Assembly (NCBI GenBank): GCA_016201275.1
Contig: JACQDB010000138.1
Location: 124,001-188,000 of the forward strand
From: Acidobacteriota bacterium
GTDB lineage: Bacteria; Acidobacteriota; Blastocatellia; UBA7656
Reading direction: 5' to 3'
DNA: 64,000 bases
The notes below the pieces were generated by a model. That model did no database searches. It saw only the letters and a program-made list of their open reading frames with translations, and was not told where the DNA came from. Numbering within the stretch: position 1 is the stretch's first letter; every line of letters starts with the position of its first letter. This document shows, one piece after another, positions 1 to 64,000 of the stretch. The position numbers and the translations under genes were made by a program.

Positions 1-6
1 GAGAAA

Positions 7-141
7 TCACTTTGTATTCGCGCTTTTCAACAATCGCGCTTTACAGTTCAGGCAGATGCCATGGCTTGGCGGCAGGTGTGGATTGCCAAGGTAAATCAGA
101 ATGCAGCACCAGGCGCAATAGATTGTCGGATTCTCGCTCAC
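7..141 (-). CDS. small zinc-knuckle protein
   Basis: A 44-residue protein with two CxxC knuckles (C9/C12 in CAWC and C30/C33 in GICLNC), enough to bind one zinc ion. I chose the GTG at 141 because AGGAGGAG lies just before it; the in-frame ATG at 174 has no such site and overlaps the end of the gene before it. It begins 16 nt after the SWIM-domain gene, so the two are probably cotranscribed. The CAWC...SHGIC..C layout recalls short proteins often found in phages and islands; that link is from memory of the family. No function can be assigned. Confidence 0.6.
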   Translation of the reverse strand: MSENPTIYCAWCCILIYLGNPHLPPSHGICLNCKARLLKSANTK

Positions 142-157
142 TGCTCCTCCTCTACAC

Positions 158-862
158 TTACCATTCAACTCCATGATAGGTGCCGTTTGTCTTGCCTTGC
201 GGTTTTCGCAAAACCGCTGTCTCTTCCTGCCAGCGCTGCCAGAGTTGCTGCGCCTCGTAATAGGCGCGGTTGGCCAGCTCGTGCAACCCTTGATGTTTCG
301 CATGAACGGCCTCGGTGAATTTTTTTAAGACTTCTACCGCTCTCCCATCTTCCGGTTGATGACGGTCTCTGGCCTCCAGGTGCTCTATAAACCGGCTGGC
401 GGTTTTGCGATTGAGGTCTTCGATCCTGCAATTCATCACCGCCTGGCATTCCTCATCGGGATTGATCTTCAGTGAATTGGCGATGGCGCGAATGGTGCCA
501 AGCTGACGCGGAGTCACCGGCTGCAAGACCTGACGCATCGTCGGCTTTGCTGCTTCAATGGGACGGCAGACGAAGGATGCGATTGCTGCAAGCCGCTTAC
601 TGGCATCAGCCCCTTCTGTTTCCAGATAAAACTTTACCGCCAGCAAATGTTCGCAACGAAAATCAGGAACGCTGGCCCTGCGTTCATCATAGGTCGCGCA
701 ACTGCATCGAACGCGCCCTTCTTGGTCCTGAAAGACGCGAAAGACCTCCTTCCGAAATCCCGCCGAATGAACGTCGAAACCTTCCCGGTCTTCGGCGACC
801 AGACCGAGCGCGGCGATGGTTTTGGCGTGGTTAATGATATGTTGCTCAACAGCTTGACTCAT
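158..862 (-). CDS. SWIM zinc-finger domain protein
   Basis: 234 residues. Residues 53-72 read C-x-C-x14-C-x-H (C53, C55, C70, H72), the SWIM zinc-finger signature associated with DNA- or protein-binding roles. A central segment (about 110-160) starting TPRQLGTIRAIA resembles the short helical module seen at the C-terminus of many phage and plasmid ssDNA-annealing or DUF932-linked proteins (inference). The C-terminal third is helical and charged. It lies directly downstream of the DUF932 gene, separated by a hairpin terminator at 893-914, and upstream of a zinc-knuckle microprotein. The likely role is nucleic-acid binding within the element; no catalytic motif is visible. Confidence 0.7.
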   Translation of the reverse strand: MSQAVEQHIINHAKTIAALGLVAEDREGFDVHSAGFRKEVFRVFQDQEGRVRCSCATYDERRASVPDFRCEHLLAVKFYLETEGADASKRLAAIASFVCRPIEAAKPTMRQVLQPVTPRQLGTIRAIANSLKINPDEECQAVMNCRIEDLNRKTASRFIEHLEARDRHQPEDGRAVEVLKKFTEAVHAKHQGLHELANRAYYEAQQLWQRWQEETAVLRKPQGKTNGTYHGVEW

Positions 863-884
863 TTTCTTGCCCTCCGCTTTTAGA

Positions 885-914
885 TAAAAATAAAGGGAGC
901 GACTCCGCTCCCTT
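885..914 (-). terminator. intrinsic terminator after DUF932 gene
   Basis: A perfect 9-bp stem (893-901 with 906-914) with a 4-nt loop. Read leftward, the stem is followed by a T-rich stretch (TTTATTTTT). It lies 13 nt beyond the DUF932 stop codon and would end or attenuate transcription before the SWIM gene. Confidence 0.75.
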
Positions 915-927
915 ACTCGCCGGTTGA

Positions 928-1974
928 TTAATAAGCAGCTTCGGCGATTACGCGCCAGTCGTTTGGTGAGAGAGTTATCACCTGTCCGCCGTAGGCTTCC
1001 ATCTCGGTTGCGCGGTCATAGGATTCAACATCCTGAGCCGCTCTCGTGACCGCGTTCATGAGGCCGTAGGCGCTGAGGCTGCTGCCTTCAATCAAATGCT
1101 GTAGCACACTGGATTGCTCGTCCTTATTGAGGCGAAAACGATTTGCCAGCACCTCAACCGATTTCACCGGGTTGCCGGTAATGCGCTGCTCGGTTGCCTC
1201 GCGTAGGCGTTCAACAATTCGCCTGAATCCGTCGGCGCTCAAGGCCGCACGAATCGTATCCACAACCTTCATCCAGAAAGCGCGGTCATCGGCGGCCAAC
1301 GTCTCATCGCGGAAAAGTTCGGTAGCTTCCTCATCGTTGGCTCTGCCGACGTGGTATTTGCGCTGCGCGAAATCCGAAGCGATCATGCCGTTGGTGCAGA
1401 CCAAGCGATAAATCAGCGGCTCTACTTTTACAGCGCCTAAGCCGACTTCGCTGTTGGAGATCACCAGCCCGGCCTGCACCGGGTCACCAATCTTGACCTC
1501 TAATTCGGTGCGCGGCGAAATCACCTTGAGGTATATCTTGCGGTCGGTGATTTCACACGATTCAAAATGAAGCTGCTTTTCGACCAGCTCCGGCAACACG
1601 GCTTCTGCCAGATCGAAGTTATCGAGGCGGCGATAGCGGTCGGAGAGGAAGGCGCGGGCTTTGCCGTCGAGCGTGCGAACCATGCGGCGATCCGTACCCG
1701 CCTGAAACAGGGTATTGACGTTGGTATCCAAGAGCGCCGGTTGCTCTTTTTGCAACCGGTTGTAATATTTCTGCGGAATCGCCAGACGATCAGCGATTTG
1801 CTGATGTGCTAGGTCGGTGACGGCAAATGAAGATTCAACGCCATCAATTTTCATCTCGGAGTGGCCGTTGCTGTGAAGCGTAAGAGCCGTAGTTGACGCC
1901 ACGAAATCGCGCTTGGATTCCGTTTGTCTCTGGATCTCCGCTGTTAACTCAACAAGAGATTTTCCGGTTTTCAT
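928..1974 (-). CDS. DUF932 phage/plasmid-like protein
   Basis: 348 residues that match the DUF932 family over nearly their full length: an N-terminal segment ending in a KYYNRL motif, a central block with FLSDRYRRLDN, and the GLVISNSEVGLGAVKVEPLIYRLVC region typical of the family. DUF932 proteins are widespread on plasmids, phages and ICEs. Their biochemical role is not established, although they often sit next to recombination or anti-restriction genes. The ATG at 1974 has AAAGGAAC upstream. The gene is followed by a terminator and then the SWIM gene. It is probably an accessory DNA-metabolism gene of the element. Confidence 0.85.
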   Translation of the reverse strand: MKTGKSLVELTAEIQRQTESKRDFVASTTALTLHSNGHSEMKIDGVESSFAVTDLAHQQIADRLAIPQKYYNRLQKEQPALLDTNVNTLFQAGTDRRMVRTLDGKARAFLSDRYRRLDNFDLAEAVLPELVEKQLHFESCEITDRKIYLKVISPRTELEVKIGDPVQAGLVISNSEVGLGAVKVEPLIYRLVCTNGMIASDFAQRKYHVGRANDEEATELFRDETLAADDRAFWMKVVDTIRAALSADGFRRIVERLREATEQRITGNPVKSVEVLANRFRLNKDEQSSVLQHLIEGSSLSAYGLMNAVTRAAQDVESYDRATEMEAYGGQVITLSPNDWRVIAEAAY

Positions 1975-2100
1975 AATGTAGGTTCCTTTTTACTCTCAGG
2001 CGTGACCGCGCCACTCTATGGGTCATGGCTTGCAAACGAGATTCGCAAAAGAGTATGCTGCTGGTGGTGAATAGTTACGCCGTGCGACTACACGGCGGCG

Positions 2101-2132
2101 AAGGGCTTGTTAGTGACCGCTAACAAGCCCTT
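2101..2132. other. long perfect hairpin upstream of DUF932 gene
   Basis: A 13-bp perfect stem (2101-2113 with 2120-2132) with a 6-nt loop lies between the 76-residue leftward gene and the DUF932 gene. No T-tract follows on either strand, so a classical intrinsic terminator is doubtful. It may be a transcript-stability or regulatory hairpin. Confidence 0.5.
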
Positions 2133-2144
2133 TCAATTTGTGAA

Positions 2145-2375
2145 TCAAAATCTCGGCATCTGACAATGAATCGGCTGAACGCCACGCCCGTCATCACGAC
2201 CGGCGCGATTCAGCACGAAGCGTGTCAAGCGCATTGACGAGGCATAGGCTTCCTTCTCGTCTTGCCGCCGAATAGCGCGCCGGACGGTTTTCAAAAGCGT
2301 TAGTACCTGGGCGGCGAAATCCTGTCGCCGGTTCAACCGCGCCGCGCCACTTGAGCGCTCACTGTGTTGTCGCAT
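2145..2375 (-). CDS. small basic protein, unknown
   Basis: 76 residues starting MRQHSERSSG, rich in Arg and Lys, with one predicted amphipathic helix (residues about 18-55). The start at 2375 is chosen for its AGGAGG seven bases upstream; the open frame continues to 2558 but without a good ribosome site. I recognise no family. It is the first gene of the leftward DUF932/SWIM group and is separated from DUF932 by about 170 nt that contain a strong hairpin. Confidence 0.5.
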   Translation of the reverse strand: MRQHSERSSGAARLNRRQDFAAQVLTLLKTVRRAIRRQDEKEAYASSMRLTRFVLNRAGRDDGRGVQPIHCQMPRF

Positions 2376-2891
2376 GATTTTTCCTCCTACTTCCGACTTG
2401 GGACGGAATCGGGCGCGCCCGATGTGCATTAGGCGATGAAGGTCTCCGCTGCTCTCATGCGGAACTGCCGACTCAGCATCGCTCCCTCTGCCTGTACAGA
2501 TTGCTGTGTGTTCGTTGTTTCTCGCGCCCTGTAATCTCAACACGGCGACTCGCCCCAATTTCAGGCTGGGCGTCTATACCTCCCTGTCGTTTCGACTTTC
2601 GCTACCTCAGCACTCTGATCGGCACGGTATGACGCTGTATCAATAATTGCTTGTCTGCCAGACCCTTTCGCTACTCGCTTTGTTTCCGGGTATTCAATTT
2701 TCAAAAAACCTTTATCGGCTAGAATATAATACAGAAAAAAGTTTTTGTATAGAAAAAAATGATACAAACATAAAAAAAGATTTTAACCGTTGATTTTCTA
2801 TGGCTTAACGGACTAAAACTCGCGCTTTGCGGAGAGGGAAATTTAGATAGGAGTTGAAAGTCGTTTTTCGATAGGCGTATAGTGGTGAAAT
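2376..2891. other. intergenic control region
   Basis: About 515 bp without a convincing gene. Positions 2690-2790 are very AT-rich, with A/T tracts and TATAAT-like hexamers (for example 2723-2732) that could serve promoters on either strand. This is a likely divergent control region between the leftward 76-residue gene and the rightward HTH gene at 2892. A GC palindrome lies near 2410. I see no coding sequence with a ribosome site. Confidence 0.4.
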
Positions 2892-3161
2892 ATGAAAGGG
2901 CACATAGGAGCGGTCTATATCGACCCGGCTGCATTGATTCGCGCTGCTGAGAAACAGGGAATACAAAACCCCAAAAAGCTTGCGGATGAGACCGGCGTCA
3001 GTTATGAGACCTGCTATTTGATCTGGAAGAAGGGGAGGATATTAAATCCCAAACTTGAAGTCGTCACAAGATTTTGCCACGTGCTATTGGTCAAACCCGC
3101 GGCTCTGCTTGCCTACTCAAAAGAAGTTGAATATGGTCAAACGCTACTTGCAGAAGAATAG
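2892..3161 (+). CDS. XRE-like helix-turn-helix protein
   Basis: 89 residues. Residues about 24-70 form an XRE/Cro-like fold: NPKKLADETGVSYETCYLIWKK supplies the first helix, turn and recognition helix, followed by a C-terminal hydrophobic helix typical of small Cro-type regulators. It is isolated, convergent with the ribbon-helix-helix gene ending at 3179. The ribosome site before 2892 is weak (GGTGA). It is probably a DNA-binding regulator of the element's accessory genes; its operator is not identified. Confidence 0.65.
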   Translation: MKGHIGAVYIDPAALIRAAEKQGIQNPKKLADETGVSYETCYLIWKKGRILNPKLEVVTRFCHVLLVKPAALLAYSKEVEYGQTLLAEE

Positions 3162-3178
3162 TTGATTACCTTGCCACC

Positions 3179-3421
3179 TTATTTTGCTTTCGGTTTTTGT
3201 GTTTCGATTTTCTTCAAGAGCTTTAAGGCCTCTTTTAATTTTTTCGGGTTTTTTACTTCCCATTCTTCAATCTTACCAAGAATAAATTGTCTGACCGAGG
3301 TGCTCTGACCTATGCCTTCAAGATGGCATACGGCAATAAATTTTTCTTTTTCGTCAGACTTGAGACGAGCTATTAAGTTTTCATCGCGTTCCGCGCCTTC
3401 AGGTAATTTCGGTCTTGCCAT
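3179..3421 (-). CDS. ribbon-helix-helix-type regulator (putative)
   Basis: 80 residues starting MARPKLPEGAERDENL. The N-terminal strand followed by two helices, with Ser/Val-rich SVRQFILGKI, fits the ribbon-helix-helix fold of Arc/MobC-type DNA-binding proteins; the C-terminus is Lys-rich. Its promoter (3444-3471) contains a TGACAC-N9-GTGTCA inverted repeat overlapping the -35 and ending next to the -10, the arrangement expected for autorepression. Family identity is inferred from pattern only. A MobC-like relaxosome role is possible, but no relaxase is visible. Confidence 0.55.
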   Translation of the reverse strand: MARPKLPEGAERDENLIARLKSDEKEKFIAVCHLEGIGQSTSVRQFILGKIEEWEVKNPKKLKEALKLLKKIETQKPKAK

Positions 3422-3443
3422 AATCGTTTTTCCGTGACGCCTT

Positions 3444-3471
3444 TTTATATGACACAGGGATTGAGTGTCAA
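3444..3471 (-). promoter_or_regulatory. sigma70 promoter with operator-like inverted repeat
   Basis: Leftward promoter with a consensus -35 TTGACA (3466-3471), a 16-bp spacer and -10 TATAAA (3444-3449), 22 bp before the regulator's ATG. The half-sites TGACAC (3450-3455) and GTGTCA (3465-3470) form a perfect inverted repeat between and over the promoter boxes, as expected for a dimeric autorepressor. Confidence 0.75.
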
Positions 3472-3478
3472 GCGTGGC

Positions 3479-4123
3479 TTAATGTGGCGGCCCCGGCAGC
3501 ACAGTGTATTTGGTTATTGGATGAACCTCCCAGGGCGTGGCGCGCCAGTCTTTCGGATTATCTGGAGCCGTGCTTACCGACTGCCCGGCGTGGAAGTAAT
3601 CGTAGAGCATCCAGCCTTCAAACGTCACCCAGCGGCCTTCGATCTGCTGTCTGACGGCCTTGATCATCGCCGGATAGTCATTGTTATCCAACCCGAATTT
3701 TTCCTGCCATCGCGGTGTGAACTCAACGATCACGTATCGGCGCTGATTATTGCGCTCCTGGGGTGTGGCGACGATGTTGATGTGAATGTCCTGCAAATCA
3801 TTTCGACTGCAATTGCAATTCTCCTGCTTGCCGCCCGGAACAACCGAGGCAACAAAGCCCGTTACGCGAACCTGCATATCGGAGTTGAATTTCGTGTTAT
3901 TGGCTAGTTTGCGCATATCCTTCACCTGAAGGTCTTGAACGTCCGTAGCCTTGTGGTCACGGTTTTTCAGCACATCAAGCTGCTGCCCTTTTAGGCTATG
4001 GGCGCTACCACACGCTTTGCAGCCTTTGTAAGCTGTGCCTTGGGAACAGGGGGCTTGAGCGTGCGCGACCTGTAGAAGCATGGCAATCAGTAACAACGCT
4101 CTTGAATATTTTGAATGGCTCAT
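3479..4123 (-). CDS. secreted protein of unknown function
   Basis: 214 residues from the ATG at 4123 (AAGGAA upstream). An N-terminal signal peptide (about 1-22, ending VAHAQA) is followed by a Cys-rich segment (CSQG, CKACG) and then a beta-rich domain with GRWVTFEGWMLYDY and WEVHPITKY near the C-terminus. The WE-HPIT ending recurs in exported proteins of unknown function that I associate with OB-like folds (weak inference). It starts 16 nt after the TPR gene, so the two probably form an operon. Expected location is the periplasm or cell surface. Confidence 0.6.
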   Translation of the reverse strand: MSHSKYSRALLLIAMLLQVAHAQAPCSQGTAYKGCKACGSAHSLKGQQLDVLKNRDHKATDVQDLQVKDMRKLANNTKFNSDMQVRVTGFVASVVPGGKQENCNCSRNDLQDIHINIVATPQERNNQRRYVIVEFTPRWQEKFGLDNNDYPAMIKAVRQQIEGRWVTFEGWMLYDYFHAGQSVSTAPDNPKDWRATPWEVHPITKYTVLPGPPH

Positions 4124-4139
4124 AGGTTCAATTCCTTTT

Positions 4140-5342
4140 TTACCTGCGATTCTCTTCAATTATCGGCATGATCCCTTTCATGGTTCGCAATTTGTCGCCT
4201 TTCGTTTTATTGATCTCTGTTTGATTTTCGTTTACCAAGGTCCCGATGCTTGATTCAAATTCGTCAAGTTTAGCGCTAGGAATGTACCCTCGTCGCATCA
4301 GGAAGGCGAGTTGTTCTTCAAGGTAATATAATTCGATAAGCGAATCCTTGGAAGGGTCTTTAAAAAGACTAAGGAAATCATCAAACTCAACGATTATATT
4401 TGCCATTATCGTGGGCAGGTTGTTTTCAGGATTTTGAATTTTGAATTTTGCAAAGCAGTATTTATTTTCATCGTGTAGCGTATAAACTCTGATCTCACCT
4501 GTTGCGACTTCGAGCGAGTAATCTATGCCAATCGGATTCGCTACGTCATATTCTTTTTTACGGCGTACAGCCATAAGATCGCCGACCTGATCCGGTATGC
4601 GATAGGTTTGATGCCGAGGGATGAAGATTTTTGATTTTTTGACCGGATGTGTCCTTGCCTGGATTTCCTGCTTTGTGCGTAGCCACTCATGGCGATTATT
4701 CAAACTTGGAATTGCTAGAGCTTTATCGCTATAATAAGCTGCTGCTTGGAGGTCTTCCATTTCCAAATAGGCACACGCATAATTATTCAAAAAGAGGCCG
4801 AGCAGGCTAGGGAAAAAGCGACCAAGAGAGCGAGCGATTGTATCGGCTTCCTCAAGTGATTTCAGGCTTTGCTCCGAAGCGCCTTGAGCGGCCAGCATCG
4901 CCGATATAGCAATTTGTGAATACACGGCGATAACAGGCGCGCAAATATTATTCGATAATGCCAATTTATTGGCATCGACAATGAGACGCCCCGCTTCAGT
5001 AAAATTTTCTTGTCGGTACTCTCTTACCCCCAACGACAGTGTCGAAGCCGCACGAATATAAGATTTGGGCGAATTTATCAGCGAACTCAGAAGCGCGTAA
5101 GCGGCAGGCCATTCCCCTTCGCCACGTCGCGAATAAACCAGCGATTGAAAATAAAGGCCGGTTTCTTCAGTGGCTTTTATTTTCAACAGTTCGTTAGAAA
5201 TCAAGGATAATTGCGTGTAGTCGCAATTTGTTTCTGCCTGTCTTCCCAGTATGGACAGGTAGCGTGCTGTCACCTCAACACTTTCATTTATGGAGGATTG
5301 TAAAATGAAAAGATTGGTTATTTGTTTAGTCGTTTGCTTCAT
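4140..5342 (-). CDS. TPR-repeat protein
   Basis: About 400 residues. Residues roughly 30-220 are helical repeats with TPR character (FTEAGRLIVDANKLAL; LQAAAYYSDKALAI), like the C-terminal halves of HTH-TPR regulators, but no HTH is attached. The C-terminal 180 residues are mixed alpha/beta and unassigned. The start is uncertain: the ATG at 5342 lacks a clear ribosome site and lies on the strand opposite the signal peptide of the rightward gene at 5305, while the frame stays open to 5423. It is followed by the secreted protein gene and preceded by the XRE repressor gene on the same strand. Confidence 0.6.
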   Translation of the reverse strand: MKQTTKQITNLFILQSSINESVEVTARYLSILGRQAETNCDYTQLSLISNELLKIKATEETGLYFQSLVYSRRGEGEWPAAYALLSSLINSPKSYIRAASTLSLGVREYRQENFTEAGRLIVDANKLALSNNICAPVIAVYSQIAISAMLAAQGASEQSLKSLEEADTIARSLGRFFPSLLGLFLNNYACAYLEMEDLQAAAYYSDKALAIPSLNNRHEWLRTKQEIQARTHPVKKSKIFIPRHQTYRIPDQVGDLMAVRRKKEYDVANPIGIDYSLEVATGEIRVYTLHDENKYCFAKFKIQNPENNLPTIMANIIVEFDDFLSLFKDPSKDSLIELYYLEEQLAFLMRRGYIPSAKLDEFESSIGTLVNENQTEINKTKGDKLRTMKGIMPIIEENRR

Positions 5343-5616
5343 TCTATTTTCGGCCATCCCGGCCAACGCCGGAAGACAGGTCGCAGGAGACGCAGCGTCT
5401 CCTGGATGCGATTGCGGTCTCAATGATGGCGTTCCTTGCTATGACGACGCCAGTGGACAACGCTGCGACGCAGGTTTCATGCTGTCGGCTCAACAACCCG
5501 TCAATAAAAAATCGAAATCGGCAGCGATGTCTTCCGTTGCTGGCGATATAGATACCGGATCAGTCGGGTTATTCATTCTCGTCTCAGCATTACTACTGAG
5601 ACGATTGCTTATGTAG
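5305..5616 (+). CDS. small secreted, C-terminally anchored protein
   Basis: 103 residues. The ATG at 5305 is chosen over 5290 because GGAGG lies at the right spacing. It has a signal peptide (1-23, ending IPANA), a short Cys-bearing segment (CDCG, CYD, RCDAG; four cysteines), a Lys/Ser linker, and a C-terminal hydrophobic segment (VGLFILVSALLL) ending in RRLLM, reminiscent of sorted or tail-anchored exported proteins. Its 5' end overlaps the likely start of the leftward TPR gene on the other strand, and it converges on the repressor gene. Unknown function, with envelope location expected. Confidence 0.6.
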   Translation: MKRLVICLVVCFILFSAIPANAGRQVAGDAASPGCDCGLNDGVPCYDDASGQRCDAGFMLSAQQPVNKKSKSAAMSSVAGDIDTGSVGLFILVSALLLRRLLM

Positions 5617-5645
5617 TTTTCCCCTTGATCTTCGGTTGGCTTGAG

Positions 5646-6359
5646 TTACTTATGGCTTGAGCCAGCCGTTTTTAACTCGGTTTGCGTGATCTCTCTTATA
5701 TCGCAGAGAAATTCATCGAGTTTATTGCGAAACGCGGCATCGAGAACCGCTATCGTATAGGCAGAAATATTCGTGAATTGCTTTTTTAAATACTGGTCAA
5801 CCAGTGATTGGGAAATCGCCAGATTCGTTTTCTGGTTAATTTCATCAATGATTTCTCGTAGTGTTTTACCGTCAGGTAGATCCGCCACCGGAAGAATATC
5901 GCTTTCCCGAAACTCTAGCCTTCTGTCAATTTCGGCGCGCAGCATATTGAAATATGGCCGGAAAAACTCCCGGTCTTTTGAGGCAAGATGGGTATAGTCA
6001 TTTAGGATTGAATTCGCTATTTCATATTCTTCGGAAATGCTAGAAGCAACATTCTTCGCATCTTCAGCTACTAAAGCGTCAAAGAATCTCCGTGGCGATA
6101 TTTTTAAGCCGCGAACCACCTCCATTAAAACTAGAAAACCTGTATCTTTATTGGCCTTATTCAAGATGTTCCAAACCGTAGTGTTGCTTACGGCCTTGCC
6201 TGTAACTCTTTCAACGTCGTAAGCATTCATGTTTTTTTCATCCATGAATCGCTTTACGACAATTGCCAATTTTCCTTGCCAATCATTCACATTACGAAAT
6301 TTATCACAAGCTCTACCCCGCATATTAAATTTATTTAATAATTTTGCTTGACATTCCAT
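5646..6359 (-). CDS. XRE-type repressor (putative immunity regulator)
   Basis: 237 residues. Residues about 28-95 hold a helix-turn-helix region (MNAYDVERVTGKAVSNTTVW) followed by a long helical C-terminal part that may mediate oligomerisation. No LexA-type peptidase motif is visible. The ATG at 6359 has AAAGG seven bases upstream. Its 5' end overlaps the spacer of a perfect rightward promoter (6348-6375) that drives a small Cro-like gene, which is the CI/Cro layout of temperate elements. It is probably the master repressor of the rightward early operon. Confidence 0.65.
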   Translation of the reverse strand: MECQAKLLNKFNMRGRACDKFRNVNDWQGKLAIVVKRFMDEKNMNAYDVERVTGKAVSNTTVWNILNKANKDTGFLVLMEVVRGLKISPRRFFDALVAEDAKNVASSISEEYEIANSILNDYTHLASKDREFFRPYFNMLRAEIDRRLEFRESDILPVADLPDGKTLREIIDEINQKTNLAISQSLVDQYLKKQFTNISAYTIAVLDAAFRNKLDEFLCDIREITQTELKTAGSSHK

Positions 6360-6375
6360 TTTTGACCTTTATAAT
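6348..6375 (+). promoter_or_regulatory. consensus early promoter
   Basis: TTGACA (6348-6353), a 16-bp spacer, and TATAAT (6370-6375): both hexamers are perfect. It drives the Cro-like gene at 6407 and probably the long rightward operon. It overlaps the first codons of the divergent repressor, so repressor binding and leftward transcription could both control it. Confidence 0.8.
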
Positions 6376-6406
6376 AATCAATAAAGCAATTTTGCTGGTC
6401 AACAAT

Positions 6407-6622
6407 ATGAGTGCAATTTACGACAACGAAATAATCCAAAGGGCAGCCAAGAGAAAGGGGTTAAATCCTACTCAGGTGGCTGCACTGTCAGGTAAATCTG
6501 TGCCAACTGTTTATGAGGTTTATAAAGGTAGCGATAAAGTAAACCTCAATACCCTTCAGTCTGTTGTTGAGGCGGTTGGCCTGCAAATGCGGGAGATATT
6601 TACACGAAAGACTGCCGCCTGA
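6407..6622 (+). CDS. Cro-like HTH protein
   Basis: 71 residues starting MSAIYDNEII. Residues 10-55 match a minimal XRE domain (LNPTQVAALSGKSVPTVYEVYKG), with little beyond it. The ATG at 6407 is required because the consensus promoter starts transcription near 6382, after the upstream in-frame ATG at 6344. It is the first gene of the rightward operon and divergent from the XRE repressor, so a Cro-type role in the lysis/lysogeny-like switch is inferred. Confidence 0.7.
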   Translation: MSAIYDNEIIQRAAKRKGLNPTQVAALSGKSVPTVYEVYKGSDKVNLNTLQSVVEAVGLQMREIFTRKTAA

Positions 6623-6637
6623 AGGGGAAACTTCTTT

Positions 6638-6814
6638 ATGCAAATCGCTCAACAGGAAATCCGAGAACAGACGCGACAGATGGATTATGCCATCACGACC
6701 GTCTGGATATGGGGCGACTGTGGAACCGCCGCCAGAGAGCCGGAGCGACTGGAAAGCAGTGAGGAAGGCTACTGCGATCAGTGCGGAGCGCCTATGGTTC
6801 AAAGCCTGAATTAG
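6638..6814 (+). CDS. small zinc-ribbon protein
   Basis: 58 residues read directly from the sequence (too short for common gene-finder cut-offs). GGGGAAAC lies before the ATG. The C-terminal motif YCDQCGAPM is a half zinc ribbon (CxxC) and DCGT in the middle adds one more cysteine. It follows the Cro-like gene by 15 nt in the same operon. Function unknown; one of a series of small Cys-bearing proteins in the element. Confidence 0.5.
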   Translation: MQIAQQEIREQTRQMDYAITTVWIWGDCGTAAREPERLESSEEGYCDQCGAPMVQSLN

Positions 6815-6878
6815 CCGAAGTTGAAAGAGCACGGGGAAAGAATAAGAAATAGATTTTGTTTTGAGAAGGATTTTCACA

Positions 6879-7376
6879 GTGCCAAAAAATCCCGCTGAAT
6901 CATACGTCAACGCGCCGCACCAGTTTTACAAACACCTGTTTGATGAATCCGGTCTGGATGCGCCGGGGCCGGAACTAGCCAACTTGCTGTCACTGTCGCC
7001 GGCGCACGTCAATAAATTTGGCCGGGTGCGCGAGTCGGACGAAGAGCCAAACGGCAGCGGCAAGCGTTCCGATCTGGAGCGGCTGATCTTTACGATCAAA
7101 TATTTTGCCGCCAAATACGACCTTCTGCATATCTGCCAAAAGTTGCTCTTCGATATTCAGCAGGAGATAGACGAAGAGCTGGCGCGACAGGCGGCGCGCG
7201 CCAAGCCCTCAAACGAAGCGTTTGAGGGGATCAAGGAGCGGGCGCTCCAGGATATCTCTGCTCTCACGGTCGCCATCGGCGCTGGCAAATCGCCGGAGGA
7301 AATCTCCCGGCTGCTGGCCAACCACTTGATCAGCACCAAGCGATTGATTGCCGTCGCCAAACAGCAACAGAAATAA
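6879..7376 (+). CDS. unknown phage-type protein, helical
   Basis: 165 residues from the GTG at 6879, which has GAGAAGGA upstream; the TTG at 6861 is also in frame but lies before that site. The first 60 residues contain a possible winged-helix segment (LANLLSLSPAHVNKFGRVR). The rest is helical with alternating charged and Ala residues (residues 70-165). I recognise no family. Its place, right after the switch region and before the recombination/replication genes, suggests a regulator or DNA-binding accessory protein. Confidence 0.55.
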   Translation: MPKNPAESYVNAPHQFYKHLFDESGLDAPGPELANLLSLSPAHVNKFGRVRESDEEPNGSGKRSDLERLIFTIKYFAAKYDLLHICQKLLFDIQQEIDEELARQAARAKPSNEAFEGIKERALQDISALTVAIGAGKSPEEISRLLANHLISTKRLIAVAKQQQK

Positions 7377-7387
7377 TTGGAGGAAGT

Positions 7388-7561
7388 ATGGGAACCATTC
7401 TCATGCCGGATACCGACACCATGTATGACCATCGGCGCTGCGCCGCTTGTCCGCAGGAGTTTTACTTCTTGCCGGACGCCAGTCAAGAGCAGATCGAGGC
7501 CGAACTTGAAGCTCATACGCGGATATGTCCGGGCAGGCAGGCTGAGGCCAGCGCTGCCTGA
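7388..7561 (+). CDS. small zinc-finger protein
   Basis: 57 residues, with GGAGG before the ATG at 7388. The sequence carries CAACPQEFYF and, some 25 residues later, HTRICP, giving CxxC plus HxxxC, a plausible single zinc finger. The middle is acidic and helical. It follows the previous gene by 11 nt in the operon. Unknown function. Confidence 0.5.
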   Translation: MGTILMPDTDTMYDHRRCAACPQEFYFLPDASQEQIEAELEAHTRICPGRQAEASAA

Positions 7562-7675
7562 AAACACTTATGCGGTGGCTGGCGACACCGGTGAGTATCA
7601 GAGACAGCACACCCTGATATGCAGCCGGACGCCAGCCACGTGCCAGTCGAATAAATCTCAACCGGAGGTGAATAT

Positions 7676-7849
7676 ATGCCGACAACCGATGTCATATTGA
7701 GGTCACGCGAAACCAATATCACCAATTTCCGAAACCTAAAAGGTGAGCTTCTATTTCAAATCAAGTTTCAGGGTGACACCGATTTCCCACACGCTCAGGT
7801 CATCACTGACCCGCATACAACGCTATTGATTAAAGACCTCGAAGTCTGA
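7676..7849 (+). CDS. small unknown protein
   Basis: 57 residues beginning MPTTDVILRSRE, with CGGAGGTG before the ATG at 7676. It looks like a small beta-rich protein (GELLFQIKFQGDT). No cysteines and no recognised family. It lies just before the perfect hairpin at 7879-7920 and the recombination directionality factor gene. Confidence 0.45.
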   Translation: MPTTDVILRSRETNITNFRNLKGELLFQIKFQGDTDFPHAQVITDPHTTLLIKDLEV

Positions 7850-7878
7850 GGCTAGGTCTCGTTTGCTTGTTAAACGAG

Positions 7879-7920
7879 CGCCCGGTATCCGGTTCAATCA
7901 GCCTCGCCGGATACCGGGCG
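7879..7920 (+). other. intercistronic perfect hairpin
   Basis: 14-bp perfect inverted repeat (7879-7892 with 7907-7920) around a 14-nt loop. There is no T-tract, so it is not a normal terminator. It sits 32 nt before the start codon of the next gene and resembles a second hairpin at 11998-12060 in position. It may control mRNA processing or translation, or be a protein-binding site. Confidence 0.6.
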
Positions 7921-7952
7921 TAAAACCACGGAGGCTGACGCATGAGGCTGAA

Positions 7953-9011
7953 ATGATAAAAGGATTAACCGACCGGGGCGGCAGCTTGCCGCGCATTGGC
8001 GAACTCAGAAAAGGGGCCGCCAAGGGCAATAGCAATGCTCCGGGTAAAGACCTTCCCTATTTTCGGTTTACAACAAAATTGCCGGAGGTGGCAGAGGCGT
8101 TTGTCGCGCATTACGGTCAGGAGCCTGCGGAGATCGAGATCACCTTTCCCTATCAGACGACGGACGAAAACTTCGAAGCCTGGCAGGAGGAATGGGTAGC
8201 CGGGGGCTTGCGACATCGCTGCGATGGCAATACCTGCGTATTGCTGCGCGACCCGGGAGGCAAATTGAACCAGAGCAACGCCCCCTGCCCGGGCAAATGC
8301 AAACCGGTTGGCCGGCTGGGCGTCATCCTGCCGCGCCTCGGACGCTTGGCTACGGTTACGGTCTTGACCACGAGCCTGCACGACATTACGGCGATTCATC
8401 AGAGCCTGCTGGTGATTGAGACGCTGCGCGGCAGTTTGCGCGGCATTCCGTTTATCCTGCGCCGCAGGCCGAAGCGCATCAGCATCCCCGGCAAAGACGG
8501 TAAGCCGGTGAAGGCGGAAAAGTGGTTAATCGAGCTAGAGGCTGCGCCACAATGGGTAACCCACCAATTGATTGCCATGGAGCAGGCGGCGCTCCCGCCT
8601 GCTCCTCTGGATGACAGCGACGAAAGCGGCACCGAGCAGATCGGCGATGTCACTACAGATGGCGAAATCATTGAGCATCCGCCGATTTTGGAGGAAGCGG
8701 ATAGCCACCACAACCCCAGTCACGTTGAGCCGCAGAAACAGCCCCTGATTGCTCAATGCTGTGCGATGATCGAGCGTCTATCGGCACTCGAACATGAAGA
8801 ATTTCGCAAAGGCGACGGTCGAAAAGGCCGCATCCTGAATCACCTTCGCCGCACCGCCAGGCAGCACAATTACGAATGTGACTGGCGCAGTTTGGAGGGC
8901 CTGAATGACCTGACGGTTGGCGAGCTGAGTGATTATTACAAAGTTTTGGAAGCGGAAGAAGCCCGGCTGCACCCCATAAAGGCAGCCGAAGAAGAGGAGC
9001 CACTGCCCTAA
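7953..9011 (+). CDS. Gp3-like recombination directionality factor
   Basis: 352 residues from the ATG at 7953 (GAGG upstream). The order of segments matches the family of phiC31/phiBT1 gp3-like recombination directionality factors: MIKGLTDRG...LPRIGELRKG at the N-terminus, a Cys-containing central part (RHRCDGNTCVLL...PCPGKCK), then VGRLGVILPRLGRLATVTVLTTS and RGIPFILRRRP. The last 110 residues are acidic and variable. Such proteins switch large serine integrases from integration to excision, but here the only integrase seen is a tyrosine recombinase, so the partner is unclear. The match is from memory of the family pattern. Confidence 0.6.
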   Translation: MIKGLTDRGGSLPRIGELRKGAAKGNSNAPGKDLPYFRFTTKLPEVAEAFVAHYGQEPAEIEITFPYQTTDENFEAWQEEWVAGGLRHRCDGNTCVLLRDPGGKLNQSNAPCPGKCKPVGRLGVILPRLGRLATVTVLTTSLHDITAIHQSLLVIETLRGSLRGIPFILRRRPKRISIPGKDGKPVKAEKWLIELEAAPQWVTHQLIAMEQAALPPAPLDDSDESGTEQIGDVTTDGEIIEHPPILEEADSHHNPSHVEPQKQPLIAQCCAMIERLSALEHEEFRKGDGRKGRILNHLRRTARQHNYECDWRSLEGLNDLTVGELSDYYKVLEAEEARLHPIKAAEEEEPLP

Positions 9012-9045
9012 GCGTTACCGGCGGCTTTTCAAAACCTAAACTTTT

Positions 9046-9074
9046 TTGTCAGGCAATTATCTGTCTATTTAAAA
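9046..9074 (+). promoter_or_regulatory. candidate promoter for replication genes
   Basis: TTGTCA (9046-9051), 17 bp, TTAAAA (9069-9074) in a 114-bp AT-rich gap just before the replication initiator gene. The -10 is weak, so this is only a candidate. Confidence 0.35.
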
Positions 9075-9125
9075 TCGGCCTGTATAGAAGAGACCTGAAA
9101 AATCGAACAAGAAATAATTTACCCA

Positions 9126-9950
9126 ATGAGGACTATGAAGACAGTTTATCCATTTGCAGAACAGGGCAATTTTACGCAGCAACATAACCTCACCTATGAC
9201 GTTATGATGCGGATGCTAAGCCCTTCGGCATGGATGATCCTTTGCTTCATCCTCAGAAACACGAAAGGGTTTCACCGGGAAAAAGTACCGCTCTCTTATA
9301 CCGACTTCCTGGAAGGAACCAGCATTAAAAGCTTCTCCACGATCAAAAAAGCCATTGATGAACTTCTGGATTCCGAAACCCCTGAGAATAGGCGAAACCC
9401 GTTTATCACCTTTCAAGGCGGCGATACTGGCAAGAACTGGAAGGCTGCGGAGTACGGGTTAAACCGAGAATTCAAGGTTGAAATAGCTACTACAGAAACT
9501 GTAGCAGGTTCTGAAAAAGCTACTACAAAAACTGTAGCAGGGGCTACTACAGAAACTGTAGCAGGTTTTGAAAAAGCTACTACAGTTTCTGTAGCACATG
9601 ATAAAGAAAGTAAGAAAGAAACAAAGAAAAAGAAACTTCTTGTTTTTTCCGTCACCGATCCTCTTGAGCGAGTGATAGCCGAAGAATGCAATTTGAATCC
9701 CGATAACTTGACGAGAGGCCAAAAGGAAGAGATCGAAAAAGTTGTTCTTTGGCTGCACCAGGAATACGACGCAAGTCTTGAACAGAAGTATCCCGATGCT
9801 GAAAAGCGAAGCCGGGTGATGATGAATCACGTGCGGAAATTTGGCAGTTGGCACCGCGAGGTTGAATGGAAAGGAAAATCACCTCGCCCAAGATGGCTCA
9901 GAGAAAAATGGGAATCCTTTCGCAAATGGATTCGCAACGGCAAAAAGTGA
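9126..9950 (+). CDS. replication initiator with internal iteron origin (lambda O-like)
   Basis: 274 residues. The N-terminal 110 residues match the winged-helix DNA-binding domain of phage O/DnaD-type initiators (LTYDVMMRMLSPSAWMILCFILRNTKGFHRE...LSYTDF). Residues about 121-157 are a low-complexity repeat (ATTETVAG type) because this stretch of DNA is four iterons. The C-terminal domain (about 180-274) would contact the helicase or its loader. The start may be 9126 or 9135; the second has GAGGA at short spacing. It lies directly upstream of the zinc-finger gene and dnaB, the order initiator-loader-helicase. Confidence 0.75.
   Translation: MRTMKTVYPFAEQGNFTQQHNLTYDVMMRMLSPSAWMILCFILRNTKGFHREKVPLSYTDFLEGTSIKSFSTIKKAIDELLDSETPENRRNPFITFQGGDTGKNWKAAEYGLNREFKVEIATTETVAGSEKATTKTVAGATTETVAGFEKATTVSVAHDKESKKETKKKKLLVFSVTDPLERVIAEECNLNPDNLTRGQKEEIEKVVLWLHQEYDASLEQKYPDAEKRSRVMMNHVRKFGSWHREVEWKGKSPRPRWLREKWESFRKWIRNGKK
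9486..9595 (+). repeat. four 20-bp iterons (putative origin of replication)
   Basis: Copies at 9486-9505, 9519-9538, 9543-9562 and 9576-9595, spaced 33/24/33 bp. Consensus GCTACTACAGAAACTGTAGC, itself a dyad (CTACAG-AAA-CTGTAG). Copy 2 has one change, and copy 4 has the central AAA replaced by TTT, i.e. that core is inverted. They are followed by a 54-bp A-rich purine tract (9597-9650), a likely unwinding region. The whole set is inside the initiator gene, as in bacteriophage lambda. Confidence 0.75.
9597..9650 (+). other. A-rich purine tract, putative DNA-unwinding element
   Basis: 54 bp, almost purely A/G on the + strand up to 9635, then turning to a T-run. It adjoins iteron 4 and encodes a Lys-rich linker in the initiator. 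Position and composition match the AT-rich unwinding region that flanks lambda iterons; unwinding itself is inferred. Confidence 0.55.
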
Positions 9951-9956
9951 GAACCA

Positions 9957-10229
9957 ATGGAGTCAATCAAAGAGATTCAGGATTCAGTATTGCCAGGCGG
10001 TCACTCGGTGCGCCAGCTTCTGAAACTCGCCGAGCGGATGGCAGCGCGAGCGCCGAAGACCGACGAGCGGTGTCCCGATTGCCGGGACACCGGATGGATT
10101 CACGTTGAACCGGACGATCCGCAGCGCGGCGTACGCCGCTGCCGACGCCCGGAATGTGTGGCGAAGCGCAGGGCGGTCATCGAAGCCCGGCGAGAGGCTC
10201 GACAACAGGAAGGAGACGAAGATATTTAA
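9957..10229 (+). CDS. zinc-finger protein in the helicase-loader position
   Basis: 90 residues. The middle has CPDCRDTGW and then CRRPEC, the Cys arrangement found at the N-terminus of DnaC/DnaI-type helicase loaders (CxxCxDTGW...C..C), but the AAA+ ATPase domain of such loaders is absent. The C-terminus is a basic, charged helix. It starts 7 nt after the initiator and its stop overlaps the dnaB start (TAATG), so translation is coupled. It could be a minimal loader or an adaptor between initiator and DnaB (inference). Confidence 0.6.
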   Translation: MESIKEIQDSVLPGGHSVRQLLKLAERMAARAPKTDERCPDCRDTGWIHVEPDDPQRGVRRCRRPECVAKRRAVIEARREARQQEGDEDI

Positions 10230-11584
10230 TGGGCGTACTCTTGCCAAAATCGAATAGCGGTGATCCGTTTATTGAGCGCGGGCTGCCGATAAACCTTGAG
10301 GCGGAGCGTACCATACTCGGCGCGATCCTGCTCGATAACGCGGTCTGCAATCAGGCGATGGAATTGATGCGCCGCGATGATTTCTTTCTCGACTCCCACC
10401 GACGAATTTACGACAAGATGGTTTTCCTGCACGAGCGCGGCTCCTCGATTGACCTGGTCACGCTGTCGGAAGAATTGCGCCGCGCACAGGAGTTTGAGCA
10501 GGTTGGCGGCGCGACCTATATCGCGTCCCTGATTGACGGTGTGCCGCGCACCGACACCATCGAGCCGTATGTCAAGATCGTCAAATCCAAAGCCCTCAAA
10601 CGCAAAGTGATTACCGTCTCCCAGCACCTGATCAACCAGGCGTTCGGCGAAGAACTGGAAGACGAGCAGCTTCTCGACCTGGCGCAGCAGCAGATTTTCG
10701 GAGTCGTTGAAAACCAGGTGCGCGGTCAGTTCCGCCTGGCGATTGATGTTGCACAGGAGCAGATGGAGAAGGTGCAGGAACTGGCCGGACGCAACGTACT
10801 GATTACCGGGGTGCCGACCGGTTTTACGGATTTCGATCATTTGACCTGCGGTTTGCAGAAGCAGGATTTGATTATCCTCGCCGCAAGGCCTTCCCTAGGG
10901 AAGACGGCGCTTGCTCTCAATATGGCCGAATCTGCGGCGCACAACAACGCTACGGTTGGCATCTTCAGCCTGGAGATGTCTGCCGAGCAACTCGTCCTTC
11001 GCCTGATCAGTTCCTACGCCCGCATAGACGCACACCGGCTCAAGAATGGCTATCTGACCGCCGAAGAGTGGGCGCGGGTTGCCAATGCGCTCCGGCAGTT
11101 AGCCGAGCACAAAATCTACATTGATGACACGCCGGGGATAACGGTAGGCGAGATGCGCGCCAAAGCCCGAAGGCTTAAGGCCGAACACGGTCTTGATCTG
11201 GTGATTGCCGACTACATCCAGTTGATTACCGGTCGCGGCAAAGTTGAGAACCGCACCCAGGAGGTATCACAGATTTCCCGCGACCTGAAACTATTGGCAA
11301 AGGAACTGGACGTGCCGGTAATCGCGCTCTCACAACTTTCGCGCAAGGTGGAAGAGCGCAGCGATCACCGACCGCAACTCAGCGACCTGAGAGACAGTGG
11401 TGGAATTGAGCAGGACAGCGATCTCGTCTGCTTCATCTATCGCGATGAAGTATATGGCGAGACCGATGAAAACCGAGGGGTGGCGGAGTTAATCATCGCC
11501 AAGCAACGCAACGGGCCGACGGGCAAAGTATCGCTTTGCTTCCTGAAGGAATACACGAGGTTTGAAAACCTCTGGCGGGAATAG
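10229..11584 (+). CDS. dnaB: replicative DNA helicase DnaB
   Basis: 451 residues, normal length for DnaB. The N-terminal primase-interacting domain (residues about 18-120, NLEAERTILGAILLD) is followed by a linker and the RecA-like domain with Walker A AARPSLGKTALAL (about 218-230), Walker B LVIADYIQLI, and the DnaB motif SQISRDLKLLAKELDVPVIALSQLSR...DLRDSGGIEQDSD. The start ATG at 10229 overlaps the preceding stop; the longer frame from 10154 lies inside the upstream gene. It supplies the element's own hexameric helicase, presumably loaded at the iteron origin. Confidence 0.95.
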   Translation: MGVLLPKSNSGDPFIERGLPINLEAERTILGAILLDNAVCNQAMELMRRDDFFLDSHRRIYDKMVFLHERGSSIDLVTLSEELRRAQEFEQVGGATYIASLIDGVPRTDTIEPYVKIVKSKALKRKVITVSQHLINQAFGEELEDEQLLDLAQQQIFGVVENQVRGQFRLAIDVAQEQMEKVQELAGRNVLITGVPTGFTDFDHLTCGLQKQDLIILAARPSLGKTALALNMAESAAHNNATVGIFSLEMSAEQLVLRLISSYARIDAHRLKNGYLTAEEWARVANALRQLAEHKIYIDDTPGITVGEMRAKARRLKAEHGLDLVIADYIQLITGRGKVENRTQEVSQISRDLKLLAKELDVPVIALSQLSRKVEERSDHRPQLSDLRDSGGIEQDSDLVCFIYRDEVYGETDENRGVAELIIAKQRNGPTGKVSLCFLKEYTRFENLWRE

Positions 11585-11611
11585 AATCTTTCACATTGCG
11601 AAGGAGCTTAT

Positions 11612-11983
11612 ATGAGCCATACGAATCTACAAACATCGGGACAGTGGGAAGCAGCGTTGCATCCTCCGGAATTAATTGCTCGGCGGAAAGGTTGGTGCAT
11701 TGTTGGCCCACGACCGGATCGAGAAATCATCGCTAGCGTCTATGGCGGGGGTAGCCGCGCACTGGCAGACGCCAGGTTGCTTGCCGCAGCGCCTGAATTA
11801 CTTGAGGCACTGGAGAGATCAGCAGAGTCGTTGTGTTCGTTCCTTTGCCCAAGTGTGAAGAAAACTGGCGAGCCGTGGCCTCACTCTCAAGAGTGCGAGC
11901 AGGTGCGCGCCGCAATAGCTAAAGCGCGGGGAACGGATGATAGCCCAGCCTTGAAAGAGAGCAAAAATTATACGATGCGTTGA
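11612..11983 (+). CDS. phage-type protein of unknown function
   Basis: 123 residues. It contains SRALADARLLAAAPELLEALERS, a segment seen in many phage and prophage proteins of unknown function (N/DARLIAAAPELLEAL type), then a Cys-containing tail (CSFLCPS). AAGGAG lies before the ATG. The gene follows dnaB by 27 nt. The function of this family is not known to me. Confidence 0.6.
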   Translation: MSHTNLQTSGQWEAALHPPELIARRKGWCIVGPRPDREIIASVYGGGSRALADARLLAAAPELLEALERSAESLCSFLCPSVKKTGEPWPHSQECEQVRAAIAKARGTDDSPALKESKNYTMR

Positions 11984-11997
11984 AGCGCATCCCCCAT

Positions 11998-12060
11998 ATC
12001 TGCGCCCGCGAGCTATCCCCAAACGCCTGCTGGGTGAGACTCCGGCTCGCGGGCGCAGAT
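11998..12060 (+). other. second intercistronic perfect hairpin
   Basis: 16-bp perfect inverted repeat (11998-12013 with 12045-12060) around a 31-nt loop, without T-tract, ending 16 nt before the ATG of the small membrane protein. The stem is very GC-rich. It may be a regulatory or processing structure or a protein site. Confidence 0.6.
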
Positions 12061-12076
12061 AAACGATGAGGAGCCG

Positions 12077-12340
12077 ATGATCGAACTCGACGATAAACGC
12101 AAACAAGTGGCGCAGCTTCTCGTGAGCGATGATCCGCGTGATCACGAACAGGCGCGGCGGCTGCACGATGAGATTTTTTATGGTGATGATTTCGCCGGCC
12201 TGGGATTGGTTAATGGCCTTGAGCCCGGATTGTCGCTCGGTCAGATTTTTTTGATAGGCGTTTTTGCCATTATTACCGCCATCGTTGCCCTGGGGCTGGT
12301 TTTTATCCTTGTCGTACTTGTCGTCAGCGGAATGGAGTAA
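12077..12340 (+). CDS. small single-pass membrane protein
   Basis: 87 residues. Residues 1-45 are charged and helical; residues about 53-84 are one long hydrophobic membrane segment (FLIGVFAIITAIVALGLVFILVVLVV). AGGAG lies before the ATG. The next gene starts 4 nt after its stop. It could be a small membrane regulator or holin-like protein, but a single C-terminal segment fits no holin class I can name. Confidence 0.55.
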   Translation: MIELDDKRKQVAQLLVSDDPRDHEQARRLHDEIFYGDDFAGLGLVNGLEPGLSLGQIFLIGVFAIITAIVALGLVFILVVLVVSGME

Positions 12341-12344
12341 AGAG

Positions 12345-12929
12345 ATGCCGAAATACGAAGACGCTATTCTGGTTGCCAATCGTCTCGTCGAACAGATGCG
12401 TCCGTTCTGCGAGCGTCTGGAGATTGCCGGCAGTTTGCGCCGCCGCCGTCCGGTGGTGAAAGACATTGAAGTGGTGGCCATCCCAAAATGGGAAGAGCGC
12501 CCGGATGTAACCAATCTTTTTGCAGAACCCAAACTCGTCAACCTGCTGTTTGAAGACTGGGCAAACCAGCAACAGATGGTTGAATGGATCAAGCCCGGCA
12601 CCGATGAGTTGATCGCCTGGCGCGTGCAGCCAGCCGGCCTCTACTGGCGCGGTATCTTCGCCGACGGCACGAAGCTCGACCTGTTTTTGACAACGCCGGA
12701 AAAGTGGTCAGTGATCTTTACCATCCGAACCGGGTCGGCGGAATTTAGCCATGAGCTGGCGACCTGGGCGAAACTCAAACGGCATACGCCGATTGAGAAT
12801 GGACGGATATTGAATTATGGCAGGCCGGTTGAACTGGCCGACGAGCGTGCGGTTTTTGACTACCTTGGCCTCCAGTGGGTAGAGCCTGAGCAACGGACGG
12901 GCAAAGAGGCTATTAGGCCGAAGCGATAG
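12345..12929 (+). CDS. stand-alone PolX-type nucleotidyltransferase
   Basis: 194 residues from the ATG at 12345. GSLRRRRPVVKDIEVVAIP near residue 29 carries the pol-beta superfamily signature (GS, then DIE as first metal ligands), and ADGTKLDLFL supplies the third acidic residue. The end (GRILNYGRPVELADERAVFDYLGLQWVEPEQR) matches the thumb of PolX. The 8-kDa/fingers domain and PHP domain of bacterial PolX are absent, so this is a palm-thumb core similar in size to viral PolX. It may fill short gaps or act in repair for the element. Confidence 0.75.
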   Translation: MPKYEDAILVANRLVEQMRPFCERLEIAGSLRRRRPVVKDIEVVAIPKWEERPDVTNLFAEPKLVNLLFEDWANQQQMVEWIKPGTDELIAWRVQPAGLYWRGIFADGTKLDLFLTTPEKWSVIFTIRTGSAEFSHELATWAKLKRHTPIENGRILNYGRPVELADERAVFDYLGLQWVEPEQRTGKEAIRPKR

Positions 12930-12942
12930 GTGAATTACTTCA

Positions 12943-13479
12943 ATGTCAGAAAAGATTCAGACAATGGAAGAAGGGCGACGGCTGCTCAGGGAAAACTGGC
13001 AGAAAGGTATTCCCTGCCCTCTCTGCACCCAACTGGTCAAGCTCTACCGTCGCAAGCTCAATTCGCAGATGGGACGCGCGCTGATTTTAATCTATCGCCA
13101 TCAGGCCAACGATAGCCGTATTACGTGGCTTGATGTGAATGCCTTCCTGCTCAAGTGTGGCATCAATTCCGGCGAAGCCAATGTCGCGCTGCTGCGACAC
13201 TGGAACCTACTTGAGCGCAAGCCGGAGCGAAAGGCCGACGGCAACAATGCTGGTATGTATCGCATTACGGAATTGGGTTGCCGGTTTGTCCGCGGCGAAA
13301 TCGCGGTGCCGAAATACATCTTCCTGTTCAACCAGAAGCTCTATCAAACCTGTGACCCGGTTGAACAGATTACGATCCGACAGGCGCTCGGTCAGAGGTT
13401 CGATTACGCGGAGTTGATGACAGAAGCAGGGGTCAGGCCGATAGTAAGTAAACAGGAAACCAATCTGCGCCTGTTTTAA
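12943..13479 (+). CDS. winged-helix-like phage protein
   Basis: 178 residues. It begins with a zinc knuckle (CPLC, about residue 25) and then a winged-helix-like region: MGRALILIYRH, ITWLDVNAFLL, ALLRHWNLLERKP, GMYRITELGCRFVRGE. The last part (VPKYIFLFNQKL) is beta-rich. The pattern recalls phage proteins of unknown function with the same order (from memory). No catalytic motif is visible. It lies in the replication operon after the PolX gene; a DNA-binding role is inferred. Confidence 0.55.
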   Translation: MSEKIQTMEEGRRLLRENWQKGIPCPLCTQLVKLYRRKLNSQMGRALILIYRHQANDSRITWLDVNAFLLKCGINSGEANVALLRHWNLLERKPERKADGNNAGMYRITELGCRFVRGEIAVPKYIFLFNQKLYQTCDPVEQITIRQALGQRFDYAELMTEAGVRPIVSKQETNLRLF

Positions 13480-13496
13480 CTCGAAAGGAATTGACT

Positions 13497-13862
13497 ATGG
13501 GTAAACAGAAATCCAAGCCGTTTCAATCTACTCATAATCTCGCTTTTGAAGTTGCTGAATGGCGTCCACTTTTATGCGGCAACGAAGACGGCTGGCAATG
13601 CTTTCGCGTCGGCACCTGTGAGGGGCTGTGGCGCGCAACGGCGGACGCCTATGAAATTCTGGCGGTCATCAATAGTGAACCTAACAACGGTCATTTTGAG
13701 GATGTGCTGGAATGGTTTGAGCGCAGTTGCCGACGCGACCGCCGGACGCTACGAATCCGCGAATTGCTGAATGAAGAATTTCGCCGTCACCTTATGGAAA
13801 AGCGCGGCTTCATTGCCGACGGCAAAGACGATTTGATTAAACGATTTCAAAAAGCTGCCTGA
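13497..13862 (+). CDS. unknown protein
   Basis: 121 residues from the ATG at 13497 with AAAGGA upstream. It has an N-terminal beta-rich, Trp-rich half (WRPLLCGNEDGWQCFRVGTCEGLWRA) and a C-terminal charged helical half (RRDRRTLRIRELLNEEFRRH). I recognise no family. It is in line with its neighbours in the rightward operon, 17 nt after the winged-helix gene. Confidence 0.5.
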   Translation: MGKQKSKPFQSTHNLAFEVAEWRPLLCGNEDGWQCFRVGTCEGLWRATADAYEILAVINSEPNNGHFEDVLEWFERSCRRDRRTLRIRELLNEEFRRHLMEKRGFIADGKDDLIKRFQKAA

Positions 13863-13898
13863 GAAGGCGGCTCAATCAACGACAAGGAGAAAACGAAG

Positions 13899-14423
13899 AT
13901 GTCCTGGACTGAAGCAATCGAAGTAAAAACCATTGCCAAACGCCTAATTGGTGAGCGCCATACGCATCTGGCGGATGTGCATATCGAATATCTTTTTGCG
14001 CTTGAGCCTCTCGCTTCAAAAGGTAAGGAGATTGACGGAGAGGTAAAGAAGGTCAGCGGCTTGAATGCCTATCTTGCCAGTCTGGCGCTGGAATTTGATG
14101 GCGATGAATTTGTGGCAATCATCATCTCGAAATCCGCTTGGGATTTATACAGCGAGTCGCAGCGCGAAGCCTCAATTGATAAGCGCCTGTGCGAAATTCG
14201 ACTCAGCGACAAGATGAAGATTCAGCTCGTCGGCCCTGACGCTCATGCCTATTACGCCAATGTCAGAATCTATGGCGACTGGGAACCTGATCTACAGACC
14301 CTCCGCAAGTTGTTTAAGCAGCCTCTGCTTCCCCACGTTGAAGGTCCAAAGGGTAAGAGCAAAGCGGTGTCGGTGAAAATCACAACTCCGAGGTTGAATA
14401 AACAGGCAGCGGCAAAGGAGTAA
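13899..14423 (+). CDS. phage metallopeptidase-family protein, active site lost
   Basis: 174 residues that follow the putative phage metallopeptidase family: HLADVHIEYLF, GEVKKVSGLNAYLA, FVAIIISKSAWDLYSESQREA, then the site where the family has a DHELCH zinc motif. Here that site reads DKRLCE, so all three HExxH residues are replaced. The later WEPDLQTLRKLF matches the family end. The fold is therefore probably kept while zinc peptidase activity is lost. CAAGGAG lies before the ATG. Family assignment is from memory of the pattern; its true target is not known. Confidence 0.6.
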   Translation: MSWTEAIEVKTIAKRLIGERHTHLADVHIEYLFALEPLASKGKEIDGEVKKVSGLNAYLASLALEFDGDEFVAIIISKSAWDLYSESQREASIDKRLCEIRLSDKMKIQLVGPDAHAYYANVRIYGDWEPDLQTLRKLFKQPLLPHVEGPKGKSKAVSVKITTPRLNKQAAAKE

Positions 14424-14425
14424 AG

Positions 14426-14650
14426 ATGTCAGTTGTTCATCAAAATTCACTGCGCGGCCAGGCTATTGAGGAGCTGCAAAGCAATCAGTGCGTCTGCGGC
14501 GAACGCAAGAAATCCGGCAATTCTTTTTGTCACCTTTGTTATTTCAGGCTGCCACCAAAGATGCGCCAGGCTCTATACCGCACATTCTCTGATGGCTATG
14601 CCGAAGATTATGACGCGGCGAAAGACTATTTGAAAACAAGCAATGCGTAA
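14426..14650 (+). CDS. zinc-ribbon phage protein
   Basis: 74 residues. CVCGERKKSGNSFCHLCYFRLP forms a CxC...CxxC zinc ribbon, followed by PPKMRQALYRTFSDGY and YDAAKDYLKT. Proteins of this layout are common in phages and have no known role. The gene starts 2 nt after the metallopeptidase-like gene and its end overlaps the next ATG by 8 nt, so these genes are coupled. Confidence 0.65.
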   Translation: MSVVHQNSLRGQAIEELQSNQCVCGERKKSGNSFCHLCYFRLPPKMRQALYRTFSDGYAEDYDAAKDYLKTSNA

Positions 14651-15248
14651 AGCCTTGAACTCCTCACAGCCGATAGAGAGCATCAGCCCGCGGGCACCCG
14701 ATTTGAGTTACCTGGTGCAGAGTGCCGGTTGGTTTCCAAATCTTGAGAAGCGACAGATGGAATACCGGAGGGCTGATGGTCAGGTGCTTGACCGCAGAGC
14801 GATGACCAGAGGCGAGCTTGAGCGCCTGTCGAAAGGAGCAGATATGCCGAGAGGAATAGCAGTAAACCTTGTGGATTTTATTGACCAGAAATGGAACCAC
14901 CTGACGCTGAAGGCAGTGGCTAGTCCTTGCCCGAAAACCGGAGCCAAGCGCGGCGAGTTTGAATGCGACCTCTGTAGCAAGCGCACGGTGAAAGTATTTT
15001 CCAATGTGCGCGCAGGGCTTGTGAAATCTTGTTGCGGGCGCGGACAAGGAATCGCAACGAAATCGGTTCCAGCGGAGACAAACCCCTTTCCTGATGTTAC
15101 CCCCCCCAGCAACTATCAGACCAAAGTGTGCCCTCAGCCGAGACCGCACTCGCGGCAGTCGAAGAGCGCATTCGTCCATCAGGGGTTCAGGTGCTCCCGC
15201 ATTTCGAGCGCGATATTCTACGCACCGGCAAACGACTTTCTTCCCTAA
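14643..15248 (+). CDS. zinc-binding protein, 5' part of a frameshifted gene
   Basis: Open frame of 201 residues. Residues about 68-135 (FIDQKWNHLTLKAVASPC...CDLCSKRTVKVFSNVRAGLVKSCCG) match the zinc-binding module often found with phage AP2/HNH proteins. An internal ATG at 14844 has a strong AAAGGAG site and may be the real start. At the C8 run 15100-15107 the frame changes: beyond it this frame is Arg/Ser-rich and unlike a protein, while the -1 frame continues as a normal helical protein to 15406. The full product is probably 14643 (or 14844) to 15406 by -1 slippage, or the run is a sequencing or mutation error. Confidence 0.5.
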   Translation: MRKALNSSQPIESISPRAPDLSYLVQSAGWFPNLEKRQMEYRRADGQVLDRRAMTRGELERLSKGADMPRGIAVNLVDFIDQKWNHLTLKAVASPCPKTGAKRGEFECDLCSKRTVKVFSNVRAGLVKSCCGRGQGIATKSVPAETNPFPDVTPPSNYQTKVCPQPRPHSRQSKSAFVHQGFRCSRISSAIFYAPANDFLP

Positions 15249-15406
15249 TCGATTACGCGGAGACAATGAGTGTCGAAGATGTCGAAGCCATGATCGCAGA
15301 GATTGATCGGGTGGTAATGTCGCCTTTTGCTAACGTGCCGCCAGGAGCCAGAGAGCAGGCAGTAGCATTCTTGGATTTTAAAAAGGCGCTGGGAACAATT
15401 GAATGA
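15128..15406 (+). CDS. helical continuation of the frameshifted gene
   Basis: About 92 residues in the -1 frame relative to the gene before it (ETALAAVEERIRP...LSSLIDYAETMSVEDVEAMIAEIDRVV...AVAFLDFKKALG). A GTG at 15128 could start it, but no ribosome site is visible there. The frame is open back to the C8 run at 15100-15107, which supports a single protein produced by frameshifting. The segment is helical and without recognised family. Confidence 0.45.
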   Translation: MPSAETALAAVEERIRPSGVQVLPHFERDILRTGKRLSSLIDYAETMSVEDVEAMIAEIDRVVMSPFANVPPGAREQAVAFLDFKKALGTIE

Positions 15407-15472
15407 TGACACTCCCGCCGCGTAAACGCAGGGGCTTCGTTTGATAACAACTTAAACCTAAAAGGGGAATTT

Positions 15473-15829
15473 ATGGCTGAGAGTTATGAGAAACTTAAAG
15501 AGCAGAAAGAGCAAATCAATGCAAAACCTATAGACATGATTTTGCATTGTCCAAACTGCTCTGCCCAGCATATTGACGCGCCAGAGTTGCGATGTCCGAA
15601 ATGCGATTCACCTGATCCGAAGAGACATCCGGCGATGCAGTTTGAAGGAGAAGTTCAGATTTGCGATCACCTTTGGCACACATTCGATAAGCCGTGGAAC
15701 AACCCGCCGCACAAATCCCATTTTTGCCATGCATGTAAAACCGTTTGGCGTCCAGCCGATGTGTCAACAAATGGGGTCGCAGAAATACGAACAAGAGGCG
15801 ATGCGGATACTTGGCCTTCGTTGGCCTGA
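15473..15829 (+). CDS. zinc-finger phage protein
   Basis: 118 residues, AAAAGGGG before the ATG. It contains CPNCSAQHID, CPKCDSPDP and later the run PPHKSHFCHACKTVWRPADV followed by STNGVAEIRTRG, a motif I know from many short phage proteins with the same PPH-SH-C-C-W-RPADV-TNGV order. Four CxxC/CxH groups would hold two zinc ions. Role unknown. Confidence 0.7.
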   Translation: MAESYEKLKEQKEQINAKPIDMILHCPNCSAQHIDAPELRCPKCDSPDPKRHPAMQFEGEVQICDHLWHTFDKPWNNPPHKSHFCHACKTVWRPADVSTNGVAEIRTRGDADTWPSLA

Positions 15830-15932
15830 TAACGCAAGTCCATCGTTGCCCCGCCCCGTTTACGCGGGAACGGAAGCAACCGCGATTTCCTCCGCGCCAT
15901 GAAACGGCACGGTCTCCGTTGCGAGGGAAAGG

Positions 15933-16040
15933 ATGAAAAAACGAGAGCATTATCACTACGGCGTTTTTATCTGCCCTGAATGCGGCAAGGCTGGCGGGCA
16001 GCATGGCGATGATTGCACGGCGATGATTGCACGGCGATGA
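15933..16040 (+). pseudogene. zinc-knuckle gene broken by 14-bp tandem expansion
   Basis: From the ATG at 15933 the frame gives 35 residues with CPECGKAGGQHGDDC, then a stop inside a tandem repeat. If two 14-bp repeat units (28 bp) are removed, the frame runs on to TGA at 16129-16131 as a normal acidic C-terminus (GVGIEDKQQRENQMLAALTD). So an expansion of 28 bp shifted the frame. It is either a broken gene or a slippage switch. AGGGAAAGG lies before the ATG. Confidence 0.55.
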
Positions 16041-16055
16041 TTGCACGGCGATGAT
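16005..16055 (+). repeat. 14-bp tandem repeat, 3.6 copies
   Basis: Unit GGCGATGATTGCAC at 16005-16018, 16019-16032 and 16033-16046, with a 9-bp partial copy at 16047-16055. The copies are identical. Because 14 is not a multiple of three, each gain or loss changes the reading frame of the gene that holds it. Confidence 0.9.
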
Positions 16056-16142
16056 GTTGGGCGTTGGCATTGAAGATAAACAGCAACGTGAAAATCAGAT
16101 GCTTGCGGCCTTAACCGATAGCGACGATTGAAAGGAAAGTGT

Positions 16143-16358
16143 ATGGACGAAGAGCTTTTGTATCTCTGCCAGGACGTTGATATGGCAGCAAACGATTGCA
16201 ATCGATTTGGCGGCAATGTTGCTTATGAGGCGGAGCGAAAGAATTTCGATTATGTTAATGCCAATATCGAGCAGGCGATTGCCAGCGCAAAAAGTCTAGT
16301 CGCCCGTCTCGACTCGCTGAAACGATTTGTTCAATCGCATTCTGAATTATCGAAATGA
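16143..16358 (+). CDS. small helical protein, unknown
   Basis: 71 residues from the ATG at 16143 (AAAGGAAAG upstream). It is acidic at the N-terminus and helical throughout (IEQAIASAKSLVARLDSLKRFV suggests a coiled coil). Its end overlaps the start of the DUF1064 gene by 4 nt. No known family. Confidence 0.5.
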   Translation: MDEELLYLCQDVDMAANDCNRFGGNVAYEAERKNFDYVNANIEQAIASAKSLVARLDSLKRFVQSHSELSK

Positions 16359-16783
16359 GTAAACGCGGGCTGAAACTGAATAATGCGCTGGTCAAACAGC
16401 TTCGTAAGCAGGGCTTGAATCAGGAGCTACTGGCGCAAATTAAGCCCGCGGGTTCCAAGATGCGCAACCGGCACACGGTCGTGGACAACATCACATTTGA
16501 TAGCAGGCTGGAAGCCGCCCGCTATCAAGACTTGAAAGTTCTTCAGCAGGCTGGTCGCATCAGCGAGCTGAAGTACCATGTGGTCTTCCACCTGGTTGTG
16601 AACGGAATCCAGATTGGAAATTATGAAGCCGATTTCACTTATCGCGAAGCAGGTGGCCTTGTCATCGAGGATTGCAAGGGACAGCGGACGCCGCTTTACG
16701 TCATCAAGAAAAATCTCATGAAAGCGCTCTATGGAATAGAGATTGTTGAGATTGTCGCGTCACGGTGGAGGAGAAACCGGTGA
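16355..16783 (+). CDS. DUF1064 nuclease-like protein
   Basis: 142 residues. The signature block of DUF1064 is present: FDSRLEAARYQDLKVLQQAGRI, then YEADFTYREAGGLVIEDCKGQRT and KKNLMKALYGIEI. The fold is that of PD-(D/E)XK Holliday-junction-resolvase-like nucleases: E in SRLEAARY, D in ADFTY, and E-x-K in EDCKG are the expected active residues. These phage proteins may cut branched DNA; activity is inferred. It is coupled to the gene before it by overlap (ATGA). Confidence 0.8.
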   Translation: MSKRGLKLNNALVKQLRKQGLNQELLAQIKPAGSKMRNRHTVVDNITFDSRLEAARYQDLKVLQQAGRISELKYHVVFHLVVNGIQIGNYEADFTYREAGGLVIEDCKGQRTPLYVIKKNLMKALYGIEIVEIVASRWRRNR

Positions 16784-16834
16784 GACAACTACCGCCTAAT
16801 TGAGCGCGTTGCAGGAAAAAACGGAGAATAACCT

Positions 16835-17203
16835 ATGAGCCAATCAAGAATCAACATTGCTTATTTGCGTGTCCATTCGGATGTTTGCCCGGTCGTCCTT
16901 TACAACGAACAGGGGCAGGCGTTTATCTGCATCCATACCTTGGATAACGGGAGTTGTCTGCTGCACGGCGTAATCGCTACGGCTGAGGAAATCGCCAAAG
17001 CCGAAGCGAACTATGCGGACTGGAAAGCCAGTCTTGATAACCGCCAGCAACAAATTGAGCGGTTACAAGAGCAACTGCATTCCGATCCGCAAAACGAGAC
17101 TTTGCGACATAGTTTAGACCTTGCTGCTCAACAAACGCCGGCCTGGTTTAATCAGGCGGAACGGGCGCGGCTGGAACTCCAAGCGCTAAGGAGGTTGAAG
17201 TGA
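16835..17203 (+). CDS. unknown protein with coiled coil
   Basis: 122 residues, CGGAG before the ATG. N-terminal beta-rich part (residues 6-50, VVLYNEQGQAFICIHTL) and a C-terminal coiled coil (residues about 65-122, KASLDNRQQQIERLQEQL) with a break near DPQNETL. No recognised family. It lies in the same operon between the DUF1064 gene and a gene of unknown role. Confidence 0.5.
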   Translation: MSQSRINIAYLRVHSDVCPVVLYNEQGQAFICIHTLDNGSCLLHGVIATAEEIAKAEANYADWKASLDNRQQQIERLQEQLHSDPQNETLRHSLDLAAQQTPAWFNQAERARLELQALRRLK

Positions 17204-17240
17204 AAGTTACACTTAGATGGCTAAAACAGGAGGCGCAATT

Positions 17241-17804
17241 ATGAAACCAGTAAACTTAGAAATAGATGGATTACCTGCAACAGTTTACGCGAAAGATCAG
17301 CCTGAGTATTTCCCACTTCCATGCGTTCGGCTACCCAACGGTCAAATCGCAATCCGTTGGCAGCTCGACGATCTGGAGCGCGACCTGATTGCCGATAGCG
17401 GCACGTTTTATCTCTGCGTAAACACTTTCAACAGACCGCTTCAGCCGCTCTTGCCGATGGCGGATTGCCCGGAAGTGGCTACGGATGAGAACGGCAACAC
17501 TTTTTTCTACTCGCCCGCAGAGTACCGACGCGAGCAGGGCATAGCGGAGCCGGAGATTCAGATTGACGGCCTGCCTGCTGGCTATCGTGACCGGCTGACA
17601 ACCGTTACAGAAATTCATTTCGGCTTTTGGGATAAGGTGAAAATCTTATTTGGCTGGAAGGTTGAATTACGAAGCCAGACCTTCGTACAGCATTGCGCCG
17701 GCAAATGCTATTGCGAGGAGGACGTAAGCGTTTACCGTCCGCGCAAATTACCAAAAGGTTGGGGAGCGGTCGAGGTCAAAGCGAGGGATGTAAATGAGCA
17801 ATGA
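17241..17804 (+). CDS. unknown protein, possible two-domain
   Basis: 187 residues from the ATG at 17241 with AGGAGG upstream (the frame is open from 17217). The N-terminal 90 residues look beta-rich (LEIDGLPATVYAKDQPEY...FPLPCVRLPNGQIAIRWQL). The C-terminal segment HFGFWDKVKILFGWKVELRSQTF resembles a short segment common in phage proteins of the FW-LFGW type (from memory), followed by CAGKCYCEED. No function known. It ends 10 nt after the start of the next gene. Confidence 0.5.
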   Translation: MKPVNLEIDGLPATVYAKDQPEYFPLPCVRLPNGQIAIRWQLDDLERDLIADSGTFYLCVNTFNRPLQPLLPMADCPEVATDENGNTFFYSPAEYRREQGIAEPEIQIDGLPAGYRDRLTTVTEIHFGFWDKVKILFGWKVELRSQTFVQHCAGKCYCEEDVSVYRPRKLPKGWGAVEVKARDVNEQ

Positions 17805-18198
17805 AATCAAGCCGTTTTCAATGCACCGCTTCGTTTCGCTATGGTGTTGTGAGTGCGAATTTGAAGTTGATGGCAACGTCGTCTTTTTATGGGAACCGCT
17901 ACATTACCCAGGCGAAAAACTAACGGAAAAAGACAGGCCGCATTGGAACGATGAATACATCACGTTTTATCGAGTAGAAGAAAAAGATTGGTTGCGTATC
18001 ACTCGACACCTGATGTTCAGTCGTAGCGCGTCGCCTGATGTGCTGATTCTACAGAACGGGCTTTGCGTTGAAGTTACTGGCGGGCAGGTCGTTTGGAGGT
18101 CGGAGTTTGAACGCTGGTTCATACGCTGGCAAGGCTATACCCACTCACGTATGTCATTGCTGGCTTCGACCGGACTGGAGCAATGGAGGAACCTGTGA
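17794..18198 (+). CDS. unknown protein
   Basis: 134 residues. It is Trp-rich (nine Trp) and mostly beta in character, with CCECEF near the N-terminus and HLMFSRSASPDVLILQNGLCVEV in the middle. It overlaps its upstream neighbour by 11 nt and the next start by 4 nt (GTGA), so translation is coupled along three genes. No family recognised. Confidence 0.5.
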   Translation: MSNEIKPFSMHRFVSLWCCECEFEVDGNVVFLWEPLHYPGEKLTEKDRPHWNDEYITFYRVEEKDWLRITRHLMFSRSASPDVLILQNGLCVEVTGGQVVWRSEFERWFIRWQGYTHSRMSLLASTGLEQWRNL

Positions 18199-18863
18199 GC
18201 AAGTTCATGCTGATCCCTGTGTTTTATAAAGATAACATTATCGAGGCGATTAACGTGCGCTATGAATGGTGGAAGCAGGAAGATGAGCGTCACGAAGAAG
18301 AGTTGCGGCGCATGGGCGGGATGACCGTCTATTCAAATACTCACACCATCTTCGAGTGGCCTATTGCGCGGCTGAACAACGCCGAGTGCGTAAGCCGCGA
18401 TGAGCATGGGTTGCTGTGTCGCCCGGATGCAAACCTTGGGTGTTATCTGATGATTGGCGAACAGTGCAAACGCGATCTGGTTCGCTTGCTCCGGGCTGCT
18501 GCCAGAGACAACGGCGCGTCAATGGTTTCCGCCGACATCGTTGAAAGCGCAATGGTCGTGGAGCTGCCGGAGATTCACAACTTCGTTGATGCGAACGATG
18601 ACAAGTGGCAGATCATTGGCTGGGACGGGCAGGATGCAGAGCAGAGATTATTAAACAGCGGGCGTGGCGTAAAAGCGCCGCTCGAATGGCATGGCGCGCA
18701 GACCGCCTGGTGTGATACCGGCGGTGTTTATGTGGGCAAATTTGACCCGATTGCTGACGAGCCTTCCCCCGACGAACCTTACGAACAACAGGTAGTCGGT
18801 GAATCGTCACAGGATTTCGGTCAGGTAAATTTGCAGGTGGGCGAAGACGAGATTCCATTTTGA
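18195..18863 (+). CDS. protein with SSB-like C-terminal tip
   Basis: 222 residues from the GTG at 18195, which has GGAGG upstream and overlaps the preceding stop; the ATG at 18183 overlaps the ribosome site and is less likely. The body is alpha/beta, with Cys residues at CVSRD, LLCRPD, LGCYL and GEQCKR. The last 60 residues are acidic and Pro/Gln/Gly-rich, and the protein ends GEDEIPF. Bacterial SSB ends in an acidic tail with DDDIPF, the hook for repair and replication enzymes. The tip is seen directly; an ssDNA-binding role or SSB mimicry is inferred. Confidence 0.5.
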   Translation: MSKFMLIPVFYKDNIIEAINVRYEWWKQEDERHEEELRRMGGMTVYSNTHTIFEWPIARLNNAECVSRDEHGLLCRPDANLGCYLMIGEQCKRDLVRLLRAAARDNGASMVSADIVESAMVVELPEIHNFVDANDDKWQIIGWDGQDAEQRLLNSGRGVKAPLEWHGAQTAWCDTGGVYVGKFDPIADEPSPDEPYEQQVVGESSQDFGQVNLQVGEDEIPF

Positions 18864-18873
18864 AGGAGAATTT

Positions 18874-19062
18874 ATGTCTGAACGAAAAACAGAACCCTGA
18901 CCAGGTGGCTGCGATCATACGGACGAACAGCACAGGGCTTTCGACGAGGGACTGGCTGCTGGTGAAGCCGGACTGAGCGAGGACGATTGCCCGTATGAGG
19001 ATTTTTATCTGGCAGAGGATTGGAAGACAGGGCTTTCAGTAACGATCACCTACGACAATTAA
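18874..19062 (+). pseudogene. RMF-like small protein with in-frame TGA
   Basis: From the ATG at 18874 (AAGGAG upstream) the frame reads MSERKTEP, a TGA at 18898, and then runs open for 53 more codons to TAA at 19060-19062. The part after the TGA (GCDHTDEQHRAFDEGLAAGEAGL...CPYEDF) has the layout of phage ribosome-modulation-factor-like microproteins (A-x2-EG-x2-AG...CPY). A TGG-to-TGA change is the simplest cause. I see no SECIS-type structure that would argue for selenocysteine. Either a pseudogene or a readthrough product. Confidence 0.5.
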
Positions 19063-19073
19063 GAGGTAAAGCT

Positions 19074-19457
19074 TTGATTTACACGGCAGGATATTACGGC
19101 AGAGATTTTCAGCAATTCAAAGCAACAGTCAAACACCTTGACGCTGCGGTGATTGATATTCGCCTAATGCCTCAGTCGCGCTTTTTTCCTGACTGGCGCA
19201 AGAGAAATCTTGAACTTGAACTGTCACCTTCCTACTTCCATGTCGTTGAACTGGGCAACAAGGCATTCAAGGAAAATCGTATTGAGATTCTCGATCTGGC
19301 AGCCGGAATGCAGTTCGTCAAACGCATAATTGAAGAGATCCAACGCGATGTAATCCTTCTTTGCGCCTGTAAATCTCTTTCTACTTGTCACAGGCATATA
19401 GTGGCAGAAGCTTTCAGAAAAGAAGGCCATAAAGTGCAGGAACTGCCTGATGCTTGA
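19074..19457 (+). CDS. DUF488 family protein
   Basis: 127 residues from the TTG at 19074 (AGAGGT upstream), which places MIYTAGYYGRDFQQF at the N-terminus as in the family; the longer open frame begins upstream at another TTG, inside the previous frame. DUF488 features: DAAVIDIRLMPQSR, the central SPSYFHVVELGN, and the C-terminal CACKSLSTCHRHIVAEAF, a conserved Cys-His block. The biochemical role of the family is not settled. It starts 11 nt after the disrupted RMF-like gene. Confidence 0.75.
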   Translation: MIYTAGYYGRDFQQFKATVKHLDAAVIDIRLMPQSRFFPDWRKRNLELELSPSYFHVVELGNKAFKENRIEILDLAAGMQFVKRIIEEIQRDVILLCACKSLSTCHRHIVAEAFRKEGHKVQELPDA

Positions 19458-19602
19458 GCCATCAACAATTATGCGCCTTGTTCGCAGCAAATACGATTGC
19501 GGCGATTGCGGTGGTGTTCACGAATACGACGATCCGCTTTTTGATATTCATAAATCAGCGGCGTTGAGCTTTGTGATTTGTTTACGAAGAAGTAAGGAGT
19601 AG
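19450..19602 (+). CDS. small zinc-knuckle protein
   Basis: 50 residues read directly from the sequence. ATG at 19450 overlaps the end of the DUF488 gene by 8 nt, and the stop at 19602 is 2 nt before the next ATG. CGDCGGVHEYDD gives a CxxC plus His group. No family. Its support is the tight overlap with its neighbours and the zinc-knuckle motif. Confidence 0.45.
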   Translation: MLEPSTIMRLVRSKYDCGDCGGVHEYDDPLFDIHKSAALSFVICLRRSKE

Positions 19603-19604
19603 TC

Positions 19605-19832
19605 ATGGACGATACGAGACCTTTTCCGATTCAAGGCGGCGAATTTTATCGCGATGAAAAAGGTGATCGGTGTTTCACGAAGGGATCAACCATTCCTTGG
19701 TGGCTCGCGGCAAAAGCCTATGAGGCTTATCGAGCGAAATACGGAAGCTCCCAATCTCTTGAGCAGATTGCGGAACGAGGTGGCTTCGGGCGCGAAGAAT
19801 TATTGATGCTATTTAGTGAGGTGAAGAGATGA
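19605..19832 (+). CDS. phage-type small protein
   Basis: 75 residues. The segment STIPWWLAAKAYEAYRAKYGSSQSLEQIAERGGFGREELLMLF is a pattern I know from many phage proteins (IPWWLAEEAY...YGTSQSLERLAERGGFGREEL). It looks like a small helical protein with a helix-turn-helix-like second half (QIAERGGFGREEL). GTAAGGAG lies before the ATG. Function unknown; the family appears in phage early regions. Confidence 0.7.
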   Translation: MDDTRPFPIQGGEFYRDEKGDRCFTKGSTIPWWLAAKAYEAYRAKYGSSQSLEQIAERGGFGREELLMLFSEVKR

Positions 19833-20101
19833 GGGACACATCAGCAAGTTGCGATTGTTGCGGCAAGAGGGAGAACGCAGGGCAATGCGTAAGGGGTCGC
19901 CCGAGCTGTCCCTGTGAAAGGGATAACAAGTATCTGTTGTACGTCGCCCTTGAATGTCCGCAATGTAAGAAATGTCTGGTTCATTGTTTTTGCCTTGCAA
20001 AGAAATGTGTCTGCCAAAAGGGTCTAACCGGAAGCATCGGGCATTATCACACTTGTCTAGCTCGGATTAAGAGCCGCGAGCGAATTATATCAGGCTCCTA
20101 G
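19829..20101 (+). CDS. Cys-rich zinc-binding protein
   Basis: 90 residues, start overlapping the preceding stop (ATGA). Thirteen Cys and two or three His residues in CDCC, CPCERD, CPQCKKCLVHCFCLAKKCVC and HYHTC make several zinc or metal sites likely. No family recognised. It is the last of the small zinc proteins before the excisionase gene. Confidence 0.55.
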   Translation: MRDTSASCDCCGKRENAGQCVRGRPSCPCERDNKYLLYVALECPQCKKCLVHCFCLAKKCVCQKGLTGSIGHYHTCLARIKSRERIISGS

Positions 20102-20228
20102 ATCAATTTGAGATACCGCAAATTCAAGAAGAAGTGAGAGAGAATGTTGCGCTTCCTTCCGTCGAACAATCATAAAGACAGTGGGGCGAGCAACCGGCCC
20201 ACTGATTCTCAATAACTAAGGTGAGGTT

Positions 20229-20591
20229 ATGAGCGTACAACAGGCAAACGTACTCGTTGAGTTTTATGAAGGAATTATTGAAAAGGCACTCAGGCGCGTG
20301 CTTGATGAGCGCCATGCCTTATTTCCTGCCACCGATCCAGAACTTGCCGGTCAGATAGCCAGGATTAACGCCAAACCGAATATCACGGTGCTGGAGGCAG
20401 CGTTGTTGCTGAACTGTTCGGACTCCCACTTATACGCAAAGATCAAGGCCGCCAAAAGGAAGACAACCGGTTACCCAATTCCCTTCCTTGATCTGGATGG
20501 GGTGTACGTTTTCCCCAGGGAACGGCTCATTGAGTGGGCGGAAAGCGAGAAAGAGCGAAAGACCTTGAAATTGGAAAAGGGAGGTGCTTAA
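20229..20591 (+). CDS. excisionase-like helix-turn-helix protein
   Basis: 120 residues with AGGTGAGG before the ATG. Residues about 50-110 form a MerR/HTH_17-type winged helix of excisionases: ITVLEAALLLNCSDSHLYAKIKAAKRK, then IPFLDLDGVYVFPRERLIEW. A helical N-terminal extension (1-45) is unusual for Xis proteins. It ends 40 nt before the integrase start, so it is the likely directionality protein for that enzyme (inference). It may also regulate the integrase gene. Confidence 0.7.
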   Translation: MSVQQANVLVEFYEGIIEKALRRVLDERHALFPATDPELAGQIARINAKPNITVLEAALLLNCSDSHLYAKIKAAKRKTTGYPIPFLDLDGVYVFPRERLIEWAESEKERKTLKLEKGGA

Positions 20592-20631
20592 CTATGCGCC
20601 GTCTCCGACCGCTCCCGAAAGGAGAGCGTGT

Positions 20632-21861
20632 ATGACTGTTTCAAAACGAGGTAAAGATGGCATTTGCTCTGTCGTATTTCAGATCGAAGGGCAAACCCAT
20701 TGCTTCACATTCAATGGCAAGAAAGGAATGCCGCTGATCACGGATAAGCGGCTGGCAAAAGAAAAGGAGGTCGAACTCAAGAAGCAGATTCGCATGGGCA
20801 CGTTCCTACAGGAATCGCCCGTTCAGAACTTCGGGCGGTTCTACAAGGAAGTCTTCATGCATTACTCGAAGGATTACAAGTCGGAGTTGGGCCAAGACTT
20901 CGACGAGTATTACGGGCGGCGGCTGATCGAGGAATTCGGCCATCTGAAGTTTTCGCAGATTACGCCACGCCAGATCGAACGGTTTCTGATGAACTTGGCG
21001 AAGACCAAGACGAAGCAAGGAAGACTGTTTGCGCCGGTGACGGTCCGAATGTTTTACGAACGCCTTAACCGGACGTTTAACCTGGCGCGGCGCGAGCGGG
21101 TTTTCCTGGGCGAAAACCCCTGCCGGATGGTCAACGCCGAAATTCTCAAGAGCTTTCCGACCTGGCGTCCGAGGGAGAGATGGCTAAATCAGCACGATGA
21201 TGAAGAGGAGCAAAAGCTCTTCAACGAACTCAGTCCTGTTCTTTCGCCTTTGTGCCGTATCCTCCTTCATACCGGCCTCCGTCCGCCGAAGGAGATCCTG
21301 TTGATGGAAAAAGATCACGTAAATTTGACGGACAAGGTGCTGCGTTATAAGGGCGATAAGATGAAAATGATTCCTCCTCATTCTGTGTTCGTCGCCAACG
21401 GCAAGGATGGCACGACCCGCATGGTTCCCTTGAACCAGACGGTCAGGCGCATCTTTGAAGTGCTGGTGGGCGACGAAACGACCGGTCGATGGTTGTTTGC
21501 CAAAAACGGCCAGCCGATCAAATCCATCAAGAAAGGTTTTTCGGCGGCCTGCGAACGGGCCGGAATTGAAGACCTGAGGCCGTATGATCTGCGCCATACT
21601 TTCGCAACGCGCCTGGTCGAGCGCAATGTGCAGACAATCATCATTTCAGAGTTGCTCGGTCACACGCAGCCATTACAGGGCTTCGGTCATGCGTCTCGTA
21701 TCACCCCGGGCTATGCGCACGCGACCTATGACGCGATGCGCCGGGCGGTGGATTCGCTCGAATATCCGCCGCAAATCACGGCTTTCGAGCAGATGTCGAG
21801 CAAAAATCGAGCAAATGACCATGAGGTTGAAGTCGGAAATCAGATCGTGAAGGCAGGATAA
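20632..21861 (+). CDS. int: tyrosine recombinase / integrase
   Basis: 409 residues from the ATG at 20632 with AAAGGAG upstream. N-terminal arm-binding and SAM-like domains (about 45-165) are followed by the catalytic domain: first Arg in HTGLRPPKE (R217), [10 protein letters not shown] (R321, H322), ELLGHTQ (H344) and the nucleophile Tyr in GYAHATYD (Y361). Where many integrases have HxxR, this one has YDLR. A short insertion (LQGFGHAS) separates the LGH and Tyr motifs. The stop is 28 bp from the 3' end of tRNA-Val(GAC), which identifies the likely attachment site. Confidence 0.9.
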
Positions 21862-21888
21862 GTGTTTGGGATACTTGAAAAGGAAAGA

Positions 21889-21961
<73 letters not shown>

Positions 21962-22012
21962 GTGAAGCGAACGCTTAAAGTAGCAGATGGCGGAAAGCCA
22001 TGTCAACCGTGA

Positions 22013-22060
22013 CGAAAAAGTAGAGCGACAGCCAATCAAACTCCTATTGCCTGTCGCTCT
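22013..22060 (-). terminator. intrinsic terminator of rpoD
   Basis: About 15-bp stem with one mismatch (22022-22036 with 22046-22060). On the leftward strand it is followed by ACTTTTTC. It lies 15 bp after the rpoD stop codon. Confidence 0.75.
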
Positions 22061-22074
22061 TTGATAGCACAAAA

Positions 22075-23730
22075 CTAAGGGGCTACTACTGTTCCGTCAA
22101 GAAAAGCTCGGAGTCGGCGCGAGCGTGTCGGATGGCGCAATTTCGCCAACGCCTTCGCTTCAATCTGGCGTATGCGCTCGCGGGTCACATTGAAATGCTT
22201 GCCGACTTCTTCCAAAGTGCGCTCTTCGCCGGATTGGTCGAGGCCAAAGCGCATCTTGATGATCTCTTTTTCGCGCGGCGTCAATGTCGAAAGCACGTCT
22301 TCGGTCAACTCGCGTAAGTTATTGGTAATCGCCGTCTCCGCAGGGTTCGCCGAGCGTCGGTCTTCTATGAAACTGGCAATCGTAGTTTCGCCATCATCGC
22401 CAATCGGCGTCTCCAGCGAAATCGGTTGCTGGGCAATCTTCAACGCCTTGCGAACCTTCCACGCGGGCATATCCACACGCCGCGCCAGTTCATCGTGGGT
22501 CGGCTCGCGTCCCAGTTCCTGCACCATCAAACGCTGGGTGCGTAAAATCTTGTTGATGACTTCGACCATGTGAACCGGCACGCGAATGGTGCGCCCTTGG
22601 TCAGCAATGGCTCGTGTCACCGCCTGACGAATCCACCACGTCGCATAGGTTGAAAACTTGTAGCCGCGACGCCAGTCGAATTTTTCCACGGCGCGCATCA
22701 AGCCGATGTTGCCTTCCTGAATCAAATCCAGAAAGTGCAGACCGCGATTGATATAATTTTTGGCAATCGAAATCACCAATCGCAGGTTGGCTTCAATCAT
22801 CTCGCGTTTGGCCTGCTCGACTTCCGCTTCTGCCGAAATCATGGTCTGCAAGGTGCGCTTAATCTCGACAGCAGTTTTGGCGTAGCGTTTTTCCAAATCG
22901 CGTATCACCTTGCGGGCGGCACGCTGCTGCTTCTTTAAGTCCTCGATATTTTTCGGAGGCCGTTTGGCTTCCAGTGCGCGCTCGACCTTATGAATTACGG
23001 TTTCGGAATCGCGCACCTGTTTGACGACAAATTCGATGGCTTCGACGAAGCGGCGACGCGCTTCAAAACTGAAACTGAAGGCACGCACCCGCCGCGACAC
23101 TTCAATCAATTGATGCGCGTACTGCCGACGCATCTTCTTGAGTTTGCGCGACGACTTTGGCTCTTCGTCTATTTTGACATAGAGCTTGAGCAATTTTTCG
23201 TGCGCTTTGATAATCTCGCCGAACTCTTCCAAAACGCGCTGGCGAATCTCTTCGCGTTGCTCTTCGAGCGCTTCTTCGGCTTCCGGGTCGGTGGCAATAT
23301 CCACTACATCCTGTGGGTTGATTTCTCCCAACGACAACATATCGTTGAGCCGCTGCAACTCTTCCAGAGTGATGAACGACCGCGACAGCGCTTTGTAAAT
23401 GCGCTTATTGCCGCGTTCGATGCGCTTGGCGATGCGGATTTCATCTTCGCGGGTGAGCAGCGGTACGGAACTCATCTCGCGCAGATACAGCCGCATAGGG
23501 TCTAGGGATTCGTCCTTGCCGGGTTCCAAATCCACATCAATATCATCGCCCGGCTCTTCTACCACTTCCGGCGTTTCTTCATCTTCGACGCTCACGCTCT
23601 CCCATAGCGCGTCGGCGGATTCTTCATCTATCTCCGCAACAATGCGCTCAATGCCTCCTGCCGGGCCGAAGTCTTCCTGGCTCTCGTCCGGAGTTTCCAT
23701 GAGCATATCTTTGTCCATTCTGACTTTCAT
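22075..23730 (-). CDS. rpoD: primary sigma factor RpoD (sigma-70)
   Basis: 551 residues. Region 1.2 (about 77-110, [21 protein letters not shown]), a long charged non-conserved region, region 2 (about 325-390; [20 protein letters not shown], then [19 protein letters not shown] and [14 protein letters not shown]), region 3, and region 4 with its C-terminal HTH ([20 protein letters not shown]). The order and spacing are those of a primary sigma factor. Region 1.1 is not recognisable; the N-terminal 75 residues are acidic instead. The ATG at 23730 has AGAGGAA upstream. dnaG, a frequent neighbour, is not present. Confidence 0.95.
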
Positions 23731-23795
23731 TATTCCTCTCTTGATGCGCCTCTTATTGTTTGCCTGGTTTATTTATCGTATAAAGTATCCGCTCT

Positions 23796-23815
23796 GCGGG
23801 GTAGCTCAATGGTTG
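23796..23815 (+). other. tRNA 5'-end-like relic
   Basis: The 20 bases here (GCGGGGTAGCTCAATGGTTG) look like the acceptor strand and D arm of a tRNA gene, but no anticodon or T arm follows within 75 nt. It is possibly the remnant of a tRNA used as an integration site, or chance. The rest of the 270-bp gap is AT-rich and would hold the rpoD and GH13 promoters. Confidence 0.3.
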
Positions 23816-24000
23816 TTGACATCGGCTAGCGCCTCACATAATATGAACCTCAACCAAACATAATACAATATATTGGGTGAAGTAGCTAGATGCAAATCCG
23901 GTCATTTTCGATGTTTTGTATAGCAATTGTAAACATTTAGAACGGCCAACCAATAAAACTTGATAGCTTGTTACGAAGGTAAAGATTTATAGGTCATATT

Positions 24001-25410
24001 TTGAGAATCTACGAAATCAACTCGCGCCTGCGCTCTTCCGGTTTTCAACAAGTTACGGATGAAGAACTCACTCACTTAGCCAAGCTGGGCTTTAATTCGA
24101 TATGGATGATGGGCGTATGGCAAATCAGCAAAGGCGCGAAAGGCATCTCGAAAATTATTGCCGAAGATTTTGAAGGCTCGCCTTACGCCATTCCGAATTA
24201 CAAAATCAATAAAGACTTGGGCGGCAAAAAGTCCTTCAGCGATTTGGTCAAACGCGCTCACGCGGTGAATCTTTCGGTCGTGGTGGATTTCGTCTCCAAT
24301 CATATGGCGCTGGATACGCCGTGGCTCAAACGCCATCCGAATTTTTTTATACGCAGCGATGTCAAAGCCCGGCAGCAGAACACCGGCCAGTTTTTCCTGC
24401 ACCCGACGGGCGAAGTCGTAGCCTTTGGGCGCGACCCGCACTTTCCGCCCTGGCACGATACGGCGCAGTTGGACTACACGGAGAAAAAACTGCGCGAGCG
24501 CATGACCAAAGTGCTTACACGCATCAGTCAACTGGCCGACGGCGTGCGTTGCGATATGGCTATGCTGATTCTGCGCGACTATTTTCGCCAGCAGTGGTAT
24601 CCCTTCGCTTCTACAGACTGGTTCGATGCGCGTATGCCCGAAGAGTTCTGGGACAAAGCCATACACGCCGTGAAAGCCTGCCGCACTGATTTCACTTTCA
24701 TAGCCGAAAGTTATTGGGACAAAGAGCCGGAACTCTTGGATATGGGCTTTGCTCTAGCCTATGAAAAGAAACTCTATGATGGACTGGTCGCCCGCAATGC
24801 TGCTTTGGTGACGGCAAGGCTTTTGCGAGGCCGCGCCGCTATGGAGAAGTCGCTCTACTTCATTGAAAATCATGATGAAGAACGCGCTGCCTCGCTCTTT
24901 GATCGAGAACATCATATGGCATCCGCCGCATTGATTCTCTCGCTTCCCGGCTCGACTTTGATTCACGAAGGCCAGATGAGCGGGCGTCGGGAGCGTATGC
25001 CGGTGCAGCGTTTGCGCCCGTTGACCGCTGAACCGGAGGACTTGGAATTGCAGTCGGCTTATGAACAATTGCTCACCGTCACCAAGGATGAAGTGTTTGC
25101 CAAAGGCGATTTTCAATTATTCGACAGCGATGTGTACGGCGTCGTCGCGTACTTGCGCCAGACTTCCGAGCGGGTCATCGCCTATTGCGGACAGATCAGC
25201 GAGGCCTGGCACAACTTCAGCGCCACACCTTTGAACATCACGGCGCTGGCCCAAGCCTTACACGCCGAAGGCGAAATTCGCGTCACCAATCTATTGAACT
25301 CGCACGCCAAATTAATCGCAGCAAAAAACGGCTCCTACCATGTGCAACTCAACGAATTCGGCGCATCGCACGAAGCCCGCTTCTGCCTGTTGGAAGCCAC
25401 GCTCGCTTGA
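24001..25410 (+). CDS. GH13 alpha-amylase family glycosidase
   Basis: 469 residues from a TTG start. The (beta/alpha)8 barrel motifs of GH13 are present: DFVSNH (region I, about 96-101), DGVRCDMA with nucleophile D185, FIAESYW with acid/base E236, and FIENHDEERA with D292. It should act on alpha-glucans or related oligosaccharides; the exact bond and direction (hydrolase or transferase) cannot be read. No signal peptide, so cytoplasmic. It is followed by the hslV promoter overlapping its stop region. Confidence 0.8.
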   Translation: MRIYEINSRLRSSGFQQVTDEELTHLAKLGFNSIWMMGVWQISKGAKGISKIIAEDFEGSPYAIPNYKINKDLGGKKSFSDLVKRAHAVNLSVVVDFVSNHMALDTPWLKRHPNFFIRSDVKARQQNTGQFFLHPTGEVVAFGRDPHFPPWHDTAQLDYTEKKLRERMTKVLTRISQLADGVRCDMAMLILRDYFRQQWYPFASTDWFDARMPEEFWDKAIHAVKACRTDFTFIAESYWDKEPELLDMGFALAYEKKLYDGLVARNAALVTARLLRGRAAMEKSLYFIENHDEERAASLFDREHHMASAALILSLPGSTLIHEGQMSGRRERMPVQRLRPLTAEPEDLELQSAYEQLLTVTKDEVFAKGDFQLFDSDVYGVVAYLRQTSERVIAYCGQISEAWHNFSATPLNITALAQALHAEGEIRVTNLLNSHAKLIAAKNGSYHVQLNEFGASHEARFCLLEATLA

Positions 25411-25418
25411 GTCGCAGT

Positions 25419-25447
25419 TTGACAAGCACTGTAGGCAAGTTTATATT
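25419..25447 (+). promoter_or_regulatory. hslVU promoter
   Basis: TTGACA (25419-25424), 17-bp spacer, TATATT (25442-25447). The predicted start of transcription, near 25454, is within two bases of the hslV ATG at 25456, implying a leaderless or almost leaderless mRNA. Confidence 0.7.
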
Positions 25448-25455
25448 CGGCTCTT

Positions 25456-26022
25456 ATGCAGGAGAATGATTTTAACCACCACTCGCGCCCGAAAATACGC
25501 AGCACCACTATCCTTTCCGTCCGTCGCAACAATCAAGTAGCGGTCGCCGGAGACGGCCAAGTTTCTCTGCAAAACACCGTGATGAAGGCCAACGCCAAAA
25601 AGGTTCGCCGACTCTACAGCGATAAAATCATCGCCGGTTTTGCCGGGTCAACCGCCGATGCCTTCACCCTCTTTGCGCGTTTTGAAGCCAAGCTCGAACA
25701 GTATCACGGCCAATTGCAACGCGCCGCCGTAGAGCTTGGCAAAGAGTGGCGCACCGATAAATATTTACGCAATCTGGAAGCCTTGTTAATTGTCGCCGAC
25801 GCCACCACCTCGTTACTGATTTCCGGCGGCGGCGACGTGATTGAACCGGATGACGGTTTGCTGGCCATCGGCTCCGGCGGCCCTTTCGCCTTGGCGGCGG
25901 CGCGCGCGCTGTTGCGTAACACCGACCTTTCGGCCAGAGAGATCGCCGTGCAAGCCTTAACCATTGCCGGAGAAATCTGCGTCTTCACCAACGAAAATAT
26001 CACCCTTGAAGAAATCGGCTGA
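25456..26022 (+). CDS. hslV: ATP-dependent protease peptidase subunit HslV
   Basis: 188 residues. [22 protein letters not shown] and [29 protein letters not shown] are standard for HslV, a proteasome-beta-like threonine peptidase of the cytoplasm that works with HslU. The N-terminal extension before the catalytic Thr (RSTTIL) is about 16 residues, longer than the usual few, so it must be removed to free the Thr. [14 protein letters not shown] and the end ITLEEIG are also typical. hslU follows after 73 nt. Confidence 0.95.
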
Positions 26023-26095
26023 CGGCAACAGAGAAAAGCGCCAAGGGCAAGCGTTTGACGTTTGCATTCACCGGTCATCCGTCTAATATTGATCT

Positions 26096-27502
26096 ATGGT
26101 TATTTATCTTTCAGGAGAAGTAGAAAATCGTCCCAGGCTGGATGAAATGACGCCACGTCAAATCGTCGTCGAGTTGGACAAATACGTGGTCGGCCAGCAC
26201 GCCGCCAAACGCGCCGTCGCCATCGCCTTACGCAATCGTATGCGGCGCAAAAAATTGCCGCAGGATTTGGCGCAGGACGTGATGCCGAAAAACATCATTA
26301 TGATTGGCTCGACCGGCATCGGCAAAACCGAAATCGCCCGCCGTCTGGCGCGCCTTTCCAATTCGCCGTTTCTCAAAGTTGAAGCGTCGAAATTCACAGA
26401 GGTCGGCTATGTAGGCCGTGATGTTGAATCCATGATTCGTGACCTGGTGGAGATCGGTATAGACCTAGTGCGCGACGAAAAAATTAAAGAGGTCGAAGAA
26501 AAAGCTCGCCAGAATGCCGAAGAGCGTATGCTTGATTTACTGTTGCCGAGAACTCGACCGACCGAAGACGCTGCCGCCGAGGACGACGAAAGCGATTCGT
26601 CGTCGCTCGAACAATTCGAGCGCAGCCGCGAAAAATTTCGCCAGCAACTGCGCGAAGGTCGTTTGGACGCACGCATCGTCGAGATGGAAATTCAGGAGCG
26701 CAACTCTCCCGGCCATTTTGAAATCTTCACGCCGCAGGGCATCGAAGAGATGGACATCAATCTGCGCGATATGTTTCCCAATATGTTCGGCGGCGGTCGC
26801 CCCAAACAGAAAAAGATGCGCGTTGACGAGGCTTTGGAATACTTGATTCAGGAAGAGGAATCGAAACTCATAGACCTAGACCAGGTAGCGCGGCTGGCCA
26901 TCGAGCGCGTCGAATCTTCGGGCATTATTTTTCTGGACGAGATAGACAAAATCGCCGGACGCGAAAGCGGTCACGGCCCGGACATCTCGCGCGAAGGTGT
27001 GCAGCGCGACATCTTGCCCATTGTCGAAGGCACTACCGTCAACACGCGCTACGGCATGGTCAAAACCGATCACATCTTGTTTATCGCTGCCGGAGCCTTT
27101 CACGTATCGAAGCCCTCCGATTTGATTCCCGAATTGCAGGGGCGCTTCCCGATTCGCGTCGAACTCAAGCCCCTCACCATTGAAGATTTCAAGCGCATTT
27201 TAACCGAGCCGAAAAATTCCATCGTCCGACAATACAAAGCGTTGCTCGAAACCGAAGGCATTGACGTGATCTTTACCGAAGATGCGATTGATGAGATTGC
27301 GCGCTTCGCCTTTTCGGTCAACGAAACCACCGAAGACATTGGCGCACGAAGATTGCACACGATTATGGAGACCTTGCTTGACGAATATTCGTTTGAAGGC
27401 CCCGACCTCGTGGATAAAAACGTCGTCGTTGATGCCAAATATGTGGAGAAGCAACTAGCCGAAATCGTCAAGAACGAAGACCTCAGTCGCTACATTTTGT
27501 AA
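26096..27502 (+). CDS. hslU: ATP-dependent protease ATPase subunit HslU
   Basis: 468 residues. Walker [11 protein letters not shown] (71-80), [16 protein letters not shown] (pore-loop region), an I-domain (about 130-260), Walker [12 protein letters not shown], and the C-terminal sensor-2 domain with [18 protein letters not shown]. It unfolds substrates and feeds them to HslV. The C-terminus ([15 protein letters not shown]) fits the HslV-docking peptide. AGGAG lies a little after the annotated ATG, so a slightly later start cannot be excluded. It forms an operon with hslV. Confidence 0.95.
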
Positions 27503-27585
27503 AAAGGAAAAAGGCAAAAGTGATTGGCAAAGGGTTCGGGCTTTCCAGAAAAAAGATTCCGGCAAACCAGATAGTTGGAACGACC

Positions 27586-27668
27586 TGTACGGGCGACCCT
27601 CTGTGGTCGTTCCAGCCTGAACAGCCAGCGCTTTCCACGAAGGGGCGACCACAGAGGGTCGCTCGTAC
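27586..27668. repeat. intergenic palindromic repeat
   Basis: Perfect 16-bp arms (27594-27609 with 27646-27661), extended outward as GTACGGGCGACCC with one mismatch. The half-site TGTACGGGCGACCCT recurs at 45967, so this belongs to a dispersed REP-like family. It is between hslU and the lipoprotein gene. Confidence 0.75.
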
Positions 27669-27678
27669 CTGTGGGCGA

Positions 27679-28860
27679 ATGATTATAGAAAAACCCCTTC
27701 TGAAATCCTATCGCCAACTACAGCATTTCACCTTGCGCTTTTTGCCTTTTCAAAAATTGGTTCGCCTTTTGCCTTTTGCCTTTTGCCTTTTTACTTTTGC
27801 CTTATGCCTGCTCTTCTCGGCTTGCGGTAAAGTTAGCGCACCGATTCCTCCGGCGCGTCTGACCGAGCGCACCAGTGAACTTTCCGCCCTGCAACGCGGC
27901 TCGAAAATTTTACTTTCGTGGCCTGCTCCGGCGCTCACCAAAGACGACAAATCTTCTTCGTATGTCGCTCGCGTGGACATCTACCGCTTGGTCGAGTTGC
28001 GTCATCAAGAGCCGGTGCTGGACGTTGAAGATTATGAAAACGAGGCGCAAATCATTGGCTTTTTAGATCGCGCCACCATCGAAACGCAATTGACTTCGCT
28101 AGGTCATCTGGAGTTTTCCGACGCGGTGAATTTACAGCAAGCGCCAGCCGGTGCGCGTCTGCGTTACGCGGTGCGCTATGTCAACAAACGCGGTCAGCAA
28201 GCCGCCTTTTCCAATACCGTAACGCTTGAACCGGTCGCACGCATTGCGCTGGAACCGGCCAACCTGCATCTCGCAGGGCAACAACAGGACGAGGTTTTTC
28301 TGGAATGGGAAGCGCCAAAGACCAATGTGGACGGCACTACACCTGCCGCTGTGGTGGGCTATAATCTGTATCGCGTCCGCGCCAATCGCAAAAGCGCCCG
28401 CGAAGCGTTAAATGACGAACCGTTGACCGCGACCCATTTTGTTGATCGCACCTTTCAATACAAAAACGAATATGCTTATTTTGTGCGCTCGCTGTCGCAG
28501 GGCAGCAACGGTTTGATCGAAAGCGCTGACAGTCAACCGCTGACCCTCACGCCGCTTGATACCTTCGCGCCCGTTGCGCCCAATCCGGTTTCCATCGCTT
28601 CGGCCAACGGCGTCATCAGTCTCTTCTGGCCTGGCTCGACGGAAAAAGATGTGGTGCGCTACCAAGTTTATCGCGCTACGACAGCGGATGCGGAAGCAAA
28701 AGACTGGCAGAAAATCGCTACGCTGGAAGCCAAGTTTGTCACCTTCCGCGATGACAAGGTGACGCTTGATAATCGCTATTTTTATCGCGTCACGGCGGTT
28801 GATCGCTTCGCTAACGAAAGCCCGCCATCGCTCGTCGTCAGTGAAACCGCGCATCCATAA
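27679..28860 (+). CDS. lipoprotein with fibronectin type III-like domains
   Basis: 393 residues if the ATG at 27679 is used; no clear ribosome site is visible. The lipobox is LLFSAC at about residue 49, preceded by a hydrophobic segment coded by a 7-bp tandem repeat. The mature part has two or three FN3-like beta-sandwich units (KILLSWPAP...VARVDIYRL; EVFLEWEAP...VGYNLYRVR; VISLFWPGS...VRYQVYRAT). It should be anchored to a membrane facing the periplasm or surface. Its role is unknown; FN3 domains often mediate binding. It is separated from hslU by the palindromic repeat. Confidence 0.7.
   Translation: MIIEKPLLKSYRQLQHFTLRFLPFQKLVRLLPFAFCLFTFALCLLFSACGKVSAPIPPARLTERTSELSALQRGSKILLSWPAPALTKDDKSSSYVARVDIYRLVELRHQEPVLDVEDYENEAQIIGFLDRATIETQLTSLGHLEFSDAVNLQQAPAGARLRYAVRYVNKRGQQAAFSNTVTLEPVARIALEPANLHLAGQQQDEVFLEWEAPKTNVDGTTPAAVVGYNLYRVRANRKSAREALNDEPLTATHFVDRTFQYKNEYAYFVRSLSQGSNGLIESADSQPLTLTPLDTFAPVAPNPVSIASANGVISLFWPGSTEKDVVRYQVYRATTADAEAKDWQKIATLEAKFVTFRDDKVTLDNRYFYRVTAVDRFANESPPSLVVSETAHP
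27764..27791 (+). repeat. 7-bp tandem repeat in a signal peptide
   Basis: Four perfect copies of GCCTTTT (27764-27791), followed by a related TTTTTACTTTTGCC stretch. They code for the hydrophobic core LLPFAF of the lipoprotein signal peptide. Gain or loss of a copy changes the reading frame. Confidence 0.8.
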
Positions 28861-28870
28861 TCACCGGCAA

Positions 28871-28912
28871 AAAGGCCAAGGCCAAAGCGGCAGTTTCCAC
28901 TTTGGCCTTGGC
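28871..28912 (-). terminator. terminator between convergent genes
   Basis: 13-bp perfect stem (28875-28887 with 28900-28912) and 12-nt loop. The leftward transcript shows CTTTTTG after the stem, so it ends the gene at 28942-29565; the rightward transcript lacks a T-run. Confidence 0.7.
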
Positions 28913-28941
28913 ATCAAGCGTACAACCAACGCGAAAACGAT

Positions 28942-29565
28942 TTACTCAATTTTCTTGATGCTGCCGACAAAGGCGGCAATATCCTTGCTGTGCTTTTCGT
29001 ACATTCCCGGCGCGGCAAACGACAACGCATAGACCGGCTTTTTGGCGTCAATCACATGAGCGCTCCATTCCAGCATTGCGCCATTCTCTTTATACGTAGC
29101 CGTGCCTTCGATATTAATCACGGACATCCCATTGAGCGTGGTTTTTTCGGCTTTTGAAGTGGTCTTGATGTCTTTGAAGCTTTTGGCAAGCTCGGCATCC
29201 AGCGCATTCAACGCCTCATCCACGGTGCTTTCTTTGGGAACCCAGAACGAGATGCTGATAGAACTATCGGCGGCGGTAGCGGTCAACACTTCAGCGTCTT
29301 TTTCCACCTTCCAGTCTTTCGGCACTTCAAACTGAATACCGGCTTCGGCATGGGTAAAGATGTTGTCGCCATCGGCTGCCGTGGCTGCCGGTTTCACATC
29401 GCTCTTGGTTTCGGCGGGTTTGGTTTCCGCCGGTTTGGTTTCGGCAGGTTTCGCGGTCGCTGTGGTATTGCTGTTTGCCGGTTTCGCCGGCTCTGCTTTT
29501 TTTCCGCAAGCGCCAGCAAAGATGGCAGCAGCGGTGAGGATTACCAGCCAGATTAAGTTTTTCAT
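28942..29565 (-). CDS. lipoprotein with PAETK repeats
   Basis: 207 residues. Signal peptide with lipobox FAGAC at about residue 20, a flexible linker with three PAETK repeats (about 40-55), and a compact alpha/beta C-terminal domain (FTHAEAGIQFEVPKDWKVE...SFAAPGMYEKHSKDIAAFVGSI) like the PsbP/DcrB-type fold found in small exported proteins. It should be anchored to a membrane. Unknown function. The end meets a terminator. Confidence 0.65.
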   Translation of the reverse strand: MKNLIWLVILTAAAIFAGACGKKAEPAKPANSNTTATAKPAETKPAETKPAETKSDVKPAATAADGDNIFTHAEAGIQFEVPKDWKVEKDAEVLTATAADSSISISFWVPKESTVDEALNALDAELAKSFKDIKTTSKAEKTTLNGMSVINIEGTATYKENGAMLEWSAHVIDAKKPVYALSFAAPGMYEKHSKDIAAFVGSIKKIE

Positions 29566-29742
29566 TAGAGGTCATTCTCCATTTCGATTTAGTTCTAAAG
29601 CCGGATGCAAGCCGCATCAGAACTTCAGAGAGGTTTAAGGTTCTGCAACAGACCGACAGCGGGGGCGAACGGTTTTCAATCTGTCATGATGCAGCAATCA
29701 TCGTTGCCACAGATGTCAACCAGTTGACATCCAGTAATTGTC

Positions 29743-30171
29743 TCAACGCGAATATTTATCAATGAAATCGCTGACCATATGATGGAGGATTTCATCAATC
29801 GCATCTACCACTGCCGCTTCACGGTCTTCGTGCCAATCGGCGCAATCCGAATGAACCAGAAAATGATGGTTGTCGCTTAGTTCCAATTTCACATGGAGGT
29901 GCAGATAACCCGCGCCATCGGTATGCGAAACAACGAAATGCGCGGCTTCCAACCAGTCGGCCACCAACTGCGCTACCGATTCCATCGTATGACCGTCAAT
30001 CTGTCCATGAATTTCGACTTGGACTAGAACGTGCTTCTCGACATTCGAGAAGACCAACGTGTTGCCCGGCGCATAGGCCAGTGAACGGGCGCTGAAGCTG
30101 CTGAGAAACACCATAGCGAGGATGGCAAAGGAGACCGTTTTCAGGCGAAGGGGGCGATCAAATATTTTCAT
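29743..30171 (-). CDS. secreted protein, unknown
   Basis: 142 residues with a signal peptide (about 1-33, ending SLAYA). The mature part is beta/alpha with many His residues (HGQIDGHTMESV; HLHVKLELSDNHHFLVHSDC; ILHHMVSDF). The His pattern might bind metal, but no known motif is complete. Exported, probably periplasmic. No operon partner. Confidence 0.55.
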   Translation of the reverse strand: MKIFDRPLRLKTVSFAILAMVFLSSFSARSLAYAPGNTLVFSNVEKHVLVQVEIHGQIDGHTMESVAQLVADWLEAAHFVVSHTDGAGYLHLHVKLELSDNHHFLVHSDCADWHEDREAAVVDAIDEILHHMVSDFIDKYSR

Positions 30172-30387
30172 GTTCTTATATTTTTTTCCTTTTTGGTGCT
30201 GGTATATCGGGCAGTGCAGTTATGTGGTGCTGCAATAACGCCACGCAAGAGTGCCATATTTCAGGGGTTCCTTCAAGTCAGGAAGAGATAAAAGCCAGGT
30301 ATTTTTGGTGGAGAATGTTTACCGATGATCTTCCTTCGGCGACCTCAACAAAATGCTGTAGGGGTTGTGCAAATCACCGCACGGCGT

Positions 30388-30879
30388 TCAACTCTCCAAC
30401 ATTTTCGGAATCAAAAACCATAGCAACTTGCCTTTGCCATCTTCCACATCTTGCCATTGGTCTATGGCAAACTCTATGCAGGCGAGCGCCGCTGTCGGCA
30501 TCTGGCGTTCCGCGCCAATCAAGCGCGACAACAGATTTTCAAAGCCCGGATTGTGACCGACCAGCAACACCACCTCATAGTCCGCCTTGATATGGCGCAC
30601 CAACTTGAGCAACTCTGCCGCCGAAGCTTCGTAGATGGTTGGCTCGAACTCAACTACGGCCTCAAGCTCTGCGGCGGTAGTAAACAACTCCATCGTCTCA
30701 CGGGCGCGAGTCGCTGGCGAACACAAAACCAACTGCGGCGCGATGCCCTGTTGTTTCAACGCCGCGCCCATGCGCGGCGCATCGCGCAATCCACGTTTTG
30801 CCAACGGGCGTTCAATATCGCGCTGCCGCATATCAGCCCAATCCGATTTCGCGTGACGTAACAATAACAACGTCTTCAT
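30388..30879 (-). CDS. sixA: phosphohistidine phosphatase SixA family
   Basis: 163 residues from the ATG at 30879 (GAAGGAG upstream; the longer frame to 30918 lacks this). Histidine phosphatase fold: LLLLRHAKSDW at residues 4-14 (catalytic RHA, H9), CSPATRARETMEL, and LLVGHNPGFENL with the second catalytic His. SixA dephosphorylates phosphohistidine domains in E. coli; here the exact substrate is inferred only from the family. It is a single gene with a 455-bp gap to the permease gene. Confidence 0.85.
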   Translation of the reverse strand: MKTLLLLRHAKSDWADMRQRDIERPLAKRGLRDAPRMGAALKQQGIAPQLVLCSPATRARETMELFTTAAELEAVVEFEPTIYEASAAELLKLVRHIKADYEVVLLVGHNPGFENLLSRLIGAERQMPTAALACIEFAIDQWQDVEDGKGKLLWFLIPKMLES

Positions 30880-31334
30880 ATTTTTCACTCCTTCAAGCGG
30901 CAGTTGACCTACTGCCAAACCCTTATCAAAATGGCGTCGCTGACCGCTCGATCACCAACGGCGTTCGCAAGCGGTAAATCCAGCGTCACAACGAGCGCCA
31001 GCAAAGCGCGAAACCAGCTTCCGATTGTGGGTAATTGGCTCGGCATCCTTGCTCGAAAATCTAGCACAAGCACAGTCATCATCAAAGCACGACGCTTGGT
31101 CTAGTCAAGACGACGGCAGCAAGTTGGGAAGCGTCGGCCTACGGCTTACGGGCCTTGGCCTTCAACGGCGCACCATTTTTGCGAGCCAAACTTCACTGGC
31201 GTACTTCTACAATACGTGGTTGGTCGCTAGAGCATAAAAAAAATTTGCCGCCTGTGATTAGGTTGCATATCCCTTCCTTTGTTATAATCCGCTTTGCGTT
31301 TCGCGGGCTTGGAAACCGATTCATCGAAATTGTC
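30880..31334 (+). promoter_or_regulatory. upstream region of the permease genes
   Basis: About 455 bp without a gene. A TATAAT box at 31283-31288 with a weak -35 (about 31260-31265) may drive the permease genes. The rest shows no coding signal or RNA structure that I can support. Confidence 0.3.
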
Positions 31335-32561
31335 ATGAATAAATTTATCGAAGCAGCCGCTATCGCCATCTCCTCGATTCTGTCGCATAAGCTGCGCGCT
31401 TTTTTAACCTTGCTCGGCGTCATCATAGGCGTCTTTGTAGTCACTGCCGTTGCCACCGTCATTGAAGGCGCGAATGTTTATATCAAAGAAAAAATCGCCA
31501 CGCTTGGCACAGGCGTCTTCCGCGTTCAAAAAGCCAGTCTGACTTTTGGCGACTTTCAAAAATTTCAGGAAGCCTTTCGCAAGAATCCCGATTTGAAAAT
31601 GGAAGACCTGTATGCCTTGCGCGACCAAGTCTCGCTGGCCACACAGATCGGCGCGCAGGATGGTAGTTCGCGGTCGGTCAAATACGGCAACACCGCCGTT
31701 GATGGCGTCGGCACTCAAGGCGTTACGCCGAACATGATTTATTTATCTAACGTCGAAGTCGCGCAAGGTCGTTATATTTCCGATGCCGATGAAGAGAGCC
31801 GCCGCTATGTGGCCTATATCGGCGCAGAGGTCGCCACCAAACTTTTCCCCAATGAAGACCCTCTGGGAAAGACCATCAAGATTGGCAAGGATGAATACAC
31901 CGTCATCGGCGTAGCCAAAGCGTTGGGAACGGTGCTGGGATTTTCGCAGGACAACTTCATACACATACCGATGTCCACCTACCTGAAAGTTTTTGGCAAT
32001 CGGCGTTCGTTGACGTTGGTCATACGTGCGCGTGAAGGAGTGCCGCTGGAAAGCGCGCAAGACCAAGTGCGGTTGGTGCTGCGAACCCGTCACAAACGCG
32101 ACTACAATCAGGAAGACGATTTCGCTTTCACCTCTGACGAAACCACCGAACAAACTTTGGGGACGATTACCAAGACCGTCGCCTCCGTAGCGTTTCCGGT
32201 GGTCGGCATTTCTCTGGTCATCGGCGGCATCGTGATTATGAACATCATGCTGGCAACAGTCACCGAACGCACACGCGAGATCGGCATACGCAAATCATTG
32301 GGCGCAACCCGACGCGACATCCTGGTGCAATTTCTGGTGGAATCGGCGATGCTTTCTTTGATGGGTGGAATTTTCGGTTTGCTGCTGGCCCTTATCGTCA
32401 TGACGGTGGTGGGACGAATCGCACCGATTCCCGTAGCCATTCCGGTTTACGCCCCCGTCGTCGCTATCTTGGTTTCAACGCTCACAGGGTTATTTTTCGG
32501 CATCTATCCGGCGAACCGCGCCGCACGCCTCGACCCCATCGTGGCGCTGCGAGCGGACTGA
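31335..32561 (+). CDS. MacB/FtsX-type ABC transporter permease
   Basis: 408 residues from the ATG at 31335. First membrane helix (about 14-35, LSHKLRAFLTLLGVIIGVFVVT), a large periplasmic MacB_PCD domain, and three C-terminal helices with VVGISLVIGGIVIMNIMLATVTERTREIGIRKSLGATRRDI, the FtsX signature. Such permeases work with an ATPase as a mechanotransmission or efflux system; no ATPase gene is present nearby. A related permease follows. Confidence 0.85.
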   Translation: MNKFIEAAAIAISSILSHKLRAFLTLLGVIIGVFVVTAVATVIEGANVYIKEKIATLGTGVFRVQKASLTFGDFQKFQEAFRKNPDLKMEDLYALRDQVSLATQIGAQDGSSRSVKYGNTAVDGVGTQGVTPNMIYLSNVEVAQGRYISDADEESRRYVAYIGAEVATKLFPNEDPLGKTIKIGKDEYTVIGVAKALGTVLGFSQDNFIHIPMSTYLKVFGNRRSLTLVIRAREGVPLESAQDQVRLVLRTRHKRDYNQEDDFAFTSDETTEQTLGTITKTVASVAFPVVGISLVIGGIVIMNIMLATVTERTREIGIRKSLGATRRDILVQFLVESAMLSLMGGIFGLLLALIVMTVVGRIAPIPVAIPVYAPVVAILVSTLTGLFFGIYPANRAARLDPIVALRAD

Positions 32562-32687
32562 AAGTCTGGAGTCTGGAGTCGGGTGTCCGGTGTCGGACTC
32601 CAATGTTTGGCTGGCTTATCAAAGTGGTTGAATTTCAAAAATCAGTTCGGCTCTTTCGACGCCGGACTACCGACCAAAGGCGAGTTT

Positions 32688-33947
32688 ATGCACTTACAGG
32701 AAATCGGTGAAAATATTTTAATGGCGTTCGACACGCTGCGGACGCACAAGGTGCGTTCGGCGTTGACCATGACAGGCGTGATTGGCGGCGTGATGACGGT
32801 GATTGCCATTTCATCGTTTTTGACCGGCTTGCGGCAATTCGTCATAGACCAGACCGAACGCTTCGGCCCCGACCTGGTGTTTATCTCCAAGATGGATTCC
32901 ATAGGGATGCGCGGCAGACCTTCGCAGGAAGAGCGTATGCGAAAGGACATCACCTTTGACGATGCCGTAGCGGTGGCGGAATTGCCAGCCGTGGAAGGCG
33001 CGACGCCGCAAATGGTAGTCGGTTCTTATGCGCCTTTCGGGTCATCGCCTATGGTGAAATATAAAGGCACGGAAGCCAATCGTCCGCTAGTCATAGGGGT
33101 GTGGAGCAACTACGACAAGATACGCAATGTCTATATTCAATACGGCAGATTTTTCACGCCGGTTGAAGAACAGCATCACGCTCAAGTTGCGGTCATCGGC
33201 GCAAGCGTGGCCGAAACCTTGTACGGTGGGCTTGACCCGATTGACCGCGAGATTGAAGTCGAAGGCAAGATGTATCGCGTCATCGGGGTGATGGAAAAAG
33301 CGCCGGGTGGACTCTTTGGCGGTGACGCCGTGGAAGACCGCGAATTGATTGTGCCGTTTGAAACCCTCAAAGCCGCGCACCCGGAAATCGAAGACATCAC
33401 CATCACCGTCAAAGCCAAACCCAAACAATTCGGCGCGATGACCGATGAAGTCACCGAGTTGATGCGGCGCAGACGCAGCGTTCCCGCCAGCAAGTCGAAC
33501 AATTTCGGTTTGACCACACCGGAAGGCATTTTCGAAATTCTCAACCAAATCGCCTTCAGCGCTTCCATTATCGTTGTGCCGTTGTCGGGCGCGGGGTTAT
33601 TGGTGGGCGGCATAGGCGTAATGAACATCATGCTCGTGAGCGTCACCGAGCGCACCAAAGAGATCGGCGTGCGACGCGCAATAGGCGCGAAAAAGGCCGA
33701 TATTATCTGGCAATTTTTAACTGAAGCCGTAACCTTGACGGGCTTGGGAGGCTTGATCGGCATCTTTGTTGGCTGGTTAATCAGTCTGGGTTTGAAGTTG
33801 CTCGCGCCGACCTTGCCGACGAGCATTCCGTTGTGGGCGATCATCACAGGCTTTGTAGTGTCGTGTTCGGTTGGCCTGTTTTTCGGGATGTGGCCAGCCA
33901 TGAAAGCGGCACGCCTTGATCCGATAGAAGCCTTGCGCTATGAATAA
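32688..33947 (+). CDS. MacB/FtsX-type ABC transporter permease (second)
   Basis: 419 residues from the ATG at 32688. The same architecture as the gene before it: N-terminal helix (HKVRSALTMTGVIGGVMTVIAISS), MacB_PCD domain, and GAGLLVGGIGVMNIMLVSVTERTKEIGVRRAIGAKKADI. The two may form a heterodimer. They are 126 nt apart and in line. The ATPase subunit and a membrane-fusion protein (MacA) are not in the window. Confidence 0.85.
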   Translation: MHLQEIGENILMAFDTLRTHKVRSALTMTGVIGGVMTVIAISSFLTGLRQFVIDQTERFGPDLVFISKMDSIGMRGRPSQEERMRKDITFDDAVAVAELPAVEGATPQMVVGSYAPFGSSPMVKYKGTEANRPLVIGVWSNYDKIRNVYIQYGRFFTPVEEQHHAQVAVIGASVAETLYGGLDPIDREIEVEGKMYRVIGVMEKAPGGLFGGDAVEDRELIVPFETLKAAHPEIEDITITVKAKPKQFGAMTDEVTELMRRRRSVPASKSNNFGLTTPEGIFEILNQIAFSASIIVVPLSGAGLLVGGIGVMNIMLVSVTERTKEIGVRRAIGAKKADIIWQFLTEAVTLTGLGGLIGIFVGWLISLGLKLLAPTLPTSIPLWAIITGFVVSCSVGLFFGMWPAMKAARLDPIEALRYE

Positions 33948-33952
33948 TCAAG

Positions 33953-33983
33953 GCGTAGGAGCTTGAATGCCAAGCTCCTACGC
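33953..33983. repeat. intergenic palindrome
   Basis: 13-bp perfect arms (33953-33965 with 33971-33983) and 5-nt loop between convergent genes. No T-run, so it is more likely a dispersed palindrome than a standard terminator. Confidence 0.6.
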
Positions 33984-33994
33984 ACAATGATGCT

Positions 33995-34822
33995 TCAGCT
34001 TCTAAAAGAAGCCAAACCTGCGCCAATCAATATCCAGAGGAACCATATGCCGAAAACCAGCGTGGCGGTTTTTCCGGTTTTAATTTTGCGCGATCCGGCA
34101 ATTGCTGCCAGCCCTATAGACAAGACGATCAACACCCAAATGGTGAATAGATCAAAGGAAGAAGCCAGCGCTGTGATGGCGGCGGAAGAGCCTTCTGGCA
34201 ACAGCAAAGACAGATTGGTTGCCGTGATGCTGCCCGGTTGCATAGGATTTATCTGATTCAAACTCTCGCGGTCACGCGCCATCAACGAGGCCGCCAACAC
34301 AACGGTCCCGACCACAGAGACAGCGCAATTGCTCCACGCGACTACGGAAAGAATTTTCTTAAACGTAGCCTTGGCCTGGATCAGCATCATGCCCAGCGCA
34401 TAAACACCCGCGAGTATGACGTAGCCAATTGGCGTAATAATCGCCGCAATCACAGGAAATATTTTCCCCACAAACACAGTACCTTTGACTTGCGCTTCAA
34501 CCTGTTCGGGGGGAAAAGTTTGCCCAGATTTTGCTTCCTGCTTCTTGATGCCTTCACGCACAAAGCGTTCCCAATCGGGTTTCACGCGCCAGCTAAAAAA
34601 GCTTGCCCCGATAATGGCAATGGCTATGGCTATGAGTATCGGGGCAATGATGGTCGGCTTGCGATTCACGTCGGCGAAGGTTTCACCGGGTGAGATTAAT
34701 ACGCCAAAGAAGCGCTGAAACCAACGCATTCGTGCAGGCTCTTCTGGCGCTTCTGGCGGATGAACGGGAGGCGCGCTGTAAAGCGGCGCGGAGTTGTCAT
34801 TTTGATCTTCCGGTTGTTCCAT
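33995..34822 (-). CDS. YIP1-family membrane protein
   Basis: 275 residues from the ATG at 34822 (GAGAGGAAG upstream). A Pro-rich cytoplasmic N-terminus (about 1-40) precedes five hydrophobic helices (APILIAIAIAIIGASFFSW; IFPVIAAIITPIGYVILAGVYALG; VVAWSNCAVSVVGTVVLAASL; LFTIWVLIVLSIGLAAIAG; VFGIWFLWILIGAGLA). RFFGVLISPGETFADV fits the start of the bacterial YIP1 domain. Inner membrane; function unknown. Confidence 0.75.
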   Translation of the reverse strand: MEQPEDQNDNSAPLYSAPPVHPPEAPEEPARMRWFQRFFGVLISPGETFADVNRKPTIIAPILIAIAIAIIGASFFSWRVKPDWERFVREGIKKQEAKSGQTFPPEQVEAQVKGTVFVGKIFPVIAAIITPIGYVILAGVYALGMMLIQAKATFKKILSVVAWSNCAVSVVGTVVLAASLMARDRESLNQINPMQPGSITATNLSLLLPEGSSAAITALASSFDLFTIWVLIVLSIGLAAIAGSRKIKTGKTATLVFGIWFLWILIGAGLASFRS

Positions 34823-34923
34823 AGTCTTCCTCTCTTTTCTCAATTCTTCGGCTGGCCTGTACCTTTCCGTACAGGCGTGTGAGGTTTTCGTAGCCACCCA
34901 TCATTTTTGCCCTGCAGGGGTTC

Positions 34924-35084
34924 AGGATATTAGCCAGTGCTACAGGCACTGGAATCTCGTTGGGTAACCTCTTCGCGCTCTGAAGGAGCGCAGGAGAGGG
35001 GTTGCCGCAATCTCCTGCGCTCCTTCAGAGCGCGAAGGCTACTGCACCTTCATTAGCCAGTGGCTGCGCCACGGGCTAATATCC
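34924..35084. repeat. nested long palindrome
   Basis: Inner arms of 26 bp are perfect (34971-34996 with 35012-35037, 15-nt loop). Outer arms of 11 bp are also perfect (34925-34935 with 35074-35084), with partly complementary ATTAGCCAGTG sequence in between. The 160-bp element fills the gap between the YIP1 and ABC ATPase genes, both leftward. Confidence 0.8.
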
Positions 35085-35137
35085 TCTGCGCCTCCAGCGC
35101 AAGAACTCTATGACATTCCGCAATCCACAATCGGTAA

Positions 35138-36133
35138 TCAGGGCGCGACCACCATGCAGGCAACGAAATGATCAGGGCTGACTTCGACTAACTGCTGTTC
35201 TACTTCCGCACAGCGCCCTTCCGCCATCGCGCAGCGGGTGCGAAAACGACAGCCGGAGGGCGGATTGATGGGCGTCGGAATCTCGCCCGTAAGTTTCAAA
35301 CGATTTCTTTTCTCATCCGGTTCCGGCTTTGGTATCGCCGACAACAAGGCTCGCGTGTAGGGATGCAAAGGGTTACGAAAAATCTCTTCACTCGTAGCGA
35401 CCTCTACCAATTTGCCCAGATACATAATGCCGACTCGCGTCGAAATGTGTTCGACCACCGACAGCCCATGCGAGATGAACAAATAGGTCAGGTGCAATTG
35501 CTCCTGCAAATCCTGTAGCAGATTGACTACTTGAGCCTGCACCGAAACATCGAGCGCCGACACCGGCTCATCACACACGATGAACTTAGGATTCAAGGCC
35601 AGCGCACGGGCAATGCCTATGCGTTGGCGTTGGCCGCCGGAAAATTCATGCGGGTAGCGTTCGGCGTGCGATGGATCAAGCCCTACAAGTTTTAATAATT
35701 CTGCTACGCGGTCGCGGCGTTCCGCCTTTGCGCCGAGGCGATGAATCGTCAAAGGCTCTTCGATGATCTGCCCGACGCGCATACGCGGATTGAGCGCTGA
35801 ATAAGGGTCTTGAAAGATGATCTGCATATCGCGCCGTAGCCGACGCAGGTTGGCAGAATCTACTGACAACAAATCCTGGCCAGCGAAATTCACTGCGCCA
35901 GCGGTCGGCTCAAGCAAACGCAAGATGCAACGTCCGGTGGTGGATTTGCCGCAACCCGATTCGCCCACCAAGCCAAAGGTTTCGCCTTGGCGAATGGTAA
36001 AACTCACATCGTCAACCGCCTTGACGACATCCATGCCTTTGCCGAACCAGCCGTCACCGGCAGGAAAATACTTCTTCAAATTTTTCACTTCAATAAGCAC
36101 TTCCGGCATACGCGGTGTGGAGTCTTGCATCAT
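35138..36133 (-). CDS. oligopeptide/dipeptide ABC transporter ATPase (DppF-like)
   Basis: About 331 residues from the ATG at 36133; the frame is open to 36199, overlapping the preceding gene. Walker [17 protein letters not shown]-loop [16 protein letters not shown], signature [15 protein letters not shown], Walker [15 protein letters not shown], and the C-terminal oligo_HPY zinc motif [19 protein letters not shown]. With the DppD-like gene it powers peptide import; permease and binding-protein genes are not next to them. Confidence 0.85.
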
Positions 36134-36146
36134 GAGTTCTTTCGCT

Positions 36147-37166
36147 TCAAGCTTGTTGTTTACGAGTTTGGGTTCTGGCCGCTTCATCGCCAACGGCATC
36201 GTAACGAATGCAACGGGCGCGACGGTCGGCGCGAATGCTGATTAAGGGAATCTCGCCGGTGGTGCAATCGGCAATTTTATAGGCGCAACGCGGCGCGAAT
36301 TTGCAACCGTCTGGCAACGCCAACAGATTCGGCACAGTGCCTTCTATGGTGTCTAGGCGGCGGCGCTTCAAGCCCACTTCGCGCAACTTTGGCACCGAGC
36401 GCAACAAGCCCTCGGTGTACGGATGCTGCGGTTGGTGAAAGAGGTCGCGCACCGGCGCGTCTTCGATGATGCGCCCGGCGTACATCACTTCTACACGGTC
36501 GGCGGTTTCGGCAACGACGCCCAAATCATGCGTAATCAACAGCATGGACAACTCGAAATCATCTTTCAAAGCGCGCAGCAGTTCCAGTATCTCCGCCTGA
36601 ATCGTCACGTCGAGCGCCGTCGTCGGCTCATCGGCAATCAACAATTCCGGGTTGCACGACAACGCCATAGCAATCATCACTCTCTGGCGCATACCGCCCG
36701 ACAGTTGATGCGGATAGTCTTTCGCCCGGCGTTCGGCGTCCGGGATTTTGACGCGCTGCATCATTGCTATGGCCTTTGTCCACGCCGCTGATTTCGGCAA
36801 CTTTTCGTGCTGGCGTATGGCTTCGGCGATCTGGTCGCCGACGGTGTAAACCGGATTGAGCGAAGTCATAGGGTCTTGAAAAATCATGGCGATGGCCGCG
36901 CCGCGTAAGCGCCGCATCGCTGCCTCGCTGGCTTTCACCAGGTCTTTGCCATTGAAGAGAATTTCGCCAGCGACGATTTCGCCAGGCGGCTGCACCAAGC
37001 GCATCACCGAAAGACTGGTGACCGATTTGCCGCTTCCCGATTCGCCGACCAGCGCCACGGTCGAGCCGCGCTCGATGGCAAAGCTGACATCATCAACGGC
37101 TTTGACCACCCCTGCGCGAGTGTGAAAATAGGTGCTGAGACCTTTGATTTCTAAAATGTTGTCCAT
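36147..37166 (-). CDS. oligopeptide/dipeptide ABC transporter ATPase (DppD-like)
   Basis: 339 residues from the ATG at 37166. Walker [16 protein letters not shown]-loop [15 protein letters not shown], signature [16 protein letters not shown], Walker [15 protein letters not shown], and the C-terminal oligo_HPY Cys block [15 protein letters not shown]. It forms an operon with the DppF-like gene (starts separated by a few bases). It could serve peptide, opine or nickel import; the substrate cannot be read. Permeases are missing nearby. Confidence 0.85.
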
Positions 37167-37474
37167 GAGAAAATCATCTCGAATCGTGATGTGTGCGGCG
37201 CTCCGCAGATGTCGTTTACTGGTTGATTCCACCGCCAACGATTCCGACTAAGAATAGTACATCAGTCCTTTTCATGCGAACCGTAGGCACGATTTTCGTG
37301 GGCGGGTTTCCGCTGTTGTGACGGTGCGGCGCGAAAAAAAAGAACGCTGATAACGCCCGTGAAGCAGCGCAGGCTAACTCCCAATTGCCTGCCACCGTTT
37401 CACTAGCGCTATCGGCGTTCCAATCAACTTGCGAAGTCGCAAGTCTCGTGGCTTTACGCAATCAAATTTTTGGG

Positions 37475-37578
37475 CTAAGTAGGTAGGCAAAAGTTTTTTG
37501 AAAAATAATCACAGAAAACCCTTATTTTTCAGGCTTTTTAATAAATCTTTTTCAAAAGATATACGCAAACCTACTTAG
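37475..37578. repeat. AT-rich element bounded by 10-bp inverted repeats
   Basis: CTAAGTAGGT (37475-37484) and ACCTACTTAG (37569-37578) bound a 104-bp AT-rich stretch. It lies in a 530-bp gap (37167-37695) with no gene and could be a small MITE-like element. No clear target duplication is visible. Confidence 0.4.
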
Positions 37579-37695
37579 TGGTTCAACCGGGTGAGCAAGA
37601 AAAAAGTTTCGTAGTCACACCTTCATGCCAATGGCCTGTAGGCGGAACTATGAAACCGCTCTCTTGGTTAAGCCGCGACCACTATTTCCTCCTTC

Positions 37696-40600
37696 TCAAC
37701 GCAGCACCATCGTCGGGTCGCCCAGATAAATCCACGAGCGACGTACATCTTCGTCGCGGATAGATTGTTTGGCGCGGCTAATGGCTTCGCCTATGGTGCG
37801 GGTCACAAAAACATTGCGGAAGAACTGCTGATTCATTTGCGCCTGTGCTTCTGGGCTGGTGGTTGCCGACGACGCCCACACCGCTACGGCTCCGCCCTGT
37901 TCGGCTTTCAATAAACTTTCGCCGAGCGATTCCAACACAGGGTCTTGAAAATAGCCGTTCAAACAACTCATCGAAACCAGCACCGGCAAGCGTCCGCCAT
38001 TGGTCAAGGCGCGCGCCTCTGCGGCGGTCAACAAATTGCCGCGCCATAAATTCACCGAGCCATGTCCGGCGTAATTGATTAAGCGCTGCCCTTGCGAAAA
38101 GCCCTCCAGCAATAGCTGCTTCGCGGTACGGGTATCCATCTGACCGCGATCAATCTCCTGCACCGACATCTCCACAGGCAGCAGTTGGCGCAGTCGCGTC
38201 GAGCTTTGCTCGAAATTGAAACCGTCATTGGCATCACTGACCAGCAAGGCGGAACTGGCAGCATCCTGCGAACCATAGTTGATGATTTTGTTCACCAGCA
38301 AATTCGCTTCGGTCAAGCTGCGAATTGGCAAACGTCCGACTGGCAAATCGCTGATGCCGTCATTGTTGAAATCGGCGAACCAGTCATCCGTAGCCGTCTC
38401 CATAGTGGCCGAATCCCATAATTTCGTCGGCACGAAATCGAAGTTGCCTGCGCCCAGATAATTCTTCGGGTCATAACTGGCGTCTCCCGCCAGCAGCAGG
38501 AATTTCGGCGCGCTCTGCCAATTGGCTCTGGCAAAGAGCAAAAAATCTTTGATGGCTTGCGGCGTCTTCTGCCCGTAAGCGAATTCATCATAGAGGTCTT
38601 CGACATCAATCAAGGCGACCCGATAGCCTTGGCTCTGGCGCACCTTCGTGAAAACTTCAAGCGCCGGGAAAAAGTCTCTACAGGTGATGATGACAAAATC
38701 GGCGGCCTGATTGGTCGTGCGCCAATTCGAGGCGACCTCCGCTTTGATTGCCGCCACCGTCTGCATTTTGCGGTCGGTCAAGGCGAGCAAGTTGCGTGGC
38801 CCAGCGTCGCCGGGAATCAGCGAAATCGCAAAACCCTGTTTGGTCTCCTCAACCTTGCCTTGCAATTCTTTCACGTTGTTGGCGTCGGTGACATCAAGGA
38901 CGCGAATGGCAGCAGACGTAAAGCCATCTATGGTGATACTCGCTTTGCCATTGACCGTCAATTTCAAGGCATCGTCATCGGCGTTGAAAGTATGTTGATA
39001 AGTCAGGCGCAGACTGTCCACCAGATTAATATCGTTGGCCGAATTCACTGCGACCAATTGCACTTGATTGCTGCCTTCGCGCAGCCACGAATGCGGCACG
39101 GAGAATTTTTGGCTTGCCGCTTTCTGCCTGTCAATCAACACCTCGCCGACCACTTGACCATTCAACTGCACGGCGACGCGATGCGAAACCAGAGTCACGC
39201 CTTGCAGCGCAACGGTCAATTCCGCTGGCCGTGAAGCGGTCAAATCTACATGAGGCAATTGCAATTCCTGCACGACAGGTTTGGCAGCGATGACCGCGCC
39301 AAAAAAGTTTTCCACGTCGCCATTGCGTAAAGAGGAAAAATAGATGGTGCGGTCGCGGCGCTCGACCGTGGTGCTGAAACTGGTCAAGGCCACCGGTTTC
39401 GCTTCAACCTTCGTTTGTGGCAACCGTTTGCCGGGACGCGAGCCAACCACCAGCCAGTACACGCGGCTTGGCGAGGTCGTCGTATTCACCCCCATGCCGT
39501 AAAATTCGATTGCCAAAGAATCATCAGAGCGCCCGTCTTTATTGGTCGAAATCCATATGGGCTGCTCCTGCCCATCCACATAAAGTTGTAGAAGAGCGGT
39601 CTCGACATTGGCACTGAATCCGGCTTTTACCAGTTCCGCTTGCGTCACCCTGTACCAGCCTTCATGGGTGACGAAAAGTTTGACAGCCGCTTGCGTAGAA
39701 GTCGGCGGCACAGCGGCGGCAACGATCTTGGTGGGGCGCGCGGGGCGCGGCAATGGCGCGGTTGCTTCGACCACTCTGGAAGCCGCCGCCGGAGAATCCT
39801 GATTCTCGCCTTGATGAATTAATTCTGCCGAATTGTTTTGCAGCAGAGTCGCCGCCGTAGCGTTTGGCGTGACGCCAAACGGCCCGTGCCATGTTGAAGC
39901 GCCGTTGAGGTCTATATCTTCAAGCCAGTAGCTGGCATCTTTGGAGGGCGTGTGATCGCGCCAGACATAGCGTTCGCCGGATTGCAAAACCGAGTGTATG
40001 CCGGTGGTGAGCGCCGAACCAGCGATGAGTTGAGCATTGACAGGGGTGCGGTTGCCGCCTTCATCGCGGTACAGATGAAAGCCTAAATTATCGGCTTCGA
40101 AGCCGGTCTGCCATTGCAGCAACACGCCTTCGCCATCTTGAGTTGCCGAAAACTCCACGAGGTCAACCGCCGTAGGCGCTTGTTGAGTGACGGCAATTTC
40201 ACAGAGCGGCCCGAATAGATAGGTCGCACGCGACTGCGCGGCCTTGCCGGTTTCATCGAGCCATTGCCCGCGTGTGCCGTTGCCCGAAGCGACCGTGCCG
40301 ACCAGCGGAATGCGTTGCCCTGTAGAAGTCGGCGTCACATCCACTCTGTACTTGAGGGTGACGGTAGCACTGGCGGCGACGCTGCCGGGGTTCCAGGTAA
40401 GGTTGCCGGTTCCGCCGACTGCAGGTTGTGAAACTACGCTGCCTTGACTGACGGTGGCGCTGCCCGCATAGACTGCGCCGCTGCCCGGAACATTGGCGGT
40501 GACGATATCCGAGGGCGTCGAAAAGGTGATGGCCTGCGCTGCCGGATTGACCACCGCGACGGTGATTTCGTAGCGCGTTGGCTGACCAACCTGGGGCGGG

Positions 40601-42303
40601 TTAGGACCGGAAACCGTGGTGAAGGTCTGCGTCATATACGGCTTGACCGGAGCGCTGCCGCTGTCGTTCGGCAAATAGATGCGAAACGAATTGGCGTTGG
40701 GATTAGCGGTCGGCGGATTGGCTGCCGATTGATAATTGCTCATGTACACAGTGGCATAGTTGCCGTTGGGCGTGCCGCTGACCAGATAACTGGAAATTGA
40801 TATGCTGGAACTCCATATGCCGTAATCGGTAGAAGAAGCATCTGTCGTATAGCCCGTAAAGCTGTCGCGCCGCCAGGCATTGTTGGCAGACAGCGAGGAC
40901 GAAGCGTAGTTCTGAGTGAAAGCACTGGAACGGCTGGTAAAGCTCATCGAGCCGACCGTGCCGCTGTTGCTGTCGTAATCGAAATCATTTTTCGCGCAAG
41001 AGCAGCCGGAGGAGATATACGGATAGAAGGTATAGCTACGAGAGTTGGTGCCGCTGGTCGGAGGATTGACGCCGATCTCCATCAGCGACTCCACATAGAC
41101 ATTCAATTCGGTGCCGCCCGCTCCCGCCGTGCCATCGTGAGCGCGCACCCCAACAGCATTAATATCATCGCCAACCGTCACGCTTGAAGATTCATCAATT
41201 CGCAGTTCCCAATGCCCCGCCTCAACGGTGCTGTCTTTGATCTGCACGTTGTCCACAAAAAAGGATTTGGTTCCCGAATAGCCCGTCACTTCGATAAAGC
41301 GTATGCGGGTGTTGGTGGCCTGGTAAGCGCTGATGTTATACGAACGCGAGGTGGCGGCAAAAGTGCCGGTAAAGGTCTCCAGCGTTGTCCAACTGCCGCC
41401 GCCGTTGGCCGACACCTGCACGCGCATCTGATCCGTAGCGCTCGTCCCGGTGGTGCGAAAGTTAAAGGTCAGAGTGGCGCTTGAGAAATTGGCAAGGTTG
41501 GCTTCGCGTTCAATCGTGGAAGGACTGGCATTGCCATCATCGCGAATGCGTAACTCTCCGCCTGTCACGCGCATCAGCCCGCCGGTAGCGCTGTTATCAT
41601 CATTGGTCTCCGTCCAATTGGTCGCCCAGTTTAGGGTGCCATCATTATTGGTATAGGCGTTGGCGCTGAAGTTATCGCGCACCGTGTCGCCGGTGGAATC
41701 GAAAAATGTCAACCAGGCATTATCGGCTCCCGCCGGTTGCGTCGCATCTCCTATGGTGAATTGCGTAGGTCGCGCATTGCCGTTAGGGTCAATCAAGGTG
41801 TACTGCGCTGAGGTATCGAAACCGCCACGGTCGCGGTCGCGTCCGGCAGCAGCTTCCGAGGTGCCGCCTAAACCAATATCCGCGTCGAATAACTCCACCA
41901 CCAAGTGGCTCTGTCCGGCTGGCACTTCAATAAAATAGCGATAATAAGTATCGAGTCCGGCGGCGTCGGAAACGTAGTCGCCAAAGGCTGTAGAAGAGCC
42001 GCTACCGGCAATCATAAACAATCCGTTGGTGCCGCTGGAAGCCGCTGGACTGATCTGTTTGTTGAGAGCCGAGGTTTTGGCGGCAGTCTTTTTCACCGCT
42101 GTAGGATTGGGTTTTTCTGATGGCGGTGGTGAGGAGGTGGATACAGGTTGAGAATTTCGGTTGCGTGAAACGGCGATGCTAGCCTTTGTATTTCCGGTGA
42201 TCAGAGTGTTGAGCAATAGGAGAAAAGGAAGAGCCACCAATAAAACTACTATTGGTTTCAAAGGTCTGCTAGTCGCTTTGGAGATCGAGCGAATAGAGTT
42301 CAT
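37696..42303 (-). CDS. large secreted C25 (gingipain-like) cysteine peptidase
   Basis: 1,535 residues. Signal anchor (about 17-37), a Ser/Thr/Pro-rich linker, beta-sandwich regions (about 85-400, with repeated FxDN and TTGT motifs), a DUF11-like domain (about 585-680), and a C-terminal peptidase C25 domain (about 1200-1535) containing AGHGS (catalytic His about 1414) and SMSCLNG (catalytic Cys about 1447). The DFNNDGISDLPVGRLP segment is typical of gingipain-like enzymes. A surface or secreted proteinase is likely. No C-terminal sorting domain is seen, since the catalytic domain ends the protein. Confidence 0.8.
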   Translation of the reverse strand: MNSIRSISKATSRPLKPIVVLLVALPFLLLLNTLITGNTKASIAVSRNRNSQPVSTSSPPPSEKPNPTAVKKTAAKTSALNKQISPAASSGTNGLFMIAGSGSSTAFGDYVSDAAGLDTYYRYFIEVPAGQSHLVVELFDADIGLGGTSEAAAGRDRDRGGFDTSAQYTLIDPNGNARPTQFTIGDATQPAGADNAWLTFFDSTGDTVRDNFSANAYTNNDGTLNWATNWTETNDDNSATGGLMRVTGGELRIRDDGNASPSTIEREANLANFSSATLTFNFRTTGTSATDQMRVQVSANGGGSWTTLETFTGTFAATSRSYNISAYQATNTRIRFIEVTGYSGTKSFFVDNVQIKDSTVEAGHWELRIDESSSVTVGDDINAVGVRAHDGTAGAGGTELNVYVESLMEIGVNPPTSGTNSRSYTFYPYISSGCSCAKNDFDYDSNSGTVGSMSFTSRSSAFTQNYASSSLSANNAWRRDSFTGYTTDASSTDYGIWSSSISISSYLVSGTPNGNYATVYMSNYQSAANPPTANPNANSFRIYLPNDSGSAPVKPYMTQTFTTVSGPNPPQVGQPTRYEITVAVVNPAAQAITFSTPSDIVTANVPGSGAVYAGSATVSQGSVVSQPAVGGTGNLTWNPGSVAASATVTLKYRVDVTPTSTGQRIPLVGTVASGNGTRGQWLDETGKAAQSRATYLFGPLCEIAVTQQAPTAVDLVEFSATQDGEGVLLQWQTGFEADNLGFHLYRDEGGNRTPVNAQLIAGSALTTGIHSVLQSGERYVWRDHTPSKDASYWLEDIDLNGASTWHGPFGVTPNATAATLLQNNSAELIHQGENQDSPAAASRVVEATAPLPRPARPTKIVAAAVPPTSTQAAVKLFVTHEGWYRVTQAELVKAGFSANVETALLQLYVDGQEQPIWISTNKDGRSDDSLAIEFYGMGVNTTTSPSRVYWLVVGSRPGKRLPQTKVEAKPVALTSFSTTVERRDRTIYFSSLRNGDVENFFGAVIAAKPVVQELQLPHVDLTASRPAELTVALQGVTLVSHRVAVQLNGQVVGEVLIDRQKAASQKFSVPHSWLREGSNQVQLVAVNSANDINLVDSLRLTYQHTFNADDDALKLTVNGKASITIDGFTSAAIRVLDVTDANNVKELQGKVEETKQGFAISLIPGDAGPRNLLALTDRKMQTVAAIKAEVASNWRTTNQAADFVIITCRDFFPALEVFTKVRQSQGYRVALIDVEDLYDEFAYGQKTPQAIKDFLLFARANWQSAPKFLLLAGDASYDPKNYLGAGNFDFVPTKLWDSATMETATDDWFADFNNDGISDLPVGRLPIRSLTEANLLVNKIINYGSQDAASSALLVSDANDGFNFEQSSTRLRQLLPVEMSVQEIDRGQMDTRTAKQLLLEGFSQGQRLINYAGHGSVNLWRGNLLTAAEARALTNGGRLPVLVSMSCLNGYFQDPVLESLGESLLKAEQGGAVAVWASSATTSPEAQAQMNQQFFRNVFVTRTIGEAISRAKQSIRDEDVRRSWIYLGDPTMVLR

Positions 42304-42566
42304 GGTCTTACACCTACGCTGCTGACTATTTAATTATTGAAACAACTCACCAAGCTCGTTTATGGGGAATGCCAGGCAAAGTAGTAATCATCGAAGGAGC
42401 ATTGCTTCAAACAGGCTTATCATAAGTTACCCCATTGCGTAGTTCAATAGTTTTATTTAAGGATTTCTCAGCCTCTCGCTTTCACCCTTTCGGTCAGAAT
42501 CAATCAACCGCTGGCGGCGTTCCGCGCATCTTTGTAGAGCGATTTTTGTTTGAGATTACGGAAACC

Positions 42567-42758
42567 TCAAATCCGTTGAGCAGCGGTCTTCGACCGTGCG
42601 AAGGTCTTCGACCGCCGCTCAACGATAGCGCGTTCCGTACCCCCATATGAAAACTGCTCTAAACAATCGAATAAATTTTGAATCGGCACAGCAGTTCCAA
42701 AGAAGACCGGAGTGCTGCTGAGTTTGTCGGGAGTCGCTTCGATCAATTGTTGGCTCAT
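42567..42758 (-). pseudogene. truncated DUF433 gene
   Basis: Residues 1-35 (LIEATPDKLSSTPVFFGTAV, then PIQNLFDCLEQ) match the start of DUF433 proteins, small winged-helix antitoxin-like proteins. After Gln35 the expected acidic helices are absent and the frame runs into a palindromic repeat (42574-42624), ending after 28 unrelated residues. A ribosome-like site precedes the ATG at 42758. It reads as a relic truncated by rearrangement or repeat insertion. Confidence 0.55.
42574..42624. repeat. palindromic repeat at the end of the DUF433 relic
   Basis: Arms CGTTGAGC-AGCGGTC (42574-42588) and GACCGCCGCTCAACG (42610-42624) match with one mismatch; the loop region holds a second GGTCTTCGACCG dyad. 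It covers the point beyond which the DUF433 frame is no longer recognisable. Confidence 0.6.
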
Positions 42759-42786
42759 AACTTCACCGCCAAAACATCAACCTATT

Positions 42787-44382
42787 TTACTCTGCCGCGA
42801 CATATTCGCCGAAGACGTTTCGCAAGCTATCGGAAATTTCGCCCAGCGTCGCATACGCTTCAACGGCGGTGAGGATGCGCGGCATCAGGTTGTCATTCAT
42901 TCGCGCAGCCTGCGCGATTTGATGCAAAGCGGCTTCGACGGCTTTTGCATCGCGGCGCTCACGCACGGCTTGCACTCTTGCGACTTGTTCGCGCTCTAAT
43001 TTTTCATCAAGGCGCAGCACAGGCATTCGCACTTCTTCATCCATCGTGAAGCGATTGACGCCAACCACGATTTGCTCGTTAGCTTCAACCGCCAGTTGGT
43101 AAGTATAGGAAGCGCGTTCGATTTCGCGTTGCACAAAACCTTTCTCTATCGCCATTAACATTCCACCCAAATCGTCAATCTTTTGGATGTACTCCATCGC
43201 CAGTCTCTCTATTTCGTTGGTCAAATGTTCTATCGTGTATGAACCGGCAAGGGCGTCCGCCGTATCCGCTACGCCGGATTCGTAACCAATCACCTGCTGT
43301 GTGCGAAGCGCGATTCTTGCCGCGTGTTCCGTAGGCAAACCCAGAGCTTCGTCCATCGAATTGGTGTGCAGCGATTGCGCCCCACCTAAGACCGCTGCTA
43401 GAGCTTGAATGGTGGTGCGTATGATGTTGAGTTCCGCTTGCTGCGCTGTCAGCGTTGAGCCTGCGGTCTGCGCGTGAAAACGCAAGGCCTGCGAACGCGC
43501 ATCTTTTGCGCCGAACCTATCGCGCATAATCTTTGCCCACAAACGCCGCGCCGCGCGAAACTTTGCCACCTCTTCTAAAAATTGATTGTGCGAGTTGAAA
43601 AAGAAAGCGATGCGCGGCGCGAAATCATCAACGCCGAGGCCTGCATCAACCGCCGCTTGCACGTAGCAAATCGCATCCGCCAAAGTAAATGCTACCTCTT
43701 GCGCGGCAGTCGAACCGGCTTCGCGTATGTGATAACCGGAGATCGAAATGGTGTTCCATTTGGGAACCTCTTTGGCGCAATAAGCGAAAATATCCGTGAC
43801 GATTCTAAGCGATGGGTGCGGCGGATAAATATAGGTGCCGCGTGCGATGTACTCTTTAAGAATGTCGTTTTGAATCGTGCCGGAAATTTTGGCGGGCGAG
43901 ACATTTTGTTTCTTGGCTACGGCAATGTACATAGCAAGCAGAATCGCCGCCGTCGAATTGATGGTCATCGAAGTCGAAACTTTATCAAGCGGGATTTGCT
44001 CGAATAAGGTTTCCATATCTTCTAGGGTATCAATTGCCACGCCGACTTTGCCGACTTCGCCTTGCGCCATTGCGTGGTCAGAGTCGTAGCCCATCTGCGT
44101 AGGTAAATCGAAGGCTACGGACAAACCCGTCTGTCCTTGCGACAGCAGATAGCGATAGCGCGCATTCGATTCGGCTGCCGTAGCAAAGCCCGCGTACTGG
44201 CGCATCGTCCACAGCTTGCTGCGGTACATGGTCGGGTAAGGTCCGCGAGTGAAGGGAAACTGCCCGGGGTTTGCCAAGTCTTGTTGATAATCAATCGCCG
44301 CGTCTTCGGGACCGAAGGCGACTTTCATTTCAATGCCTGAAGTAGTTTGCGCGGTTTTTTCGCTTCGTTCTTTTGAACTCAT
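42787..44382 (-). CDS. methylmalonyl-CoA mutase, large (catalytic) subunit
   Basis: 531 residues from the ATG at 44382. [20 protein letters not shown] and [18 protein letters not shown] are typical of the acyl-CoA mutase TIM barrel, followed by [21 protein letters not shown]. The Arg in [13 protein letters not shown] occupies the place of the carboxylate-binding Arg of methylmalonyl-CoA mutase (a Gln in isobutyryl-CoA mutase), which favours the former. The B12-binding domain is absent, so a separate small subunit is required and is not next to it. It interconverts succinyl-CoA and methylmalonyl-CoA. Confidence 0.85.
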
Positions 44383-44529
44383 AATCAGCGTTGAGACTAA
44401 CAAAACACTCTAAGGCTTGCCAGTCGGCGTGGCTGTACGAAAGCTATGCTTGAAACTTCTGTGGGGTCATTAGAGTTCTCGACGATGAGGAAAGTCGCGT
44501 GGTGAAATCGCGAAGAGCAATCAAAAGCC

Positions 44530-45831
44530 TTAGAGTTGGCAATCGCTGCGAGAGGGCAGCAAAGAGCTTGCGACAATTGCCAGAAAAATCAGCACTGCGC
44601 CGATAAAAACTAACGAATGCCCATCGCACCATTCGGCGGCAGCAAGACCTATCAATTTCGGGCTGGTGAGATTAAACAACGCGAAAGTTATTGCCAATGT
44701 CGCCAGAGAAAACTTTTTCACTCGTGATGTAGGTTGGCGCAAGACTTGGCTAATTAAAAACGCTATGGGCAAAATCAAGATCACGAAATGTTGCTTCCAA
44801 CTGAGCGGCGAAAGCAGCGCCGACAAGCAGAAGAACAGCGCCGCCGCAGCTATCTGTTTTTTGGCTTTGAATGCCGCAAAAAACGCCAGTGCCAGAAAAG
44901 CCAAGCCGATAATCATGGTCGTGGTGCTTGCCGGATCGGTCGCTTCAGTGTTGCCTTTGATGCGTTCAATCGCAGCGCGTAAAGATTGATTGCCGTGATA
45001 AGCGAGATTGAAGCCTTGCTCGTTGTTAATCGTGCGATTGACAAAAGTACGGAACGCTGCGGGAGCGCGAGAACCGAACGGCGCAAAGCTCAAAGCCGTT
45101 ACCACAACCAACAATGCAACACAGGCAGCCGCAAATTTTACTCTGCCTTTGGCAAGGTGATAGAGCAGGAAAACCAGCGGCGTGATTTTGATTGATACTG
45201 CTAAAACCAAGGCAATAGCCGAGAGGATTTTTTTATCCTTCGAGTAAAAATAGAGATGTGCCAACGCCAACGCAGCAACCAAGATATTCACTTGCCCATA
45301 ATCGAAGTTATCTAAAACGAAGCGCAATAAAATAATCAACGTAAGGGTTTGGAGTACCGCCTTCAGGCGGAAGCTTCCTTTGAAGAAACTTCCGCCTGAA
45401 GGCGGTACTCCAAACTCTTGGGATTTTTCCTTGATGAAACTTCCGCCTGAAGGCGGTACTACGAATTCTTGTTCATCTCGAACTACCAGCCGTGCAGACA
45501 TTCGCAAAGCCGCCAACAAAGAAAACGCGCTAATCAAAAACCAACTATATGCGGCAAAGGGCAAAGGCAATGCCGCAAGTGGCACAAGCAATTCGGCTAA
45601 TAAGGGCGGATAAAGATAAGGCGTCCACGCGCCTAAAGAGTTGTCGTAAGGGGTTCGCCCCGCAACCATCTCTTGCGCGGCAAAGTAATAGACATTGAAA
45701 TCATTTTTGTATTGCTGTGGATTTGCGCCTGAACGCTGCGCGAAATAGATGCCGCCGAGCAAAACGGCAAGGATGAAAAAAAGCTTCAACGGCGAGAGTT
45801 TACGCGACGCTTTCTTTGCTGATTCATTCAT
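44530..45831 (-). CDS. GT87-type polytopic membrane glycosyltransferase
   Basis: 433 residues with about nine to ten hydrophobic helices (FFILAVLLGGIYFAQ at 18-32, repeated to the C-terminus). NDFNVYYFAAQEMVAGRTPYD and YLYPPLLAELLVPLAALP are the loop motifs of GT87/DUF2029 family enzymes, which use polyprenyl-phosphate sugar donors at the membrane. Between helices (residues about 120-160) it carries an in-frame insertion with two VPPSGGSF repeats, coded by palindromic DNA. The insertion lies in a loop and may be tolerated. Confidence 0.75.
   Translation of the reverse strand: MNESAKKASRKLSPLKLFFILAVLLGGIYFAQRSGANPQQYKNDFNVYYFAAQEMVAGRTPYDNSLGAWTPYLYPPLLAELLVPLAALPLPFAAYSWFLISAFSLLAALRMSARLVVRDEQEFVVPPSGGSFIKEKSQEFGVPPSGGSFFKGSFRLKAVLQTLTLIILLRFVLDNFDYGQVNILVAALALAHLYFYSKDKKILSAIALVLAVSIKITPLVFLLYHLAKGRVKFAAACVALLVVVTALSFAPFGSRAPAAFRTFVNRTINNEQGFNLAYHGNQSLRAAIERIKGNTEATDPASTTTMIIGLAFLALAFFAAFKAKKQIAAAALFFCLSALLSPLSWKQHFVILILPIAFLISQVLRQPTSRVKKFSLATLAITFALFNLTSPKLIGLAAAEWCDGHSLVFIGAVLIFLAIVASSLLPSRSDCQL
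45349..45460 (-). repeat. PPSGGS-coding palindromic repeats inside GT87 gene
   Basis: Three copies of a palindrome around CCGCC-TGAA-GGCGG: copy A inverted (45349-45373) and copy B (45389-45413) form a perfect 25-bp hairpin; copy C is at 45437-45460. Read in the gene's frame they give VPPSGGSF twice. Total in-frame insertion is about 110 bp. Confidence 0.85.
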
Positions 45832-45966
45832 TCGCTCATTCGCTAAAAGAGGGCGGCGCAGCCGCAGAATATTTAATACAGACTTCTCGGAAAGGCAGCG
45901 CCTATCCCCACATCAAAGCGGCACAGCCGCAAGAACCTTTGCAAGAACACTAGATCAGTTTCTGCT

Positions 45967-45999
45967 TGTACGGGCGACCCTGCGGTGGTCGCCCGTACA
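45967..45999. repeat. dispersed palindromic repeat
   Basis: 13-bp perfect arms (45967-45979 with 45987-45999) with a 7-nt loop; the half TGTACGGGCGACCCT is shared with the repeat at 27586. It lies in the gap between the GT87 and cdsA genes. Confidence 0.75.
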
Positions 46000-46060
46000 T
46001 TCAGGTGCAAAGCGCTCTAATCCGAACAATACTGATAAAAAAATTGCCAGCCGACTCACA

Positions 46061-46882
46061 TCAAAAGTATTCGCCAAACCAGCGCCAATAAAAATAGAGC
46101 AACGGCGCGCAAAACAGTATGCTGTCAACGCGATCCAGCATCCCGCCATGTCCCGGCAAAAGCGTCCCCGAATCTTTCACTTCAGAACCGCGCTTGAGCA
46201 TAGACTCCGCTAAATCACCGACCGGACCAACCAGACCAATCAAGGCTCCAAGCAGTAACGAGTGCAGCAAATTCATTTCGTGAAAAAATGCCCATCGGCA
46301 CAAAGGACCCGCTGCGATTGCCGCAATCAATCCGCCAACGAAACCTTCAATAGTCTTGCCCGGACTGATGCGCGGCGCGAGTTTGTTTTTGCCTAACGAA
46401 CGCCCTGTGTAATATGCGCCGGTGTCTGTAAAAACAACCATCGCAAAAAACATGGTCAGCAATTTCGCTGCAAGCTGGGTAGTCTGCGCGGTGTCTGGAA
46501 TCATCCGCACACGGACTAAAAATCCCGCCAGCAACGCCACGTAAGCCACACCGAACAGCGTAGCCGCAACCGACACCAACGCATTTTTCAGGTCATCAGG
46601 TTTCATCAAAGCGCAAGCCAGTGACAGCATAACCAGCGCCGTCAGCACTGCCGCAAGCCATTCAACTTTGCCAAAAACAAAACCGGCGACGAGGGCAAGC
46701 CCTGCGAGGTAGCCTAAAAAATTATGCGTCTGACAACCGACTTTTGCCGCCAAGTTGTAAAATTCGCTGATGGCGATGACGATGGCGATGGCGGCAAGCG
46801 CGGCGAAGAAATAAGGGATGCTGCTCCACACCGTGTAGAGCAAAATCGGCAGCACGACTAGGGCGGTGAGGATTCGTTTCAT
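46061..46882 (-). CDS. cdsA: phosphatidate cytidylyltransferase CdsA
   Basis: 273 residues from the ATG at 46882. About seven to eight membrane helices. The C-terminal CDP-DAG synthase signature is clear: PVGDLAESMLKRGSEVKDSG, LLPGHGGMLDRVDSILFC. FTDTGAYYTGRSLGKNKLAPRISPGKTIEG is also typical. It forms CDP-diacylglycerol from phosphatidate and CTP in the inner membrane. The frame is open to 47068 but the upstream part overlaps uppS. It is 62 nt downstream of uppS, a common pair. Confidence 0.95.
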   Translation of the reverse strand: MKRILTALVVLPILLYTVWSSIPYFFAALAAIAIVIAISEFYNLAAKVGCQTHNFLGYLAGLALVAGFVFGKVEWLAAVLTALVMLSLACALMKPDDLKNALVSVAATLFGVAYVALLAGFLVRVRMIPDTAQTTQLAAKLLTMFFAMVVFTDTGAYYTGRSLGKNKLAPRISPGKTIEGFVGGLIAAIAAGPLCRWAFFHEMNLLHSLLLGALIGLVGPVGDLAESMLKRGSEVKDSGTLLPGHGGMLDRVDSILFCAPLLYFYWRWFGEYF

Positions 46883-46944
46883 AGATTGAGGTTGAACAGC
46901 ACACACGAATCGGCAAAGGCTCGCGCTTGCCGCTCTTGTTTCGG

Positions 46945-47769
46945 CTATTTCAGGTTGGCCACGAAGAGCGAATTTTTCTCCGGCGTTTTGACATCGCCGT
47001 AACGGCGTTCGCGTCTTTGAAATTCGAGAACCGCCGCGAAAAAATCGGCGCGGCGAAAATCCGGCCACAAGGTTTCAGTCACATAAATTTCGCTGTAGGC
47101 GATCTGCCACAACAGAAAATTCGATACACGCATTTCGCCGCTCGTGCGAATCAACAAATCCGGATCGGGCAAGCCGCGTGTATAAAGATGGCGTGCCAAA
47201 TCGGCTTCGCTGATTTGTGCGGGGTCTTGGTGATGATGCGCTGCTTCGGTGACAATGCTCTTGATGGCATCCAGAATGTCCGCACGTCCGCTGTAATTGA
47301 GCGCCACGCTCAACACCGTGCCGGTATTGGTTTCGGTGTCGCGGCGTGCCTGCTCAATTTCGCGGCGCACCGAGGCATCAAGGTCTTGTTCGCGACCAAT
47401 AGTTTGAAAGCGTATATTGTTGTCCTGCAAGGTGCGAATCTCTTTGCGTAAAAACTCTTTCAACAGCGCCATCAAGGCCTGCACTTCCAGTTTCGGGCGT
47501 TTCCAGTTCTCCGTCGAAAAAGCGTAGAGCGTCAGGTAAGCAATATGCAATCGCGCCGCTGTGTCCACCGCTGCGCGCACCGATTCCGCGCCGGCTCGAT
47601 GACCGGCTACGCGAGGCAGATTGCGCCGCGCCGCCCAGCGTCCGTTGCCATCCATGATGATGGCGACGTGCGCGGGCAAACGCTCGACTTCCAATTGGCG
47701 AAGCAACAGGTCGTCCTTCGCGTTGGCTTCAATAAGGCCGGCAAAATTTTTCAGTAGCTGCTTTTGCAT
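46945..47769 (-). CDS. uppS: isoprenyl transferase (undecaprenyl diphosphate synthase)
   Basis: 274 residues. HVAIIMDGNGRWA (D40 catalytic), GHRAGAESVRAAV, LYAFSTENWKRP, and the C-terminal RTSGEMRVSNFLLWQIAYSE are the conserved blocks of cis-prenyltransferases. It makes the C55 carrier lipid for cell-wall synthesis in the cytoplasm. It is followed by cdsA on the same strand. Confidence 0.95.
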   Translation of the reverse strand: MQKQLLKNFAGLIEANAKDDLLLRQLEVERLPAHVAIIMDGNGRWAARRNLPRVAGHRAGAESVRAAVDTAARLHIAYLTLYAFSTENWKRPKLEVQALMALLKEFLRKEIRTLQDNNIRFQTIGREQDLDASVRREIEQARRDTETNTGTVLSVALNYSGRADILDAIKSIVTEAAHHHQDPAQISEADLARHLYTRGLPDPDLLIRTSGEMRVSNFLLWQIAYSEIYVTETLWPDFRRADFFAAVLEFQRRERRYGDVKTPEKNSLFVANLK

Positions 47770-47870
47770 GAAGGTAAAAATTTTCCTGAAAGCAAAACCC
47801 CCGCGACGCCTGATGCCCGGTTATGCAGGCTTGGCGTTTTCCGCGTTCTCTTTCAGACGGCTGATTATAG

Positions 47871-49013
<1,143 letters not shown>

Positions 49014-49108
49014 TCGTCGCGCCTGAGTTCTTCAACCCAGACGCTTACGCAATGTTGTGGCCTGCAACTTGCCAACCGTCAAGTCTAGCTTGTTGTTGGA
49101 GGTGAGGT

Positions 49109-49750
49109 TTGCGAAAGCTGTTGGCGGCGCTGTTGGCCTATGCCTGGGGAACTTCGTTTTTTGCCTGGGTGCGAAAGTTGGGCAGCTTGGGATTGTTCCT
49201 GTTGGGCATTCTCGATTCGTCATTTTTGTTTCTGCCCTTCGGCAATGACCTGTTATTGATCGCGCTAGTGAGTTCGCAAAGAACCAGCAAAATCTGGATT
49301 CTCTATGTACTTTCAGCGGCCTTGGGTTCGCTTGTCGGCGTCTTTTTCGTTGACCTGATGGCGCGAAAAATGGGCGAACAAGGGTTGGAAAAATTCGTCA
49401 AGGCCAACAAGATTAAACGGTTGAAAGCGAAGATGGAAAAGAATGCCGGGAGAGTAATTTTTGTAGCTACGTTGATGCCGCCGCCCTTCCCGTTCACCGC
49501 TGCGGTGATGACTGCTTCGGCATTGCAGACGCCGCGCAAGGTCGTCTTCACCGCCATCGTATTCGGCAGGTTGGTGCGCTTCACCGTTGAAGCCATACTG
49601 GCGCTATATTTCGGGCGACAGGTACACAGATTTCTGGAATCGGACGTGATGAATTATGTGGTGTATGGATTCATAACGATAGCGGTAATCGGCAGCATCA
49701 TCTCGATTCGCAAATGGCTCGGCAGTCAACAAAAATCCGTCGCGGCTTAA
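49109..49750 (+). CDS. VTT-domain (DedA/YqaA-like) membrane protein
   Basis: 213 residues from the TTG at 49109 (GGAGGT upstream). FLFLPFGNDLLLIALVSSQ, SAALGSLVGVFFVDLMARK and TLMPPPFPFTAAVMTASALQ are the features of the VTT (SNARE-associated) family: re-entrant loop with Pro-rich motif and Gly-rich helix. Five to six hydrophobic segments. It probably scrambles or flips lipids in the inner membrane, as proposed for DedA proteins. Single gene. Confidence 0.75.
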   Translation: MRKLLAALLAYAWGTSFFAWVRKLGSLGLFLLGILDSSFLFLPFGNDLLLIALVSSQRTSKIWILYVLSAALGSLVGVFFVDLMARKMGEQGLEKFVKANKIKRLKAKMEKNAGRVIFVATLMPPPFPFTAAVMTASALQTPRKVVFTAIVFGRLVRFTVEAILALYFGRQVHRFLESDVMNYVVYGFITIAVIGSIISIRKWLGSQQKSVAA

Positions 49751-49791
49751 TACATTGAACCCTGTCACCCTTAGAGGTAAAGAACACACAA

Positions 49792-49824
49792 GAGTAGGGG
49801 CAGGGCTTGTCCCTGCCCCTACTC
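49792..49824. repeat. intergenic palindrome (GTAGGGGCAGGG type)
   Basis: 14-bp perfect arms (49792-49805 with 49811-49824), 5-nt loop, between convergent genes. It may work as a bidirectional terminator, but no T-run is present; the sequence type is a common dispersed palindrome. Confidence 0.65.
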
Positions 49825-49854
49825 AAACTGTCAAAAGAAAGAAATCCAAACCCA

Positions 49855-50610
49855 TCAATAATCAACCCGCAGCAGCGTCAATCCATGCGCTTTAGCGGTT
49901 TGTCCGGCGTTTCGGCGGTCGCCGCTGGCCAGCGCTTCGCCAACCTCTTCGACTTTGCGAAAGCCTCTGCCGACATCTAGCAAAGTTCCGGCCATCGTTC
50001 TGACCATATAGCGCAGAAAACCATCGGCAGTAGCCGTTATCAAAATGCGCTTGCCCGATTTTTCTTCGGCAACCGAAATCTCTAAGCGTGTCAGCGTTCG
50101 CACATGGTCTTTGACTTCGGAATCGGCAACCGTGAAGGCGCTGAAATCATGCTGACCCATCAATAAAGACGCGGCTTCGCGCATCGCTTCCACGTCTAGT
50201 TTATCGCGATGAAAGAGCGCATAGCGATAGTCGAAAGGAGGGATGACTTCACCGGAAAAAATTTTATAGCCGTAAGTTTTCGCTTGCGCCGAAAAGCGCG
50301 CATGAAAATCATCCGCTACCAATTCAACATCCATCACGCGAATATCACGCGGTAGATTGCCGTTGATGGCTTCGCGCAATTTCGTCGGCGTAATTTCACG
50401 CTCAAGAAAAAAGTTCGCCACCTGTCCTTCGGCATGAACTCCTGCATCGGTGCGCCCGGCTCCGTGAAGGGTAACCGCGCGATGGTCGAGCAAAGAAAGC
50501 GCCCGCTGCAATTCCCCTTGAATCGTCAACCCACGCGGTTGAATCTGCCAGCCGTGATAGTTAGTGCCGTCGTATTGAATGGTGATTTTATAATTCGACT
50601 TCTCCCTCAC
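49855..50610 (-). CDS. truA: tRNA pseudouridine(38-40) synthase TruA
   Basis: 251 residues from a GTG. YDGTNYHGWQIQP, HGAGRTDAGVHA with the catalytic Asp (D55), and FLRYMVRTMAGTLLDVGRG are all typical. It isomerises uridines 38-40 in tRNA anticodon arms in the cytoplasm. The gene lies just after pyrE (38 nt) on the same strand. Confidence 0.95.
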   Translation of the reverse strand: MREKSNYKITIQYDGTNYHGWQIQPRGLTIQGELQRALSLLDHRAVTLHGAGRTDAGVHAEGQVANFFLEREITPTKLREAINGNLPRDIRVMDVELVADDFHARFSAQAKTYGYKIFSGEVIPPFDYRYALFHRDKLDVEAMREAASLLMGQHDFSAFTVADSEVKDHVRTLTRLEISVAEEKSGKRILITATADGFLRYMVRTMAGTLLDVGRGFRKVEEVGEALASGDRRNAGQTAKAHGLTLLRVDY

Positions 50611-50648
50611 TCCCCTGCTCCCCTACTCCCCACTCCCCCACGTCCCGT

Positions 50649-51224
50649 TCACTTCCGGCTTCCCGGTTTGATCGCCATCGTTCCCTGGGCGCACAGTGGG
50701 CAGCTTTCGGGTTGATAAGTCGGCACTTCAAGGGTGAGCAGAGCGACGCGAACAACGCCTACGTCTGCATAGCCGCCGCTGCGATCAATGACCGAACCTG
50801 CGCCGATAACCAGACCTCCGGCGCGTTCGACCGCCTCAATGGTTTCGCGTGTAGAGCCGCCCGTGGTCACTACATCTTCGACCACCAAGACGCGCTCACC
50901 GGCTTCGAATTTGAAGCCGCGCCGCAACGTCATCGCGCCGTTTTCGCGTTCGGTAAACAAGGCACGTACACCCAAAGCGCGTGCCGTTTCGTGCGCGACA
51001 ATAATGCCGCCGATGGCCGGAGCGACAACCGCTGTGAGCGCCGCATGATGGAAGGCATCGGCCAATTGACGGCCAATCCATTCGGCGTGCTGCGGGTGTT
51101 GCAAGACCAGAGCGCATTGCAGGTAACGCGGGCTGTGCAACCCGGAGGTCAATAAAAAATGGCCTTCCAGCAAAGCTCCGGTCTGCTGAAATATTGAGAG
51201 TAATTGTTCGGATGGTTCCGTCAT
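50649..51224 (-). CDS. pyrE: orotate phosphoribosyltransferase PyrE
   Basis: 191 residues. The PRPP-binding motif VLVVEDVVTTGGSTRETI and the N-terminal LTSGLHSPRYLQCALVLQHP fit bacterial PyrE of the subfamily with a C-terminal CPLCAQGTMAIKPGSR tail. It converts orotate and PRPP to OMP in pyrimidine synthesis. It is cotranscribed with truA. Confidence 0.95.
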   Translation of the reverse strand: MTEPSEQLLSIFQQTGALLEGHFLLTSGLHSPRYLQCALVLQHPQHAEWIGRQLADAFHHAALTAVVAPAIGGIIVAHETARALGVRALFTERENGAMTLRRGFKFEAGERVLVVEDVVTTGGSTRETIEAVERAGGLVIGAGSVIDRSGGYADVGVVRVALLTLEVPTYQPESCPLCAQGTMAIKPGSRK

Positions 51225-51617
51225 AAGTTTTATGGTTTTGGTTTCCTTGATAACGAATGAAGCGTTGAGTTTTCAATTGCTGTCATCCGTTTTTCGCTGG
51301 TGCGCGACCTCATCAAGCCGTTCATACTAACACGAAATCCGTGAATGGTCAGTCGGCAATCGTTGGCCTGTATAATCGGTCAGCAAGCAAGGCAGGGTTA
51401 TGCAGCGGTTGCCAATAAATTGAGGACGCTCGCTATTGCATCCTCAACGGAACGCGGGTAGAACGGATGGAGCGGGTTGCACCACTCATATGTAGAAGGT
51501 AATCGGCAAATCACTATCGCATTCGTAAAATTCGTATTAGCTGCCAGGCAGCAGCAACGGGGTAAGCCGGAAGAGCGTTACGATTATTGAGACCTTGGAA
51601 GTATACTTGCCGCTGAA
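51225..51617 (+). promoter_or_regulatory. upstream region of the DUF6338 gene
   Basis: About 390 bp without a supported gene. A TATAAT at 51371-51376 with a weak -35 could serve the DUF6338 gene. I see no RNA or repeat that I can support. Confidence 0.3.
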
Positions 51618-52385
51618 ATGCCGACGACACTAGAAGCGCTGCTCATAGCATTCTTTGCTATCCTTCCGGGGTTCCTCGGTGAACGTGTCTATAATGCTCT
51701 AGTTGGTGCGGATTGGCGAGAAAAGGATTGGCAAAGAATCTTGAGTTTGGTTTTATTCAGTACCATAGGTTTAGCTCTCTATGTTGTATCGGGGAGATTG
51801 TTTGGCTGGCCTCCACCGATTTACGTATTCCCAAACAGCTTTAATTTTGGTGCTATAAATCCAGATACTGTGCACTTGCTTTTTCTGCCCTATCTTGGCC
51901 ATTGCGTTGGAGCAACTTTCGTAGGTTTTCTTGCCGCAGTGAGCCGCAGGCTGCTTGGGCGATGGTTGCGGTTTCAATCTCCTTATCCTGCTGTGTGGGA
52001 TGAATTTCTTCGTTCCTATGCTCCGAAACATTGGGTAGTCATTACCCTTACGAACGGAGATGTCTATGCTGGATACATAAAAAGCGCTGATAAATCAGTG
52101 GCCTTGGATGAGCGTGATATTGTACTAGCTGAGCCTGCACAATATGACGAGGAAAAGAAAACCTATTTGGCAGCAAGGTATCAGTACCTTTTCATCCCTG
52201 CTACAATGGTTTCGTTAATTGCGGTTATTTATAGTTCTGACCTTGATACTGAACGAGTAACAGAGGTTGGTAAACCAATCTTTGATGAAGGAGAAAAAGA
52301 TGAGCAGAGAAAGATCAACTCCTCCACCGCCGAGGAAAGAGGAAAAACAAGTAGAAAGACCAGCTCCTCCAGAAAGAAGACCTGA
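51618..52385 (+). CDS. DUF6338 membrane protein
   Basis: 255 residues. Three hydrophobic segments (LLIAFFAILPGFLGERV; ILSLVLFSTIGLALYVVSG; LLFLPYLGHCVGATFVGFLA) and a cytoplasmic beta-rich part (WVVITLTNGDVYAGYIKSADKS) match DUF6338. The tail (about 215-255) is charged and its codons are shared with an overlapping gene in another frame (52300-52443). Function unknown. Confidence 0.7.
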   Translation: MPTTLEALLIAFFAILPGFLGERVYNALVGADWREKDWQRILSLVLFSTIGLALYVVSGRLFGWPPPIYVFPNSFNFGAINPDTVHLLFLPYLGHCVGATFVGFLAAVSRRLLGRWLRFQSPYPAVWDEFLRSYAPKHWVVITLTNGDVYAGYIKSADKSVALDERDIVLAEPAQYDEEKKTYLAARYQYLFIPATMVSLIAVIYSSDLDTERVTEVGKPIFDEGEKDEQRKINSSTAEERGKTSRKTSSSRKKT

Positions 52386-52443
52386 AGGCCCACCACCCGC
52401 ACCACCAAGGCCGCGAGAGTCTGCCAGACCACGAGACCATTAA
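52300..52443 (+). CDS. proline-rich small protein overlapping the DUF6338 gene
   Basis: 47 residues (MSRERSTPPPPRKEEKQVE, then Pro/Arg-rich to the end), read in the +1 frame over the last 86 bases of the DUF6338 gene. The ATG at 52300 has GAAGGAG seven bases upstream. The composition (Pro and Arg over a third) is typical of small disordered proteins that often sit beside DUF6338 genes (weak memory). No function known. Confidence 0.5.
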   Translation: MSRERSTPPPPRKEEKQVERPAPPERRPEGPPPAPPRPRESARPRDH

Positions 52444-52704
52444 CGGTTGATGGCCGCGTCAGGCCGCGCTTAACGAATGCTATGAAGCGGTGGCGGCGAA
52501 GCAACTCTCTCATCGTCATGCCATTGTCGCACGCGGCCCCATTGACGTGCAGCACTCCATCTGGATTTGCGTGACCAAGCCCACTCGCTTCATCGTCGAG
52601 AACCCCATCACCATTGGGTTTATCTGGCACATTGGTTCGGAGCGCAAAACGCGCTGTCGGCATTGGCCGTCTTCCTCTATAATCTCCCTTTTCTCAAACC
52701 AATC
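52444..52704. other. intergenic, possible gene remnant
   Basis: About 260 bp. Both strands have open stretches with protein-like composition (for example 52490-52650 on the + strand), but none has a ribosome site or recognised family. Possibly a decayed gene upstream of hpnC. Confidence 0.2.
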
Positions 52705-53649
52705 ATGACAACCACTGTGACACAATCAAGAAGTTTGCTTGCCGGACCGCTCGATGATCCGCTGAAGGAGCAGCGAACATGGTCAGTGGATGAAGCCTAC
52801 GCGTATTGCGAAAAGCTGGCGCGTTCGCACTATGAAAATTTCCCTGTCGGTTCGGTGCTGGTTCCGAAACCCTTGCGAAAGTTTTTTTATGCGATTTATG
52901 CGTTCGCCAGAATCTCGGATGACTTCGCCGATGAAGGTTACGATGCAGGCTACAGCGAAGCCGAGCGACTGGAACTGTTGGACGAATGGCGCGAGATGCT
53001 TGCCGAAGCTTTTGCCGGTCGCGCCCGTCATCCGGTCTTCGTAGCGCTGGCCGACACTCAGGCGCAATGCCATCTGCCGCTTGATCTGTTTGAAGATTTG
53101 CTGTCGGCCTTTCGGCAGGATGTAGTCAAACGGCGCTATGCAAATTTTGATGAACTGCTTGATTACTGTCGGCGTTCGGCAAATCCGATTGGCCGTTTGA
53201 TCTTGCTGTTGTTCGGCCATCGTGATGAACAACTGCATCAACAATCGGACGCCATCTGCACGGCTTTGCAACTCGCCAATCACTGGCAGGACGTGGCGGT
53301 TGATGTGCAAAAAGACCGTGTTTATCTGCCACTTGATGATTTGCAAAAGTATGGCTTGAGCGTTGCACAGTTGTTTGAAAAATCGCGGTCAACAAACTTT
53401 CAAAGCCTCATGAAATTTGAAGTCGAAAGGGCGCGGCAACTCTTCACACGCGGCAAACCCTTATGCACGGCTGTCAAAGGGCGGCTCGGTCTGGAACTGC
53501 GAGTCGTGTGGCTGGGCGGTTGGCGCATCCTCGACGGCATTGAAGAAAATGCTTACGACGTGTTCAACCATCGCCCTGTGATTAGGCGAAAAGATAAAAT
53601 CAACCTGCTGATAAAAGCTCTGCGAAAGGGGGCGTTTCGACGTTTGTAA
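52705..53649 (+). CDS. hpnC: squalene synthase HpnC
   Basis: 314 residues from the ATG at 52705. A trans-prenyltransferase of the phytoene/squalene synthase family: YAFARISDDFADEGY (first Asp-rich motif) and LANHWQDVAVDVQKDRVYLP (second motif, with Asn-His in place of the usual NxxRD). HpnC, HpnD and HpnE together turn farnesyl diphosphate into squalene for hopanoids. The ATG at 53649 of hpnD overlaps its stop. Confidence 0.9.
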   Translation: MTTTVTQSRSLLAGPLDDPLKEQRTWSVDEAYAYCEKLARSHYENFPVGSVLVPKPLRKFFYAIYAFARISDDFADEGYDAGYSEAERLELLDEWREMLAEAFAGRARHPVFVALADTQAQCHLPLDLFEDLLSAFRQDVVKRRYANFDELLDYCRRSANPIGRLILLLFGHRDEQLHQQSDAICTALQLANHWQDVAVDVQKDRVYLPLDDLQKYGLSVAQLFEKSRSTNFQSLMKFEVERARQLFTRGKPLCTAVKGRLGLELRVVWLGGWRILDGIEENAYDVFNHRPVIRRKDKINLLIKALRKGAFRRL

Positions 53650-54518
53650 TGGCTGCCGATTCCGCACTCTCTCGCCTCCTCAGCGCTCCCAATCGTTTGC
53701 GAAAAGCGATAGGCTCGAACTTTTATTACTCGTTCCTGTTTCTGCCTGCCTCGAAACGCAAAGCCATCACCAATGTTTATAGCTTTGCCCGCATACTCGA
53801 TGACATCGTGGACAACGACTTGACCGGGCGCGACCCACAGGCCGAATTGCAATACTGGCGCGATGAAGTGGAGTTGTGTTATCTGGGGCAACCTTCGACC
53901 GCCTTTGGCGAAGAGTTGATGATGACCATTGATGAATTCGATTTGCCCAAACAACCCTTGCTGGATTTGATCGAAGGCATGGAGATGGATTTGCAGTGGT
54001 CGAGTTATCAAACCTTTTCGGATTTGCGCGAATATTGTTATCGAGCGGCGTCGGCGGTCGGGCTGATTTGCATAGAAATTTTCGGCTACGATTCGCCGCG
54101 CACCCGCGAATACGCCGTCAATCTGGGCTTGGCTTTGCAACTCACCAACATCCTGCGTGATTTGCAGGAAGACGCGGCGCGCGGCAGAGTCTATATACCA
54201 CTCGAAGATTTGGAGCGCTTCGGTTATTCCGAACAGGATTTGAAGGCCAATGTTTACAACGCGCCGTTCATTGATTTAATGAAGTACCAATACAAACGCG
54301 CCAATTATTATTTCGAGCGCGCTGCCGCCGTGCTGCCCGAACAAGACCGTGCAGCGATGGTAGCGGCGGAAATCATGGGCGGCATTTATCACGAATTGCT
54401 GGAAAAAATTGGCGACGTGCAGTTCGATGTGTTCCGCAATCGCGTAGCGGTTTCCAAAATGCAACGCCTGAAAATCGCTGTGAAAATCTGGTGGAAAACC
54501 CGCTTCGGGAAAACATAG
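53649..54518 (+). CDS. hpnD: presqualene diphosphate synthase HpnD
   Basis: 289 residues, start overlapping the previous stop (TAATG). YSFARILDDIVDND is the first Asp-rich motif and LTNILRDLQEDAARGRVYIP the second, both intact. It condenses two farnesyl diphosphates to presqualene diphosphate. The end is 19 nt before hpnE, in a clear three-gene operon. Confidence 0.93.
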   Translation: MAADSALSRLLSAPNRLRKAIGSNFYYSFLFLPASKRKAITNVYSFARILDDIVDNDLTGRDPQAELQYWRDEVELCYLGQPSTAFGEELMMTIDEFDLPKQPLLDLIEGMEMDLQWSSYQTFSDLREYCYRAASAVGLICIEIFGYDSPRTREYAVNLGLALQLTNILRDLQEDAARGRVYIPLEDLERFGYSEQDLKANVYNAPFIDLMKYQYKRANYYFERAAAVLPEQDRAAMVAAEIMGGIYHELLEKIGDVQFDVFRNRVAVSKMQRLKIAVKIWWKTRFGKT

Positions 54519-54537
54519 AGAGAGGCAGGAAACCAAT

Positions 54538-55860
54538 TTGTCCAAGCGTGTGGTCATCATCGGAGGCGGTTTTGCGGGGCTGGCGGCAGGCGTTGACCTC
54601 AGCGAACGCGGCTATGACGTGCAACTGCTCGAACGTCGCAATCATCTGGGCGGACGCGCTTATTCGTTCGCGGACGCGCAGACCGGCGACACCGTAGATA
54701 ATGGGCAACACCTGTTCATGGGCTGTTACGTTCACACCATAGCCTTTCTGAAAAAGATTCACTGCCTGGACAAACTGAAATTTCAAACCCGCCCGCAGAT
54801 AGATTTTCTCGACACCGAACACCTCTTCACAACTTTTGATTGCCCACCCTTGCCTGCGCCATTTCATGTATTGGCGGGCTTGTTTCGCTTGCAGGGTTTG
54901 ACCGTCGGCGACAAACTGCGCGCTCTGAATATTGGCAAAGCGCTGCGCGGCAAAGCGGCAAAGAACGGCGCGTTGAGCGTGACCGAGTGGTTGAAAACTC
55001 TGCATCAATCGGCACGCATACGCGAACGCTTTTGGTATCCTATGGCTATTGCTACGTTGAATGAAAACCCCGACATCGCTTCTGCGAAGATGTTAAAGAA
55101 AGTGCTTCAGGAAGCCTTTGGTGCGGGGCGCGAGGCTTCCGCATTAGGGATTTCTAGCGTCGGTTTGAGCGAACTTTACACCGACGGCGCACAAGCATTC
55201 ATCGAATCACGCGGCGGCAAAATTCATCTGCGCGCTCAAGTAGATAAGTTGTTGAGAAACGACGGCAAGGTGATAGCCGTTGCTTTGAAGAACGGCGAGA
55301 GGCTTGAAGCCGATTATGTCATCAGCGCTGTGCCGCCCAATGTGCTGGGCGAAATTTTGGATGAGGAAGCACGCCGAAACGAGTTTGCCTATCTGGAAAA
55401 GCTGCACTCTGCGCCTATCGTTTCGATCAACCTGTGGTTCGACAAACCTGTAACTGACCGCGAATTCATTGGGCTTTTAGGCACTCGCGTGCAATGGTTG
55501 TTCAACAAAGATTTGCTGAATCCGCAGAAGCCGAAATCGAATCACCTCGCGCTGGTCATCAGCGCGGCGCACGATTATATGGCGCTGACTAAAACTCAAC
55601 TGGTTGAACTGGCGCTCGCAGAACTGCATCAACTGATTCCCGCAAGCCGCGAGGCAAACTTGCTGCACAGCACCATTGTCAAAGAGCGCGACGCGACGCT
55701 ATCGCACACTGTCGCATCCGACGACTTGCGCCCACATCCGCAAACGTCATTAACAAATTTTTTCTTAGCCGGAGACTGGACGAATACCGGCTTACCGGCG
55801 ACGATTGAAAGCGCCGTCTTGAGCGGCCACACCGCCGCCGCATTGATTGCACGAAGTTGA
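54538..55860 (+). CDS. hpnE: squalene-associated FAD-dependent desaturase HpnE
   Basis: 440 residues from the TTG at 54538 (AGGAAACC upstream). FAD-binding N-terminus VVIIGGGFAGLAAGVDLSER and the LLERRNHLGGRAYSF motif, a central amine-oxidase-like domain, and the C-terminal FFLAGDWTNTGLPATIESAVLSG. It reduces and releases squalene from the HpnD/HpnC product in hopanoid synthesis. The next step enzyme (squalene-hopene cyclase) is outside the window. A strong terminator follows. Confidence 0.9.
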   Translation: MSKRVVIIGGGFAGLAAGVDLSERGYDVQLLERRNHLGGRAYSFADAQTGDTVDNGQHLFMGCYVHTIAFLKKIHCLDKLKFQTRPQIDFLDTEHLFTTFDCPPLPAPFHVLAGLFRLQGLTVGDKLRALNIGKALRGKAAKNGALSVTEWLKTLHQSARIRERFWYPMAIATLNENPDIASAKMLKKVLQEAFGAGREASALGISSVGLSELYTDGAQAFIESRGGKIHLRAQVDKLLRNDGKVIAVALKNGERLEADYVISAVPPNVLGEILDEEARRNEFAYLEKLHSAPIVSINLWFDKPVTDREFIGLLGTRVQWLFNKDLLNPQKPKSNHLALVISAAHDYMALTKTQLVELALAELHQLIPASREANLLHSTIVKERDATLSHTVASDDLRPHPQTSLTNFFLAGDWTNTGLPATIESAVLSGHTAAALIARS

Positions 55861-55905
55861 GCGAGAAAAAAATATAGAGGCGGCATTTTGCAGACGCCGC
55901 CTCTA
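55861..55905 (-). terminator. terminator between hpnE and yjbQ
   Basis: 10-bp perfect stem (55875-55884 with 55896-55905) with a T7 run on the leftward strand, so it ends yjbQ. An A-run on the other side makes it a weaker stop for hpnE as well. Confidence 0.75.
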
Positions 55906-55932
55906 GTTCATATCTTGTCAGGCAATCGTTTT

Positions 55933-56421
55933 TCAGATGCCGAAGACCTGCAAAAAAACCTTGCGTTGATTGGGGCCATCGAACTCGCTGAAGATGACGC
56001 GCTGCCATTTGCCCAGCACCAGTTTGCCTTCAGAAATCGGCACCGTCAGGCTATGCCCCAAAACCACGTTTCGTAGATGCGAATGGGCGTTGTTTTTATC
56101 GCAATCGGAACGCTCTGGATAGACGTTGTGTTGATAGTCGAGATTTTGCGGCACGACTTTTTCAATGATCGCTTTCATATCGGTCAACAAGGCGTCCTGC
56201 CATTCATTGATAAAAATTCCGGCGGTGGTGTGCAACACCGATACTTGAAGTTGCCCGTCGGCTACGCCCGTGGCTTCGACAAACGAACACACTTCGTCAG
56301 TCAGATTAATTAAATCGGTGCGCTCCGAGGTCTTGACTTCAATAGTTTTGGCAAACACCTTAACGGTTCCCTGATTGCGGTGAGTCGCAATCTCGCCTTC
56401 ACGAGCGGTTATCGCTTCCAT
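55933..56421 (-). CDS. yjbQ: YjbQ/UPF0047 family protein
   Basis: 162 residues. The block VSVLHTTAGIFINEWQDALLTD followed by HNVYPERSDCDKNNAHSHLRNVVLGHS and LGKWQRVIFSEFDGP is diagnostic of UPF0047 (YjbQ), with conserved His/Asn/Glu residues of a small beta-barrel. The E. coli homologue shows weak thiamine-phosphate synthase activity. Role here unknown. Confidence 0.85.
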   Translation of the reverse strand: MEAITAREGEIATHRNQGTVKVFAKTIEVKTSERTDLINLTDEVCSFVEATGVADGQLQVSVLHTTAGIFINEWQDALLTDMKAIIEKVVPQNLDYQHNVYPERSDCDKNNAHSHLRNVVLGHSLTVPISEGKLVLGKWQRVIFSEFDGPNQRKVFLQVFGI

Positions 56422-56541
56422 AGGTTCTCTCCTTAAATTTTAATGACTTGTTAATGCAGGCCAAAGTGTAACTTTGCCTTTCATCAATAGCAAATTAACA
56501 ACGCCGGTCGCAACCGGCGAAGGGGCGCGCCAACGCTTCGC

Positions 56542-58947
56542 CTATTCGCCGAGCAATTGCTTGATCTGGGCTTCAAAGACGGCGCGTTCGGTGATGCCTT
56601 TATGCGTGAATCTTACGCGCCCCTGCTTATCAATCAACACCGCGACAGGCAAAGCTGAATCGTTGACTTTGAATAGTTCAGCGAGGCTCTGGTCGCCTAC
56701 GGTCTGGGTGTAATTCATCGGGTGTTGTTTCAGGAAAGGCTTGACCTTGGCCGCGCCCTCTTCATCAAGCGACACGGCAACCATGTCAAAGCCTTGCTCT
56801 TTGTACTGCTTGGTCAAGTCGTTAAACATGGGAATTTCCGAAATACACGGCACGCACCAAGTCGCCCAGAAATCTATCAACACAACTTTGCCTTGCAGCG
56901 ATGACAACTCCAGTTTGCCGCCTTCGACCAAATTCAAAGCGACGTTGGGCGCGGCTTCAAACGTGCCGCCGATGTCGCCGTTTGATACGGCAATCGTGCC
57001 GGGCGCGGCATCGGTCGCAGGAGTTTTTTCGCCGCCTGAATTTTTCGCTATATCAGTTGCCGCAGGCGCAGAGCCTAGGCTTTTCAAACGGGCTAAAAAT
57101 TTGTCGGGCTTCTCGAAGCCTTCCAAGCGCAGCGCAGAAAATTCATTACCTTTGGCGTCAAGAAAAACAATCGTCGGCACGCCTTTGATTTTGAATTGCT
57201 GGCGGGCGCGACCGGCTTCCGTATTCGGGTCGTCGCTGGTCAAATCCAATTTCAAGGTGACAAACTTCATCGCTTCCTGTTTCACATTGGCATCGGTGAA
57301 GGTCAATTCGTCAAGCTCTTTGCAGGGGATGCACCACGTCGCATAGGAATCAATGATGACGCCCTTGCCCTGTTTTTGCGCGTCGGCTACGGCCTGTTCG
57401 CTATAGGGTTGCCACTTGATGGTCTCTTCGACTTTTTTCGGCAACGCGAAGAAGATGGCAAGCGCTGCTGCGCCTACGCCTATGGCGCGAAGAATCCAGG
57501 CGAAGGTATCAGGCTTGGTTTTTCCGGCTTCATAAAAAATTAAATACAACGCCGCAAGCGCAAAGAACGCCACAAACACATACTTCGACCAGTTGCCCAT
57601 CAGAGGATTCAGGAAGTACAGCGCCATACCGATTAACACCAGGCCGAAGACTTTGCGAACCGTCACCATCCACAAGCCCGAACGCGGCATCGCTTTGATC
57701 GAACCGGAAAAAGTTCCCAGTATCAAAAACGGAAAACCCAGGCCAAGCGCCAGTACGAAGAACAACAGAAAGCCAAACACGGGGTCGCCGCGACGGCCTA
57801 CTTCGACGAGAAGCGCAACCACGAAAGGGCCTATGCAGGGCGCGGCGACTATGCCCATCGTCAAACCCATCACCAGCGCGCCGAGCATACCGCTGGTTGA
57901 TTGCGTAGAGTTATTGGCAAAGCGATTCAAGGATTCGGGGACTTTGAATTCATAGACGCCGAACATCGAAAGCGACAACGCTACCATCAACAAGGCAAGG
58001 CCGATTAATACATAAGGACTCTGCAAAGCGCCGCCGAACAAACCACCGCTCAGGGAGGCAATCACGCCCAACACGGAATAGGTCAGAGCCATTCCCAAGA
58101 CATAAAGCGACGCCATCGCAAAGGTGCGTTTGAGGTTCGGCTTGCCTTGCGAGCCGCCGCCTTGATTGATGAAAAAGCTAATGGTGATAGGGATAATCGG
58201 ATAGACGCAGGGCGTTAAGTTGAGCGCCAGGCCAGCGAAGAAAATGCCTACGAGGGTGACCAGCAAACCGCTTGCGGCAATCTTGTCGGCGATGGCATTT
58301 TGCGATTGGTCGTTGCCTTTGAACTGCGCCAACGATGCCGCCGAGTCGTTTTTCTTATCGCCATTCATTGCCGCGACGACGGGCGTATCGTCAAGGGGTT
58401 GCGCGGCAGCTTGGGCAAACACTTCGGCGTTTGCAGGCTTGGCAGTTTGTGCAGCGGCAACGAAATTGACCGGAATTTCAACTTTCAAATTCGCTGGCGC
58501 AAGACATTGTTTATCATTGCAGGATTGCACCGTGACGGTCGCTTGAATGATTTTTGCGCCAAGTGGTAAATCTTTTTCGGCTTCGACATTGGCGACGATA
58601 TAGATTTTGCCTTCGAGTACGGCAAGCTCTTTATCGGAAAACTCGAACTTCTTGAATTGCGGTTTCGGATATTTAGCGTCACTGATTTTCAATCCGGCGA
58701 CAGGCTCGAATTTCACACTGGTGGCAATTAAAAAATCTTCTGTAGGCACACGAGCATTGATGTGATAACCCGATGCGACATCCAGAGCGATAGCAATCTT
58801 GAACTGGCTCGCAGGCTTTACCGCATCAGTCGAAACATAACCTTGCGCTTTGACCACCGCAGAACTGCTCTGCGCGAAAACCAACGGCGCAAGCGACAGC
58901 GCAATGACCATCAACAGTCCTGCACCAACCCATAATCTTTTTTTCAT
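56542..58947 (-). CDS. dsbD: DsbD-type thiol:disulfide interchange protein fused to a TlpA domain
   Basis: 801 residues. Signal peptide (about 1-25), N-terminal DsbD-alpha-like domain (about 35-165, with CNDKQC pair), eight or so membrane helices (about 225-515, with LNLTPCVYP and APCIGPFV Cys-Pro motifs), thioredoxin domain with WCIPC (539-542), and an extra C-terminal thioredoxin/TlpA domain with WCVPC (698-701). DsbD moves reducing power from the cytoplasm to periplasmic thiols. The second thioredoxin is beyond the normal DsbD layout and is discussed as a finding. Confidence 0.9.
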   Translation of the reverse strand: MKKRLWVGAGLLMVIALSLAPLVFAQSSSAVVKAQGYVSTDAVKPASQFKIAIALDVASGYHINARVPTEDFLIATSVKFEPVAGLKISDAKYPKPQFKKFEFSDKELAVLEGKIYIVANVEAEKDLPLGAKIIQATVTVQSCNDKQCLAPANLKVEIPVNFVAAAQTAKPANAEVFAQAAAQPLDDTPVVAAMNGDKKNDSAASLAQFKGNDQSQNAIADKIAASGLLVTLVGIFFAGLALNLTPCVYPIIPITISFFINQGGGSQGKPNLKRTFAMASLYVLGMALTYSVLGVIASLSGGLFGGALQSPYVLIGLALLMVALSLSMFGVYEFKVPESLNRFANNSTQSTSGMLGALVMGLTMGIVAAPCIGPFVVALLVEVGRRGDPVFGFLLFFVLALGLGFPFLILGTFSGSIKAMPRSGLWMVTVRKVFGLVLIGMALYFLNPLMGNWSKYVFVAFFALAALYLIFYEAGKTKPDTFAWILRAIGVGAAALAIFFALPKKVEETIKWQPYSEQAVADAQKQGKGVIIDSYATWCIPCKELDELTFTDANVKQEAMKFVTLKLDLTSDDPNTEAGRARQQFKIKGVPTIVFLDAKGNEFSALRLEGFEKPDKFLARLKSLGSAPAATDIAKNSGGEKTPATDAAPGTIAVSNGDIGGTFEAAPNVALNLVEGGKLELSSLQGKVVLIDFWATWCVPCISEIPMFNDLTKQYKEQGFDMVAVSLDEEGAAKVKPFLKQHPMNYTQTVGDQSLAELFKVNDSALPVAVLIDKQGRVRFTHKGITERAVFEAQIKQLLGE

Positions 58948-59045
58948 GAATTCATCCTCAAAATCTCAATCGAAGAACCAAGACCGAACCGAAACCATTT
59001 CGTAAAATAAGATGCGGTAGCAACACTCTGGCGCGGAGGCGGAGT

Positions 59046-59285
59046 TCAAGAATGCCCTTCAATAAATGCCGCGACCGCCACTTGGCGTTGCGCCGCGAAA
59101 CTCTTGCGATGAAGTTTGATGCGCTCGATCTCATAGAGCGTCTCTGCCGTCAAATAACTCTCGCCACAATGCGGACAGCTAACCACCGGCACATTTTCGA
59201 TAACCAATAAATTTTCGCCCTTGCCATAGCTTTTGCTAACCTGGCGAATCCGCGCTCCGTCTATTCCACAATTGTCACAAATCAT
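59046..59285 (-). CDS. YgiT/MqsA-type zinc-finger antitoxin
   Basis: 79 residues. CDNCG and CPHCGESYL (two CxxC groups) form the zinc ribbon of the YgiT/MqsA family N-terminus; the C-terminus has a helix but not the usual HTH, so it is a short form. It starts 4 nt after the DUF4258 gene, as in DUF4258-YgiT toxin-antitoxin pairs. Antitoxin role inferred. Confidence 0.75.
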   Translation of the reverse strand: MICDNCGIDGARIRQVSKSYGKGENLLVIENVPVVSCPHCGESYLTAETLYEIERIKLHRKSFAAQRQVAVAAFIEGHS

Positions 59286-59289
59286 CCGC

Positions 59290-59592
59290 TTACTCGCTTT
59301 CGTTTTTGTACACCGTGATGACCACCAGCTTACCGGTCAAACTCAGCTTGCCGACGACAATGATGTCATCATCGGTCAAAGATTTACCGCTGACCAGATA
59401 CTTCCACTCACCGGACAGATTGTCTTTCTGACGCTCGATAATTTCACCCGTAAGAATACCGCTTTCCACATCAAAAATTGAAAAGCCATCGTTATCCATT
59501 TCTTCTTCGGCGTGTAACGTCATGACATACTGTCGGGCGCGGATTTTCTCACGCATTCGTTTGAGCATCGCGTCGAACACAGATTGCTCCAC
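59290..59592 (-). CDS. DUF4258 toxin-like protein
   Basis: 100 residues. KIRARQYVMTLHAEEEMDND carries the His-x3-E/D motif of DUF4258 (RelE-like fold relatives), with the later GEWKYLVSGKSLTDDDIIVVGKL. Such genes sit upstream of YgiT-type antitoxins and probably cleave RNA; toxicity is inferred. The gene order toxin-antitoxin is the one seen in this group. Confidence 0.75.
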   Translation of the reverse strand: MEQSVFDAMLKRMREKIRARQYVMTLHAEEEMDNDGFSIFDVESGILTGEIIERQKDNLSGEWKYLVSGKSLTDDDIIVVGKLSLTGKLVVITVYKNESE

Positions 59593-59654
59593 AAGAAGAT
59601 TTCAAGCCCAGCCAGAATAATAGCCAACCAGGAGGCTGCTGTCTTACCTCGTCG

Positions 59655-60764
59655 TCACTTAATCCAGCCGCCGCCGACTACCGCATCGCCATCGTAAAAG
59701 ACCGCCGCTTGACCGGGCGTGATGGCCGCTTGCGCTTCATCGAAATCTACGCGAACCTCGCCGCCACTCATTGGCGTAATCGTTGCGGGCGCTTCAACGG
59801 CGCGATAACGTATGCGAACGCTGGCGCGCACAGGTTCCGCAGGCGGCGCAATCGCTATCCAGTTCACGCCGTTAGCGATTAACGATTTGCCCAGCAATTC
59901 GTCTTTTTTGCCGACCACAAGTTGATGGCGCGGCACATCAATCTTCACCACATAAAGTGGGTCGGGCGCGGCTATGCCTATGCCTTTGCGTTGACCTATG
60001 GTGAAGCGGTGCAGGCCGCCGTGTTCGCCTACGACTTGACCATCGCTTGTGGTGATTTTCCCTTCGACCATCGCCGGACTGTTTGCGGCATTCAAACCCA
60101 TTTCGCTTTTCGCGTAATCTTCAACGAAGCTTGCGTAGTTGCCATCCGGCACGAAACAAATCTCCTGACTTTCAGGCTTTTCGGCAGTGTTGATGCCGAA
60201 CTCTCTAGCCAGTTGACGAACCTCTGCTTTGGTCATATCGCCCAACGGAAAGACCGCCGCTGCCAGTTGTTTCTGCGTCATCTCGAACAAAAAATACGAT
60301 TGATCTTTTGACAGGTCGCGGCCTTTAAGAAGTATATATCTGCGGCGCGCTTCGTTATATTCCACGCGAGCATAATGCCCGGTCGCCACTTGCGACGCCC
60401 CGACCTCTTGCGCGACCTTCACCAAACGGGCGAACTTCAATTTGGTATTGCACGACACACAGGGAATCGGCGTGCGCCCCGACAGATAATCTTCGACGAA
60501 GGGACGCACCACGGCGCGCTCGAATTCTTCTTCGAGATTCAACACATAAAACGGAAAGTTCATTTCGGTCGCCACCCGGCGCGCATCATAGACATCGTCC
60601 AATGAACAACAACGCGATGGTTGCGGCTCGCCATCGGGCGACAGTCTGCGGCGTTGATTCCACAATTGCATAGTGAAACCGACAACGCTGTGGCCTTGAT
60701 TTTTTAGTATCGCGGAAGCTACCGAACTATCCACGCCGCCGCTCATGGCTACTGCTATGGTCAT
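59655..60764 (-). CDS. mnmA: tRNA-specific 2-thiouridylase MnmA
   Basis: 369 residues. PP-loop [11 protein letters not shown] (6-16), catalytic cysteines in [10 protein letters not shown] and [12 protein letters not shown], and the tRNA-binding GQRKGIGIA region with the C-terminal beta-barrel domain. It thiolates U34 of tRNA Lys, Glu and Gln. Cytoplasmic. An HTH-free stand-alone gene. Confidence 0.95.
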
Positions 60765-60884
60765 ACTTCTTTTATCCTCATTGGCTCGCTTGTAAGCCAG
60801 ATGCTATCCTAGGCTGTGAACTATGTTTCTATCTAAAACAGTAGATTATACACATTGAAGAAACGAAGGGCATAGCAGAGTTTT

Positions 60885-61334
60885 ATGAAATTTGTGAAAG
60901 TCATCACCAGCCTGGTCATTACTATTGTGGCTTTTTTTGCAGGCACAATGGCTACGAAATTAGCTGCCGCTTACGAAGTTGGCTCCTTCTCGCCCGATGC
61001 CAGATGGTGGTATGACTCCCTTGGGGAACATAAAGAGAATCAGGTGCCATTCATTACCGCTTACAAACAAGGAAAAGCAGAAGCGCAAAGTGATGTAAAA
61101 CAGGGAAACCTAAAATTAAAAGTAGGCGGTTGGCCATCACCACCTGAAGTTGAAGAAAAACGATTTTCGAACATTCATCAGAAATATGACATTGAATTGA
61201 ATCGAATTACCGATTGTGGGATAACCGCAAAGTCACAAGGTTATTGGTTGGGCTATAACGAAGTAATGAAATCTGTCATTGAACAGCGCTATGGTGCTGG
61301 ATTTCTTGAAAAAATCTCTTCAGAGGAAAATTAG
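60885..61334 (+). CDS. exported protein, unknown
   Basis: 149 residues. N-terminal membrane segment or signal peptide (about 5-25), then charged helical content with [16 protein letters not shown] in the middle. No recognised family. It is 11 nt before the CbbQ/NorQ-like gene and may be cotranscribed; whether it takes part in the same process is not known. Confidence 0.5.
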
Positions 61335-61345
61335 AAAAGCAGAAA

Positions 61346-62149
61346 ATGGAACAGCAAATCGAAAAGCATATCTTAAAGAAAGAGCCTTATTACTTGCCGG
61401 TCGGCAAGGAAGTGCAGTTGTTTGAAGCGGCTTACAAAGCCAAACTCCCGATCATGCTCAAAGGCCCGACGGGGTGCGGCAAGACGCGCTTCATCGAAAA
61501 CATGGCTTGGCGTTTGAATCGTCCGCTCATCACCGTAGCCTGTCACGAAGATCTGTCGGCGACCGATCTCGTAGGGCGTTTTCTGCTCGAAGGCGATGAA
61601 ACCATATGGCACGACGGCCCCTTGACCACCGCCGTCAAACACGGCGCGATCTGTTATCTGGATGAAGTCGTAGAGGCGCGCAAAGACACGCTGGTGTTGA
61701 TACATCCTTTGACCGATGACCGCCGCATTTTGCCTATCGAAAAACGCGGCACGATTTTGCAAGCGCCGGATGATTTTCTGTTGGTGGTCTCGTACAACCC
61801 CGGTTATCAAAGCGTGTTGAAAGATTTGAAGCAATCCACCCGGCAGCGCTTCGTGGCGATGGAGTTCGACTATCCGCCGCCGCAACTGGAAATCGAAATC
61901 GTCCGGCACGAAGGCGGCGTTGACGAACAAACCGCACGCGATTTGGTGTTGATTGGCGAGAAGGTTCGCAATTTGAAAGGTCACGGTTTAGAGGAAGGCG
62001 TTTCAACGCGTTTGCTGGTTTATGCGGCGCAATTAATCAGCAACGGCATCGCCCCGGAAATGGCCTGCACCGTCGCCATCAGTAGCCCGATTACCGATGA
62101 TGCAGAGTTGCAACGCAGCATTCATGAAATTGTCACGACGGTGATCTAA
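61346..62149 (+). CDS. CbbQ/NirQ/NorQ-family AAA+ ATPase
   Basis: 267 residues. Walker [31 protein letters not shown], Walker [36 protein letters not shown], then [27 protein letters not shown] are the standard blocks of the family. Members activate rubisco (CbbQ) or nitric-oxide reductase (NorQ) with a VWA partner (CbbO/NorD). No such partner or enzyme is near, so its client is unknown. Confidence 0.85.
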
Positions 62150-62267
62150 TCGAAAAAAATTTATCCTGCAATTTGATTATTGTCCGTTGTCGCTCATCCG
62201 TTGTATGTTGTAAACAGGAATTGACGAAGAACAACGCCGACGAGATGGCAGACAACGGACAAGGCTA

Positions 62268-62501
62268 ATGATGAGAGGGCAACAAGCATGGATCAGATTG
62301 CGAGGCACGCCTGACGACCCGGAATCGTTCGACCTGGCAACCTGGAACGGACTGCGTTGGGAAATCCCGCGCCGCAATTCGTTGGGCGACATGATTTATA
62401 TTCAAATCCCCGATTATATGGTCGCTGAAACCATGCCACCATCCGCCGACCCGCAAAAAATTTATCGTGACCTGCCCACTAATGCCGAAGGCAAAAAGTA
62501 A
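62268..62501 (+). CDS. small protein, unknown
   Basis: 77 residues (MMRGQQAWIRLRGTPDDP...IPDYMVAETMPPSADPQKIYRDLP). The start at 62268 has a weak ribosome site (ACAAGG). No family. It follows the CbbQ/NorQ gene by 118 nt and might belong to its transcript. Confidence 0.45.
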   Translation: MMRGQQAWIRLRGTPDDPESFDLATWNGLRWEIPRRNSLGDMIYIQIPDYMVAETMPPSADPQKIYRDLPTNAEGKK

Positions 62502-62562
62502 TTTTTTGTAATGCCCCAGTCGGTTTGAAGATTGCTTGTGGTTTCGAAGCTTACCTTTGTCG

Positions 62563-63207
62563 TCAATCTAAAGCCGCAACGGCGGCGCGATAGACCGCCG
62601 CCAACTCTTCGCGGCTGGCAACCTGCATTTTCAAATCTCTCAACAAGCCATCATGAATCGCATACACCCAGCCATGCACAGCGAATTGCTGACCGCGTTC
62701 CCAAGCGTTTTGCACTATCGTCGTCTGGCAGACGTTTACCACCTGTTCGATGACATTCAATTCGCACAGCCGGTTCAAACGCGCCTCCGAGTCGGTCAAC
62801 CCAGCCATCGTTGCTTCATGTTTTTCCCGCACATCCTGAACGTGACGCAACCAATTGTCTATCAAACCGAGTCGCCGATTATGCAGCGCCGCGTCCACAC
62901 CGCCACAACCATAATGGCCGCAGACGATGACGTGTTTGACGTGCAGAACTTCAATGGCAAATTGCAGCACCGATAAACAATTGAGGTCGGAATGCACGAC
63001 GACGTTGGCAACATTGCGATGCACAAACAATTCGCCCGGACGCAAGCCAACCAGATTCGTCGGCGGCACGCGACTGTCAGCACAACCAATCCACAGATAT
63101 TCCGGCGCTTGACTCTCGGCCAGACGCTTGAAAAAATCGGCATCCTGTTGGCGTAAGCGATTCGCCCATTCCTGATTATTGGCAAATAAATGATTCAGAT
63201 TTTTCAT
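62563..63207 (-). CDS. can: beta-carbonic anhydrase
   Basis: 214 residues. C42, D44, R46 in GCADSRVP and H98, C101 in GHYGCGG form the zinc site of beta-class carbonic anhydrases. It interconverts CO2 and bicarbonate in the cytoplasm. Bacterial type (Can/YadF). Confidence 0.95.
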   Translation of the reverse strand: MKNLNHLFANNQEWANRLRQQDADFFKRLAESQAPEYLWIGCADSRVPPTNLVGLRPGELFVHRNVANVVVHSDLNCLSVLQFAIEVLHVKHVIVCGHYGCGGVDAALHNRRLGLIDNWLRHVQDVREKHEATMAGLTDSEARLNRLCELNVIEQVVNVCQTTIVQNAWERGQQFAVHGWVYAIHDGLLRDLKMQVASREELAAVYRAAVAALD

Positions 63208-63249
63208 AGTGATTCAGAACGCAAAAAATCCCTTCGGGTAGAAACGAAG

Positions 63250-64000
63250 TCACCGCCTTTGCGCGACCACACGCAAGCGCGTGTAATCGGCAAACCACGA
63301 ACCATCGCGGTAATGCGTCGTTCGCAAACGCTCTTCAATACAACGCAAGGCGGTCGCTTGTTCGTCGTCGGCAAGACCTTGAAACATCGCCGCGCAAAAC
63401 ATGATTATCCAGTTTCGCATTCCGTCTTCGCCTTCGAGTTTCGTAGGCCGTTCATACCAATGCGCCTGCTGCACCATAAAGTCATGTTTTTCGAGCAGCG
63501 TGGCGTATTCGCCGATGGCCGGAAAGTACCAGCGGTGATGAGTTTCGATAGCAAAGCGCGTTTGCAAAATTTGTCGAATGGCAAGGGCAATGCCTGCGAC
63601 ATTGCCCTTGCCGCCGAACTCGGCGATGAATCTGCCGCCGGGATTCAAGGCCTGATGGATGCAGCGCACAGCGGCTTCGGCGCTGGTTACCCAATGCAGC
63701 GCGGCGTTGGAAAACACCGCATCGAATTTTTCCGGCAGCATAAAATTGCTGGCATCGGCAACGATAAATTCCAACTCCGGAAAATTCCGGCGCGCCGTTT
63801 CAATCATCGCCGGCGAAACATCCATGCCGACCACATTTGCGCCCACTGCGGCTATGCTATGGGTCAATTGCCCGGTGCCGCAGCCGACATCCAATATGCG
63901 CTCGCCCGGACGAGCATCGAGCAGCGCCAGTAAGTCTTTGCCATATTCAAACACGAAGGAATGCTTCTGTTGATAGAGCGCCGGGTTCCATTGATTGTCA
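63250..64000 (-). CDS. SAM-dependent methyltransferase, partial at right edge
   Basis: The visible 250 residues include WNPALYQQKHSFVFEYG at the N-terminal side, then motif I RILDVGCGTGQLT and motif post-I VGMDVSPAMIETA, as in class I methyltransferases similar to trans-aconitate 2-methyltransferase (Tam). The frame is open to the right edge without a start codon that fits the family, so the start lies beyond 64,000; the GTG at 63954 is not a real start. Substrate unknown. Confidence 0.75.
   Translation of the reverse strand, partial: DNQWNPALYQQKHSFVFEYGKDLLALLDARPGERILDVGCGTGQLTHSIAAVGANVVGMDVSPAMIETARRNFPELEFIVADASNFMLPEKFDAVFSNAALHWVTSAEAAVRCIHQALNPGGRFIAEFGGKGNVAGIALAIRQILQTRFAIETHHRWYFPAIGEYATLLEKHDFMVQQAHWYERPTKLEGEDGMRNWIIMFCAAMFQGLADDEQATALRCIEERLRTTHYRDGSWFADYTRLRVVAQRR

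Follow-up and report, generated by a model that had tools for sequence, protein, structure and literature searches.

In phage lambda the replication origin lies inside the initiator gene O (PMC6022878, PMC7466680). In a search for arrays across phage O genes, judged against synonymous codon shuffles and recovering lambda's annotated iterons, in-gene iteron arrays were found in 12 of the 13 genes tested, lambda's included, the exception being that of Rhodococcus phage REQ2. The independent cases are fewer than 12: iterons are common to the Acinetobacter IME284/Escherichia pair, and to Providencia/Salmonella MS2 LVA. The arrays lie mostly between codons 93 and 171; that of Aphanizomenon phage Yong-DA, which has a longer protein, is at codons 262–327.

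The lambda-type, in-gene arrangement is already known, and the stretch of DNA analysed here (64,000 nucleotides, "the window") is a further example and a well-supported origin candidate. Our reading, to which we give a probability of roughly 0.87, is that it contains the replication origin of a temperate, contractile-tailed phage of about 103 kb, at which dimers of an O-like initiator would occupy iterons within the initiator gene, an adjoining tract would be opened, and DnaB would be loaded.

Iterons and A-rich tract in the initiator gene

The gene at 9126–9950 (+ strand, 274 aa) may start at its fourth codon, an ATG at 9135. Judged by PHROG, Pfam and hhalign comparisons, it is a divergent lambda O-type initiator: it matches phrog_18020 ("replication initiation O-like", E 1.3e-7) and, at 20 bits (E 1e-3), falls below the curated cut-off of 28.7 bits for PF04492 (Phage_rep_O), a family that its distant viral relative L002 (IMG/VR contig 3300045996_001613) passes at 45 bits. 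A profile of the initiator and L002 aligned by hhalign with five phage O proteins, including lambda's, at 97.7% probability (E 1.8e-12) over residues 15–115. This range, encoded at 9168–9470 (+), is the putative winged-helix-like N-terminal DNA-binding domain, with helices seen in a low-confidence model; the AlphaFold model of the initiator is unusable (pLDDT 40). Close relatives of the initiator numbered none in the phage collection, none in genome contigs (queried with a two-sequence alignment) and one in viral contigs.

Four iterons, all on the plus strand, make up an array 360–470 bp into the coding sequence: iterons 1 (9486–9506) and 3 (9543–9563) both read GCTACTACAGAAACTGTAGCA, iteron 2 (9519–9539) reads GCTACTACAAAAACTGTAGCA, and iteron 4 (9576–9596) reads GCTACTACAGTTTCTGTAGCA. 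The unit that they share, GCTACTACARWWWCTGTAGCA, has copies at 9486, 9519, 9543 and 9576, giving the start-to-start spacing of 33/24/33 reported in the preliminary description; the length given there, 20 bp, is better replaced by 21 bp, in which 9-bp arms (CTACTACAG/CTGTAGCAG) flank three central A/T pairs. Three of the four copies have a perfect dyad in their inner 15-bp core, CTACAG-AAA-CTGTAG. A pattern scan of the window, allowing up to three mismatches, found the four iterons at zero mismatches (0.00 expected), and sites with zero or one mismatch on either strand of the 6.84-Mb genome are confined to the initiator gene. No comparable dyad array was found in the 15 other window genes tested, one of which has a simple CTTTTGCC repeat.

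The iterons also code for protein, namely the linker C-terminal to the DNA-binding domain, where iterons 1–4 specify ATTETVA, ATTKTVA, ATTETVA and ATTVSVA. One possibility is that the repeats serve the protein, as a flexible repetitive linker that arose by recent codon duplication and has no function as DNA: the spacings are all multiples of three, the iterons encode a peptide repeat (ATTxTVA), and the second iteron pair is a 91% copy of the first. Duplication leaves unexplained both the dyad symmetry and the inverted core of iteron 4, CTACAGTTTCTGTAG, an exact reverse complement of the core shared by iterons 1 and 3, CTACAGAAACTGTAG; the inversion retains the site and turns ET into VS in the peptide, and a site kept while two residues change indicates selection on the DNA. 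When the iteron stretch was recoded synonymously with the protein held fixed, none of 200,000 rounds reached either the observed identity between copies (114, against a recoded mean of 87 and maximum of 108) or the observed dyad score (23/24, against a recoded maximum of 22). Arrays in other O genes are, moreover, out of frame, as in lambda (20/24/23). What is conserved is therefore the iteron DNA and not the encoded protein: codon recoding rejects a protein-only repeat, which we consider very improbable. Homologues keeping the protein repeat without the DNA repeat, the outcome named beforehand as adverse to an origin, were not seen; L002 has other letters and retains a dyad array in its DNA.

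Beside the iterons is an A-rich purine tract (9599–9636, +), presumed from its base composition and position to be the DNA-unwinding element. The tract, first described as 54 bp long, is real, and its purine-rich part covers about the first 38 bp of that length, the remaining end being T-rich. Its best 50-mer is 78% A+T and 70% purine (76% and 70% in lambda), values reached at just one other place in the 103-kb element, and begins 21 nt past the aligned start of the last iteron (22 nt in lambda). The tracts beside the last iteron in IME284, CBP1 and APEC have 84–94% A+T and 66–78% purine.

The replication genes and their prophage

The initiator belongs to a series of features in the order rightward promoter, Cro-like gene, RDF-like gene, O-like initiator, zinc protein and DnaB. 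The presumed start of this rightward operon is a perfect sigma-70-type promoter match at 6348–6375 (+; TTGACA-16-TATAAT, 12/12 positions, a consensus match only). The first gene is of the Cro/C1 helix-turn-helix type (6407–6622, +; HTH_26, E 1.4e-5, above cut-off), and a Gp3-like recombination directionality factor-like (RDF-like) gene is found at 7863–9011 (+; PF18897, E 7e-29). Gp3-like RDFs are usually linked to serine integrases; the one at 7863–9011 sits in an element with an integrase of the tyrosine type.

A helicase gene is present downstream of the initiator, and both of the neighbours claimed in the preliminary description, a zinc-finger protein and a full DnaB, were found. The former, a 90-aa zinc-finger-like protein recognized from its sequence (9957–10229, +; CPDC...C...C, a motif of the form CxxC...C), is a candidate helicase adaptor; the latter is a 451-aa replicative helicase (10229–11584, +; PF03796, E 2e-109; PF00772, E 3e-29), whose ATG overlaps the stop codon of the zinc protein gene. 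Among the three genes of the module, Pfam and PHROG searches recognized neither a P-like nor an AAA+ loader, leaving only the zinc protein. Other O modules likewise pair with DnaB, so the missing lambda P-type loader is variation within the kind and does not define the origin.

It is possible, if doubtful, that the zinc protein is a minimal helicase adaptor with no AAA+ domain, loading the phage DnaB together with the O-like initiator; if so, such "zinc-only" loading would represent, in this phylum, a variation on the scheme of lambda. The zinc protein is 49% identical over 35 aa (E 3e-7) to the C-terminus of an O-like Rep from a genome of the same family (L062), a fusion of zinc motif and Rep suggesting that the zinc protein may work with the initiator. 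Searches by tblastn or scan found no convincing relatives of the zinc protein, and at the loci of related DnaB proteins the upstream genes are of other kinds and a comparable in-gene array is absent. The L062 Rep (L062:5211–6506, −; genome G397), with its C-terminal zinc motif, adjoins a ParA-like gene, and has in-gene GCGGTACCGCAGTACCGCAGT repeats ahead of its domain.

The element carrying these genes is bounded by perfect 57-bp attachment-site repeats, AAAGGAAAGAATAGGCTCGAGCGG...GGTA, at C46:42518–42574 and C46:145879–145935. The right-hand copy (window 21879–21935) covers the 3′ part of a tRNA-Val (21890–21961, −), beside which is a tyrosine integrase (20584–21861, +; PF00589, E 1.7e-18; phrog_1). 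The 103,361 bp between the repeats, most of them outside the coordinates quoted in the preliminary description, include genes for terminase, portal, tail sheath, tape measure, baseplate and fibre, with a weak major-capsid match (E 3e-4). On this gene content the element is a complete-looking contractile-tailed prophage, of a temperate tailed phage. Its host is probably, as claimed, a member of the Acidobacteriota, a placement consistent with the nearest RpoD match among named genomes, from a Blastocatellia MAG (57%).

Other genes in the prophage include three of the DndC-like PAPS-reductase family and one HerA-like (L003:4103–10852, −, and L009:16031–17191, +), possibly DNA modification or defence cargo; a SNF2-type helicase resembling ZorD/DpdE and split by a LAGLIDADG/Hint (intein-like) stretch (L003:11501–14599, −, equal to C46:115501–118599); and a large ParB-like protein (L003:17096–18928, −, equal to C46:121096–122928).

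Origin, operator or partition site

By homology to lambda, the O-like initiator would bind the four dyad iterons as dimers through its N-terminal winged-helix domain, and the bound array would strain and open the adjoining A-rich purine tract. The phage DnaB would then be loaded at the opened tract, aided by the C-terminal domain of the initiator and probably by the zinc protein, while rightward transcription from 6348–6375 would supply the proteins and traverse the origin; replication after excision is proposed on the same analogy. A lambda-type origin in the O-type initiator gene of an excisable element, as first put forward in the preliminary description, is supported by the DNA-level constraint on the iterons, the match to the lambda O-family profile, the arrays in 12 of 13 O genes, and the attachment repeats bounding the prophage. 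Counting against it, the initiator falls short of the Pfam cut-off, and the 33/24/33 spacing departs from lambda's 20/24/23 and does not keep the sites in helical phase. Skew in the circularised element reaches its minimum not at the iterons but close to where the operon starts (window 6440). Gene orientation confounds this measure: the skew is zero for those genes of the positive arc that lie on the minus strand, so that transcription accounts for much of it, and it was dropped as evidence on the origin.

Another possibility is that the iterons are an operator, through which the initiator or a phage repressor regulates the operon (or at which handcuffing limits copy number), with replication starting at some other place, such as the vicinity of the divergent promoter at 6.4 kb. 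Iterons often also autoregulate, and the promoter match and Cro-like gene at 6.35–6.6 kb, together with the skew minimum near 6.44 kb, would fit such a model; against this, the skew tracks gene orientation, the array is inside a coding sequence and away from the promoter-like sites, and it is followed by an A-rich tract, as in the similarly laid out and proven origin of lambda. We regard an operator without an origin as unlikely, and still less likely is a partition (parS-like) or other nucleoid-protein site: the element does encode a ParB-like protein, but its gene (C46:121096–122928) is about 10 kb off, the odd, A-centred dyad resembles O-binding iterons, and the array is in an O-like gene, as in other phages. 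A replication origin of the lambda type thus remains our preferred reading. Few genetic tools exist for the phylum; an origin and initiator of one of its phages would now be defined in sequence, and could seed a replicating vector.

Comparison with the phylum, lambda and other phages

The rarity of this layout in the phylum, implied in the preliminary description, is not borne out: other genomes of the phylum carry in-gene arrays in O-like genes, so the layout is not unique to the window. L011/L064 (G120) has an O-like gene with a three-copy in-gene array, a DnaB gene next to it and an integrase nearby, and in the O-like genes of L035 and L037 arrays both precede and follow the winged helix; some O-like genes of the phylum, such as that of L012, have no in-gene array. 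In Rep genes of the same class with an O-like winged helix, the domain is flanked on either side by repeats at the DNA level; this holds for L037, L035 (G404, G412) and, less strongly, L040 (G339). Their SQL peptide repeats are nearly always encoded by AGCCAGCTC, and L037 contains 17 occurrences of GAGCCAGCT/AGCTGGCTC, where codon shuffling gave a mean of 2.9 and at most 7.

Lambda's origin resembles that proposed for the window in that the middle of the initiator gene contains four A-centred dyad iterons, right after the DNA-binding domain, with an A+T-rich, purine-biased tract beside the last of them. It is also similar in its surroundings, with a Cro-like gene and rightward promoter upstream and a helicase function downstream, so that the order in the window resembles pR-cro-O-P. 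The letters of the iterons differ, as does their spacing (33/24/33, all in frame, in the window; 20/24/23 in lambda); where lambda uses P and the host DnaB, the window phage has its own DnaB and a zinc protein, and it is a contractile-tailed phage of about 103 kb.

Closer in their helicase arrangement are Acinetobacter phage IME284 (Obolenskvirus) and Escherichia phage vB_EcoM_APEC, in which an O-like gene with in-gene iterons and an A-rich tract is followed directly by a phage DnaB; they differ from the window in having three iterons with other letters and 37/23 spacing, and in lacking a zinc protein between the two genes. A search of viral contigs for the exact pattern of the iteron pair returned nothing. 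The nearest initiator found, that of L002, matches at 49% over the DNA-binding domain; its gene likewise contains an array, in which the A-centred dyads keep the same frame relative to the codons, with 24/33 spacing and DnaB as the next gene, but the letters are CTGCAC-AAA-GTGCAG, in three clear copies, the A/T tract is weaker, and there is no zinc protein. An array with changed letters is what co-evolution of initiator and site within one gene predicts. The comparison points to in-gene iterons whose letters change fast as a general feature of O-type initiators; a single gene thus carries both the binding specificity and its sites, which move and co-evolve together.

Follow-up and report, generated by a model that had tools for sequence, protein, structure and literature searches.

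Can a protein that belongs by descent to a family of phage metallopeptidases still serve its phage once the zinc site is gone? This question is raised by one open reading frame of the window (the whole 64,000-nucleotide stretch of DNA that was analysed), which the first-pass annotation had assigned to such a family while noting that the expected zinc motif was absent.

Family assignment and prophage context

The window protein matched PF18894 with 59.3 bits against a cut-off of 23.7 (E 5.6e-16), over residues 2-135 and profile positions 2-129 of 134. Since this score lies above Pfam's own cut-off, the assignment to a phage metallopeptidase family is right, as the first-pass annotation had it. 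With KRLCE and PDAHAY in place of the usual motifs, the protein is thus a PF18894 member by descent and not by presumed activity. It is the single PF18894 match in the 6.84-Mb source genome, and the codon-position GC of the reading frame resembles that of neighbouring genes. A sequence search of solved structures returned two matches, both with E above 1, and no relative.

The gene lies in a prophage inserted in tRNA-Val(gac). The 56-bp repeat at its end (Table 1) indicates an integrated element at C46:42519-145935, of about 103.4 kb and ending beside the integrase; it covers window positions 1-21935 together with G000:C46:42519-124000 (loci L172-L176). A terminase large subunit and tail (fibre) proteins were present among the 25 of 65 matching families listed for the prophage, and neither capsid nor portal was found among these 25. 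The integrase, attachment repeat, terminase and tail proteins mark the gene as being of phage or prophage origin, and it sits in the replication region of the prophage. The neighbouring phrog_2693 protein matched 228 distant phage records by tblastn, 221 of them from mycobacterial phages; used as a bait for related prophages, it found no relative in viral_contigs.

Table 1. Features of the prophage part of the window
Feature	Position	Strand	Evidence
Replication initiation protein, O-like (weak)	9126..9950	+	phrog_18020 E 1.3e-7; PF04492 below cut-off
Replicative helicase DnaB of the prophage	10154..11584	+	PF03796 E 2.5e-109, PF00772 E 3.1e-29
Neighbour with DNA polymerase beta thumb domain	12363..12929	+	PF14791 E 8.3e-11
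Neighbour, phrog_2693 protein of unknown function	12943..13479	+	E 1.1e-33
Ribosome binding site region (AAGGAG) ahead of ATG	13882..13898	+	sequence
Motif-less PF18894 (PhageMetallopep) protein, 174 aa	13899..14423	+	Pfam 59.3 bits; alignments; AlphaFold2 model
Codons 95-99, K R L C E replacing H E L C H (expected zinc ligands and catalytic glutamate)	14181..14195	+	H95, E96, H99 in 127/127 relatives
Codons 113-118, P D A H A Y replacing H D x E E F (expected third-ligand region)	14235..14252	+	alignment
DUF1064 / Holliday junction resolvase-like protein	16355..16783	+	PF06356, phrog_190
Tyrosine integrase at prophage end	20584..21861	+	PF00589 E 1.7e-18
Attachment-site repeat, 56 bp, identical to G000:C46:42519-42574; overlaps 3' end of tRNA-Val (21890-21961, -)	21880..21935	.	

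Some further features of the prophage were observed. The O-like replication protein contains in-frame ATTETVAG-like repeats (window 9486-9629), and a tandem repeat with a 14-bp period (GCACGGCGATGATT-like) occupies window 16001-16055, ahead of an ORF at 16128. Among 29 prophage ORFs (L172, L173, L175 and L176; alignment A10), GTP cyclohydrolase I, QueC and radical SAM matches occurred in one ORF each, which suggests a 7-deazaguanine pathway and possibly DNA modification. In the same 29 ORFs a PAPS-reductase domain was seen in three, ParB in two and SNF2 in two.

Loss of the zinc-binding pocket

The metal-ligand and catalytic roles of the residues in HExxH-type motifs are established for zincins. 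We use "HExxH member" for a relative that keeps this motif, its activity being presumed. Where such relatives mostly read [VI]DHELCH, the window protein reads IDKRLCE. The first-pass annotation had described DKRLCE in place of a DHELCH-type site, with all three critical residues replaced, and the alignment agreed: K, R and E occupy positions at which all 127 distinct aligned HExxH relatives have H95, E96 and H99. The loss turned out to be broader than first described, since the downstream HDxEEF segment reads PDAHAY. H113, present in 126 of the 127 relatives, is replaced by P, and E116 (91%) and E117 (87%) by H and A.

These 127 relatives are what remained of 144 matching loci once length limits had been applied and identical proteins, as well as the loci of the window itself, had been taken out. 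Of the loci behind them, 124 came from two scans whose single patterns spanned the site, so that the "invariant" pocket is partly a sampling effect; K and R were nevertheless permitted by both patterns at the first two positions. HMM and tblastn searches, part of whose hits were read, were freer of this motif bias.

We then compared the pocket with the rest of the protein. In a reduced set of 91 HExxH rows, 21 positions were conserved in at least 80% of the rows, six of them in the pocket and 15 outside. The window protein keeps none of the six pocket residues and 12 of the 15 others, and this pocket-specific loss is not a matter of chance (Fisher p ~0.0016). The surrounding segments are thus still conserved, as had been proposed at first pass. 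R124, F118 and L92, which HExxH members conserve, are altered in the window protein too. The 91 HExxH rows keep a median of 14 of the 15 non-pocket sites, and 14 of these rows keep no more than 12. Outside the pocket, the window protein thus falls within the range usual for HExxH members, near its lower limit.

At the nucleotide level, codons 95, 96 and 99 require at least 2, 3 and 2 changes, and the six pocket codons together at least 12 from any codon for the usual residue, in a frame that is open and without a stop. This combination argues against sequencing error as well as against recent decay. A sequencing error or frameshift was rejected also because the homology extends without a change of frame from one side of the site to the other and because five of the six pocket codons need at least two changes, one of them three. 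Nor has the motif moved elsewhere in the protein, an outcome that would have spoken against the first-pass reading: the only histidines are at 21, 23, 28, 116 and 146, and C98 is the sole cysteine. With all expected zinc ligands and the catalytic glutamate lost, the window protein should not be a zinc peptidase of the usual kind.

Predicted fold

The AlphaFold2 model of the window protein, built on a 16-sequence alignment, had a mean pLDDT of 80.2. By ten-residue blocks, pLDDT was 83-97 up to residue 110, 64-80 at residues 111-140 and below 50 after residue 141. The best matches among solved structures were selecase, projannalysin and proabylysin (Z 7.4-8.5), followed by SPRTN (Z 7.1) and other zincins. 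The top Z of 8.5 spans 101 residues and is a middling value, in the range that the tool warns about. Foldseek alone gave poor scores, with a best E of 0.075 for the window model and 0.05 for that of the HExxH member L026. The L026 model (pLDDT 89.4) yielded a list similar to that of the window protein (selecase 6.7-8.4, projannalysin 7.7, SPRTN 7.4-7.5). The fold of the window protein is thus predicted to be still zincin-like, although the HExxH homologues in its alignment draw the model towards the HExxH fold. Structure prediction, which the first-pass annotation had suggested as a check, gave a zincin-like model, with Z up to 8.5.

Search for close relatives

The search of viral_contigs found nothing close to the window protein. 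The phage records gave four distant Bacillus phage matches and the plasmid records three distant Bacillus plasmid matches, none of them close. Matches occurred in 12 of 396 genomes of the phylum and in 7 of 162 genomes of the class, the source genome included in both counts, again with none close. The PF18894 proteins above the cut-off that were read from the genome searches all keep HExxH, the window protein excepted. The weak hits L014, L015, L016 and L019 were left out of the family; L016 and L019 have an HExxH, and L015, whose printed frame lacks one, looks like a false hit. Two scans were designed to avoid the motif bias: A7 gave three loci, all on already-known contigs, and A8 two, one of them new (L162); the four loci read of these five have HExxH. 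The tblastn matches to phage and plasmid records numbered 73, 4 and 3 in overlapping sets. Twelve records were read, chosen for spread, and 11 keep HExxH, the exception being L179.

A second clade without the motif

L179, a 485-kb uncultured phage (LR745208.1), lacks HExxH, and its protein scores 70.2 bits for PF18894. Used as a query against 50,697 phage records (E 0.01), this protein found its own record and two Bacillus phages only; with so few matches there, the clade around it derives almost entirely from IMG/VR contigs, and several of these contigs may be fragmentary. Three scans with patterns placed away from the site gathered 12 distinct sequences (L188-L191, L196, L197, L201, L202, L204-L206 and L210) on viral contigs of 31-485 kb, and all 12 lack HExxH. 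Five of the clade contigs exceed 150 kb, one of these being a second contig with an identical protein.

The clade keeps 12-15 of the 15 non-pocket sites and, within the pocket, H95 only (12/12). E96, H99 and H113 are lost, and position 113 is P in 12 of 12, as in the window protein. We estimated dN/dS by the Nei-Gojobori method, without a significance test, and obtained 0.22-0.56 in the 22 of 66 pairs with dS below 1.5, and 0.19-0.36 over the conserved part in six pairs. Values this far under 1 indicate purifying selection on proteins with a dead site. Of the dN/dS comparison across relatives that the first-pass annotation had proposed, the clade thus provided an answer, and the window gene had no close relative found with which to make it.

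The clade has a recurrent place in its genomes. A Toprim primase gene lies upstream at 11 of the 12 loci, within ~300 bases at nine, and a clamp-loader gene downstream at 11, within ~120 bases at seven and 0.6-4.6 kb away at the rest. Moreover, a clamp-like gene is present at nine of 12 loci, and NusG-like and sigma-factor genes follow at seven. These neighbours were identified with Pfam and PHROGs at L206, L210 and L196; at the remaining loci, tblastn comparison with L206 and L210 was used. The locus without the primase, L193, starts 826 bases upstream of the gene, and L192 has no clamp loader in the sequence searched. The Toprim, clamp and clamp-loader proteins had no match outside the clade contigs at E 1e-4, with the window and the fetched prophage stretches included in the search; more distant ones would be missed at this threshold.

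A replication context is not peculiar to the dead forms, since HExxH members often lie among DNA genes too. In the 95 of 181 ORFs listed from 15 loci around HExxH members, Pfam matches included DNA methylase (4), RecT (3) and DnaB (1), with primase-type domains seen in one ORF each. Upstream of the PF18894 gene of Bacillus phages rho14 and vB_BteM-A9Y lies a gene annotated as DNA primase, which ends ~1.2 kb before it.

One loss or two

The clade resembles the window protein in being PF18894 and in having lost E96, H99 and H113, the last to P. It differs in keeping H95, in its N-terminal half and in its usual place beside primase and clamp loader. We compared the two in trees that included six of the 12 clade sequences; trees of 139, 137 and 136 columns left within-family details mostly unresolved. 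The larger, quick tree had 98 rows, five having been dropped beforehand (L012, L013, L084 and L147 because their branches were long, L051 because its frame was overlong); the careful tree used 52 hand-chosen rows of these 98.

A single ancient loss, with the window protein a member of the motif-less clade and perhaps a product of recombination in the C-terminal half, has some arguments in its favour. All 12 clade members share P113 with the window protein, and residues 84-135 mildly prefer the motif-less model (33 bits, against 22 and 18 for two HExxH groups). Holding the window protein and the clade together was 1.94 log units worse in the careful tree (AU p 0.44) and 10.29 log units better in the quick tree (AU p 0.674), so that one clade was not rejected. 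However, the motif-less clade gives 12 bits for residues 1-83, against 75 bits from HExxH members of the GLNA type, and residues 119-140 show no preference for the clade (5.7 bits, against 9.3 and 11.2 for the HExxH groups). Moreover, the careful tree, computed without the pocket columns, places the window protein in a 30-row set whose other rows are all HExxH (95/90) and sets the six motif-less rows apart (100/100), and H95, kept in 12 of 12 clade members, is lost in the window protein. We thus regard a single loss as unlikely. The window protein most likely lost its site independently of the motif-less clade, and, a separate clade having the same kind of loss, inactivation probably occurred twice. 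On whether the loss is shared by a clade, a point raised at first pass, the answer is therefore divided: no close relative of the window protein that would share it was found, and the same kind of loss is present in a separate clade. PF18894 contains at least two forms without the motif, and the window protein is one of them, which is new.

A putative binding protein of phage replication

We favour, with a probability of about 60%, that the window protein is a pseudopeptidase that has kept the PF18894 zincin fold, has lost the ligands and works by binding a partner of the replication machinery. It is homologous to proteins with a peptidase motif and has lost the residues needed, as expected of a pseudopeptidase. 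With the pocket erased, the protein would lack the usual zinc binding or cutting, and a shell with a groove would remain. The former substrate groove, or the surface around it, may hold a protein from the DNA-replication machinery of the phage or the host, in which case the window protein would contribute to phage DNA replication as a scaffold or binding component. We infer here the expression, the protein binding and the membership of the partner in replication. Judging from spacing only, K95 and E99, which are one helix turn apart, could form a salt bridge that takes over the structural role of zinc. The first-pass idea of a pseudo-enzyme kept for another purpose agrees with the erased pocket, the conserved remainder, the open frame and a dN/dS below 1 in the second lineage. 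Binding of the old target, its suggested example, did not gain support, as we found no known target of the family. A PF18894 pseudopeptidase is probably maintained in this prophage.

Some points weigh against the favoured reading. The branch of the window protein remains long when the pocket columns are left out (1.47-1.56; medians 0.57-0.65), which fits relaxed as well as changed constraint. The altered R124, F118 and L92, the modest pLDDT and Z values of the model and the lack of a match to the clade's Toprim, clamp and clamp-loader proteins in the window and the fetched prophage stretches point the same way. This long branch, the single copy and the failure to find a close relative are what one would expect if the peptidase was no longer needed after integration and the gene is drifting into decay. 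We consider this improbable, since the pocket rate of at least 12 changes in 18 bases, applied gene-wide, predicts more than 300 substitutions, with a chance of ~1e-6 of meeting no stop (crude Poisson), and 12 of 15 conserved non-pocket sites would hardly survive such drift. A regulatory role, in which the dead copy occupies a target or blocks an active PF18894 protein or other zincin of the host or of a rival phage, is quite unlikely, if a shade less so than decay. It would agree with the fold kept in the prediction and with a role known for pseudopeptidases, according to the parts of a review at hand (PMC11266112). Against such a decoy, the genome has no second PF18894 copy, and the frames of at least 60 codons in window 1-22000 contain one HExxH, in a 65-residue frame on the reverse strand. 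The pocket might also have been rebuilt, with D94, C98, E99, D114 and H116 as a new metal or catalytic site. Indeed, C98, E99, D114 and H116 lie in the former pocket region, and D94 and D114 are conserved family-wide. C98 and D114 are nevertheless common among HExxH members, which leaves E99 and H116 as the new residues, and these are absent from the motif-less clade, where 12 of 12 differ. To our knowledge, no zincin has a ligand set like these five residues, and a rebuilt site appears very improbable.

The window protein, together with the separate motif-less lineage near DNA-replication genes, suggests that phages reuse the PF18894 fold for binding rather than for cutting. A wider proposal, which we find doubtful though worth stating, is that PF18894, originally a peptidase, was converted on two or more occasions to a non-catalytic part of the replisome: it would have become fixed with Toprim primase and clamp loader in one phage lineage, some members of which are very large, and the same switch, including H to P, would have happened independently in the window prophage. 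If this were true, the PF18894 fold would serve to hold peptides and, as an adaptor, would link primase, clamp loader or host factors to one another.

Comparison with known proteins

PF18894 members such as those of Bacillus phage rho14 and Pseudomonas phage vB_Pae_LC3I3 resemble the window protein in family, length, predicted fold, conserved non-pocket residues and phage context; its six pocket residues are replaced, whereas the members read outside the motif-less clade keep HExxH. Selecase, projannalysin and proabylysin, known as minigluzincins, are the best fold matches of the window model. In contrast to these, the window protein has no zinc site, and the likeness is at the level of the fold only (8-14% identity). 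The protease domain of SPRTN, a SprT-like protein of DNA-protein crosslink repair, resembles the window protein in predicted fold and DNA-linked context. The window protein lacks its zinc ligands, and cutting of DNA-protein crosslinks by PF18894 has no support here.

A precedent is offered by ArdC, a zincin-domain protein, in which, in the portion of the source at hand, the metal-site glutamate was not needed for the effect on conjugation (PMC7213743). This makes ArdC an example of a mobile-element protein with a zincin domain that can dispense with its peptidase activity. In contrast to ArdC, whose metal site is intact and whose ssDNA-binding domain is separate, the window protein consists of a single short domain followed by a tail of low model confidence. 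The available parts of a review in which the word "phage" is absent describe binding as a frequent mode of action of metallopeptidase pseudoenzymes (PMC11266112). In the passages at hand, a survey of jumbo phages mentions SprT-like and ArdC-like peptidases and no inactive ones (PMC7824862), and a Burkholderia phage study names a PF18894 protein a putative metallopeptidase without a test (PMC12860723). The portions available of the literature on phage metallopeptidases and PF18894, on pseudoproteases and on phage pseudoenzymes contained no account of a PF18894 pseudopeptidase, and, as far as these sources go, phage pseudopeptidases seem little described. The case is marked by a clear contrast between the erased pocket and the kept shell, together with a second conserved lineage that recurs beside replication genes. 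It offers a way to ask what PF18894, a family widespread in phages and with no tested function found, binds, since dead forms should hold the partner uncut.

Two minor observations concern other PF18894 genes. In gammaproteobacterial phages (L178, L181-L184 and L186), a gene of similar size comes directly after the HExxH PF18894 gene; it carries the annotation DUF2280 in L182, L183 and L186, and the arrangement is unlike that of the motif-less clade. Finally, many phage records, and PHROGs as well, give PF18894 genes the label "transposase" (hits H3, H10, H24 and H50; phrog_513), and that of Pseudomonas phage Medea1 is labelled "toxin, HicA family"; these labels look wrong, since the genes of this family that were read among them carry a metallopeptidase motif.
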